A stretch of DNA of 39,273 nucleotides, taken from the NCBI RefSeq assembly GCF_000378965.1, contig NZ_KB900536.1, positions 219,808 to 259,080 on the forward strand, written 5' to 3'. Source of the DNA: Thioalkalivibrio thiocyanodenitrificans ARhD 1 (lineage in GTDB: Bacteria > Pseudomonadota > Gammaproteobacteria > Ectothiorhodospirales > Ectothiorhodospiraceae). Shown here piece by piece: positions 1 to 39,273 of this stretch; positions within the stretch are counted from its first letter, which is position 1, and every line of letters starts with the position of its first letter. The notes below the pieces were generated by a model. The model was not told the DNA's origin and searched no databases. It saw nothing but the letters and a program-made list of their open reading frames with translations. The position numbers were made by a program, and so were the translations under genes.

Positions 1-581
1 ATCAGGATGTCGTGGTTGACCCGGTCGAAGAACTTCGACAGGTCGATGTCCACCACGATGTGGCAACCTTGGCTCACGTAGCGCTGCGCGGCCAGCACCG
101 CGTCCCGCGCCCGGCGACCGGGACGGAACCCGTGGCTGTGCTCGCTGAAGGTCGGATCAATCTGCGGTTGCAGCACTTGCAGCAGTGCCTGCTGAATCAG
201 ACGGTCGGTGACGGTGGGTATCCCCAACTCCCGTTCGCTCCCGTCCGGCTTCGGGATGCCCACGCGCCGCACAGGCTGCGGCCTGTACGTGCCGTCCAGC
301 AACTGCTGCCGGATGCTCGGCCATGCGTGTTTGAGGTGTTCTCCCGTCCGGGCTATGTCCAGACCGTCAACACCCGCAGCTCCCTTGTTTGCCTTCACGC
401 GCTTCCAGGCGCGTTGCATGTTCTCCCTCGCGAGCGCCTGCGCCAACAGGTCCCGCCCTGCGTCCTCCGATCCTCGTCGCGGGAGGCCGGTTTCATCGCT
501 GGTCCTTCGGGGCAGGGCTTCACCCTGGCCGTTCACAACCCGCCCCGCTGATGCGGGCATCTGATGCTCTACCGTTCTCAT
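1..581 (-). CDS. ltrA: Group II intron reverse transcriptase/maturase, N-terminal 193 residues (partial)
   Basis: This is the intron-encoded protein of intron 1; it helps splicing and reverse transcribes the intron RNA during mobility. The minus-strand ATG at 581 opens a frame that runs without a stop to the window edge. Recognisable RT blocks are RVKANKGAAGVDG near residues 60-75, RPQPVRRVGIPKPDG, LGIPTVTDRLIQQAL, HGFRPGRRARDAV and VVDIDLSKFFDRVNHDIL near the visible end; the YADD block would lie further left. The N-terminus is long and polar, as in class C intron proteins. Nothing in the visible part suggests decay. Class C assignment is by resemblance only. Confidence 0.9.
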   Translation of the reverse strand, partial: MRTVEHQMPASAGRVVNGQGEALPRRTSDETGLPRRGSEDAGRDLLAQALARENMQRAWKRVKANKGAAGVDGLDIARTGEHLKHAWPSIRQQLLDGTYRPQPVRRVGIPKPDGSERELGIPTVTDRLIQQALLQVLQPQIDPTFSEHSHGFRPGRRARDAVLAAQRYVSQGCHIVVDIDLSKFFDRVNHDIL

Positions 582-967
582 CGACAAGGCGTTTGACGCT
601 CCTTCTCGTTCGGCCCTTCGCCCCTTGTTGGCAGCTACTACGGCCTCTGCTGACTTCTCGCTCCGGCTCTACACCGTCGCCCTTTCAGGCACAAGGCGAG
701 ATCTCCCCGGGTAAGAACGCACCCCTTCACCGCACAACCGCCGCATTTACGCCGCTTCGCCTTGGCCACGAGAGCTTCGCGGCTTCTTGCCCGCTCGCCC
801 TGCTCGGCAGCGCCTTGTATCCGGTTCTTGTCCATCGGCTCGCGGTTTACGCTCCACGCTTCCTCCCCACGGTCGGTCACCCTTCCGCAGTTGCGCTTCG
901 CTTCGTTCGCTGTGGCCAGCTTACGGGGGGACTTGCACCCCCAGGAGTGCGCCCGTGCCGGGCGCAC
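1..967 (-). mobile_element. Group II intron 1, 5' part (runs off the left edge)
   Basis: Read on the minus strand, the intron begins at 967 with GTGCGCCCGGCACGGGCGCA, which fits the GUGYG 5' consensus of group II introns. About 385 nt of structured leader follow before the reverse transcriptase ORF (start 581). The 3' part (rest of the RT, domains V and VI) lies outside the window. The 5' exon ends in a T-rich stretch (TTTCTTTT just before 967), preceded by a weak hairpin. That setting and the RT sequence fit bacterial class C introns, which usually insert after terminator-like hairpins. The class is inferred; the 5' end is read directly. Confidence 0.85.
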
Positions 968-980
968 AAAAGAAAGCTCT

Positions 981-1673
981 TTGAGAGAAGCGCTATTTTT
1001 TTTTATTGAAGAAAATCAACGGACAAAAGGTTTTGGTGTCGGAAGCTTTCCGCAGCTAATTGTGTGTGGTAATTACTCACTTGTTAAAATGAATGGCTAC
1101 CCATATAGCGCACCAATGAATTCAGATTTTTGGAACTTTTATGCATCAAGTAACGCGAACCCCATTCTTCTTATTCTAGAGCTGATCTGGACTCGGTTGT
1201 CTTATCAAATAAATGTCGAAAACCTTTGGGGAGACGATCTTAGTATTGAAAATTTTGCGCCATTTTTATCAGCGAAAATTAAAACAGTTGGTGACCTGGC
1301 AGGGTGGGAATACAAATATACACCAATCAGTGAAGATACTTTAAAAGAGCGTGCAGCTGCAGGTGAGTGGTCACCAACCATTGTTTCTTCAGCTCAATTT
1401 GTAATATTCAATAGACTCTGCAATGGAGCAGAAGAATCCATAGATGACAAGTCATTGAGAGAGTATATCGAGAAAGAAGGTGAGGATTTTGATCATTTTA
1501 TTGAGTCCCTCACTAGTACTGGTTTAATTGCCCTAAAAGACGATAAATTGCAACTGACAACTTATGAATGTCAATGTGTCATTCTACCAGATGGTCGCTT
1601 TGCTGTTGCTGACAACAACAGTGGCCGTTTAACTCGTTGGATTAATAAACAAATTGAACAAAATAAGGCCTAA
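981..1673 (+). CDS. Hypothetical protein of an integron-type gene cassette
   Basis: The protein has about 230 residues if the TTG at 981 is used, or 194 from the ATG at 1090. No clear Shine-Dalgarno sequence supports either, and the 5' end of the original gene could lie on the far side of intron 1. I do not recognise the family. It is acidic and mixed alpha/beta, with hydrophobic stretches such as ILLILELIW, and its C-terminal part (SLREYIEKEG..., GLIALKDDKLQLTTYE) recalls a winged-helix-like layout, which is only an impression. Base composition is strikingly AT-rich against the GC-rich surroundings, pointing to horizontal transfer. The stop codon TAA lies inside the R'' box of an attC site, as is common for cassette genes. 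Confidence 0.7.
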   Translation: MREALFFFIEENQRTKGFGVGSFPQLIVCGNYSLVKMNGYPYSAPMNSDFWNFYASSNANPILLILELIWTRLSYQINVENLWGDDLSIENFAPFLSAKIKTVGDLAGWEYKYTPISEDTLKERAAAGEWSPTIVSSAQFVIFNRLCNGAEESIDDKSLREYIEKEGEDFDHFIESLTSTGLIALKDDKLQLTTYECQCVILPDGRFAVADNNSGRLTRWINKQIEQNKA

Positions 1674-1744
1674 CAACGCCATAAACTCGAACCCCGAAAA
1701 GCTGCGCTGCGCTCCACTTTTTGAAGCTGGTTATGGCTGGCGTT
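1668..1744 (+). other. attC recombination site of an integron cassette, core split by the IS element
   Basis: It starts with R''-like GCCTAAC (1668-1674), followed by AACGCCATAA. An internal palindromic part follows, then TTATGGCTGGCGTT ending at 1744. The two ends pair: AACGCC-ATAA against TTAT-GGCTGGCGTT with a small unpaired insert, the asymmetry usual in attC. The core continues on the other side of the IS: joining 1744 to 3550 (one GTT copy removed) gives GTTAGAT, a perfect GTTRRRY R' box. The structure is visible in sequence; recombination activity is not shown. Confidence 0.8.
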
Positions 1745-3546
1745 GAGACTGTCGAATAACGCGCCAACCGCTTAGAATTACGGACAAAGCAGAGATAGAC
1801 CCCCGCCAACAGCGGTTAGTCGCACAGGGAGGGACGGATGCCCCGCTACAAGCCGACCAATCTCGCGCAGGATGCATTCGTTGCGATCTGTTTCGAGAAG
1901 CAGATCCTTCCGGGCACTTTCGAGTATGCGCTGCACCACCTCATGGAGCATGAGGTGGATCTGTCGGCGTTCGACGCGCACTACGATAACGATCTGGCTG
2001 GTGCCCGCGCCTATCACCCGAAGGTCTTGCTCAAGGCGGTGCTGTTTGCTTACGCCAGAGGTTTGATTGGGAGCCGCCGTATTGAACGGGCCTGCCGCGA
2101 GAACGTGCAGTTCATGGCGCTGACCGGCGAGGCCAAGCCGGATCATGCCACGATCGCCGCCTTCATCAGCCGCTCGCCCGAGGCGATCGAGGCGGTGTTT
2201 CGCGAAGTGCTGCTGGTGTGCGATCAGGCCGGGCTGATTGGGCGGGAGGATTTTGCCATCGATGGGGTGAAGCTGCCGTCCAATGCGTCAAAGGTATGGA
2301 GCGGCCGGCACGAAGAGCTGGCGTCGAAGTCACGCAAGCTTGATCGGGCGGTGCGGCGGATGCTCAAGGCGCATCGTCTGGCAGATGGGCGCGAGGCGGA
2401 TAGTGAGCTTGAAGGCCACGGTGCCCGGCAGATCGAGAAGCTCAAGCGACAGAGCGCGAAGATCAAGGCGTTTCTCAAGGAGACAAGCCCCAAGCTCGGT
2501 CCTCGAGGCAAGGAGCGCAAGAGCAACCTCACCGACAATGACAGCGCCAAGCTCGCCACCGGCAAGGGGGTCATCCAGGGCTACACGGCAGTAGCGGTCA
2601 CGGACGCCAGGCATCAGATTATCGTCGAGGCGCAGGCCCACGGGGTGCCCCAGGAGCAGGAGCTGCTCAAGCCGGTGCTGGAAGGGTTGCAGGAGTCTTT
2701 CCAGGAGTTGGACCTCTGCGACAACATTCTTGCCGACACCCGGTTGAGCGCGGATTCGGGCTTTCACAGCGGCGAGAATCTGGAGTGGCTGGCGGCGCAG
2801 CATTGTGACGCCTACATCGCCGACAATCTGTTTCGCAAGCGCGACCCGCGTTTTGTCGATGCAGACAAGTACAAGCCCCCCAAGCCGCCCCCTGAGCATT
2901 ATCGTCCCAATGACTTCAGCTACGATCCCGATCGCTTGACGTGTGTCTGCCCGGCGGGCAAGTCCTTGTATCGCAACGGGGCCAACGTGCGCATCAACGG
3001 ACGCTGTGGCATCAAGTTCACTGCGCCCAAATCGGCCTGCGGTCCCTGTCGGCAGCGAGCCCGTTGCCTGAAAGATGTCGGGCAGAAGAGTCCGCGCCAG
3101 GTGGTTTTCTTTCGGGAGCCGGCGCAGGAGGCCGACACGGCCGTGCGGCGCATGCGCGAGAAGATCGACAGCCCGCGAGGGAGGATGCTCTACGGCAGGC
3201 GCCTGGGGACGGTGGAGCCCCCGTTTGGTAACCTGCGTTATCACAAAGGGCTGGATCGCCTGACGCTACGGGGCAAGGCCAAGGTCGAGGGGCAATGGAG
3301 GCTATACGCTCTGGTGCACAACATCGAGAAGCTGGCGCATTACGGAGAAATGAGGTGGTAGGTCGGGCAGGAGGCTGTTCGGATCAGGTGGTCAACGAGT
3401 CCTTCGGAAAGGGCCAGACGCCCGTCATGGCCCCGGCGTGTCTTCCACGTGGGAGGACCGCGTCCCGAACGGAATTCCCGTTTCACTCATGGTGAATCCG
3501 AAAGTAAACCGGCCGATGCTTCTCAATCCAGAAATTCGACAGTCTC
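1745..3546 (+). mobile_element. IS1182-family insertion sequence, complete, in an attC core
   Basis: The element of about 1.8 kb is bounded by a perfect 13-bp terminal inverted repeat: GAGACTGTCGAAT at 1745-1757 and its complement ATTCGACAGTCTC at 3534-3546. It is flanked by a GTT direct repeat (1742-1744 and 3547-3549), read as a 3-bp target duplication. One intact transposase ORF fills most of it. Excising the element with one GTT copy restores a canonical attC core. Confidence 0.85.
1838..3361 (+). CDS. IS1182-family transposase
   Basis: This 507-residue DDE transposase catalyses movement of the surrounding IS. The N-terminal part (YHPKVLLKAVLFAYARGLIGSRRIERACRENV, about residues 62-95) is the conserved DUF772-type domain of IS1182/IS5-like transposases. 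It is followed by HATIAAFISRS and the first catalytic Asp region DFAIDGVKLPSNASK. The second Asp is likely in SADSGFHSGENLEWL. A Cys-rich insert (CVCPAGKSLY, CGPCRQRARCLK) and the Glu region VEPPFGNLRYHKGLDR follow. Length and motif order are those of an intact family member. The start ATG has GGAGGGACGG just upstream. Confidence 0.92.
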   Translation: MPRYKPTNLAQDAFVAICFEKQILPGTFEYALHHLMEHEVDLSAFDAHYDNDLAGARAYHPKVLLKAVLFAYARGLIGSRRIERACRENVQFMALTGEAKPDHATIAAFISRSPEAIEAVFREVLLVCDQAGLIGREDFAIDGVKLPSNASKVWSGRHEELASKSRKLDRAVRRMLKAHRLADGREADSELEGHGARQIEKLKRQSAKIKAFLKETSPKLGPRGKERKSNLTDNDSAKLATGKGVIQGYTAVAVTDARHQIIVEAQAHGVPQEQELLKPVLEGLQESFQELDLCDNILADTRLSADSGFHSGENLEWLAAQHCDAYIADNLFRKRDPRFVDADKYKPPKPPPEHYRPNDFSYDPDRLTCVCPAGKSLYRNGANVRINGRCGIKFTAPKSACGPCRQRARCLKDVGQKSPRQVVFFREPAQEADTAVRRMREKIDSPRGRMLYGRRLGTVEPPFGNLRYHKGLDRLTLRGKAKVEGQWRLYALVHNIEKLAHYGEMRW

Positions 3547-3563
3547 GTTAGATCTTGAAGCGA

Positions 3564-4250
3564 ATGGAACCTCCAACACTGATATTTAAGGACAGTTTAG
3601 AAGAGGTGCTCCAACTGATGTTGGTTCATCAAACACTAACCGGTCGCGCGCCTGGCCGACGGCACAAAGTGGAGGTGCTTAACAAGAGTGCGATTTTGTT
3701 TCTTTGCGCGTCATTTGAAGCGTTTATCGAGGACTTGGCTGGTGGCGCCTTCGATTACATCGTTGACAACTCGCCAGCGCCAGCTGCGCTGCCAATTCCA
3801 ATTAAGAAATCAATTGCCGAAGCTCTGAAGTGCCACAAAAATGACCTGAAAGTCTGGGATTTGGCTGGTGACGGGTGGAAATCGGTCGCGGCAAGTCATA
3901 AGCGGCGCGTGGTAGATAGACACATCGGCAGGTTCAACACCCCGAAATATGGCAACATCTCTGACCTTCTTCGTGATCTCATTGGCTTCGGCAAGGCAGA
4001 GAAGTGCTTCACGTGGACAAGAATGAAGTCAACGGAATCAAAAGAAAGACTCAGAAAGTTTGTTGAGCTACGCGGGGCACTCGCGCACGGCGAGAAACCC
4101 GCTCCAAAAGTGCAGAAAGCCGATGTAACTCGATACCTGTTGTTTCTCGCTCCGCTGAGCGTCCGCCTGTCGAATGAGGTCCGCGCTTATGTAGAAACAT
4201 GTGTTGGGAGTCCTCCATGGGATGTGGCGGCGTATAACAAGATTAAATGA
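3564..4250 (+). CDS. HEPN-domain (RiboL-PSP-HEPN-like) putative ribonuclease, gene cassette
   Basis: The protein has 228 residues from ATG 3564; a TTG at 3555 would add three. The first third has LFLCASFEAFIEDLAGGAF, typical of RiboL-PSP-HEPN proteins. The later RGALAHG (about residues 173-179) is the R-x4-H signature that forms the active site of HEPN RNases. Family members are often RNA-cutting toxins or defence effectors, so an RNase role is inferred. The ORF starts 14 nt after the reconstructed attC core (GTTAGAT), where a cassette gene is expected, and its stop is followed by an R''-like ATCTAAC. No antitoxin-like partner ORF is visible next to it. Confidence 0.72.
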   Translation: MEPPTLIFKDSLEEVLQLMLVHQTLTGRAPGRRHKVEVLNKSAILFLCASFEAFIEDLAGGAFDYIVDNSPAPAALPIPIKKSIAEALKCHKNDLKVWDLAGDGWKSVAASHKRRVVDRHIGRFNTPKYGNISDLLRDLIGFGKAEKCFTWTRMKSTESKERLRKFVELRGALAHGEKPAPKVQKADVTRYLLFLAPLSVRLSNEVRAYVETCVGSPPWDVAAYNKIK

Positions 4251-4251
4251 T

Positions 4252-4258
4252 ATCTAAC
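4252..4258 (+). other. Possible truncated attC (R'' box only)
   Basis: ATCTAAC directly after the HEPN stop codon fits RYYYAAC. No convincing L'/R' partner is found before the RAYT unit starts at about 4278, so the attC may have been cut by insertion of that unit. Confidence 0.3.
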
Positions 4259-4360
4259 CATCGGCTCCGGGCTAGAAACAGAGGACACCCATGACCCGGT
4301 TGACAACCCGGATCCAAGGAACTAGCTTCAATTCCACCACTTGGGACAAGGAGAGCCCCA

Positions 4361-4582
4361 ATGACGCGAGCACGAAGGGAACTCGTTCATCCGAACACCA
4401 CCCCGTACTACCACTGCATCTGCCGCTGTGTGCGGCGGGCGTTTCTGTGTGGGCAGGACGCCTTCTTCGGCAAGAGCTACGAGCACCGCAAGCACTGGGT
4501 GCTGGAGCGCCTTCGGGCGTTGCAATCCGTGTATGCGGTGGACATCTGCGCCTATGCGGTGATGTCCAACCATTACCACCTG
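4361..4582 (+). CDS. REP-associated tyrosine transposase (RAYT, Y1 family), exon 1
   Basis: Exon 1 encodes residues 1-74 of a Y1 single-strand transposase of the type that processes REP hairpins. It runs through the family N-terminus (RRELVHPNTTPYYHCICRCVRRAFLCG) into the HUH metal-binding motif SNHYHL (His71 and His73). The reading frame is cut after codon 74 by a complete group II intron. The frame then resumes at 6772 with GTG GTG CGC, giving HYHLVVRLDPE, exactly the family sequence. The spliced protein would have 338 residues and is otherwise intact. A GGAGAGCCCCA sequence lies just before the ATG. Expression should depend on intron splicing. Confidence 0.88.
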
Positions 4583-5191
4583 GTGCGACACGAAGTCGCA
4601 CGCTTATTTATCAGGGAGTTAGATCTGATGTTCAGCCATCAGTCCCCTATCGGGCCGTGCGTCGGGGGTAACCCCGGGGTACGAAGCGTCTGAGACAACG
4701 TAGCCTCCGTCCGCGGACGGGTCACCACGCCGTGAGGTTCGGTGGCGACTGCCAGCTCCAGGGCGGTCGGGAGCCAGGGGTGTGAGGGATGGTCAACCGA
4801 GGTGAACCGTCATTCGACCCGTCGTTAAGTGGAACGTGCCAAAGGAGCTGACAGGCACAAGCCAAAATGGCAAGCAGCCCGGTCGGGATGTTTAGGTGTC
4901 ATCCCGCGCTGACATCGTGGTGCCGGCGGACAGACGGGACCTACTCCTCACGGGAGTGGTAAGCGTGCGGAACGTGGTAAGCCCCAATGAGCCCACAAGG
5001 ACCGTGGAAAGCGACCCGCGAGGGTCGCCGGTACGAGTGGGGGTAAGGGATGCCGGAGAAAGCGAACGCCGCCCCGTAATCGGGCGGATAGGGGTTCAGA
5101 CTTTGCCCCACCCGAAAGGGCGCCCACTTCCGGCGGGTCTTGGATCACGAGAAAGGCCGAGGAAAGGCTTTACCCGAGGGTTTCTTGGACA

Positions 5192-6640
5192 ATGAACGCC
5201 ACTGGCTTCATTGAAGGCCCTCTGGACGCCCCGCTACCGTGGAACCGCATCTGCTGGGAAACGGTACGTCGGAACGTCAGCCGATTACAAGCCCGGATCG
5301 TGAAGGCCGTACGCGCAGGCCGGTGGCACCGGGTTCGCTCGCTGCAGCGCCTGCTCCGGAAGTCGCTCGGGGCCAAGTTGCTGGCCGTGCAGCGAGTGAC
5401 TTCCAACCGAGGGAAGAACACGGCCGGGGTCGACGGCATCGTCCTGAAGACCCCGGAGCAGAAGTGGCAGCAAGCCCAAGCGTTACATCGTCAGGGCTAT
5501 CAGCCGTTGCCCGTCAGACGGATCTACATCCCCAAGAAGAACGGAAAGAAGAGAGCCCTCGGCATCCCGGCGCAGTGTGACCGGGCCGAACAGGCGCTCG
5601 ATCTGCTGGCACTGGACCCGGTGTCGGAAACCTTGGCCGATTCGTGCTCCTACGGCTTCCGGAAGGAACGGAATTCCCAGGACGCGATGGCCCGGTGTTT
5701 CACTGCACTGTCGAAACGGACCAGCGCGGAATGGATTCTGGAAGGGGACATCCGGGCGTGTTTCGATGCCTTCGATCACGAATGGCTCGTCGAGCACACC
5801 CCGACCCATCAAGGACGACTCCGGGCGTGGCTGAAGTCAGGGTTCATGGAGCAGAGACGCCTATTCCCCACGGATCGGGGCACGGCCCAAGGGGGTGTGA
5901 TTTCCCCGACGGTCGCGAACATGGCCCTCGACGGACTGGAAGACCGCCTCCGTGCCCGCTTCAAGCGCCGCGGCAAGGTCAATCTGATCCGTTTCGCCGA
6001 CGACTTCGTGATCACCGGCGAAAGCCGGGCGATTCTCGAACAGGACGTGATGCCGTTGGTCACGGAATTTCTGAAAGAACGCGGACTGGTCCTCGCACCG
6101 GAGAAGACCCGCATCGTCCACATCGATGAAGGGTTCGACTTCCTCGGGTTCCACTTCCGCAAGTACGGTGGAAAGCTCCTGATCAAGCCATCACGCGCCA
6201 GCATCGGCCACTTGCGCGCGAAGGTAGAGATGATCCTCCAAAAGGGCCGACACTGGCCCCAGTCGGAGATCATCGGCATGCTCAACCCCGTCCTGCGGGG
6301 CTGGGGGAACTACTTTCGCCACGTGGTCAGCCAGGTCGTGTTTCAGAAACTCGACCACTGGATCTGGCGTATGACATGGAACTGGGCACGTCGCCGCCAT
6401 CCACAGAAAAACCAACGGTGGATCAAGGAGCGTTATTTCCACCAGCAAGCGGCACGGAAGTGGGTGTACGGTGACGATCGCCACACGCTGGTCTCGCTCG
6501 CGCGCATCCCCATTCGGCGGCATGTGCACGTGCGTTCCGGAACCAACCCGTATGATCCGCAGGACGCGGATTACTTTCAGCAACGGCGCGCGGCCAACCG
6601 CGCGTACCCGAGCCACCAGGGGTTGGCTTCTGTCCGGTAA
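5192..6640 (+). CDS. ltrA: Group II intron reverse transcriptase/maturase (intron 2)
   Basis: This 482-residue intron-encoded protein has RT blocks in order: GKNTAGVDGIVLKTPEQKW, PLPVRRIYIPKKNGKKRALGIP, DSCSYGFRKERNSQDA, WILEGDIRACFDAFDHEWL, GTAQGGVISPTVANMAL and the catalytic block RFADDFVITG. The active site reads FADD rather than the usual YADD. The maturase (X) region follows, with WGNYFRHVVSQVVFQKLDHWIWRMTWNW cut here as WGNYFRHV...WRMTWNWARRRHP. No HNH endonuclease Cys pairs are visible at the C-terminus. The intron would then be expected to lack second-strand cleavage. It sits in the intron's domain IV position. Confidence 0.92.
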   Translation: MNATGFIEGPLDAPLPWNRICWETVRRNVSRLQARIVKAVRAGRWHRVRSLQRLLRKSLGAKLLAVQRVTSNRGKNTAGVDGIVLKTPEQKWQQAQALHRQGYQPLPVRRIYIPKKNGKKRALGIPAQCDRAEQALDLLALDPVSETLADSCSYGFRKERNSQDAMARCFTALSKRTSAEWILEGDIRACFDAFDHEWLVEHTPTHQGRLRAWLKSGFMEQRRLFPTDRGTAQGGVISPTVANMALDGLEDRLRARFKRRGKVNLIRFADDFVITGESRAILEQDVMPLVTEFLKERGLVLAPEKTRIVHIDEGFDFLGFHFRKYGGKLLIKPSRASIGHLRAKVEMILQKGRHWPQSEIIGMLNPVLRGWGNYFRHVVSQVVFQKLDHWIWRMTWNWARRRHPQKNQRWIKERYFHQQAARKWVYGDDRHTLVSLARIPIRRHVHVRSGTNPYDPQDADYFQQRRAANRAYPSHQGLASVR

Positions 6641-6696
6641 CAACGACATCGGTTCTTTCTCACGGCCGGGTGCTTCACGGCGCCTTAGCAAGGCTT

Positions 6697-6730
6697 GAGC
6701 CGTGTGCGGTGAAAGTCGCAAGCACGGTTC
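6697..6730 (+). ncRNA. Group II intron domain V (intron 2)
   Basis: The 34-nt catalytic hairpin starts GAGCCGTGTGCGG, has the GAAA-containing loop, and ends GCAAGCACGGTTC. Arms pair and the AGC-type catalytic triad lies in the lower stem. It sits 40 nt before the intron 3' end. Confidence 0.92.
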
Positions 6731-6771
6731 TTAGGGGGCGGGGCGGCGGTAACGCCGCCTTGCTACCCGAC

Positions 6772-7566
6772 GTGGTGCGCCTCGATCCGGAGCTGGCCCG
6801 GGGCTGGTCTGACGAGGAGGTGATGGCGCGCTGGAACCGGCTGTTCTCGCTGCCCGTGCTGGTGACCCGCTACAGGGCCGGCAAGACCGCCACCGCGGCC
6901 GAACGGGCGCAGGCCAGGGCCATGATCGCCGAGTGGCGCGAACGCCTCGCCGATCTGTCCTGGTTCATGCGAAGCCTCAACGAATATCTGGCACGGCGCG
7001 CCAACGAGGAAGACGGCTGCAAGGGCCGCTTCTGGGAGGGTCGCTTCAAGAGCCAGGCGCTGCTGGATGAGGCGGCCATACTCACCTGCATGAGCTACGT
7101 GGACCTCAACCCGGTGCGCGCCGGATTGGCGGATACACCGGAAGAATCCGAGTTCACCTCCATCCGGCAGCGTATCGCCGAACTCTCAGCCTCCAGCAAC
7201 GATCCGCCAAAGATCGAGCCGGAACCTGAAAGGCCGCGGCTGATGGCGCTTGAGACCCCTGCGCAGGACCGGCATCCCAACCGGTTCTCATTCTCCACCG
7301 AGGACTACCTGGAGCTGGTCGATTGGGCCGGGCGCGCCATCCGGGAGGACAAGCGAGGCGCGATCCCCGGAGACCTGCCGCCCGTACTGACGCGCCTCGG
7401 CCTGAACCCGGAACACTATCTTCGCCTTGTTCGCCGGGGAGGGCGAAGCCATCACGTGGCCGCTCTGGGGCATGTGGAGCGCCTTCGCGAGGCTGCCGCG
7501 CGCCTGGGCCGTCGGTTCCTCAAGGGGATGGATCAGTCGCGCCGGCTATATCAGGTGCACGGCTAA
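6772..7566 (+). CDS. RAYT transposase, exon 2
   Basis: Exon 2 encodes residues 75-338 of the RAYT begun at 4361, in the same frame after intron removal. It holds the rest of the Y1 domain. WFMRSLNEYLARRANEEDG carries the probable catalytic Tyr, followed by CKGRFWEGRFKSQALLDEAAILTCMSYVDLNPVRAGL (read here in two parts), a hallmark of the family. A C-terminal extension ends RRFLKGMDQSRRLYQVHG. The same C-terminal tail occurs in the RAYT remnant at 13261-13499. Confidence 0.88.
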   Translation: MVRLDPELARGWSDEEVMARWNRLFSLPVLVTRYRAGKTATAAERAQARAMIAEWRERLADLSWFMRSLNEYLARRANEEDGCKGRFWEGRFKSQALLDEAAILTCMSYVDLNPVRAGLADTPEESEFTSIRQRIAELSASSNDPPKIEPEPERPRLMALETPAQDRHPNRFSFSTEDYLELVDWAGRAIREDKRGAIPGDLPPVLTRLGLNPEHYLRLVRRGGRSHHVAALGHVERLREAAARLGRRFLKGMDQSRRLYQVHG

Positions 7567-7616
7567 TCCGTCGATGATCGTTGGATGCGACGAGCTCGTT
7601 GCTGTCAAAAAAGTGT

Positions 7617-7628
7617 TGGGTGCCCCAG
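7617..7628 (-). repeat. REP-like box (inverted)
   Basis: TGGGTGCCCCAG is, on the minus strand, nearly the box CTGGGGACACCCA found at 11294-11306, and resembles GAGGACACCCA before the RAYT at about 4278. Similar boxes on both sides of this RAYT would fit its REP substrates. The match is short. The rest of 7567-7772 shows no gene. Confidence 0.35.
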
Positions 7629-7772
7629 AAGGGCAAGGGGGACCGCTCATCCCCGACCCTGCGCCATTCATCGCCTGTTTCACCCCGAGGGCTGTAATGG
7701 CCTTGACGAGACTCGATGGGCCTTCCTATAAGCCACAAAAAGTAAATGGACTTATCGGAAGGGAGTCCCGGT

Positions 7773-9209
7773 ATGGAAACCGTCGCCCCGCACGGTCTGC
7801 GTTATCCCTCTCCTTCGCCTTGCCCAGCCTTCGGCCACACACGCGGCGTGGGCGGGAAGCTCCTTTCGGCTCTGGCGCTGACGGCCGCCTGCTCCACGGC
7901 GCAGGCGCTCGACGTCCGTTTTGACGGGCTGATCCAGTTCGCCAGCGGCGGGTCCGTTCATCTCATGCAGGACAATCTGTTTGAACGCCAGGAGTACCGC
8001 TTTGCCGGTGCCCGAGTCATCTTCCAGCCGTGGCAGTGGGATCCCGAGGAGCAGGAATGGATCTACCTTGTACAGCCGGGCGATACCTTCTCCTGGCGGT
8101 GGCACGATGTGGCGGACGGACGGCTGGTTGCATGGCACGACATCCGCTATCTGGGAGGCGAGAACCAGTGCTGGAGCAACGGCCACTGTGGACCCGGCGG
8201 TCGCTTCTCGGCGGGGGCGGCGACCGGCGTGTTCTGCATGCCGGACGAGTCCCGCCGCAGCGTGGCAACCTACTTCAATGGAAAGCCGATCGGATCGGAT
8301 GCCTTCCGGGCGACGCGCTTTGTGCCAAGGGTCGAGCCGGAGATCTCTGAGCGCCGGATCGAGCCTCGGCGCACCCGATCCGCCGAGGGGCAATCGACCC
8401 TCATCGGTGGGCGGGTGGTCGATGACCTGGGCTGCAACCAGGCCCTGCCGGGCGTGGAGGTGACCATCGAGGCCACCGTCAGGGGCGGCACCAACGGGCA
8501 GATCTATCTCGCGGAGAATGACATCGGCACGGGCCGGTTCCACGGCCTTGGCGACGGGGCCGTGCTCAACCCGGACGGTCCGCAGCAGAAGGATACCGTG
8601 ATCCGCGTCGAGACTGATGCGGGTGGCTACTTTCAGGCGCGGTATCAGGCGGAGGATCACGGCGCCGAGGAGCGCATCCGCTTCACGCCGAGGCGGCCTG
8701 CCACAGTCGCCGACCCGGAAGTGTTCGGATCCGAGTCCGGGGAGGATCTGCTCATTGCGGTCCCGGGGCTGGTGCGGATCACCTCCGAGCTGGCTCACGT
8801 GGGATTCGGCGATCGTGGCGGATGTCCCCACGACCCGAAACCCCACTGGCTCACCCCGGGCACCCTGGAGACTGTGATCACCCTGGCGGACATCTACTAC
8901 ATCGAGACGGGTCGGATGCTCTCGCTCAACGATGCGAGCTTGGAGCATGGCGGTGTGATCGCCAACAAGCTCAGGGATATCAGTCCAACGAAAGAGGCAC
9001 GGGATGCTCACTGCCATGATTCGCACCGGCAGGGGATTGATATCGATTTCAACAGCGTTGATATGGGGCGTGTGAACTTGAGGGTGGCGACGATCGAGTT
9101 TCGCGGGGAACCGTGGACTTTGCTGAAGTATCTGAACTATCTGGCGGGAAGGTTCGATGGTATCGACTTCCACGGAACAAGCTCAATTCATTACCGCTTT
9201 CCCGACTGA
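7773..9209 (+). CDS. Secreted LAS/M15-like putative peptidase with Ig-like domain
   Basis: The protein has 478 residues. ATG 7773 is chosen because GGAAGGGAG lies 7-8 nt before it. The N-terminus is long before a signal peptide (KLLSALALTAACSTAQA, cleavage expected before LDVRFDG). A middle region (GGRVVDDLGCNQALPGVEVTIEATV) looks like a carboxypeptidase-regulatory or Ig-like beta domain. The C-terminal domain has SLEHGGVI, then HRQGIDIDFN, then SIHYRF near the end. The H-x3-G-x-D-x-D and final H-x-R/F pattern is that of zinc DD-peptidases of the LAS superfamily (VanX, MepA, HedgehogN). Substrate is unknown. Its stop is 12 nt before the next gene, so the two are likely co-transcribed. Confidence 0.6.
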   Translation: METVAPHGLRYPSPSPCPAFGHTRGVGGKLLSALALTAACSTAQALDVRFDGLIQFASGGSVHLMQDNLFERQEYRFAGARVIFQPWQWDPEEQEWIYLVQPGDTFSWRWHDVADGRLVAWHDIRYLGGENQCWSNGHCGPGGRFSAGAATGVFCMPDESRRSVATYFNGKPIGSDAFRATRFVPRVEPEISERRIEPRRTRSAEGQSTLIGGRVVDDLGCNQALPGVEVTIEATVRGGTNGQIYLAENDIGTGRFHGLGDGAVLNPDGPQQKDTVIRVETDAGGYFQARYQAEDHGAEERIRFTPRRPATVADPEVFGSESGEDLLIAVPGLVRITSELAHVGFGDRGGCPHDPKPHWLTPGTLETVITLADIYYIETGRMLSLNDASLEHGGVIANKLRDISPTKEARDAHCHDSHRQGIDIDFNSVDMGRVNLRVATIEFRGEPWTLLKYLNYLAGRFDGIDFHGTSSIHYRFPD

Positions 9210-9221
9210 TGGGGGTTACTT

Positions 9222-10244
9222 ATGCCTGAAATAGTCAAATACTCAATCGCTTTGCCGCTATTTGTGCTGCTCAGCAGTCCCGCGCCATATGCAGCAGAGA
9301 AGAAGGATCCCTTCCTGCGCGATGACGATATCTCCATGACCTCGGTGACATTCAATGTAGGCCGCAATGCGCAGGGACTATTCGTCTATACCTACGACAT
9401 CAGAATGCCGACAGAGAACACTGGATCTGTTGGAACGTTCCGTCTGGATATCAGTTGTAGAGAATTGGTAGACCCACGCGGATTCAATTCGCGGGACTTT
9501 CCATCAGACGCCTTGCCGAGTGTGTCCCGTGACGGTAAGCATGTTCCGGTTGCCGTCGATGCGCCGTGGGGACAGTCTGGAATGTTTGGCATTTCCGAGA
9601 GCAACGCCGTGCACTGGGGGATGGTGGGTCTTCCTGGAGAAAACAAGCTTGGTCTTCAGCTTATTTCTCCGTATCCCCCTGGTGCCCGCGAATACCGTCT
9701 GGTTCCTAACATGCGGTACCGCGAGCACGAGTACGATTACAGTGACCTGGACCACGATGAGGACGTACCCTGGACGGATGACTTCACCGTCACCGGCATC
9801 ACCACGGGCCCCGCCTGCCCCGGCGAGGAGTACCCCGACGACGGCACCGAGCCCGATGTCCGCTTCCCCGGCAGTCCGTTCCGCGGGCAGCCCGATCAGC
9901 TCAACGAACTGCTGACCTACTCTGCCCCGCTGCGCGACCAGTTCCATGTGGAGGCGGGCACGCACGAGTTCGAGATGACCATCCACTACCACGAGACCAT
10001 CGACCCGCGAAGCTTCCGCGTGACGCCTGAGCGTAATCAATTGCGCCGCCTGTTCAACCCGCGTCCCGGCACGAGCGAGACGGTGCGCATCCCGCTCGAG
10101 CCGGGCAAGAACCGCATCGAGCTGCAGGTGCAAAGCCAGTTCACACCGCCCGGCCGGGCGACCACGCCTCCCCGCGAGACGCGCGGCCGGGAGGGCGTGA
10201 GTCTGGATCGGGATGTGTTCGTGATCCGGGTGGACGGGAACTGA
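9222..10244 (+). CDS. Hypothetical secreted protein, partner of the LAS-like protein
   Basis: The 340-residue protein has a clear Sec signal peptide (ALPLFVLLSSPAPYAAEKK). I do not recognise the family. The N-terminal half is beta-rich (SVTFNVGRNAQGLFVYTYDIRM, GTFRLDISCRELVDPRGF) and reads like a secreted beta-sandwich. An acidic linker (YSDLDHDEDVPWTDD) and a second beta domain (HEFEMTIHYHETIDPRSFRV ... VRIPLEPGKNRIELQVQSQ) follow, the latter resembling an Ig-like fold. Start ATG follows GGGGGTT. It lies 12 nt after the upstream gene, so the two products probably act together in the periplasm or outside the cell. The first 500 bp are less GC-rich than the rest. Confidence 0.6.
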   Translation: MPEIVKYSIALPLFVLLSSPAPYAAEKKDPFLRDDDISMTSVTFNVGRNAQGLFVYTYDIRMPTENTGSVGTFRLDISCRELVDPRGFNSRDFPSDALPSVSRDGKHVPVAVDAPWGQSGMFGISESNAVHWGMVGLPGENKLGLQLISPYPPGAREYRLVPNMRYREHEYDYSDLDHDEDVPWTDDFTVTGITTGPACPGEEYPDDGTEPDVRFPGSPFRGQPDQLNELLTYSAPLRDQFHVEAGTHEFEMTIHYHETIDPRSFRVTPERNQLRRLFNPRPGTSETVRIPLEPGKNRIELQVQSQFTPPGRATTPPRETRGREGVSLDRDVFVIRVDGN

Positions 10245-10256
10245 ACGCGCACGAGA

Positions 10257-10277
10257 GGGGTCAGGTTGAACCTCCCC
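10257..10277. terminator. Hairpin between convergent genes
   Basis: GGGG-(TC)-AGG-TTGAA-CCT-CCCC forms a bulged stem between the stop of the plus-strand gene (10244) and the stop of the minus-strand gene (10287). No clear T tract follows on either strand, so intrinsic termination is only possible. Confidence 0.4.
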
Positions 10278-10286
10278 GGAACAAAT

Positions 10287-11231
10287 CTATTCACCGGCCT
10301 CCAGATTCAGGTACACCCGGTTGATGTTCAGGCGATGCCACTCGTCGTAGTGCCTCAGATGACGAAACCGCGGCATCTCGCCCAGACGCTCTGTGGTTTC
10401 GTGAAGCTCCTCCCATTCATCGAGCCCCCGGCGCACCCCCGCCAGCAGGGCCGCCAGGTAGTCCCCGGTGTCGGCCCGGGAACGCGCCATGTCCGCCGCC
10501 ATCCCGTGGCCCGGGATCACATGCGCGGGGTCCAGGGCCTCCAGCTCCGCGAAGGCATCCAGCCAACCCCGGATATCACTCCAGGGGTGGATACCCAGGA
10601 TACGGTCGAGGTACACGACATCCCCGGTGAACACCGTATCCTCATTGGGGACCCACACCAGCACGTCGCCGGGGAAATGGGCATCACCGGCGTAGATCAC
10701 CTCAAGTTCCACACCCCCGAGGGTCACGGCATGGCGTTCCGCGTCCACGGGGTCGGGTGCGGGCAAGGGTCGGGTGCCCTCGAGCCGATCCGCCAGGATG
10801 CGCTCCAGGCGTGTCAGGTGCTGATCGGCGAATCGCGCCTGGGTCTCGGTGGTACGCCTCAGGGCGATGATCTCGGCACCACGCTCGTGGAAGTAATCGT
10901 TGCCGAGCCAGCGATGGTCCTGGCTGCCGCTGTTGATCACCCAGCGCACGGGCCGATCCGTGACCGTCGCGATGGCCTGCTCGATCCGCTCCGCCACCCA
11001 ACGGGACGGCCCGCTGTCGATCAGCACCACGCCGCTGTCGGTCACCACGAAGGCCAGGTTGTTATTGACGGCCTGATTTTCGTAGCTGCGCACGTCCAGG
11101 GAGCCCTTGAAGTAGTACACACGATCGGTCACCCGGATGGGTTCCAGGATGGCATCCAGTTCCATACCGTTGGCCATTGCCTCGCCGGACAATGTGAACA
11201 ACACGATTGCGAGGGTCCAGCGATGCAGCAT
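10287..11231 (-). CDS. Secreted metallo-beta-lactamase-fold protein (SoxH/quinoprotein-relay-like) with altered metal site
   Basis: The 314-residue protein has a signal peptide (TLAIVLFTLSGEAMA). The fold is shown by NNNLAFVVTDSGVVLIDSGPS, the metal-site loop NSGSQDHRWLGNDYF, GDAHFPGDVLVWVP, VFTGDVVYLDRILGIHP and the terminal HVIPGHG. In ordinary family members the loop reads NTHxHxDHxxGN; here the first two His are replaced (NSGSQDHRWLGN), leaving Asp-His. One zinc site is therefore likely lost or altered, while the overall layout resembles SoxH-like periplasmic proteins. SD GGAGAT lies just before ATG. Upstream sequence is cut by intron 3 and a RAYT remnant. Confidence 0.78.
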   Translation of the reverse strand: MLHRWTLAIVLFTLSGEAMANGMELDAILEPIRVTDRVYYFKGSLDVRSYENQAVNNNLAFVVTDSGVVLIDSGPSRWVAERIEQAIATVTDRPVRWVINSGSQDHRWLGNDYFHERGAEIIALRRTTETQARFADQHLTRLERILADRLEGTRPLPAPDPVDAERHAVTLGGVELEVIYAGDAHFPGDVLVWVPNEDTVFTGDVVYLDRILGIHPWSDIRGWLDAFAELEALDPAHVIPGHGMAADMARSRADTGDYLAALLAGVRRGLDEWEELHETTERLGEMPRFRHLRHYDEWHRLNINRVYLNLEAGE

Positions 11232-11293
11232 GCATATCTCCAGGGCAAAGGAAGGCGCCTCACCGAAGACGCGGATTCAGTATGATAAAAGAA

Positions 11294-11306
11294 CTGGGGA
11301 CACCCA
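11294..11306 (+). repeat. REP-like box at the 5' junction of intron 3
   Basis: CTGGGGACACCCA ends at the base before the intron 5' end. A related box precedes the intact RAYT (about 4278) and an inverted one follows it (7617). Confidence 0.4.
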
Positions 11307-11819
11307 GTGCGCCGAGATAAATCGGTAGAAGATTGGAGGTGAGATTCCTCTGCTTGGCAAGGGTTAGCCACCCACCGAGACCCCGAGTCATGGGCCGTTG
11401 TCCGTAAGGGCGGGGGTTAAGCGTTGACAGGGGAAGATGCAGGCCCAGTATTGAGCTCCGAAATCAACGTCGAGAGCGCCGACTCTGTTGGGTGAAGGGG
11501 AAGGCCATACCGGCGGCTGCGACATGGCAAGTAGCCGCCGAGGCTCTCCGGAGTCAGAGACCTGGAGCATGTGTTGATGTCTTCTATGCGGAACTCGGGA
11601 GATCCTGCTCACGATCTGCGCCCGTCCCGGCGTGGGTCGGATCCGGGGAAGTAAGTACATCGCCCGGCTGTCAACGTGAGCAGGAAGTCGGACAAGACCA
11701 TAGTAGCGAAGAAGCGAGCGAACAATGGGTACAGAGCGTGACACAGGAAGTCAGACTGCCCCCGGCGGAGCTCGTGGAGCGAAGGGTTTTGACAAAGAGA
11801 AAGCAGGATCGGACGGGGT

Positions 11820-13163
11820 GTGACGATGACACAGAGCATCGGGCAAACGCCGCCTGGACTGATCCGGCTACATGAAGCAGCAAGACGGGACCGTCGGCTG
11901 AGATTCAATAACCTCCTGCACCATGTCACGGTGGAGCTGCTGGAGAAGGCGTATTATGCCCTCAACCGCAAGGCAGCCTCCGGGGTCGATGGCGAGGACT
12001 GGAGCGGCTATGGAGAGGGGCTCCAGGAGCGGCTCATCGAGCTTCACCAGCGACTTCACACCAACCGTTACAAACCCCGGCACGTCAAACGGATCTGGCT
12101 CACCAAGGCCAACGGCAAACCGCGTCCGATCGGCATCACCGCCATTGAAGACAAAGTGGTCCAACAGGCCCTGGTGTGGATCCTGGAGGCGATCTACGAA
12201 AGTGATTTCCTCGGGTTCAGCTACGGGTTTCGGCCCGGCCGCTCGCAACATCAGGCGCTGGATGCCGTCTACATGGCGATCACCGTCAGGAAGACAAGCT
12301 GGGTACTGGATGCAGACATCAAGGGGTTCTTCGACGCCATCGACCACGACTGGATGATGCGGTTTCTGGCGCACCGGATCGCAGACAAGCGGATACTGCA
12401 CATTATCGAGCGCACGCTCAAATGTGGGGTGGACGAAGACGGCAAACGGGAAAGAACCGTGGTGGGGACGCCACAAGGTGCGGTGATCTCCCCCATCCTG
12501 GGGAACATCTACCTGCACTACGTTCTGGACCTATGGGCAAGCCAATGGCGTAACAGGAGCGCTGGAGGTGAAACGACCATCGTACGCTACGCCGATGACA
12601 GCATCATCGGCTTCCAGTACCGCGCCGATGGCCAGCGCTTTGAGGCTGAGCTAAAGGAACGGCTGGCGAAGTTTGGACTGAGCCTGAACGACGAAAAGAC
12701 CCACCTGATCGAGTTTGGCCGATTTGCCCAAAGCAATCGTGCCCGGCGTGCAGAGGGTAAGCCGGAGACCTTCGACTTCCTGGGGTTCACCCACGTGTGC
12801 TCAAGGCGGCGAAGTGACGGAGGCTTTTCCCTCAGGCGCTACACCATTGCCAAAAAGCAGCGGGAAAAGCTCGGCCAGGTCAAACAGGTGCTAAGGAAGA
12901 CCCGCCACCGGCATCCGTTTGATGTCGGGCGGTGGCTGCGCCGCGTCGTCCAGGGTTATCTCAACTACTTCGCCGTACCGGGAAACAAACAGGCACTTGA
13001 TGCCTTCCGGGCGGAAGTCTGCCGCGCATGGTTGAGGGCACTCAGGAGGCGAAGTCAGAAGAGCGCTGGGATTCCGTGGAAACGAATGACAGCCCTCATC
13101 AAGCATTTCATCCCCAGTGTCCGCGTACTACACCCATACCCGAATCAGCGGCTTTGTGTCTGA
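11820..13163 (+). CDS. ltrA: Group II intron reverse transcriptase/maturase (intron 3)
   Basis: This 447-residue protein has RT blocks AYYALNRKAASGVDGEDW, KPRHVKRIWLTKANGKPRPI, GFSYGFRPGRSQHQALDAV, WVLDADIKGFFDAIDHDWM, GTPQGAVISPILGNIYLHY and the catalytic VRYADDSIIGF. The domain 7 and maturase region contains FDFLGFTHVCSRRRSDGGF and VVQGYLNYFAVPGNKQALD. It ends HPYPNQRLCV without an HNH domain, as in RmInt1-like proteins. The ORF start is not certain: ATG 11826 is an alternative six bases later. Full length and intact motifs suggest an active or recently active intron. Confidence 0.92.
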   Translation: MTMTQSIGQTPPGLIRLHEAARRDRRLRFNNLLHHVTVELLEKAYYALNRKAASGVDGEDWSGYGEGLQERLIELHQRLHTNRYKPRHVKRIWLTKANGKPRPIGITAIEDKVVQQALVWILEAIYESDFLGFSYGFRPGRSQHQALDAVYMAITVRKTSWVLDADIKGFFDAIDHDWMMRFLAHRIADKRILHIIERTLKCGVDEDGKRERTVVGTPQGAVISPILGNIYLHYVLDLWASQWRNRSAGGETTIVRYADDSIIGFQYRADGQRFEAELKERLAKFGLSLNDEKTHLIEFGRFAQSNRARRAEGKPETFDFLGFTHVCSRRRSDGGFSLRRYTIAKKQREKLGQVKQVLRKTRHRHPFDVGRWLRRVVQGYLNYFAVPGNKQALDAFRAEVCRAWLRALRRRSQKSAGIPWKRMTALIKHFIPSVRVLHPYPNQRLCV

Positions 13164-13173
13164 CTCGATGTAG

Positions 13174-13207
13174 GAGCCGTATGCGTTAGTAGCGCACGTA
13201 CGGATCT
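13174..13207 (+). ncRNA. Group II intron domain V (intron 3)
   Basis: The hairpin GAGCCGTATGCG-TTAGTA-GCGCACGTACGGATC, about 34 nt, has the catalytic lower stem. It is located 10 nt after the RT stop codon and about 53 nt before the intron 3' end. Confidence 0.88.
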
Positions 13208-13260
13208 GTGCCGGGGGCCTGTCGAGCAAACTCAGCTATCCTTGCGAGACAGGGCTCTAC

Positions 13261-13499
13261 GGCGACTGATCCCTGGTGGCCCGTTACAGGGCCAGGGAGA
13301 CCGGATCCGGGGCAGAACGGGAAGCCGCCAGGGCCATGATCAAACAATGGCGCGAACGCTGCCGATCTGTCCTGGTTCATGCGAAGCCTCAACGAATAAA
13401 TACATGGCACGGCGCGCCAGCCAGGCTGCCGTGCGCCTCAAGCGGCGGTTCCTGAAGGGGATGAACCAGTTTCGTCAGTTATGTCAGGTACCGGTCTGA
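13261..13499 (+). pseudogene. Degraded RAYT transposase remnant
   Basis: Translation in one frame gives SLVARYRARETGSGAER followed by AARAMIKQWRERC, close to VLVTRYRAGKTATAAER / AQARAMIAEWRERL of the intact RAYT at 6772-7566. A frame change then gives LSWFMRSLNE followed by a stop. Most of the central part is missing, and the end reads VRLKRRFLKGMNQFRQLCQV, matching the C-terminal tail of the intact copy. The HUH half is absent. It starts at the 3' end of intron 3. Confidence 0.78.
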
Positions 13500-13589
13500 G
13501 GGCCGAAATACGGGCGAGGAGATGGTGGCGATTGTGACCGAAAGCAGTTGGAAGTCCCCGTGTGCGAGCATCCTGTGGAAAGGGAATCG

Positions 13590-13940
13590 ATGACCCCGTC
13601 GGCAAGTCGTCTGAAGTGGGGGGACAGGGCCCTGCGCATCGGGATCGCCGGGTGGTCGGTTTGGGCGATCCTGGTGTGGGTGGTTGACGATGCATTGGAG
13701 CGGCGCCGGATCAGTTACTCCGCCTTGCGGGCACTGTTCGGGTGGACAGAGCCGGGGTGGACCATCAAGTTTGTGTCGCTGACGACGTTCGCCATTCTGC
13801 TCGGCCTCACCCTGGCGTGCATTTTCATGGTGACGCTGCGCTTGCTCCTGTTATGGTTCGGTGCGTCCGCCTCGGGGCTGAGGTGGTGGTTCGCTGTCCT
13901 GATGCTCCAGGCCGCGGTGATCTACCTGTATATCGGATAG
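13590..13940 (+). CDS. Small integral membrane protein, unknown
   Basis: The 116-residue protein starts at ATG 13590 (SD AAAGGGA upstream). Three hydrophobic segments are visible: IGIAGWSVWAILVWVVDDAL, FAILLGLTLACIFMVTLRLLLLW (in part) and WWFAVLMLQAAVIYLYIG. The protein ends in the last helix. Basic residues lie at the N-terminus and after segment 1. I do not recognise the family. It is convergent with fccB, with a strong GC-rich hairpin between them. Confidence 0.6.
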   Translation: MTPSASRLKWGDRALRIGIAGWSVWAILVWVVDDALERRRISYSALRALFGWTEPGWTIKFVSLTTFAILLGLTLACIFMVTLRLLLLWFGASASGLRWWFAVLMLQAAVIYLYIG

Positions 13941-14098
13941 CGCTTTCATCCGCCAAACCGAAACAAAGGACATGTCTCGATGCCTGGCTTGCGGACCACT
14001 TCACGGAACCGTTCCAGCTCCGGTTGATCGCCGGGGCACGCGCCGCATCTGACAAGAGCTCCTGTTCCCCGGGCCGGCCAGGCGGACCGGGATCGGAA

Positions 14099-14124
14099 CG
14101 GGCGGGGCCAAGCGGCCCCGCCCG
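14099..14124 (-). terminator. GC-rich hairpin after the fccA-fccB operon
   Basis: An 11-bp stem, CGGGCGGGGCC pairing with GGCCCCGCCCG, has the loop AAGC and sits 7 nt after the fccB stop. No long T run follows, so termination strength is uncertain. The rest of 13941-14131 shows nothing further. Confidence 0.6.
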
Positions 14125-14131
14125 GTCGCGA

Positions 14132-15415
14132 TCAACCGAACATCTCGTGGGTAAGGTTGCTGTACCAGCTGTAGGCGTAGTCGACCTCGCGCCGGCGGAA
14201 CTCCTGCGGCGCATCGATGGGCGACACGCCACCCGCCACCTGCTCGATCGCCCCGTCGCCCAGGCGGTAGACGCCGGTCACCGAGAAGGCGTGCTCGGGG
14301 TTCCCGAAGCTGTAGCAAGTGTTGACGTAGGACGGCGCCGGGGGTTCCTGGCCATTCACAATGCTCGCGATGGCAAGTGCAGCCACCTTGCCCTGGGAAC
14401 TCGCGGCGTAGCCGGACTTAGGCATGGCGGCCGCCGAGGCCGCGTCGCCGATGACATGCACGTTCTCGGCGATCGTGGACTCGAAGGTATGACGGTTCAC
14501 CGGGCACCAGCCGGAGTCGTCGACCAGCCCGGCATCGCCGGCGATTCGCCCGGCCTTCTGGGGCGGGATCACATTGGCCACGTCGGCCTTGAACTGGTGA
14601 AACTCGCCGTGAAGGGTCATGGCGCGGGTGTCGACCCGCCTGATGCCCCCGTTGGTATCGGCGGCTCTCACCCACTCGAGTGTGCCAGGGTAGTACATGT
14701 TCCAGGCCTGCTCGAACAGCCCCTGCTTCGAGAAGGCATCCTTCGCATCGACAACGATGAGCTTCGCACGGGGCTTGTGGGTCCTCAGGTAGTTGGCGAT
14801 GAGCGAGGCGCGCTCGTAAGGCCCGGGCGGACAGCGGAACGGGTTCGGCGGGGCGGCCATCACCACCACGCCCCCGTCGGGCATGGCCTCGAGCTGCCTG
14901 CGCAGCAGCAACGTCTGGTCACCGGCCTTCCATGCATGGGGCATGGTCTGGCTCGCCGTCTCGTCATATCCCTCGATCGCGTTCCACCGGAGTTCGATGC
15001 CGGGGGAAAGCACTAGGCGGTCGTACTCGAAGGTCTGACCGGAGCTGGCTGTCACCTTCCGGGCGACCGGGTCGATGCCCACGACCGTGTCGTGAACCAC
15101 ATTGACGCCGTAGCGACGCAGCCCGTCATAGCCGTGTTTGATGCGATCGATCGGCAGCATCCCGCCGATCACCAGGTTGCTGAAATAGCACGTGTGGTAG
15201 GTCGGGTTCGCCTCGATCAGGGTCACATCGATGGACGGATCAGCCTTCTTCAGGTACCGGGCGGCCGTCGCACCACCGGAACCGCCGCCAACCACGACCA
15301 CCCGGGCCCTGGTGCCGCCGTGGGATCCGGCGTAGGCCCCGGCAACCGGCAGGCTCGCCGCAACACCGGTGACGCCGAGCGCCTTGAGGAAATCTCTGCG
15401 ATTGAACTGTGCCAT
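14132..15415 (-). CDS. fccB: Flavocytochrome c sulfide dehydrogenase, flavoprotein subunit
   Basis: The 427-residue protein oxidises sulfide to sulfur or polysulfide in the periplasm and passes electrons to the cytochrome subunit. A Tat signal opens it (NRRDFLKALGVTG, RR at residues 6-7), as expected for a FAD protein exported folded. The Rossmann motif VVVVGGGSGGATAARYL lies near residues 39-55. Conserved family sequences include NPTYHTCYFSN, the catalytic-cysteine region NPFRCPPGPYERA and a second Cys in SGWCPVNRHTFES. NVHVIGDAA closes the FAD site. The C-terminal FCSD domain has NTCYSFGNPEHAFSVTGVYR. ATG 15415 is preceded by AAGGGGGAAG. It lies 10 nt after fccA, clearly in one operon. Confidence 0.95.
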   Translation of the reverse strand: MAQFNRRDFLKALGVTGVAASLPVAGAYAGSHGGTRARVVVVGGGSGGATAARYLKKADPSIDVTLIEANPTYHTCYFSNLVIGGMLPIDRIKHGYDGLRRYGVNVVHDTVVGIDPVARKVTASSGQTFEYDRLVLSPGIELRWNAIEGYDETASQTMPHAWKAGDQTLLLRRQLEAMPDGGVVVMAAPPNPFRCPPGPYERASLIANYLRTHKPRAKLIVVDAKDAFSKQGLFEQAWNMYYPGTLEWVRAADTNGGIRRVDTRAMTLHGEFHQFKADVANVIPPQKAGRIAGDAGLVDDSGWCPVNRHTFESTIAENVHVIGDAASAAAMPKSGYAASSQGKVAALAIASIVNGQEPPAPSYVNTCYSFGNPEHAFSVTGVYRLGDGAIEQVAGGVSPIDAPQEFRRREVDYAYSWYSNLTHEMFG

Positions 15416-15425
15416 CACTTCCCCC

Positions 15426-16028
15426 TTACCGCTGCACAAAGAGTTCTGGCTGCTGCTGGCTCGCGTAGAAATGCAGCAGCGCCTCCAGGTCATCATCGGA
15501 CAGATCCGCCGTGTTGCGCTGCATACGACTGGGCTGCGAACGGTTGTGGTCCTTGAAGTCCCGGATGCTGTTCCTCAGGTAGGGAAGCCATTGTCCGGCC
15601 AGCACCATCGAATCCTCTTCGGGGACCGTGGCGTTCTCGGAATGGCAGCGCTCGCAGTGGTCCGCGTGGAGTTCGGCACCGCGGCTTGCCAGCGCGGCGT
15701 CAAACGACTGGGGGGCCGGGCGATACTGCAGCGAGGCGAAATAGCCGGCCATGATCTCGATCTCCTTCTCGGTGTAGCCCGCCGCGATGCGGTCCATCAC
15801 CGTAGCCGGGCGCCGACCGTCCTGGTAATCCAGCATGCTCATGATGAAGTATTCCTCAGGCATGCCCGCAAGCGATGGCGTGGCCGGTCCGACACTGACA
15901 CCTTCGTATCCGTGGCAGCTCGCACAACTGAAGCTGAGCATTTCGGCACTTGGCGGCGTGGCAAATGCCGGCCCTGATGCAAGCAGACCGGCGGCAATGA
16001 CGGCGGCGTGAATGATCCGTCGTTTCAT
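15426..16028 (-). CDS. fccA: Flavocytochrome c sulfide dehydrogenase, diheme cytochrome c subunit
   Basis: The 200-residue periplasmic diheme cytochrome accepts electrons from the FccB flavin. A signal peptide (residues 1 to about 24, HAAVIAAGLLASGPAFA) and two heme sites, CASCH (35-39) and CERCH (125-129), are visible. Met ligands are likely in SLAGMPEEYF and VLAGQWLPY-type regions; the second repeat shows DSMVLAGQW. Length fits a diheme FccA. ATG 16028 is chosen for the SD AGGAGGAG seven bases before; an in-frame upstream start at 16049 lacks one. It is the first gene of the operon. Confidence 0.93.
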   Translation of the reverse strand: MKRRIIHAAVIAAGLLASGPAFATPPSAEMLSFSCASCHGYEGVSVGPATPSLAGMPEEYFIMSMLDYQDGRRPATVMDRIAAGYTEKEIEIMAGYFASLQYRPAPQSFDAALASRGAELHADHCERCHSENATVPEEDSMVLAGQWLPYLRNSIRDFKDHNRSQPSRMQRNTADLSDDDLEALLHFYASQQQPELFVQR

Positions 16029-16353
16029 GACTCCTCCTACGGGTTTCAACGGTGGTTATATCGATCCATCGCAATCCCGGCTGCTTGTGAGGCGGCTGAG
16101 TCTCTCGACAGAGACCAACGGCCACTCACCTGCCCGGTGCGCGGATGGATCTGATCGGGCCAACCCGGTTGCCGCCTGCATGGGCGGTCTTGTTGGTGGC
16201 AGGACCCTTAATGAGAACCCTTCTATCTATGGTCGGTTGCTGAGCTTGTTGGCTGTACCTCCTTGAAATCGGCGAAAGCTCTCTATTGGCCCATCAATTG
16301 CACTTATGAGCATCATTAAAGATGGATCATATCTACATGTTTTCCCGCCCGTC

Positions 16354-16367
16354 TTGACCTGAATCAA
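16354..16367. promoter_or_regulatory. FNR/Anr-like box upstream of fccA
   Basis: TTGACCTGAATCAA matches TTGAT-N4-ATCAA at 9 of 10 defined positions. It lies in the 517-bp non-coding stretch 16029-16545, about 326 bp before fccA (minus strand). That is far for a direct activator site, so the match may be chance. The remainder of the stretch is locally AT-rich around 16200-16350, with no ORF I can support. Confidence 0.35.
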
Positions 16368-16468
16368 TCAGCCTGACCGGGAAATGTCGACCCAATCACG
16401 GGTGTCCCTATTCCGTATTCCGCAGATGGCGATGCGAGAAAGAGGTCTTGGGCCGGAAGGCGGGTTCC

Positions 16469-16488
16469 GGAGCCCCTGAAGGGGCTCC
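16469..16488 (-). terminator. Perfect 8-bp hairpin after the 16546-16959 gene
   Basis: GGAGCCCC-TGAA-GGGGCTCC lies 57 nt beyond the stop of the minus-strand membrane protein. No T tract follows; it probably acts as a 3'-end hairpin. Confidence 0.5.
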
Positions 16489-16545
16489 AGTCGGTGTATG
16501 TGATGGCTGCCGCACATCGTGCGACGCGCACCCTTGGCGGGTGGA

Positions 16546-16959
16546 TCAGGCGTCGCGTCCGATCCCGTGGACGTTGCTCCGGCGGCTCACCCACGCCAGG
16601 CCGAGAAACAACAGCAGCCAGACGACCGTTCGGAAAGTCATCGCGCCGAGACTCTCCACGGCTACGGCACTCCCCGCCGTGTACAGGTAGGCGATCGCGC
16701 CCAGTACGAGCAGGTTGAGCAGGGAGATCGCCGCAGCGGCACGCCTGCCTGACAGGGGATTGCGCCATGCGAGAATTCCCGCGGCCACATAGGCAACACC
16801 CATGCCGGTGTTGTAGATGAGCAGCGGACCGAACACGGTGTATCCCGGATCGGCGCCGCCGAGGATGCGTGCACCCGCGATGATGGTCACGACGCCGAAC
16901 AGGATGGCCACGAGCGCAAGCAGGCGCCGGATGATGGTCACGGATCGGGATGGTTTCAA
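16546..16959 (-). CDS. Four-helix membrane protein, unknown
   Basis: The 137-residue protein starts at TTG 16959, supported by GGAG six bases upstream. Four membrane segments are visible: LLALVAILFGVVTIIAGARI, FGPLLIYNTGMGVAYVAAGI, AISLLNLLVLGAIAYLYTAG and MTFRTVVWLLLFLGLAWVS. The size and layout resemble small DoxX-like or DUF-type inner-membrane proteins, but I cannot name the family. It is on the same strand as fccAB and lies about 520 bp upstream of them, too far to assume one transcript. Confidence 0.65.
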   Translation of the reverse strand: MKPSRSVTIIRRLLALVAILFGVVTIIAGARILGGADPGYTVFGPLLIYNTGMGVAYVAAGILAWRNPLSGRRAAAAISLLNLLVLGAIAYLYTAGSAVAVESLGAMTFRTVVWLLLFLGLAWVSRRSNVHGIGRDA

Positions 16960-17074
16960 TGCGGTCTCCAGTCGGTTGCACGCGGGGATCGCTGGTAACC
17001 GGACAGCCCCCGCGCTGCGGTGATCAGGTTCCCGGCGTCATCAGGGCTGCATGGAGCGGTCATCGGGGGCGCAG

Positions 17075-19027
17075 TCATTCCTGAAAAACGATCCGCAAGG
17101 GGTCCTCGGCGGATTCCCACACGCCCGCCTCCATGCTGCGGCCGTCCGCGTCCTGCACCAGGTAGCTCCGGTGCCCGTGATGGCGCAACGCGCCCACCAG
17201 GTTGCGCAGACCCTCCATGTCGTCGGCGCTGAGCACCAGGAGGCGCGTGCCCGGCACGGTCCACGCGCGCGCGTGTCCGCGCCGTGCCATGGCTTCGGGC
17301 GGCTCGGGCACCCCCTGTGCCGCAAGCCAGCGGACCACTTCCCCCGTCTCGCCCACCAGCAGCAGCGGCGCATCCGGCGAGAAGGCCTCCGCAGGCTCCG
17401 GCCTGCGGCCCAGCACGGCCGGCCCGACGTCTTCCAGCCCGGGCCGCGTGGTCGCCAGACGGGCACGAGGCTGCAGGGTCGTCGTGCGCAGGATGGGCGG
17501 GGCATCTGCCAGCCGGCGCAGCACGTGGTAGTCCGGGTCCGCCACGATCGCCACAGGCGCGTCGGCGACACGTACGCTGAACGGGACACGCCGCTCCCCC
17601 ATGGATACCGTTTGGCGCACCGGCCCGTCGCCGGTCTCCACCACCAGCGGCACGGCAAGCGGCCAGGGATCGTCGGCCTGCACCTGTTCGAGCACGCCCC
17701 GGATCTCCCAGGCGTCGCCGTCACGGCGGCGCTCCACGTCGCGCAGGGCCAGCTCGGGCAGTCCCGGGCGCTGCAGCCAGGCGTCGAAGAAACCGCTCAG
17801 GTCCTCGCCCGCCGCCTCGCTGAAGGCGGCCTGCAGGTCATCCCAAACGGCCACCCGGAACATGTGGCGGTCACTGAACAGGCGCGTGCCCGCATCGAAG
17901 GCCTGCGCGCCGATACGCCGGTTCAGCATGTGAAACATCATGGCGCCATGGTTGTAACCGACGATGCGGTCGGCCCCCCGGTTGCCGCCGCGGTAGGTCA
18001 CCAGCGCCCGGTCCAGTTCGGGGGGCAACGACGCCAGATCCAGCAACCAGCGATGGCGGGTCTCCCGGGCCTCGCCGCGCTGCTCGGCCAGGTGGTAGTC
18101 CGCCATATAGGTGGTGAGCGCCTCCGACCAGTTGCCCGAGACGTAGTCCACCCGCACGCCGGTACCCCACCAGTTGTGCAGCAGTTCATGGGCCAGCGAG
18201 GTGCGCGGAATGAACGGCAGGGGAATGACGCGCTCGCCGAGGACGGTGAAGGCGGGGAACGCCACGCCCACGGGTGCCGGCGAGGCCGCGATGGTGAAGC
18301 TCTCGTAGGGATAGGGCCCGGCGCGCGCGGCGAACTTGCGAAGGTACTGTGCCGTGTGTTCCAGGTACTTCCGCGCGTAGCCGGCATCCAGGGCTTCGGG
18401 GAACAGGGTGCGCACTTGCACACCGTCCACCTCGATGCCGCGCTCCAGCCACGGGCCGGAAGCCAGTACCACGGCATTGATACGGGGATGAGCATGAACG
18501 GCGCTGTAGTGGGTGCCGTCGTCATTGACCTCGCCCACCAGGGAACCGGTCGCGACAAAGCGTTGCCCGGAAGGCACCCGCGCATGCAATCTCAGGGCAA
18601 AGGGACGCCCCGGCTCGAACACCGGATACCAGCCGCCTTCGGGCGACAGGAAACCGCCGTCACGGTCCATGAACATCCCGGCCACACCATCGTCCGGGGC
18701 CGGCAGGGTCCCGCTCCAGGTGATGACCACCGGGGGCGCCACCTCGGGCACCCGGATCCGGTAGCGACCGCCCGGCGTGCGCGCGACCTGCAGCGTCTCT
18801 TCGCCGACCCGCACCTCGTGCACGCGCAGACCATCCCGGAGACGAAACTCCGACACGCCGGGCGGACGATGCATGCGCAACTCACCCCGGACGGATCGCT
18901 CCGCGGGATCGATGGTCACGTCCAGGAACTTTTCCGGGATGACCTCCCCGGCCGGTTCCGCACCGGCGATGGCCGATGCGGCCATGAGCGCGGCAAAAAA
19001 CGTGGCTGGCAGCCGTACGAATGTCAT
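17075..19027 (-). CDS. M1-like zinc aminopeptidase family protein, secreted
   Basis: The 650-residue protein starts at ATG 19027, which opens a signal peptide (LPATFFAALMAASAIAGAEP). The N-terminal beta domain is followed by the gluzincin site LAHELLHNWWG (HELLH at 280-284) and SEALTTYMADY with Glu302. The usual M1 spacing is HExxH-x18-E; here I count 17. GAMEN is replaced by a PVGVAFPAF-type segment, so typical aminopeptidase N-terminal recognition may be absent. YNHGAMMFHMLNRR contains a probable catalytic Tyr region. The C-terminal 150 residues form an extra domain. The gene starts 7 nt after the ChaN-PDZ gene, so the two form an operon. Confidence 0.82.
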   Translation of the reverse strand: MTFVRLPATFFAALMAASAIAGAEPAGEVIPEKFLDVTIDPAERSVRGELRMHRPPGVSEFRLRDGLRVHEVRVGEETLQVARTPGGRYRIRVPEVAPPVVITWSGTLPAPDDGVAGMFMDRDGGFLSPEGGWYPVFEPGRPFALRLHARVPSGQRFVATGSLVGEVNDDGTHYSAVHAHPRINAVVLASGPWLERGIEVDGVQVRTLFPEALDAGYARKYLEHTAQYLRKFAARAGPYPYESFTIAASPAPVGVAFPAFTVLGERVIPLPFIPRTSLAHELLHNWWGTGVRVDYVSGNWSEALTTYMADYHLAEQRGEARETRHRWLLDLASLPPELDRALVTYRGGNRGADRIVGYNHGAMMFHMLNRRIGAQAFDAGTRLFSDRHMFRVAVWDDLQAAFSEAAGEDLSGFFDAWLQRPGLPELALRDVERRRDGDAWEIRGVLEQVQADDPWPLAVPLVVETGDGPVRQTVSMGERRVPFSVRVADAPVAIVADPDYHVLRRLADAPPILRTTTLQPRARLATTRPGLEDVGPAVLGRRPEPAEAFSPDAPLLLVGETGEVVRWLAAQGVPEPPEAMARRGHARAWTVPGTRLLVLSADDMEGLRNLVGALRHHGHRSYLVQDADGRSMEAGVWESAEDPLRIVFQE

Positions 19028-19034
19028 GGACGGC

Positions 19035-20192
19035 TCAATCGGAACGCGCGGGAAAACGGGCAAGCACTTCCATCTCGCTGCCGTCGCGCAGCACGCTCAA
19101 CGGCAACACGGTGCCGGGCGCCTGACGCCGTATCACCGATATCAGGTCATCGGGGACGCGCAGCCGCTGGCCGGCAGCGCGGGTGATCACATCACCGGCC
19201 TCAAGGCCCGAGTGCTCCGCCACGGAGCCGGACGCGATATCCACCACGAGCACCCCGGCCTCGCCCGCCTCGATGAACACGCCGAGGAGCATGGGCCGCG
19301 GCGGCTCGTGGCGCTCGCCCGCGGCGATCCCGAACACCGCGTGAGCCACGCCTTTCTGCGGCGTCACGCAGTCCTCGTCCGAGTCCCAGGGCAGCAGCAC
19401 GTGGCTGTCCCCGATCCCCAGATCCGCCAGTTGGTGCGGCACCCCATAGCCGTATTCCAGGTGCCCACGCCCCATGAGGCCCACCACCAGTGCGCCGTCG
19501 GAGGCGGCCTCTGCGAGGCCTGCGGCGAGGACGCGATCCCAGACGAGCTGCCCGGCGACAAAACGTTCCGCCTCATGGCCTTCGATCGATGCGCTGGGGT
19601 GTCCGGCATAGACCGCCTCCAGCCGGGCACGGTAAGCCTCGGGAGGCGCCACAGGCGCACTGATGCGATAGCGCTGCCCCTCGGACACGGCGTCCCAGCC
19701 CTCGACGGTCAGGCGCCCGTGCAGGGCGCGGTCGATGTTGATGGCGAGCACCGGCACCCGGTGCATCCGCGCAAAGTGCAGGATGGGCATGTAGGGCTCG
19801 TACCCATGACCCCAGGCCCCCCGCCAGTCGCTCTTCTCCAGGAAGGTCGCCTCGTCCAGCTCGCCGGCCACCCAGGCGTTCAGGGCCGGTTGCGCCTGCC
19901 GGGGCAACATCTCCAGGGCGATCACCATGTCCGGACGGCGGGCGTGCAGGCCGGCCAGGGTGTGGAGCTGCCAGCGCTGGTGTTCCCAGCGCGCATGCTG
20001 CTCGCCGAGCAGCACCACCCTGCCGCGGGCCAGTTCCGAGAACAGCGCGTCCACGCCCGGTTCGGTATCCTCGGGCGTAAGCCACTGGCCGGGCGCGGGG
20101 CAGGACGCCGTGGCGGGCGAGGCCGCCACGGCGGCAGCCACGGCCATGAGGACAAACGCACAAGGACCGACAAGCGACTGCGATGCTCGCAT
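19035..20192 (-). CDS. ChaN-family heme-binding/iron-regulated protein fused to a PDZ domain
   Basis: The 385-residue protein starts at ATG 20192, with GGAG upstream and a signal peptide (FVLMAVAAAVAASPATA). The ChaN (DUF399) domain covers about residues 35-270: VVLLGEQHARWEHQRWQ, DMVIALEMLPRQAQPAL, SDWRGAWGHGYEPYMPIL, ALVVGLMGRGHLEYGYGVP. Family members bind heme or take part in iron uptake. A C-terminal PDZ domain (about 290-380) has GVLVVDIASGSVAEHSGLEAGDVI, cut here as GVLVVDIASGS and SGLEAGDVITRAAG. It lies 7 nt before the M1-like peptidase, suggesting a shared envelope role. Confidence 0.82.
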   Translation of the reverse strand: MRASQSLVGPCAFVLMAVAAAVAASPATASCPAPGQWLTPEDTEPGVDALFSELARGRVVLLGEQHARWEHQRWQLHTLAGLHARRPDMVIALEMLPRQAQPALNAWVAGELDEATFLEKSDWRGAWGHGYEPYMPILHFARMHRVPVLAINIDRALHGRLTVEGWDAVSEGQRYRISAPVAPPEAYRARLEAVYAGHPSASIEGHEAERFVAGQLVWDRVLAAGLAEAASDGALVVGLMGRGHLEYGYGVPHQLADLGIGDSHVLLPWDSDEDCVTPQKGVAHAVFGIAAGERHEPPRPMLLGVFIEAGEAGVLVVDIASGSVAEHSGLEAGDVITRAAGQRLRVPDDLISVIRRQAPGTVLPLSVLRDGSEMEVLARFPARSD

Positions 20193-20295
20193 CTGGTACT
20201 CCGGACTGAAGGGGCGGGCGATATCCTTCCGAGTGTCGCCCATAAAGGGAAGTTCCGGCAAAGGGTGCTGCATGTCCCTCAGACCTCCCGCACAG

Positions 20296-20325
20296 CATGG
20301 GTCCGCTTCGCTTGACCCATCCTAC
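20296..20325 (-). repeat. REP sequence, inverted copy
   Basis: On the minus strand it reads GTAGGATGGGTCAAGCGAAG and onward, a diverged version of the REP at 20348. The two form a head-to-head (BIME-like) pair in 20193-20428, where no gene is seen. Confidence 0.7.
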
Positions 20326-20347
20326 AGGCCCACGTCACCACCGCACC

Positions 20348-20380
20348 GTAGGATGGGCAAAGCGCAGCGTGCCCATGCGG
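20348..20380 (+). repeat. REP sequence, downstream of the RAYT
   Basis: The 33 bp start GTAGGATGGGCAAAGCGCAG and end CCCATGCGG, with an internal GGGCA/TGCCC stem. They are identical to the copy at 21027-21059 on the other side of the RAYT pseudogene. Confidence 0.85.
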
Positions 20381-20428
20381 TTCGAGCGTGACGGGTGGCA
20401 GGTGACGGCAGGGCCGGTACGTCACCCG

Positions 20429-20967
20429 TCACTCGCCCCACTCGCCCTCCGTCTCCGCCAGGGTAACGGGTGGCTCCTTACCCCAGTCCGACGTATAAAG
20501 CCCTCTCTCAACCGCCCTGGCGAACGAGCTGTACGGCCAATCCCCGGGGCCCGGCACATAGCCATGTTTGACCGGGTTGTAGTGGACGTAGTCCATGTGC
20601 CGACGCCAGTCCTCCTCGTCGCGGATGGCATGCTCCCAGAAGCGCCGTTGCCAGACGCCCTTCTCGCGTCGCCGTTCCAGCGAGGCACGGTCCGTCGCAG
20701 CGTCCTGACCGATGCTGAAGTAATGCTTGATCTTCCGCCAGCGCAGCGCGTAATCGCCATCACCCTCCGGCAATCTCCAGATGGCGTGCAGGTGGTCGGG
20801 CAGGATCACCAACGCATCGATGTGGAACGGATGGGCCGCCCGCGGCGAAACCCTTCGCGAAGACGCGCCACGTTGCCGGGTTCGGTGAGCAGCGGCCGGC
20901 GTCCCTGGGTCACCACCGTGAAAAAATGGATTCCGCCGGGGATGCATACTCTGCGATAGCCAGTCAT
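20429..20967 (-). pseudogene. RAYT transposase, frameshifted
   Basis: A perfect SD (AAGGAGGT) precedes ATG 20967, and the product begins MTGYRRVCIPGGIHFFTVVT then RLREGFRR. The frame then changes near 20840-20850. The other frame continues AAHPFHIDALVILPDHLHAIW (HUH motif HLH), KGVWQRRFWEHAIRDEEDW and HMDYVHYNPVKHGYV, all conserved in this family. About 179 residues would be coded without the frameshift. It is flanked by identical 33-bp REPs. It belongs to a different RAYT subfamily from the one at 4361-7566. Confidence 0.85.
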
Positions 20968-21026
20968 TCCAGACCTCCTTGTCCGGGATTGCGAGGGGTG
21001 CGCTGCGGCGCGGTCTGGTGAGAGAG

Positions 21027-21059
21027 GTAGGATGGGCAAAGCGCAGCGTGCCCATGCGG
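21027..21059 (+). repeat. REP sequence, upstream of the RAYT
   Basis: Identical over 33 bp to 20348-20380, in the same orientation. It lies about 60 bp before the RAYT start codon. Confidence 0.85.
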
Positions 21060-21139
21060 ATCGGCGTGACGAGTACCCGAAGGGGGTTACGCGTGACCCA
21101 TCATCTCCATTCTCTCGGGTTCGAATCACGCCTTCATGC

Positions 21140-21192
21140 ATATTCAAATGCAAGGGGCCCCGAAAAACCCGGGGCCCCTTGCATTTGAATAT
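21140..21192 (-). terminator. Terminator of tRNA-Ser: 23-bp perfect inverted repeat
   Basis: Arms 21140-21162 and 21170-21192 are perfectly complementary over 23 bp (core CAAGGGGCCCCG / CGGGGCCCCTTG) with a 7-nt loop. The arm reaches the first base beyond the tRNA CCA end. It is expected to stop transcription of the minus-strand tRNA. Confidence 0.8.
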
Positions 21193-21282
21193 GGCGGAGA
21201 GGGAGGGATTCGAACCCTCGATACGGGGTTACCGTATACACACTTTCCAGGCGTGCGCCTTCGACCGCTCGGCCACCTCTCC
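21192..21282 (-). tRNA. tRNA-Ser (anticodon GGA)
   Basis: On the minus strand the tRNA starts GGAGAGGTGGCCGAG and has the anticodon loop CTGGAAA. A long variable arm typical of serine tRNAs follows, then the T arm GGTTCGAATCC and the acceptor CCTCTCC-G-CCA. CCA is encoded. Confidence 0.96.
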
Positions 21283-21395
21283 GCTGGGTGTCCGCCCTGT
21301 CCGGGCGGCTGCCCGCAGCGCGCTCTGCGCGCGGGCAAGGGGCGGAAGGTTACCCCAGATGCGGGGCCCCTGTAAATGCCGGCCGGACCGGGGCC

Positions 21396-21731
21396 TCAGC
21401 CGCCGGACGGGCCGCCCGCGGGAGGATAGACGGGGGGAAACGGGGTGACGTTCTCGCCCAGGTCGTGGATCTTGGCGATGCCCTCCTTTTCCACCTCATC
21501 GATGCGGATCACGGCATGCATGGGCACGAAACTGCGCCGCACGGACTGAAACTCGTCCTTCAGGCGCTCCTCGCCCGGATCCACCACCACGGAACTGCGC
21601 TCTCCGAAAATCAGCTGCTCGATGACCACGAAACCGTGGAGATCACCCTGGTAGACCTTCTGGGCAAAGACCTCGTAGACCTTGCCCCGGTTGATGAAGC
21701 TGACACGGAAAATGTTCTTCTTGCGGCTCAT
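21396..21731 (-). CDS. DUF1820 family protein
   Basis: The 111-residue protein is from a small gammaproteobacterial family of unknown role. Conserved stretches are IFRVSFINRGKVYEVFAQKV, FGERSSVVVDPGEERLKDEF and SFVPMHAVIRIDEVEKEGIAK. The C-terminus is Pro/Gly-rich (PPVYPPAGGPSGG). It is probably cytoplasmic, with no signal or membrane segment. It is divergent from the AurF-like gene at 21897. Confidence 0.9.
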   Translation of the reverse strand: MSRKKNIFRVSFINRGKVYEVFAQKVYQGDLHGFVVIEQLIFGERSSVVVDPGEERLKDEFQSVRRSFVPMHAVIRIDEVEKEGIAKIHDLGENVTPFPPVYPPAGGPSGG

Positions 21732-21896
21732 ACTCGTCTGGTTTCCCCGAAAGTACGGACGGTGGAATATCTGTCATTGTACCCGTGCATGACAAGTCGC
21801 TATCATTCCGACGATATTTAAGAGAACACTGAAGTTCTCCGCATCCTCCCCGAAACGTTGGGGCGGTGCGAGCGCCCTTCAAGGCCCGACGAGACC

Positions 21897-22763
21897 ATGA
21901 CCCAGCCATCCTCCGAGCTGTTGGCACAACTGAGACGCAACAGCATCCCCTACCGGGATCCCCTGGCCCGGGTCGACTGGGAGGCCCTGAACCTGGAGAG
22001 CTTCTGGCTGCCGGAGCAGGCACTGTCCCTGTACGGACTGGACGCGTATGAATCACTGCCTCTGGAGCGCCGTCAGGCCCTCTCCCGATATGAGTTCCTC
22101 CACTTCATCGAGGGTGCCCTGTGGCTAGAGAGCCTCTTCATGGAGCGCATCAGCCGCGCCCTGGGAGATGACGCGGATCTCTCCCGAACCGCCTACCGGC
22201 TCCATGAACTGCGCGAGGAGGCCGGGCACAGTCTGATGTTCCTGGAACTGATGCGCCGCTCGCGGCTGCCCATGCCCCGCACGCGATTCCGGCGCTTCAA
22301 CCTGGCCAATCTGCTGGGCCGCCATGCACCCTACGAGTCGGCCGCATTCTGGATCGCGGTACTCATCGGCGAGGAGGTACCGGACCGGATGAACCGCCTG
22401 ATCCGCAAGCACCGGGATGACATCTGCCCGACCATCCACGACATGATCACTGTGCACGTGATCGACGAGGCGCGTCACATCGCCCATGCCCGGGAGACCC
22501 TGGGCAGCACCATCGATCAACTGTCGCCCCTGCAGCGGGCGCTGTACCGGCCACTCATGAATGCGGTGTTCCGCCAGTTCGTCAGGGCCTTCTACTACCC
22601 GCCCCCCCGGGTCTACGAGCTTGCCGGGCTGCCCGACGGGCGCCACTGGGCGAGACTTGCCCGCACCAACGCGCACCACACACGCTTCGTGGACCAGTGT
22701 CTGGCCTCGGTCCTGCACGTACTGGAGGAACACGGCCTGAAGCTGCGCTGGAGGTCTCCGTAG
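21897..22763 (+). CDS. AurF-like diiron oxygenase family protein
   Basis: The 288-residue protein starts at ATG 21897. It is all-helical with ferritin-like diiron ligands: FLHFIEGALWLESLF, ELREEAGHSLMFLELM (E-x2-H), FWIAVLIGEEVPDRM, and VHVIDEARHIAHA (E-x2-H). These fit the p-aminobenzoate N-oxygenase AurF / diiron family. The reaction is unknown; relatives oxidise amines or other organic substrates with O2. It is the first of three plus-strand genes with a flavoprotein reductase and an ArsS-type radical SAM protein, so a common small-molecule or arsenic pathway is possible. The gap to the next gene is 105 bp. Confidence 0.75.
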   Translation: MTQPSSELLAQLRRNSIPYRDPLARVDWEALNLESFWLPEQALSLYGLDAYESLPLERRQALSRYEFLHFIEGALWLESLFMERISRALGDDADLSRTAYRLHELREEAGHSLMFLELMRRSRLPMPRTRFRRFNLANLLGRHAPYESAAFWIAVLIGEEVPDRMNRLIRKHRDDICPTIHDMITVHVIDEARHIAHARETLGSTIDQLSPLQRALYRPLMNAVFRQFVRAFYYPPPRVYELAGLPDGRHWARLARTNAHHTRFVDQCLASVLHVLEEHGLKLRWRSP

Positions 22764-22868
22764 GCACCGGGTCGTCTCGCGAAGCCGCCGGGCGCGCAAA
22801 GAGGATAGAATGCCTCACCACATGGATTTCCCTGCATCCGGGATCCGGGATCACGCGTATCCCATGAC

Positions 22869-24305
22869 ATGAGTGATTCCAACCATAAACCGCGGGAACT
22901 GGTGATCATCGGCGGCGGACCCGCCGGGCTCGTGGTGGCCAGTGTCGCCGGACAACTGGGCGTGCGCACCACGCTGATCGAACGCGGCCCGGCACTGGGC
23001 GGCGACTGCCTGCACACCGGCTGCGTGCCCAGCAAGACGCTGATCCACACCGCCCGGGTGGCCGCGCTCATGCGCCGTGGCGCCGAATTCGGTCTGCCGG
23101 CCGCGGACCCCCGGGTCGATCTCGGCGCAGTGATGGACCGGGTGCGCTCGGTGGTCGACAGCATCCAGGCCCATGACGATCCGGAACGCTTTCGCGGCTA
23201 CGGGGTGGACGTGGTCTTCGGTGAGGCGCGTTTCGCCGGCCCCCGGGAGGTCCGCGCGGGCGACCGGCGCATCTCCGGACGGCGTTTCGTCATCGCCACC
23301 GGCTCACGCCCGGCGGTGCCGCCCATCCCGGGGCTCGCGGAGGCCGGATACCTCACCAGCGACACGGTCTGGTCGCTGCGTGAACTGCCCCGCCGGCTTG
23401 CAGTCCTCGGCGCCGGCCCCATCGGCCTGGAACTGGCACAGGCGTTCGCGCGGCTGGGGAGCCGGGTCACGCTGCTGGACATGGCGCCCCGGCTGCTCCC
23501 GGGGGAAGACCCGGAGACGGGTGAGGCGCTGCGCTCCATCCTGGAAGGGGAAGGCATCCGCGTTCTCACCGGGGTCGGCGTGGAGCGTGTGGAGAAGAAC
23601 GGGGTCGTCACGACCCTGCGCGGCCGCGAGTCAGAGACGGTGTTTGCCGTGGAGGTGGACGAACTGCTCGTCGCGGCAGGCAGACAACCCGATATCGAGG
23701 CCCTCGGACTGGATGCGGCCGGCGTGGCCCATACCCGCACCGGCATCACCGTGGACGCGCGACTGCGCACCAGCGTGAAACACATCTTCGCCTGCGGCGA
23801 TTGCTGCGGCCCCCACCCCTTCACCCACATGGCGGAGTACCAGGCCGGTGTCGTCATCGGCAATGCCGTGTTCCGCCTGCCCCGGCGGGTGGACTATCGG
23901 GTGGTGCCGCGGGTCATCTACTGTGACCCGGAACTGGCGCGCATCGGCCTCAACGAGACCGAGGCCCGCCGGCAGGGGCTGGATGTGGAGATCCTGCGCT
24001 TCCCCTTCGGCCAGGTGGACCGGGCCATCGCGGAGAATGAGACGGCGGGTGAGGCACGGCTGGTGGTGCGCAAGGGACGTCTGCTCGGCGCAACGCTGCT
24101 CGGTCCCCACGCCGGGGAGCTGATTCACGAGCTGGCGCTCGCCATGCAGGCGAAGATCCCGGTGAGCCGAATCTCCGCCACCATTCACGCCTACCCGACG
24201 CTGGCACAAATCCACCGCCGCGCGGTCAACACACTGTATGGTCCAAGGCTGTTCAGCCCGCGCACCCGGCGGCTGGTACGCTGGATCCAGCGGCTGATAC
24301 CCTGA
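22869..24305 (+). CDS. Mercuric-reductase-like FAD/NAD(P)-disulfide oxidoreductase
   Basis: The 478-residue class I pyridine nucleotide-disulfide oxidoreductase has the FAD motif VIIGGGPAGLVVASVAGQLG (residues about 12-31). The redox disulfide is GGDCLHTGCVPSKTLI, followed by NAD(P) motif VLGAGPIGLELAQAFARLG and HIFACGDCCGPHPFTHMAEY. The dimerisation domain ends IHAYPTLAQIHRRAVN. No N-terminal heavy-metal domain and no C-terminal CC pair as in true MerA, so mercury reduction is unlikely. It is probably an electron-transfer partner of its neighbours. The ArsS-like gene follows after 34 bp. Confidence 0.85.
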   Translation: MSDSNHKPRELVIIGGGPAGLVVASVAGQLGVRTTLIERGPALGGDCLHTGCVPSKTLIHTARVAALMRRGAEFGLPAADPRVDLGAVMDRVRSVVDSIQAHDDPERFRGYGVDVVFGEARFAGPREVRAGDRRISGRRFVIATGSRPAVPPIPGLAEAGYLTSDTVWSLRELPRRLAVLGAGPIGLELAQAFARLGSRVTLLDMAPRLLPGEDPETGEALRSILEGEGIRVLTGVGVERVEKNGVVTTLRGRESETVFAVEVDELLVAAGRQPDIEALGLDAAGVAHTRTGITVDARLRTSVKHIFACGDCCGPHPFTHMAEYQAGVVIGNAVFRLPRRVDYRVVPRVIYCDPELARIGLNETEARRQGLDVEILRFPFGQVDRAIAENETAGEARLVVRKGRLLGATLLGPHAGELIHELALAMQAKIPVSRISATIHAYPTLAQIHRRAVNTLYGPRLFSPRTRRLVRWIQRLIP

Positions 24306-24339
24306 ACCACGCACACGGAACCCCGGAGATACCCGATAC

Positions 24340-25305
24340 ATGTCCTCGACCCTTCCCCTGTCCTTCCTGCCGTCATCCACGTTCCCGGCCATACGGCGCG
24401 GCAAACTCGAGACCCTGCAGGTGAACCTGGGCTACGTGTGCAACCAGACCTGTTTTCACTGCCATGTGAACGCGGGGCCCAACCGCCGGGAAGTCATGGA
24501 CCGCGGGACCGTGGACCTGGTGCTGAACTGCCTGCGCACATCCGGCGCCACCACGCTGGATCTGACCGGCGGCGCACCGGAGTTGAACCCGGATTTCCGC
24601 TACCTGGTGACCGAGGCCCGGCGCCTGGGCGTGAAGGTCATCGACCGCTGCAACCTCACCATCCTTGAGCAGCCCGGTCAGGATGACCTGGCCGACTTCC
24701 TCGCCGCGCAGGGAGTGGACGTGGTGGCCTCCCTGCCCTGTTACCTGGAAGAGAACGTGGATGCCCAACGGGGGGACGGTGTGTTCAGGGGCAGCATCCG
24801 CGGGCTCCGGCAACTCAACGCCCGGGGATACGGACAGCCGGGCAGCGGGCTGGTGCTGGACCTGGTGTACAACCCGCAGGGACCCACCCTGCCGCCGCCC
24901 CAGGGGCCCCTGGAAGCGGATTACAAGCGACACCTCGAGAAACACTACGGCGTGCGCTTCAACCAGCTCTACACCATCGCCAACATGCCTATCCACCGAT
25001 TCGGGAAGCAACTGCGCCGGGAGGGCCGGCTGGACGAATACATGACGCTGCTCCGGGAGGCGCACCGGGATGAGAACCTGGACGCGGTCATGTGCCGATC
25101 GCTGATCAGTGTCGACTGGCAGGGGTACGTGTACGACTGCGACTTCAACCAGATGCTGCGTATCCCGCTGGGCGGCGCACCGGGGCGCACGCACCTGCGC
25201 GATCTTATGGGCCGGGACCCGGCCGGCCGCCCCATCGCCGTGGCGGATCACTGCTACGGCTGCACCGCCGGACAGGGCTCCAGTTGCGGGGGGGCTTTGA
25301 GTTAG
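24340..25305 (+). CDS. arsS: ArsS-type radical SAM/Cys-rich domain protein
   Basis: The 321-residue protein has the SAM-cluster motif CNQTCFHCHVNAGP (CxxxCxxC) near residues 37-44, then DLTGGAPELNPDFRYL and VIDRCNLTIL. YCLEENV-type PCYLEENVDAQRG, NPQGPTLPPPQ and the C-terminal Cys-rich (DUF3641) end VDWQGYVYDCDFNQML ... HCYGCTAGQGSSCGGAL follow. These match the family called arsenosugar biosynthesis radical SAM protein ArsS. No arsM gene is in the window, so arsenosugar synthesis is not shown. Its stop codon touches the first heptad of repeat element A. Confidence 0.88.
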   Translation: MSSTLPLSFLPSSTFPAIRRGKLETLQVNLGYVCNQTCFHCHVNAGPNRREVMDRGTVDLVLNCLRTSGATTLDLTGGAPELNPDFRYLVTEARRLGVKVIDRCNLTILEQPGQDDLADFLAAQGVDVVASLPCYLEENVDAQRGDGVFRGSIRGLRQLNARGYGQPGSGLVLDLVYNPQGPTLPPPQGPLEADYKRHLEKHYGVRFNQLYTIANMPIHRFGKQLRREGRLDEYMTLLREAHRDENLDAVMCRSLISVDWQGYVYDCDFNQMLRIPLGGAPGRTHLRDLMGRDPAGRPIAVADHCYGCTAGQGSSCGGALS

Positions 25306-25467
25306 TCAGTTGTCAGTTGTCAGTTGTCGATGGTCAGTTGTCAGTAGTCCGTTGTCAGTGGTCCTTTGTAAGAGAACCCGTTGACAGGCACCGGGGGCGA
25401 ATCACGCTCCTGACAACTGACAACTGACAACTGACCATCGACAACTGACTACCGACCACTGACAACC
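25305..25467. repeat. Heptad-armed inverted repeat element, copy A
   Basis: The left arm (25305-25367) has nine 7-bp units of form GTCNNNN, mostly GTCAGTT, with a GTCGATG variant in unit 4. The core is 25368-25411. The right arm (25412-25467) has eight units of form GACNNNN, the reverse complement, again with the GATG variant fourth from the outside. The core starts GTAAGAGAACCCGTTGACAG. The whole can fold into a long imperfect hairpin between the convergent arsS and HIT genes. Confidence 0.9.
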
Positions 25468-25877
25468 AAAAAATCCAGGCAGCGGCTCAGGCGTGCCGCG
25501 ATCTCCGCGCGTTCCCGATCGTCGTAAGGCACCCTTTGCCCGACGCCCCAGACCGGACCGGGCCAGGCCGGGTCGTTGCGATGGCGCACCACGTGGTGCA
25601 GGTGCAACTGCGCGACCACGTTGCCCAGCTTGGCCACGTTCATGGCATCGGCGGCGAACGCCGCCGCCATGGCCCGGGCCACGGTGCGGGATTCCCGGCA
25701 GAGCGCGTCGTGATCCGCATCGTCGAGATCATGGATCTCCGTGACACCACCGCGTTTCGGTACCAGGATCACCCACGGCCAGCGTGCATCGTCCATCAGC
25801 CGGTAGAGACACAACGGGGATTCGCCCAGGGCAATGGTGTCACCCTCAAGCCGGGCATCGAGATGGAAATCTTTCAT
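25449..25877 (-). CDS. HIT-family nucleotide hydrolase/transferase
   Basis: The 142-residue protein has the histidine triad QLHLHHVVRH (His-x-His-x-x-x-x-His variant) near residues 95-104. The N-terminal pattern is EGDTIALGESPLCLYRLMDD followed by WPWVILVPKRGG, typical of the short HIT proteins of Proteobacteria. Its last codons (LVVSGR and stop) are supplied by the right arm of repeat A. Its start codon is 3 bp from repeat B, leaving no visible Shine-Dalgarno sequence. Confidence 0.85.
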   Translation of the reverse strand: MKDFHLDARLEGDTIALGESPLCLYRLMDDARWPWVILVPKRGGVTEIHDLDDADHDALCRESRTVARAMAAAFAADAMNVAKLGNVVAQLHLHHVVRHRNDPAWPGPVWGVGQRVPYDDRERAEIAARLSRCLDFLVVSGR

Positions 25878-25879
25878 TG

Positions 25880-25999
25880 GTCAGTTGTCCGTGGTCCGTG
25901 GTCCGTTGTCAGTTGTCAGTTGTCGGGAACGTCATCGGCCCCGGAACTTATCAGGGGGTTCTTTTACAACTGACAACGGACCACGGACAACTGACCGCC
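25880..25999. repeat. Heptad-armed inverted repeat element, copy B
   Basis: Left units, inward: AGTT, CGTG, CGTG, CGTT, AGTT, AGTT after GTC. Right units from the outside: AGTT, CGTG, CGTT, AGTT. So the arms carry the same variants in the same order, apart from an extra CGTG. The core is diverged (GGGAACGTCATCGGCCCCGG...) and lies in the opposite orientation to A. It fills the whole gap between the aldo/keto reductase stop and the HIT start. Confidence 0.85.
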
Positions 26000-26923
26000 T
26001 CAAAGCTCCTTCAGCATACGTTGCCGCAGGGGTTCATCGGGCAACTCGCCTCTGCCCGCCGCCATGTTCTGCTTCATGTATTCCACCCGCCGTGTGGCGG
26101 GGATGGCGCAGGTGACCGCGGGATGCGAGACGACGAACTTCAGGAACACCTGGGACCAGTACTCGCAGCCGATCTCGGCGGCCCAGCCCGGCAGGGGCCG
26201 GCCCTCCACGCGGCGGAACAGGTCGGCACCGCGAAACGGCCGGTTGATGATCACCGCGATGCCCCGCTCCCGGGCCAGGGGCAGCAGCCTCGACTCGGCG
26301 GCGCGGTCCAGCATGTTGTATGTGATCTGCACGAAGTCCAGGGGGTGCTCCCTCATGATCCTTTCCAGTTCCTCGTGCTGGCGGCCATGGGAGGTGGTGA
26401 TGCCGAGGTATCGGATCCGGCCCTCGTCCCGATCGGCGAGCAGGGTCTCCAGATGCGTCTCCCAGTCCACCAGGTTGTGGATCTGCATGAGATCGAACCG
26501 GTCCACGCCCCACAGCCGGCGCGAGCGCGCCATCTGCTCCTCGCCGCTGCGCCGCCCCCGGGTCCACACCTTGGTGGCGGAAAACAGCGGCGGCGAATCG
26601 ATGCGTTGCAGGGCGTAACCCAGCACCTCTTCCGATGACCCGTACATGGGCGACGAATCCACCATCTGCCCGCCCTCCTCGAAGAACGTGCGCAGCACCT
26701 CGGTGCGCGCATCCCGCAGGGACACGTCGTTGCCCACGTCGAAGGTGCGCCAGGTGCCCATGCCGATCACGGCAATCCGTTCACCGCTGGACGGAATCAC
26801 CCGGGTGATGGTTTCCCCCGGCGCGGCGGCGACCGGTGAAACGGGCAGGAACGGCAATATCCCGGCCCCGGCCACACAGTGCAGAAAACGGCGGCGGGAG
26901 AAAAGCGGATTGTGTTCACTCAT
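26000..26923 (-). CDS. Tat-exported aldo/keto reductase
   Basis: The 307-residue protein has a Tat-type signal (SRRRFLHCVAGAGILPFLPVSPVAAAP). The AKR fold is shown by VIGMGTWRTF, MVDSSPMYGSSEEVLG (catalytic Asp and Tyr), LFSATKVWTRG (Lys), DLMQIHNLVDWETHL (His) and IRYLGITTSHGRQHEELE (in part). The NADPH region is less standard. Export implies a periplasmic reductase or a redox enzyme loaded with cofactor in the cytoplasm. It is divergent from pirin, sharing a 220-bp region. The stop codon abuts repeat B. Confidence 0.87.
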   Translation of the reverse strand: MSEHNPLFSRRRFLHCVAGAGILPFLPVSPVAAAPGETITRVIPSSGERIAVIGMGTWRTFDVGNDVSLRDARTEVLRTFFEEGGQMVDSSPMYGSSEEVLGYALQRIDSPPLFSATKVWTRGRRSGEEQMARSRRLWGVDRFDLMQIHNLVDWETHLETLLADRDEGRIRYLGITTSHGRQHEELERIMREHPLDFVQITYNMLDRAAESRLLPLARERGIAVIINRPFRGADLFRRVEGRPLPGWAAEIGCEYWSQVFLKFVVSHPAVTCAIPATRRVEYMKQNMAAGRGELPDEPLRQRMLKEL

Positions 26924-27030
26924 GGCGGTTCGGCCTCTTCGGACATCTTCCCGGCGGATGGGCGTTCTTTGCGATACTCATTCTTCAGTACCTCCGGTGC
27001 CGTGGCGGTTCCGTCAGGAGAGAGGATCGT

Positions 27031-27076
27031 TCCGAATATGCGAACACCGGATTCACTTTTACGCTGTTTATTCGGA
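27031..27076. promoter_or_regulatory. Inverted repeat in the AKR-pirin divergent region
   Basis: TCCGAATA (27031-27038) and TATTCGGA (27069-27076) are perfectly inverted with a 30-bp spacer, 68 bp before the pirin start. They could be operator half sites or chance. Nothing else convincing is seen in 26924-27143. Confidence 0.25.
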
Positions 27077-27143
27077 CGTGAGAAACCACCAGAATACAGA
27101 TCACTCCCATGATGTCATCCTCCCCGCAACCCGGAGAACGCCC

Positions 27144-28004
27144 ATGAAACCACGTACCGTGAAGACGAGAATCGGCGGGATGCCCGTCTCCGAAGGCGCC
27201 GGCGTGCAACTCAGGCGCAGCCTCGGCACGCCGGCGCTCAAGAACCTGGACCCGTTCCTGATGCTGGATCATTTCTCCAGCGACAACCCGGATGACTACG
27301 TGGCCGGGTTTCCGGATCACCCGCACCGGGGGTTCATCACCTTTACCTACATGCTCAATGGCCACATGGAGCACCGGGACAGCATGGGCAACCAGGGGGA
27401 TCTGAAAAGCGGCGGCGCCCAGTGGATGAAGGCGGCAAGCGGCGTGATCCACTCGGAGATGCCCCGCCAGCAGGACGGGCTCATGCGCGGTTTCCAACTC
27501 TGGATCAACCTGCCCGCCCGGGAAAAGATGTCCGATCCGGCCTACCAGGAGTACGGCGCCGGGGCCTTCCCCGTCACCGACGAGCCCGGCGCACGGGTCA
27601 AGGTGCTCATGGGATCCCACGGCGAGGCCCGCGGCCCCATCGAGGACCCCCTCACCGACGTGCATTACCTGGACCTCACCCTGGAGGCGAGCGCGCGCTT
27701 CAGCCATGCGCTGCCGGAAGGGCACAACGCGTTCATCTACGTCTACGAGGGCGCGGTCAACGTCGGCGACACCGCGGTGAGCACCCACGAACTGGCCGTG
27801 CTGGTCGACGGGGAAGGCGCGGCGCTGGAGGCCGCGGACCAGGGGGCGCGCGTCATCCTGGTGGCGGGACGCCCCATCGGCGAGCCGATCGTTCAGTACG
27901 GGCCCTTCGTCATGAACCGGCGTGAAGAGATCGAACAGGCATTCCAGGACTACCAGCAGGACCGACTGGTACGCACCCGTGCCCGCATGGAGGGGCATGG
28001 GTAA
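27144..28004 (+). CDS. Pirin family protein
   Basis: The 286-residue bicupin starts at ATG 27144 (GGAG upstream). Metal ligands of the N-terminal cupin are in DHPHRGFITFTYMLNGHMEH (His-x-His, then His and Glu). The GAQWMKAASGVIHSEMP and GFQLWINLP motifs are family hallmarks. A C-terminal pirin cupin runs to the end. Pirins include quercetinases and redox-sensing factors; the role here is unknown. The 3' end is followed 2 bp later by repeat C. Confidence 0.93.
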   Translation: MKPRTVKTRIGGMPVSEGAGVQLRRSLGTPALKNLDPFLMLDHFSSDNPDDYVAGFPDHPHRGFITFTYMLNGHMEHRDSMGNQGDLKSGGAQWMKAASGVIHSEMPRQQDGLMRGFQLWINLPAREKMSDPAYQEYGAGAFPVTDEPGARVKVLMGSHGEARGPIEDPLTDVHYLDLTLEASARFSHALPEGHNAFIYVYEGAVNVGDTAVSTHELAVLVDGEGAALEAADQGARVILVAGRPIGEPIVQYGPFVMNRREEIEQAFQDYQQDRLVRTRARMEGHG

Positions 28005-28006
28005 TG

Positions 28007-28142
28007 GTCAGTTGTCAGTTGTCAGTTGTCAGTTGTCAGTTGTCAGTTGTCAGTTGTCAGTTGTCAGGAACGTGATTCGCCCCCGGGTACCTGTCAACGG
28101 GTTCTCTTACAACGGACCACTGACAACGGACTACTGACCGCC
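28007..28142. repeat. Heptad-armed inverted repeat element, copy C
   Basis: The left arm is eight perfect tandem GTCAGTT units (28007-28062). The core 28063-28114 is nearly identical to that of A when A is reversed (GTCAGGAACGTGATTCGCCC...). The right arm is four GACNNNN units (28115-28142) ending GACCGCC, as in B. It lies between the convergent pirin and HNH genes and overlaps the last codons of HNH. Confidence 0.9.
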
Positions 28143-28502
28143 TTTAAGCAGATCCTTCAACCCGGCAAAAGGGGAATGGGTGGCGCCCTTCCCGGCACTG
28201 CCGCCCTGGACACCCGTGGGATTGGCCTCCGCTTCCAGCAGGCGCTGGTGCTCGTTGTCGTGGCAGTAGAGGCACAACAGCTCCCAGTTGCTGCCGTCCG
28301 GCGGGTTGTAGTCGTGATCGTGGTTGCGATGATGCACCGTGAGCTCATGCACGTTGGCGCGGGTGAACTCCCGGCCGCAGCGGCCGCACACCCACGGGTA
28401 CATCTTCAGCGCCTGTTCGCGGTAGCCCTGCCCCCGCTCCAGCGCCTGGCGGCGCGCCTCCGCCACCACCTTGTCCAGCCTCGACTTGTCCTGACCGCTC
28501 AT
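28131..28502 (-). CDS. HNH endonuclease family protein (YajD-like)
   Basis: The 123-residue protein starts at ATG 28502 (GGAG upstream). Zinc-binding CGRCGREF pairs with LCLYCHDNEH, and the HNH core is ELTVHHRNHDHDYNPPDGSN. This is the compact YajD-type nuclease domain of Proteobacteria. The substrate is unknown. The C-terminal GGQ and stop are encoded in repeat C. Confidence 0.9.
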   Translation of the reverse strand: MSGQDKSRLDKVVAEARRQALERGQGYREQALKMYPWVCGRCGREFTRANVHELTVHHRNHDHDYNPPDGSNWELLCLYCHDNEHQRLLEAEANPTGVQGGSAGKGATHSPFAGLKDLLKGGQ

Positions 28503-28617
28503 CACAACTCTCCAGTTCCCGGTTTCATGACAGGATAGCGCACACCCCGAATCCGCCGAAGTCCCGCAGGACCTCGGGCAGAAGTCCCTGAAAAGCAGAC
28601 TCCCATGGACGCGGACA

Positions 28618-28659
28618 CCTCACGCCTCACGCCTCACGCCTCACGCCTCACGCCTCACG
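28618..28659. repeat. Tandem 7-bp repeat (CCTCACG) x6
   Basis: Six perfect copies of CCTCACG end 20 bp before the start of the SpmA/B-like gene. The unit length equals that of the GTCAGTT arms, but the sequence differs. The 28503-28617 stretch holds nothing else I can call. Confidence 0.9.
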
Positions 28660-28665
28660 CCCAAG

Positions 28666-28671
28666 TATAAT
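28666..28671 (+). promoter_or_regulatory. Perfect -10-like TATAAT next to the start codon
   Basis: TATAAT lies 8 bp before ATG 28680. The -35 region would fall in the CCTCACG repeat and shows no TTGACA-like hexamer. If real, the transcript would be leaderless. Confidence 0.35.
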
Positions 28672-28679
28672 CCGGCCCC

Positions 28680-30014
28680 ATGAACGTCATCTTCTTCGCC
28701 CTGGTGGCCATCGCCTTTGCCACCGCCGCATGGCACCAGCTCGCCTGGGACGGCGAAGGGGAATCCCCCATGACGCAGCTCACCGGCGGTGTCATCGACG
28801 CCGCCGGGGGCGCGGTGGAGCTGGCCATCGCACTGATCGGTGTGATGACCCTGTTCCTGGGGCTCATCAAGGTGGCCGAGGCCGGCGGCCTGCTGGCGAT
28901 CCTGGCCCGGCTGATCCGCCCGCTGATGGTGCGGCTGTTCCCGGATGTGCCCCCCGATCATCCGGCCATGGGCGCCATGATCCTCAATCTCTCCGCCAAC
29001 ATGATGGGCCTGGGCAATGCCGCCACGCCCTTCGGCATCCGCGCCATGCAGGCGCTCAATCAGCTCAATACGCGACCGGGCACCGCCACCGACTCCATGG
29101 TGCTGTTCCTGGCCATCAACACCTCCAGCGTGACCCTGCTGCCCACCGGCGTGATCGCGCTGCGCGCGGCAGCGGGGTCCTCGGATCCGGCGGGGATCCT
29201 GCCCACCACGCTGTTCGCCACCCTGTGCGCCACCGTGGCCGGGATCAGCGCGGCATTTCTGTTCCGGCGCCTGGCGCCCCTGCCGCCCACGCCCGCAACC
29301 CCGCCACCGGAACCGGACGACGCGCCGGGCAGTGAGGAACCGCTCGATGCCCCGACCCCGGCGGACACCGACACCACCAGCCTGCCCGACGGCATGAACC
29401 GACCCTATCCGGGCTGGGTGTCCGCCCTGGCCCTGCTGGGCTTCGTTGCGCTGATCCCCCTGTCGGTGCTCTACGGCCAGGCCATCGCCCCCTGGATCAT
29501 CCCGAGCCTGGTGCTTGGCTTTCTCACCTTCGGCATGCTGCGCGGCGTGCGCATCTACGAGGTCTTCGTGGAAGGGGCGAAGGAGGGTTTCCAGGTGGCG
29601 GTGCGCATCATCCCCTACCTGGTGGCGATCCTCGTGGCCGTGGGCATGCTGCGGGCCAGCGGGGCCCTGGGGGCGTTCGTGGCCCTGCTCGGCCCCGTCA
29701 CCGGACCCCTGGGCCTGCCGCCCGAGGCGCTGCCCATGGCGCTGCTGCGCCCCCTGTCCGGTTCCGGTGCCTACGGGATCATGGCCTCCATCATCAACGA
29801 CCCGGCCATCGGCCCGGACAGCTATGTGGGTTACCTGGTCACCACGTTGCAGGGCTCCACGGAAACCACCTTCTACGTGCTCGCCGTCTACTTCGGCGCC
29901 GTGGGCGTGCGGCGCCTGCGCCATGCACTGCCCGCGTGCCTGACCGCGGACCTCGTGGCCGTCATCGCGGCGGTGATCGCGGTGGGCGTGGTGTTCGGAC
30001 ATGCCGCCATGTAA
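28680..30014 (+). CDS. Nucleoside-recognition (SpmA/SpmB-like fusion) membrane protein
   Basis: The 444-residue membrane protein has two Gate/nucleoside-recognition domains. The first (about 1-205) has NLSANMMGLGNAATPFGIRAM, cut here as SANMMGLGNAATPFGIRAMQ. The second (about 240-444) has LRPLSGSGAYGIMASIINDP and GSTETTFYVLAVYFGAVGV. A long acidic Pro-rich linker (PPPEPDDAPGSEEPLDAP) joins them. In Bacillus the halves are separate spore maturation proteins; in proteobacteria they occur fused, with unknown transport role. No SD is visible, because the sequence before ATG is the tandem repeat. Confidence 0.88.
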   Translation: MNVIFFALVAIAFATAAWHQLAWDGEGESPMTQLTGGVIDAAGGAVELAIALIGVMTLFLGLIKVAEAGGLLAILARLIRPLMVRLFPDVPPDHPAMGAMILNLSANMMGLGNAATPFGIRAMQALNQLNTRPGTATDSMVLFLAINTSSVTLLPTGVIALRAAAGSSDPAGILPTTLFATLCATVAGISAAFLFRRLAPLPPTPATPPPEPDDAPGSEEPLDAPTPADTDTTSLPDGMNRPYPGWVSALALLGFVALIPLSVLYGQAIAPWIIPSLVLGFLTFGMLRGVRIYEVFVEGAKEGFQVAVRIIPYLVAILVAVGMLRASGALGAFVALLGPVTGPLGLPPEALPMALLRPLSGSGAYGIMASIINDPAIGPDSYVGYLVTTLQGSTETTFYVLAVYFGAVGVRRLRHALPACLTADLVAVIAAVIAVGVVFGHAAM

Positions 30015-30166
30015 CGGGCCCCGGGCAGGCAGGACACGCATCCGCCGGGCGTGGGCACCCGGGATCCGCGGGGGCGGCAACGGGGATCGAAGGCCCTGAA
30101 GGCCGCATACTTGCACCAGGGCGGTCACGATGAACGCCCTGCCCGATCACAGAGACAGGTGTACCC

Positions 30167-30718
30167 ATGGCACTCAAGGCCACCATCTTCAAGGCGACGC
30201 TGCAGATCGCGGACATGGATCGTCATTACTACGGTGAACATGCGCTCACCCTGGCCCGTCATCCCTCGGAGACGGATGAACGCATGATGGTGCGCGTGCT
30301 CGCCTTCGCCCTGTTCGCGAGTGACACCCTTCAGTTCGGCAGGGGTCTGTCCACCGACGACGAGGCCGACCTCCGCGAGGAGGATCTGACCGGACACATC
30401 AGTCGCTGGATCGATGTCGGCCTGCCGGACGAACGCGGCCTCCGCAAGGCCTGCGGCCGGGCAACCGAGGTGGCCGTGATCAGCTATGGACGGACCGCGG
30501 AAACCTGGTGGAATCAGAACCGGGACAGGCTCGAGCGGCTGGCCAACCTATCGGTATGCGCACTGCCCCCGGAGACCACCCGGGCCCTGGCCGGCCTCGC
30601 CCGGCGCAACATGCAGATGCAATGCACCATCCAGGACGGGGTGGTCTGGTTCACCGGTGATGAGACGGCGATTGAGATCAGGCCGATTATCCTCAAGGCG
30701 GCGTCAGACGCGCCTTGA
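30167..30718 (+). CDS. yaeQ: YaeQ family protein
   Basis: The 183-residue cytoplasmic protein belongs to the YaeQ family, a PD-(D/E)XK nuclease-like fold of unknown role. Conserved stretches are MALKATIFKATLQIADMDR, YYGEHALTLARHPSETDERM, SRWIDVGLPDERGLRKACG and MQCTIQDGVVWF. Its 3' end overlaps the convergent patatin gene by 26 bp. Confidence 0.93.
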   Translation: MALKATIFKATLQIADMDRHYYGEHALTLARHPSETDERMMVRVLAFALFASDTLQFGRGLSTDDEADLREEDLTGHISRWIDVGLPDERGLRKACGRATEVAVISYGRTAETWWNQNRDRLERLANLSVCALPPETTRALAGLARRNMQMQCTIQDGVVWFTGDETAIEIRPIILKAASDAP

Positions 30719-31631
30719 GCGCCTTCCTGAGCGCCTCCTGCGCGGGGCGCGCCTGCTCGAAGATCTCCTTGAATCGATGGAACTCGAGCACCCGCACGTC
30801 ACGGATATCGGGCCTGATCAGAATATCCGGCTGCCTGTGCTTGAGCTTCTCCTCAAGGATCGCCGCCTGCATGATCTGGAACGTGTTGAAGCTTGTATCG
30901 AAATAGGAAGGCTCCCGGGCACCGTCGGCCGTGCGCGTACCCAGCGCGTCCACGGCGATGGTGATGTCGCAATCCTCCAGAAGCAGGTCGTAGGGCAGCG
31001 AATTGGTGAGTCCGCCGTCCACCAGCACCCGATCATCGAGTTTCACGGGAGCGAACAGGCCGGGCATGGCCATGCTGGCATTGACCGCCGGCCAGAGTGC
31101 GCCGGATTCCAGCACCACCTGCTCACGGCTCCACAGATCGGTGGACACCACCTGCAAGGGAATCGGCAGTTCCTCGAACGAGGCGTGCCCGGTGGTCTGC
31201 TCCAGGAAGTCCAGGAAGGCATCCGCCCTGACCAGCCCGCCGCTGCCCAGGGTCGGCTGGAAGAACCCGAGCCAGCGGGACAGATCCTCCTCCAGGAGGG
31301 AATGAAACCAGGTCTCGTCCGGGGACACCGTGAGACGGTCGATCTGCGCATGGATTCCGGCTGCCGTCATCCCCGCGGCATACAGGGCGCCCATGATTGC
31401 GCCCATGCTGGAACCGGCGACCCGGTGCGGCCGCAATTCCAGTTCGTCGAGCACCTCGAAGGCCATTACATGGGCGAGCCCCCGGGCCCCGCCGCTGCCC
31501 AGCGCCAGCCCGATGCGCGGCCGGCCGGACGCGCGGCCGACCAGGGGCGCCAGCGCCCCGGCAAGCAGCAGTTTCAGGGTCGCGCGCCGCGCCCTGTCCA
31601 CAGCATCGGACTGTCTCACGCCGGAGACCAT
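30693..31631 (-). CDS. Patatin-like phospholipase (RssA-like)
   Basis: The 312-residue protein hydrolyses acyl esters by a Ser-Asp dyad. Visible sites are the oxyanion motif ALGSGGARGLAHV, the nucleophile elbow VAGSSMGAIMGALY and the Asp motif VDGGLTNSLPYD. The N-terminus is twin-Arg-like (RARRATLKLLLAGALAPLVG), suggesting export or membrane attachment. It overlaps yaeQ tail to tail. Confidence 0.9.
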   Translation of the reverse strand: MVSGVRQSDAVDRARRATLKLLLAGALAPLVGRASGRPRIGLALGSGGARGLAHVMAFEVLDELELRPHRVAGSSMGAIMGALYAAGMTAAGIHAQIDRLTVSPDETWFHSLLEEDLSRWLGFFQPTLGSGGLVRADAFLDFLEQTTGHASFEELPIPLQVVSTDLWSREQVVLESGALWPAVNASMAMPGLFAPVKLDDRVLVDGGLTNSLPYDLLLEDCDITIAVDALGTRTADGAREPSYFDTSFNTFQIMQAAILEEKLKHRQPDILIRPDIRDVRVLEFHRFKEIFEQARPAQEALRKALKARLTPP

Positions 31632-31725
31632 TGGCCCTCATCCGGGCGCACGCGATTCATACGGCGGCATGCCTTTCAGAACAGCGCACGCGGTTGATCA
31701 TTGACTGCTGGGTCCCGATCGAGCT

Positions 31726-31871
31726 TAGCAGGCTGTTGAAAAACCCTCGGGCGGCGCCATGCTGCGTTGGAAAGCGGCTCAAAATGCTCATGTACTCCCG
31801 TGTACACTGCGCTTTTTCGCCACTTTCCGCCTTGCCTGGCATCCGCCGGAGACTTTTTCAACAGCCTGCTA
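31726..31871. mobile_element. MITE-like element, 146 bp, with 18-bp inverted repeats
   Basis: TAGCAGGCTGTTGAAAAA (31726-31743) is perfectly inverted at 31854-31871. There is no ORF. The inner part contains shorter complementary pieces (GAAAGCGG / CCACTTTC region). The termini resemble those of the IS1182 element at 1745 (GACTGTCGAATAA against GGCTGTTGAAAAA, 10 of 13). Confidence 0.8.
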
Positions 31872-31946
31872 GGGCACCATCGGGGCGGCACACAACGTCG
31901 CACCTGATGTCGGCACGGCGTTGCGGCGGACGTGTCTGCCCCGCCA

Positions 31947-31975
31947 CTGAAAGGCCTCCACGATTCGTGTATAAT
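31947..31975 (+). promoter_or_regulatory. Probable sigma-70 promoter of infA
   Basis: CTGAAA (-35-like, 31947-31952), a 17-bp spacer, and a perfect TATAAT (31970-31975). The infA start is about 205 bp downstream, implying a long leader; the leader from 31985 to 32180 shows no ORF I can support. Confidence 0.6.
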
Positions 31976-32182
31976 GCGCTACTTATCGCTTTACGTGACA
32001 CGCATAAGAAAATCGAAAACCACTTGATGGGCAGCCGCATTGGTGCTGCCCGCCATGTGCGCCACCCGCCGGGTGGCGCGTCCGCGGCCCTGGCGCCATG
32101 GCGCCGGCCAGTCAATTCATCCATCCCGTGATCGTATGGGTCAGGGCCTTCGGGACCCGCCCGATACGCAAGAGGAGATTTT

Positions 32183-32404
32183 ATGCCCAAAGAAGACCTG
32201 ATCGAAATGGAAGGTACCGTAACCGACGTCATGCCCGACCAGCGTTTCCGTGTGGAACTGGAGAACGGCATGAACGTGCACGCCTATGCCTCAGGCAAGA
32301 TGCGCCGCTACCGCATCCGCGTGGTGGCCGGCGACAAGGTGAAGCTGGAGATGTCCCCTTACGACCTGACCAAGGGTCGCATCAGCTACCGCCACAAGCA
32401 CTGA
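32183..32404 (+). CDS. infA: Translation initiation factor IF-1
   Basis: The 73-residue single S1/OB-fold protein binds the 30S A site during initiation. It has [48 protein letters not shown] and [15 protein letters not shown], all IF-1 hallmarks. SD AAGAGGAG precedes the ATG. Compared with the usual IF-1, the loop after GKMR reads [10 protein letters not shown]. Confidence 0.95.
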
Positions 32405-32508
32405 GCAGATCCGGGGCCCGTCCGTCATCGGCTCCATCGCGCGGTTTACGGACGCACGGCCCCACAGGATAATGCCCGGGTTCACCATTCACTCCAGGGA
32501 CCCGGCTC

Positions 32509-32979
32509 ATGAGCATTGACTGGACTGTCACCCCCGCATCGCTCTGGTTTCTCCTGGGCGTTATCCTCATCCTCTCCGAATTCGCCTTCCCCGGCATCAT
32601 TGCCGTCTTCTTCGGCGCTGCGGCCATCGTGGTGGCGATCATCCTGTTTGCGGGTTTCGAACCCTCCCTCAACCTTCAGATCCTGCTGTTCGCCGCGCTG
32701 GGCGTCACGCTGCTGCTGTTGACCCGCAGCCGGCTCAGGACCTGGTTTCAGGGTACGTCAACCACGGGCCAGCACGGAGTCGAGGTCCTGCCGGTGGGCA
32801 CAACCGTGGTGGCCATAGAGGATTTCACCAACGGCAGCGGCCTGGTGCATTACAGCGGTGCCCGCTGGAACGCCGAATCCGACGAGCCCATCACGGCCGG
32901 CCAGCAGGTGTGGACCACCGGGCGACGGGGGCTGGTGCTCAAGGTCAGTCCCCGCCCGCCCGGGCCGGGCCCTTCGTGA
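32509..32979 (+). CDS. NfeD-family membrane protein
   Basis: The 156-residue protein has two or three N-terminal membrane helices (SLWFLLGVILILSEFAFPG, IAVFFGAAAIVVAIILFAG, LQILLFAALGVTLLLL). A C-terminal OB-fold NfeD domain (GVEVLPVGTTVVAIEDFTNG, VHYSGARWNAESDEPI) follows. It is the short form without a protease domain. It partners with the SPFH protein 45 bp downstream, as QmcB/YbbK does with QmcA in E. coli. Confidence 0.88.
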   Translation: MSIDWTVTPASLWFLLGVILILSEFAFPGIIAVFFGAAAIVVAIILFAGFEPSLNLQILLFAALGVTLLLLTRSRLRTWFQGTSTTGQHGVEVLPVGTTVVAIEDFTNGSGLVHYSGARWNAESDEPITAGQQVWTTGRRGLVLKVSPRPPGPGPS

Positions 32980-33024
32980 CATGCCCATAACAACTCATTT
33001 CAGACCACTTTAAGGAAACATCAC

Positions 33025-33966
33025 ATGGACGGCATCAGCATCACAACCATCATCTCCCTGATCATCCTCGCCATCGTGGTGGTGGCGCTGATCAAGACGG
33101 CGCAGATCGTGCCCCAGCGTTCCGCCTACATCGTCGAGCGCCTGGGCCGGTATTCCCGCACACTGGACGCCGGCTTTCACATCCTCATCCCTTTCATTGA
33201 CCGGGTCGCCTACAGGCAGACCCTCAAGGAAGAGGCCCTGGACGTGCCCAAGCAGCAGTGCATCACCAAGGACAACATCTCCGTGTCCGTGGACGGCGTC
33301 CTGTATCTCCAGGTGATGGACGCCCAGGGGGCCAGCTACGGCATCTCCGATTACCGCTTTGCCGCCATGAGCCTCGCCCAGACCACCCTGCGCTCCATCA
33401 TCGGGCAGATCGAACTCGACAAGACCTTCGAGGAGCGAGCCAGGATCAACGAGGAAGTGGTGCGTGCCGTGGACGATGCCGCCCAGCCCTGGGGCGTGAA
33501 GGTCATGCGCTACGAGATCGCCGATATCGTACTGCCCACCACCATCAACGACGCCCTGGAGCAGCAGATGCGCGCCGAGCGTGAACGCCGCGCCGTGGTG
33601 GCCCGTTCCGAAGGGGAACGTCAGGAGAAGATCAATATCTCCGAGGGCGAGCGGATGCAGATCATCAACCTCTCGGAGGCCGAGAAGCAGAAACAGATCA
33701 ACGAGGCCGAGGGCAAGGCCAGGGAAATCCAGATGCTTGCCGCCGCCACCGCGCAGGGCATCGAGCGCATCGCCACGGCGATCAACCAGCCCGGCGGCAA
33801 GGAGGCCGTGAGCCTGCGCATTGCCGAACAGTACGTGCGCGAGTTCGGACGCCTCGCCAAGGAGGGCAACACGCTGATCCTGCCCGCGGAACTGAGCAAC
33901 ATCGGTGGTGCCGTGGCGGGGCTGTCCCAGATCCTTCAGTCCGCCAGTGGCACGGCCAGATCCTGA
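33025..33966 (+). CDS. qmcA: SPFH/band-7 (stomatin-like, QmcA-type) protein
   Basis: The 313-residue protein has one N-terminal membrane helix (TIISLIILAIVVVALIKT). The SPFH domain (VPQRSAYIVERLGRYSRTLD, GFHILIPFIDRVAYRQTLKE) and a coiled-coil rich in Glu/Lys/Arg (ERRAVVARSEGERQEKINIS and on) follow. It ends with a hydrophobic tail. Family members form membrane cages that modulate proteases. SD AAGGAAA is present. Operon with NfeD. Confidence 0.92.
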   Translation: MDGISITTIISLIILAIVVVALIKTAQIVPQRSAYIVERLGRYSRTLDAGFHILIPFIDRVAYRQTLKEEALDVPKQQCITKDNISVSVDGVLYLQVMDAQGASYGISDYRFAAMSLAQTTLRSIIGQIELDKTFEERARINEEVVRAVDDAAQPWGVKVMRYEIADIVLPTTINDALEQQMRAERERRAVVARSEGERQEKINISEGERMQIINLSEAEKQKQINEAEGKAREIQMLAAATAQGIERIATAINQPGGKEAVSLRIAEQYVREFGRLAKEGNTLILPAELSNIGGAVAGLSQILQSASGTARS

Positions 33967-34047
33967 ACCTCACCCGGCGCCCTGCCGGTCGGTCGGATCG
34001 GAAGGCCGCACTTGCGCGACAGCCCGCACCGGCCAGCACGGAGATGT

Positions 34048-34077
34048 GCTGCCTGGTGGCGGCACGCGCCAGGCAGC
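34048..34077. terminator. Hairpin between convergent qmcA and DsbA-family genes
   Basis: GCTGCCTGG (34048-34056) pairs with CCAGGCAGC (34069-34077), 9 bp, with a 12-nt loop. No T tract on either side. Confidence 0.5.
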
Positions 34078-34084
34078 GCGGAGC

Positions 34085-34708
34085 CTACAGATCCGCAGCG
34101 GGCCGAATGGCCTCGACCATGGGACGGCTGTCCAGATAGTTCACAGGGATGCCGTGCAGCCCGTGGGCGTCCTCGAGCGCCAGGCTCGGAAAACTCGTGA
34201 CTCCCATCGCCCGTGACCGGGCGATCTCGTCCTCCAGCTCCCGGTGCACCCCGGGCGAGTTCAGATCCCGTGTGAAGACCGCCGCATCGAGCCCCAGCTC
34301 GGCGGCAAGCCCGATCAGGGTCTCGTCTTCGGAAGGGTTGAGTGCCCGGAGGTAGTAGGCCTCCTGGATGGCACGGGTCATGCGACGATCGAACGCCTCG
34401 CCCTGCCGGCGTGCCGCGATCACCGCCCGGCACGCGGGATAGGTGGCGCGCCTGGGCCGGCACACCTCCCAGAAACGGAAATCGAAGCGGGTGCCGGGCA
34501 CCCGCCTCTCCACCTCCCGCCAGGCGGACTGCACATAGCGGCGCATCTCCTCGGGCATGGGCGCGTCCGTATCCGGGGCAAGTCCGCCCAGCAGCCGCGT
34601 CATGGTCATTCCGGCGGGCAGCGCCTGCTCCAGAACATGGAGCATGGGCGCAAAGGCCCAGCACCAGCTGCACATGGGATCATGGACGTAGTAGAGCCTG
34701 GCCGGCAT
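34085..34708 (-). CDS. DsbA-family (FrnE-like) thioredoxin-fold oxidoreductase
   Basis: The 207-residue protein starts at ATG 34708, with GGAGGA four bases before it. The active site is DPMCSWCWAFAP (CSWC near residue 12), typical of the FrnE/DsbA-like cytoplasmic group. MGVTSFPSLAL holds the cis-Pro loop. No signal peptide is seen, so it probably acts in the cytoplasm. The neighbouring 34709-34954 holds no gene. Confidence 0.9.
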   Translation of the reverse strand: MPARLYYVHDPMCSWCWAFAPMLHVLEQALPAGMTMTRLLGGLAPDTDAPMPEEMRRYVQSAWREVERRVPGTRFDFRFWEVCRPRRATYPACRAVIAARRQGEAFDRRMTRAIQEAYYLRALNPSEDETLIGLAAELGLDAAVFTRDLNSPGVHRELEDEIARSRAMGVTSFPSLALEDAHGLHGIPVNYLDSRPMVEAIRPAADL

Positions 34709-34954
34709 ATGTTCCTCCGTCACGGAAATCGCCCGCAGCCCGTGTAAACATCATCGCCTGCGCGCAATTCGGCACGGGTATCGAAGGCCTCGCCGCTCAT
34801 GCTGTCGCGACAGGGCCCGGGCATGATGCGTAGCACTACCGGAACGTCTCCCGCATGACAACTTGCGTGAACTGGGACGGTATCCCATGCAGGCGGTCTC
34901 CGCTTGAGTTAGCGTCAGTGTATCGCATCCGCCCACCCCGCCCAGGAGACCCTC

Positions 34955-35572
34955 GTGATCCGCATCCACATTGTCCTGGTCCTGTTCGCGTCACTGCTGC
35001 TGTTCGTTCAGACGGCCCACGCCCAGCCCCCGCCCACCGGGGTGGGCACCGGAGCCGACGGGCCGCGGGGCGCACCCACGGAGATCCGCCCCGGTCAGCC
35101 CCGAGTCATGGAGCCAGGTAGCGGTAACCGCCGTCAGCAACGCTCCGCGGCGGCCGACGAGCAAGAGACGGAACGCCTGCGCCGGCAGTTGGAACCCCAT
35201 CACCGGGACCGGGAGGGCCGGGTGCATGAACGCTTGCGCTGGGAGGAGGCCGAGGCCATCCGGCAATGGTACCGGGATCGGGATCAGCGCCCCTCCCCCG
35301 GACTGGCGGACGGCCGGCGGGACCTGCCGCCGGGCCTGCAGCGGCGCATGGAGCGGGGTGACGGGCTTCCGCCCGGATGGGTGCGCAAGGTGGGGCGGGG
35401 CGAGGTGCTGGACCAGGCGCAGGTCCGCTTCGGCCGACGGATCGACGACGAACTGAGGCGCCGCCTTCCCCGTCAGCCCGACGGCACCATTCTCCTTGAG
35501 ACGGAGGACCAGGTGATCCGGGTGCTGGAGGCCACCGGGGAGGTGCTCGACGTGCTCGGCATCGGGCGCTAA
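34955..35572 (+). CDS. CigR/RcnB-like secreted protein
   Basis: The 205-residue protein starts at GTG 34955 (AGGAGA upstream) with a Sec signal (IVLVLFASLLLFVQTAHAQ). The centre is low-complexity and charged (ERLRRQLEPHHRDREGR, WEEAEAIRQWYRDRDQ). LPPGLQRRMERGDGLPPGWV followed by VRKVGRGEVL resembles the anti-virulence regulator CigR family, and the end has ILLETEDQVIRVLEATG. Function here is unknown. The stop overlaps the convergent hydrolase stop by 4 bp. Confidence 0.75.
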   Translation: MIRIHIVLVLFASLLLFVQTAHAQPPPTGVGTGADGPRGAPTEIRPGQPRVMEPGSGNRRQQRSAAADEQETERLRRQLEPHHRDREGRVHERLRWEEAEAIRQWYRDRDQRPSPGLADGRRDLPPGLQRRMERGDGLPPGWVRKVGRGEVLDQAQVRFGRRIDDELRRRLPRQPDGTILLETEDQVIRVLEATGEVLDVLGIGR

Positions 35573-36597
35573 CCCGGCAGGTCCCCGGGACAGAGGCGGG
35601 ACCAGGCGCCTTCAAGATCCACCTCCTCGCCCGAAGGCAAGGGGCTCGAGGGATCCAGCAGCCAGGCGGCCACATCCCCGTGGGTGGCGGCAGCCCCTGT
35701 GTAGCGGGTCAGCATGTGATAGCCATCCGGGTAGAGGGCCATGCGCCATTCCCCGGCCCTTTGGGCGGGCAGCCGCTCCAGCATGGCGCACACGGGCCGC
35801 GGCGGAATGACCTGATCGTTGTCTCCGTAGAGAATCAGCGCCGGACCGGGCAGCCCGGCCGATGCGTCCAGGGCCTCGCCCATGAGGGATGTCAGGCCGT
35901 GTATGGTGTCGATGCGTGCCCTTTTCTGTACAAGGGGGTCACGGCTCAGGGCGCGGGCGACCTCCGGATCATCGGTGGGCCGGATGCCCAGATCGTGGGC
36001 CGCATCGCCCGAAAGGTACATGCCGGGGCGGATGCGCAGCATGATCCACAGGCCCAGACGCTGATACCAGGGCATGGTCTCGCGCCCCCACACCGCCGGA
36101 GCGATGTAGACCGTGCCGTCCACCGCCGGCGGCGTCTCTCCGGTGACGGCCAGCAGGGCCACCGCCCCGCCCATGCTCTTTCCCAGAAGGTATACCGGCA
36201 GACCCTCGTGGCGTTCCCTGAGCAGGGAGACCACCAGCGACACGTCCGCCACGAGTCGTTCCCGTCCCGCCCAGATGCCCGGATGCCCGGTGCTGCCGAA
36301 GCCCCGCTGATCGTAGGCGTAGAGGGCGATACCCGAGGCACTGAGGGGTCCGCTCAGGGCCTCGAAGGCGGCCCCGTAGTCGCCGAAACCATGCAGGCCC
36401 AGGGCCACGGCACGCACCGGCTTGCCGTCCGGCATCCAGCGGTGCAACGGGAGGGTGTAACCGTCGTCCGTGACCACGTGATCGTCGTGCAGCCGGGGGG
36501 GCTCACCGGCCGCGCCGGCCGACTGCACCTGGGGCTGGCCGCACGCAGCCAGCATCACCGCGAAGGCAAACAGTAGGGATCGAGGCATGAAGGGCAT
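35569..36597 (-). CDS. Lipoprotein alpha/beta hydrolase (monoglyceride-lipase-like)
   Basis: The 342-residue protein has a lipoprotein signal ending LAACGQ (lipobox Cys at residue 19 from ATG 36597, or 16 from ATG 36588). Catalytic Ser is in LLGKSMGGAVALLAV; HGFGDYGAAFEAL and YDQRGFGSTGHPG are typical of serine aminopeptidase S33 / lysophospholipase. The Asp is likely in LYGDNDQVIPP and the His in YPDGYHMLTR. It is probably anchored in the outer membrane facing the periplasm. No strong SD for either start. Confidence 0.87.
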   Translation of the reverse strand: MPFMPRSLLFAFAVMLAACGQPQVQSAGAAGEPPRLHDDHVVTDDGYTLPLHRWMPDGKPVRAVALGLHGFGDYGAAFEALSGPLSASGIALYAYDQRGFGSTGHPGIWAGRERLVADVSLVVSLLRERHEGLPVYLLGKSMGGAVALLAVTGETPPAVDGTVYIAPAVWGRETMPWYQRLGLWIMLRIRPGMYLSGDAAHDLGIRPTDDPEVARALSRDPLVQKRARIDTIHGLTSLMGEALDASAGLPGPALILYGDNDQVIPPRPVCAMLERLPAQRAGEWRMALYPDGYHMLTRYTGAAATHGDVAAWLLDPSSPLPSGEEVDLEGAWSRLCPGDLPG

Positions 36598-36641
36598 GAT
36601 ACGTTGTACCCGGCGGCACGGGGCAAGGCCCGTCCATCAGG

Positions 36642-38090
36642 CTACAATCCGGGCGGCATGAGCCCCAGGAGGGGGACGAGCCGCTGGGGCCGCGGCCTGC
36701 CCTCGTCGTCATTGGTCAGCCACACCAGCAGGTCGTAATAGCTGCGGATATTCTGCACGTAGCGCACCGGTTCCCCGCCGCGGGCAAAGCCGAAGCGGGT
36801 CTGCCGGTACCAGCCCTCCTGGGCCAGCAGCGGCAGGTGCTCCATCACGTCCATCCACCGGTCCGGGTCACGCCCCTGGGCCTGCGTGATCCTGCGCGCA
36901 TCCTCCAGATGCCCGAATCCCACGTTGTAGGCGGCCAGGGCAAGCCAGGTGCGATCAGGCTCCGGTATGCGATCCGGGATCCGCGCGTGCATGCTCATGA
37001 AATACTCCGCACCGCCCATGATGCTCTCGCGCACGTCCACCCGATCGCTGATGCCAAGCTGCGCCGCGGTTTTCTCGGTGAGCATCATCATGCCGCGAAC
37101 GCCGGTGGGCGAGACGGCATCCGGGTTCCAGTGTGACTCCTGGTAGCTGATGGCCGCCAGCAGGCGCCAGTCGAGGCCATGGACCCGGGCCGCCTCCTTG
37201 AACAGCGACCGGTACTCGGGAAGCCTTCCCTCCACCTGCCGGACGAAGGTCACCCTGCCCGCGTAATCCAGTTCACCCACGTGTCCGAGATGACGCTCCA
37301 GCAACTGATCCAGCCAGCCGGCTGCCTGGATCTCCTCGAAGAAGGCCTCGGCTTCCTCCAGCAGGCTGGTGTCACCGCGCAGCGGGAAGGCCCATGCCAG
37401 ATCCGTCGGTTCCGAGAGGTCGAAGGCCGCACGCAGTTCCGGATAGAAGCGCTGCTGGGAGGCCAGTTCCGTGGAGTCGACCACCGTCAGATCCAGTTCA
37501 CCCAGCCAGACCTTGCGCAGCAACGCGCCGGTATCCTCGTTCGCAGCCTCGACCCAGTCCAGATCCGGGAATTCACTGCGCGACTCGGCGAGGCGGCCCG
37601 CGTGGGTCGTGCCCGGCACGACGGCAAGCCGCAGGCCGTTGAGGTCCTCCATGGAGCGCGGCCGTGTCTCCGCGCCCATGCGGTAGACCACCTGCTCGGT
37701 GACCTGTTTGTAGGGCGGACCGAAACGCATGCGCTCACGGCGCGCCTCGGTCACGGTGATGCCCGCCGCCCCGAGATCGACGCGGCCCCGCTCCACCATG
37801 GACAGGAGGCCCTCGAACCGGTTCGGCACCACGACGCGCAGGCGCACCCCGAGGCGATCGGCAAAGGCCCGGGCCAGCTCATACTCCAGCCCCGTGGGCC
37901 CGTCCGGACCGGAGAAGTAGGTGGTCGGACTCACCCGCATGGCCACCACCAGCTCGCCCCGGTCCAGCACCTGCTCCAGGCTGTTCACGGGGCGGTTGAG
38001 GAAGAAGGCAAGCGTGACCACCACCAGGGCGAGGAAAGCCACCAGTTCCAGGCGCCGCAGGGTCGTTGTCTGTCGTCTGTAGAGTCTCAA
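36642..38090 (-). CDS. mltF: Membrane-bound lytic murein transglycosylase F
   Basis: The 482-residue protein starts at TTG 38090 (MRLYRRQTTT), followed by an N-terminal helix (LELVAFLALVVVTLAFFL). The frame stays open much further upstream, through the tRNA-Ser region, so the start is uncertain. A periplasmic solute-binding domain (RGELVVAMRVSPTTYFSGPD, cut as VVAMRVSPTTYFSG; LDLTVVDSTELASQQRF) regulates the C-terminal SLT domain. Catalytic Glu is in LLAAISYQESHWNPDAVSP; MMMLTEKTAAQLG and LALAAYNVGFGHLEDAR are SLT motifs. It cuts peptidoglycan glycan strands. Confidence 0.93.
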   Translation of the reverse strand: MRLYRRQTTTLRRLELVAFLALVVVTLAFFLNRPVNSLEQVLDRGELVVAMRVSPTTYFSGPDGPTGLEYELARAFADRLGVRLRVVVPNRFEGLLSMVERGRVDLGAAGITVTEARRERMRFGPPYKQVTEQVVYRMGAETRPRSMEDLNGLRLAVVPGTTHAGRLAESRSEFPDLDWVEAANEDTGALLRKVWLGELDLTVVDSTELASQQRFYPELRAAFDLSEPTDLAWAFPLRGDTSLLEEAEAFFEEIQAAGWLDQLLERHLGHVGELDYAGRVTFVRQVEGRLPEYRSLFKEAARVHGLDWRLLAAISYQESHWNPDAVSPTGVRGMMMLTEKTAAQLGISDRVDVRESIMGGAEYFMSMHARIPDRIPEPDRTWLALAAYNVGFGHLEDARRITQAQGRDPDRWMDVMEHLPLLAQEGWYRQTRFGFARGGEPVRYVQNIRSYYDLLVWLTNDDEGRPRPQRLVPLLGLMPPGL

Positions 38091-38271
38091 GGACTTAAGC
38101 TCGCCTGATTTTCCGCCTATACTACGCCCTCCCCTGTTCGGGGCAGCCGGGTTTTCGACCCCCGAACGGCCCGCGGGTTCAGTGGCCCCGCGCATTGATC
38201 CAGCCGGCCGCGCCTGTCCGGGGATCGCGCTTGCGGGGCAGGATGCAGCGCGGAACGGAGTATCGACCTTT

Positions 38272-38361
<90 letters not shown>

Positions 38362-38450
38362 AATTTTTCTAAGGTATTGAAAGGGTTGCAAGCACTTGAC
38401 CCTTCGGTGCCTATACATATCCGACTGGTACACCACGGGGGTACACCGAG

Positions 38451-39273
38451 ATGTCGGATATGAGCCAACAAACACACCTGCTGAAACGCGATTCCACGTA
38501 CTACTTCAGGGCCAAGATCCCGGTCGACCTTCAGCCCTATCTAGGCAAGCGCGAGGAAAGGTTCTCGCTCAAGACCAAGGACCACCGGGAGGCCTGCCGG
38601 CTGGCACGCCAAGCCTCAGCGAGCTTCGACCGCCGTTGCCAGCGCTTGCGGGATGAACTCCGGGCCCGCCATGGCGAGAAGACCCAGCTGCTCCTGGATG
38701 ACAACGTCATCCAGGAAATCTGCGCGTTGTGGCGCCACCATGCCCTGGCCGGCGACGAGTACAGTCGCCAAGAGGCCCTGTTCAGCGAGGAGTTCGAGGA
38801 ACGGGCAGCTCAGCGGCGCGCCACCCGCGAGCTACTCACGGAGGCCTTGCAACGCAGCCGCCTTGAGCGCATTGAGCCTGCCTTGCAGACCTTCCTCCAC
38901 CTGCTCGGTGTAGAACTGCGCGGAGACGAGGGCCACTATCGCAGCCTGTTGTATCGTTTCCTGCAAACCGTCACCGAAGTACATGACCAGCAGCTGGTAC
39001 GCGATGCGGGCGAGGTGATCTGGACACCTGAGCCGCCGCTCACCCGGCATGCCACTGCATCTTCACCGCCTGTAGCCGACGGGCCTGGGCTGGATGAAAT
39101 CTACGAGGATTGGAAACGCTTCGATCCCCGCCGTCCCCAGCGCACACTCGATGATGTGCGCCGAGTGCTTGAGGATTTCCAGCATGTCGTTGGCCGGAAG
39201 GGCGCTGCCGCGATCAACCGTCAAGACATCATTCGCTACCGCGACCACCTCATCGGGCTGGGGTTACGCCCGA
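38451..39273 (+). CDS. Site-specific tyrosine recombinase (phage/island integrase), 5' part
   Basis: The first 274 residues are visible; the frame runs off the right edge. The N-terminal domain (YYFRAKIPVDLQPYLGKREE, FSLKTKDHREACRLARQAS) is the DUF6538-type start of a large integrase family. A long helical region follows, then the SAM-like core-binding domain (LDEIYEDWKRFDPRRPQRTL, INRQDIIRYRDHLIGLG). The catalytic R-H-R-Y part lies beyond the window. Its position just after tRNA-Ser suggests an integrative element extending to the right. Confidence 0.85.
   Translation, partial: MSDMSQQTHLLKRDSTYYFRAKIPVDLQPYLGKREERFSLKTKDHREACRLARQASASFDRRCQRLRDELRARHGEKTQLLLDDNVIQEICALWRHHALAGDEYSRQEALFSEEFEERAAQRRATRELLTEALQRSRLERIEPALQTFLHLLGVELRGDEGHYRSLLYRFLQTVTEVHDQQLVRDAGEVIWTPEPPLTRHATASSPPVADGPGLDEIYEDWKRFDPRRPQRTLDDVRRVLEDFQHVVGRKGAAAINRQDIIRYRDHLIGLGLRP

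Follow-up and report, generated by a model that had tools for sequence, protein, structure and literature searches.

Tandem arrays of seven-base units are familiar from cyanobacteria, where they are called STRR heptanucleotide repeats. Among periodic repeats in the intergenic DNA of prokaryotes, tandem heptamers have been named the most abundant, and their function was said to have "no clear clue" (PMC6344855). In Xanthomonas, GGGAATC heptads are described as dispersed intergenic repeats of 2–26 units that lie closer to the upstream gene end (on average 28 nt away) than to the gene that follows, and close convergent pairs of them number 70 in Xcc (of 186 patterns) and 75 in Xac (of 183; Rehm et al. 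2015, PMC4692102). The class 3 paired repeats of Geobacter metallireducens are reported as 16 sequences built from the heptad MTYCTGA, with five units per site (2009, PMC2700814). TAACTGA direct repeats are recorded from Beggiatoaceae, cyanobacteria and Bacteroidetes, with indels in 7-nt steps between the two Cyanothece strains compared, and CAACTGA is listed as a direct repeat only 3 times in the same survey (MacGregor 2015, PMC4679880). REP and REPIN elements with RAYT, finally, are described as short palindromes near genes whose ends often supply a stop codon, and REP elements occur in two Thioalkalivibrio genomes (Di Nocera 2013, PMC3733652).

Here, we describe a family of heptad-armed palindromic repeats from Thioalkalivibrio thiocyanodenitrificans ARhD 1, starting from one window, that is, the whole stretch of 39,273 nucleotides that was analysed (contig NZ_KB900536.1, positions 219,808 to 259,080). 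The complete form is a uniform (GTCAGTT)n array, a conserved asymmetric core and a short inverted arm of mixed heptads. The reading that we prefer, about which our judgement is evenly divided, is that these palindromic repeats form an old non-coding family, present in many copies at gene ends and held at many of its sites since before the species split. Three elements that an earlier note had picked out, A, B and C, exist as claimed, with 9 + 8, 6 + 4 and 9 + 4 units per arm, respectively, where the counts for A and for the long arm of C take in an odd unit that runs into the core:

25305..25463, minus strand: element A, whole, type I, core on the minus strand, between convergent genes
25305..25367, plus strand: arm of A on the TGTCAA side, AGTT-AGTT-AGTT-GATG-AGTT-AGTA-CGTT-AGTG-CTTT
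25381..25386, minus strand: core half-site TGTCAA of A (TTGACA on the plus strand), from the core alignment
25404..25410, minus strand: core half-site GGAGCGT of A (ACGCTCC on the plus strand), from the core alignment
25408..25463, minus strand: arm of A on the GGAGC side, AGTG-GGTA-AGTT-GATG-AGTT-AGTT-AGTT-AGGA
25880..25995, plus strand: element B, whole, diverged type I, with the start of a HIT gene and the stop of an aldo/keto reductase gene on either side
25880..25921, plus strand: arm of B on the GGAGC side, AGTT-CGTG-CGTG-CGTT-AGTT-AGTT
25926..25932, plus strand: core half-site GGAACGT of B
25949..25954, plus strand: second half-site of B, TATCAG, diverged
25968..25995, minus strand: short inverted arm of B, AGTT-CGTG-CGTT-AGTT
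28007..28138, plus strand: element C, whole, type I, between the pirin and YajD-family HNH genes (convergent)
28007..28069, plus strand: long uniform array of C, 8 x GTCAGTT, then GTCAGGA
28067..28073, plus strand: core half-site GGAACGT of C
28092..28097, plus strand: core half-site TGTCAA of C
28111..28138, minus strand: short inverted arm of C, AGTA-CGTT-AGTG-CGTT

Once oriented, A and C have cores with 93% identity and that of B has diverged from both, as the note had described, and its statement that no ORF lies inside A, B or C is likewise correct, with neighbouring gene ends reaching into A and C. The first G of the TGTCAA-side arm of A falls within the TAG stop of the gene at 24340–25305, and the TAG stop of the HNH gene comes from the short inverted arm of C. 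Against 60 dinucleotide shuffles, RNA folding gives z-scores of about -13 for A, about -8 for B and -4 to -5 for C. Genome-wide, GTCAGTTGTCAGTT occurs 184 times and its reversed control 0 times, and 132,077 bases of this genome hold 19 period-7 inverted pairs versus 0 in one block-shuffled copy; because of these two counts and the folding z-scores, we do not regard the elements as products of chance.

A search of the genome for the core and inverted heptad arms went far beyond the three copies, to at least 44 clusters in ARhD 1 (the window plus 34 further loci). With several 7-bp units head to tail they are heptameric tandem repeats, and the 32 that are two-armed are also paired inverted heptads, lying on opposite strands, close together, intergenic and in many copies. 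The family is present in all five Thioalkalivibrio genomes examined, in none of 32 genomes of other genera of its own family and in one of 21 other genomes of the class. Among 369 genomes of the class the core model matches 2, and in a phylum sample of 398 it matches 1, the window's own, under filters so strict that weak relatives may be missed. G044, a genome from a different family, carries the same core with the same polarity. Other seven-base palindrome families live alongside the GTCAGTT family. Plasmid and phage collections gave no match to a 201-base element, a search that in effect mainly tested the core since BLAST masks simple repeats, and a strict core pattern found nothing in IMG/VR. 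In a 150-kb Trichormus variabilis plasmid, too small a sample to judge cyanobacteria, there are 3 heptad arrays and 0 inverted pairs.

By our own ORF scoring, a stop codon lies within 10 bp of 24 of 43 elements (a count given without element-free intergenic regions as comparison), and 12 of the 43 are flanked by convergent genes whose stops both fall within 25 bp; one of the 44 clusters, inside a called ORF, was dropped here. Thirteen of the 44 clusters sit between convergent genes. For the right-hand neighbour of B, the aldo/keto reductase gene was entered manually, as the ORF caller had picked a shadow ORF.

Fifteen copies here have an asymmetric core in common: GGAGCGTRA, about 15 variable bases and TGTCAA. 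Its GGAGC side usually adjoins the long uniform GTCAGTT array, and the other side is the short inverted arm. Over 32 cores picked as alignable from 35 loops of at least 51 bases, the GGAGCGTRA part holds 1.23 bits per column, the centre 0.61 and TGTCAA 1.60; the alignment omits L202 and L211 (not alignable) and L210 (a duplicate), and L223 was trimmed by one extra heptad. Among the 29 measurable cores, 23 have a half-site spacing of 23 and the other 6 a spacing of 24. The longer arm lies on the GGAGC side in 23 of 30 type I elements, L254 among the other seven being truncated by a contig start, and the uniform run that adjoins the core has a median of 8 units on the GGAGC side and 1 on the other. 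Of the 12 type I copies that lie beyond the window, 9 have the long-arm strand in line with local GC skew; as a sign of replication polarity this is neither significant nor free of confounding.

What might such a core do? In the preferred reading, the two fixed halves around a fast-changing centre would form a protein-binding site. A rival reading takes the elements as binding arrays for a regulatory or architectural protein, with a length that tunes neighbouring genes; this is suggested by the bipartite asymmetric core, with its nearly fixed spacing, in two families, and by the interpretation of opposite-strand paired repeats in Geobacter as global regulator sites, IHF/HU-like as proposed there (PMC2700814). 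However, many elements stand behind stop codons and the 13 clusters between convergent genes are where a promoter is less expected, two sites carry another unit family in another species, and the reading comes without a candidate protein; we consider such arrays unlikely. The core might alternatively be a promoter that fires into the array, as the reverse strand has TTGACA, which we take to resemble a -35 box, and, about 17 bases on, ACGCTC, and RNA would therefore start near the first heptad. TGTCAA, which is TTGACA on the other strand, is indeed the best-kept part of the core, its distance is nearly constant and the array is on the side that such RNA would enter, but by eye a -10-like hexamer is absent at the right distance and the TTGACA word could derive from the heptad itself, and to us a promoter seems very improbable. 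A structured RNA core was considered and rejected: when the 32 cores are folded as a consensus, the array strand forms no pairs and the other strand three weak ones (-0.04 kcal/mol), and 25305–28142 has no Rfam match at the gathering score.

The earlier note further held that the variant units have the same order in both arms of a copy and that the arms co-evolve by hairpin templating. The first point is only partly right: it agrees with B, in A a single rare unit (GATG) recurs in both arms, and C shows no match. The own arm of B fits better than every one of 75 other arms, and A, alone among 76 elements, has a rare unit in both arms; the L051 site in G003 and G004, a palindrome with a GAAGTG unit on both sides, also speaks for templating. 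Yet 9 of 75 foreign arms fit A equally well, all 75 do so for C, where an own-arm match is absent, and over the whole family own arms match no better than re-paired ones (type II, n = 34, P = 0.37; type I, n = 30, P = 0.99). At site A in G003 one arm has AGTA/AGTG units and the other AGTT/TGTT, and orthologous sites show long and short arms changing out of step. Site C shows what the note itself had named as refuting, arms that vary independently: the relative G001 has 13 long-arm units versus 8 here and the same short-arm units. As the arm-matching test and the orthologous comparisons contradict it, hairpin templating was rejected for the GTCAGTT family, and we regard it as extremely improbable.

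Array length beside the GGAGC half is not coordinated with that of the other arm. Between relatives, the uniform run has a different number of units, a change that the note had suggested looking for, in all seven comparable orthologous type I pairs, and the total units of its arm differ in six of the seven. The short arm keeps its unit number in three pairs and changes by 1–3 units in four, in only one of these in the same direction as the long run. L062/L239 was excluded from the array lengths, the G001 contig ending in the array, and retained for core identity; array lengths in G001 may be collapsed because this assembly is 82% complete and in about 600 contigs. Array length would shift by replication slippage or unequal recombination. 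A bolder reading is that the 7-bp period is inherited and not the sequence: an enzyme system might add heptads one-way at the GGAGC edge, in the manner of new CRISPR repeats at the leader or of telomerase adding units, and might also make the genus's other heptad palindromes. If true, this would explain the one-sided uniform arrays, the replaced units at fixed sites and the prominence of period 7 among inverted pairs, but we find it very improbable.

For no fewer than half of the clusters, another species holds a counterpart in the corresponding position: in at least 22 of 44, both flanks match those in a relative to within 60 bp of the element, a lower bound because the relatives are partly drafts and counterparts were sought among the listed hits fetched. 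A strict count gives 34 orthologous pairs, 18 of them between G000 and G001; a looser count of 46 both-flank pairs contains cross-matches between neighbouring clusters. Comparison of a 20-kb stretch with several clusters yielded no usable new site. Two of the eight sites compared have cores much less alike than their flanks (L036/L222, cores 70% identical and flanks 95–98%; L042/L238, 70% and 94–96%), and in the remaining six orthologous pairs core identity is 91–100%. One of the two resembles the core of a distant copy, L036 being 95% identical to L057, 885 kb away; L222 has no donor among the available cores (nearest 74%), and the change at L036/L222 may lie on either side. At L042 the change was in G001, since G002, although further removed, matches G000 there (88%). 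Judging from these alignments, the cores of these two pairs, out of a sample of eight, seem to have been exchanged, as ectopic gene conversion would do; alternatively, loss followed by re-insertion in the same place would give the same picture.

A further possibility is a MITE or REPIN-like element that is moved by a transposase in trans and has the heptad arms as its ends. The copies are dispersed. L051 and L059 lie about 720 kb from each other and are 94% identical over 120 bp, with 98% identity in the cores, so that one is a recent copy of the other or was recently converted from it. At two sites, different species carry different heptad families in the same place, as if a type of site were repeatedly targeted; a gene for a REP-associated tyrosine transposase lies within the window, and 22 of 44 clusters are without a both-flank counterpart in the stretches fetched from relatives. 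However, the other 22 occupy shared sites, the ends are not fixed and unit number varies. Neither fixed terminal inverted repeats nor target-site duplications were found: none of the 32 two-armed elements has a word of at least 5 bases common to both 10-bp flanks (re-pairing predicts 0.62), and palindromy of the flanks beyond the arms amounts to 3.91 matching bases versus 3.53 on re-pairing, a value reached in 46 of 500. The sites of A, B, C and L051 in relatives, where the flanks were found, hold an element, other sequence or other heptads and in none of the four a clean empty site, and no partner gene has so far come to light. We think a mobile element of this kind doubtful.

In the preferred reading, an old family held at gene ends, the heptads common to all copies would supply homology for gene conversion, and the family would therefore stay similar. 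When transcribed, the palindrome would fold into a hairpin at the 3′ terminus of neighbouring messages, where it probably acts, putatively in end protection or by helping termination. Two points were weighed against this reading, namely that the short arm changed at four of seven sites and that sharing was demonstrated for 22 of 44 clusters. Heptad arrays break assemblies and may serve as dispersed recombination points. The family offers a handle on the heptamer question, with a core tied to the array, polarity, readable site histories and signs of core exchange, and a core-binding protein, if the core binds one, would be an entry point to heptamer function.

How does the family compare with known systems? 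The heptads differ: GTCAGTT here, GGGAATC in Xanthomonas and MTYCTGA in Geobacter. Like ours, the Xanthomonas repeats are dispersed intergenic heptads near gene ends, some in convergent pairs; unlike ours, they have a G-rich unit and a proposed G-quadruplex, and the text of that paper, as far as it was covered, does not mention a core. Geobacter has heptad arrays that loop between strands and several paired short-repeat families in one genome, as here, but these were read as IHF/HU global regulator sites, and a core may be present in them (PMC2700814). TAACTGA is one base from CAACTGA, our unit on the other strand, is mostly intergenic and has sulfur-oxidising Gammaproteobacteria among its hosts; in contrast to ours, it forms direct repeats, inverted once in 170 sets of the main genome, and these mostly lie shortly before start codons, with no core mentioned in the sections covered (PMC4679880). 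Cyanobacterial STRRs resemble ours, by description, as tandem heptads. REP and REPIN elements are also short palindromes near genes whose end often supplies the stop codon, but REPs measure 20–40 bp and have a GTAG or CGTC end tag (PMC3733652), whereas ours are tagless heptad arrays: outward GTAG or GGAG lies within 15 bp in 6 of 32 (CGTC not counted), and the flanks are without a common tag. The claim that no named element has this design does not quite hold. The inverted-array design is not new, because it was already published for Geobacter in 2009 and Xanthomonas in 2015; for a conserved core in those inverted heptads we found no report in the text examined, figures aside. The polar conserved core, the core exchange and the many-family context appear to be new in the literature searched.

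The elements A (25305-25463), B (25880-25995) and C (28007-28138) are present in the window with the layout of inverted GTCAGTT-type heptad arms described in an earlier note, and they belong to a family that extends well beyond these three copies. We found at least 44 clusters of four or more heptad units in the host genome (G000; 3,746,647 bases in 3 contigs), in the window and in 34 further loci, and 32 of the clusters are two-armed. Copies spread over contig C1 were picked up by a BLAST search with C and by a degenerate pattern for the heptads. The pattern is present in all five genomes of the genus, in none of 32 genomes from other genera of the family and in one (G044, from another family) of 21 further genomes of the class. 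A sequence-only core model matches two of 369 class genomes sampled, G000 and G044, and one of 398 phylum genomes sampled, G000. Draft contigs stop inside or right beside arrays (L204, L237, L239, L254 and, among several loci of G044, L285, L288, L289, L290, L294, L295, L297 and L299), indicating that the elements break assemblies and that draft counts are lower bounds.

Two-armed elements are of two kinds according to their loop, which spans about 51-60 bases in type I, counting one unit on each side, and is shorter, mostly 15-40 bases, and devoid of the core in type II; some copies are single arrays. Fifteen type I copies in G000 have a single core in common, with B the most diverged, that consists of GTCAGGAGCGTRA, a variable stretch, TGTCAA and then roughly GGGTTTTC.ACAAC. 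Among 32 cores, chosen as alignable, the half-sites carry 1.23 and 1.60 bits per column, against 0.61 for the intervening stretch; no consensus RNA fold of the core was found. Of 30 type I elements from the genus, 23 have their longer arm on the GGAGC side, and the uniform run adjoining the core has a median of 8 units on this side versus 1 on the other. The same core, GAGCGTAA ... TGTCAA, occurs in G044. Of 17 loci fetched from this genome, 7 (L288-L290, L292, L299-L301) show an array together with the core or its GAGCG half, and in these the GTCAGT[TA] array lies on the same core side; wherever the opposite side can be seen, it carries another heptad (ACTGATS type).

Do the two arms change together? 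The earlier note had proposed that they co-evolve by hairpin templating, with variant units in the same order in both arms. That order holds for B, the exception in the window, while the arms of A have one rare unit in common and those of C do not match. When arms were spelled out unit by unit and aligned, either with their own partner or with those of other elements, own pairs were no better than foreign pairs for type II (n = 34, P = 0.37), type I (n = 30, P = 0.99) or G000 (n = 28, P = 0.61). Lengths also change out of step between G000 and its relative G001, which argues against co-evolution. The uniform run differs in all seven comparable type I pairs, L062/L239 having been dropped because the G001 contig ends within the array.

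Units in the uniform run, G000 versus G001
C: 8 versus 13
L033: 5 versus 8
L036: 10 versus 6
L042: 8 versus 6
L046: 8 versus 13
L057: 18 versus 12
L059: 17 versus 10

The total for the arm with the uniform run differs in six of the seven (L042/L238 are equal, 11 and 11). The short arm keeps its unit number at C, L033 and L036 and changes it at L042 (2 to 4), L046 (5 to 4), L057 (3 to 4) and L059 (7 to 4); only at L059, where 17 GTCAGTG units in G000 stand against 10 GTCAGTT units in G001, do short arm and long run shift in the same direction.

For 22 of 44 clusters, at least one relative has a counterpart whose flanks both match to a point no more than 60 bp from the element; this is a lower bound, as the relatives are partly drafts and listed hits only were fetched. 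Strict both-flank pairs number 34 (18 G000/G001), and a looser count that includes cross-matches gives 46 (20 G000/G001). The empty-site comparison suggested in the earlier note yielded no clean empty site at the four sites examined in relatives, and no duplicated target sequence was found at the flanks of 32 elements. Cores were compared at eight orthologous G000/G001 sites. Six pairs are 91-100% identical; the other two, L036/L222 and L042/L238, stand at 70%, although the flanks there show 94-98% identity. The core at L036 matches the L057 core at 95% identity, and the outer units of the short arm of L036/L222 are the same in both genomes; G002, which is more distant, matches G000 at 88% at the L042 site, which places the core change there in G001. 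Judging from these alignments, we read the 70% cores amid near-identical flanks as probable ectopic gene conversion across heptad homology. L051 and L059, about 720 kb apart, are 94% identical over 120 bp, suggesting that one was recently copied or converted, and L043/L208 is type II in G000 versus a type I-like element in G003.

By our own ORF scoring, a stop codon lies at most 10 bp from the element edge in 24 of 43 elements, and 12 of 43 are flanked by convergent genes whose stops are both at most 25 bp away. Stop-side distances have a median of 8 bp (31 of 52 within 10 bp) and start-side distances one of 20 bp (10 of 33), although the closeness on the stop side is suggestive only, as signals take up space on start sides. 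A lies between convergent radical SAM and HIT genes, and C between convergent pirin and YajD-type HNH genes; B has the HIT gene's start on one side and the stop of an aldo/keto reductase gene on the other. Other features of the window are:

4624-6771, 11342-13163 and 613-886: group II intron parts (Rfam)
5192-6640 and 11820-13163: reverse transcriptase genes with group II intron parts
20429-21055, minus strand: REP-associated tyrosine transposase gene (NCBIfam NF047646)

A short inverted heptad-like pair (GTGACGG; 20388-20441) lies at the 3' end of the transposase gene, and a (CCTCACG)n array in one orientation (28612-28661) upstream of a gene starting at 28680 is longer at the matching place in G001 (L206, from 1314).

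The genus also has palindromes of the units TTCAAGG, TTCAAGA, CAAGATA, GTGAGGC and GGTGCTT, and mixed-unit ones (GCAAGTG with CAAGTCT; GAAGTGG with GAATTGG). In 132,077 bases of G000, period 7 gave 19 inverted pairs (6 other and 13 GTCAGTT-like, the latter biased upward because five of the six stretches had been fetched for GTCAGTT copies) versus 0 in a single copy shuffled by mononucleotide within blocks of 200 bases; there were no pairs at periods 8-11, 6 versus 1 at period 6 and 16 versus 47 at period 5. Over 1,238,645 bases from 80 named loci, mostly of other Gammaproteobacteria with at least two Thioalkalivibrio included, the counts were 5 versus 5 for period 7, 19 versus 6 for period 6 and 6 versus 1 for period 8. 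Site A has heptads of the GTCAGTT family in G003 and GTACTTG heptads in G004, both at the same stop codon; the L051 site has GAAGTG-type palindromes in G003 and G004 and another heptad patch in G002. Between the genes that flank L051 in G000, L336 (G004 C1:671100-675500) holds an insert of roughly 900 bases that includes a heptad palindrome and looks partly common to G003. A different palindromic family (L051:2269-2397, L334:2912-3004, L335:1139-1261, L220:2216-2338, L336:1117-1235, L337:1215-1314) has arms with CAAGTCTCAAGTGGCAAGG and a hairpin-like loop, often of CCCTCTCCCTCAGGGAGAGGG type; its units seem to come in a fixed order, and in this it is closer to ordinary terminal inverted repeats. 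The palindrome at L039:1480-1546 extends beyond its heptads by 11 flanking bases (AGATGCCAATA / TATTGGCATCT), giving the impression that an older stem-loop holds the element in its loop. L058:216-293 is a heptad palindrome that is close to perfect (CAAGATACAAGAGG...) and has a loop of about 6 bases. Its two arms share their variant units in matching order, and one arm has an extra unit; it is the best case for the matched arms of the earlier note, though in another unit family.

These comparisons directly show that arrays change without keeping pace with the other arm, that at least half of the clusters have stayed at their sites for long, and that cores can differ where their flanks agree. 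Arrays would change length by slippage, gene conversion may move core contents between sites, a predicted protein would bind the core, and the elements may act at message 3' ends. We consider the chances even that this account holds as a whole, from out-of-step arrays, old sites and core exchange to slippage, conversion, core-binding protein and 3'-end role. In the passages of open-licence papers that the search covered, no description was found of the conserved polar core, its sharing across families or core exchange. The inverted heptad design itself is already known, as reports on Xanthomonas (PMC4692102) and Geobacter (PMC2700814) contain inverted heptad pairs; in Beggiatoaceae and cyanobacteria a unit one base away from a GTCAGTT-family unit occurs as direct repeats (PMC4679880).
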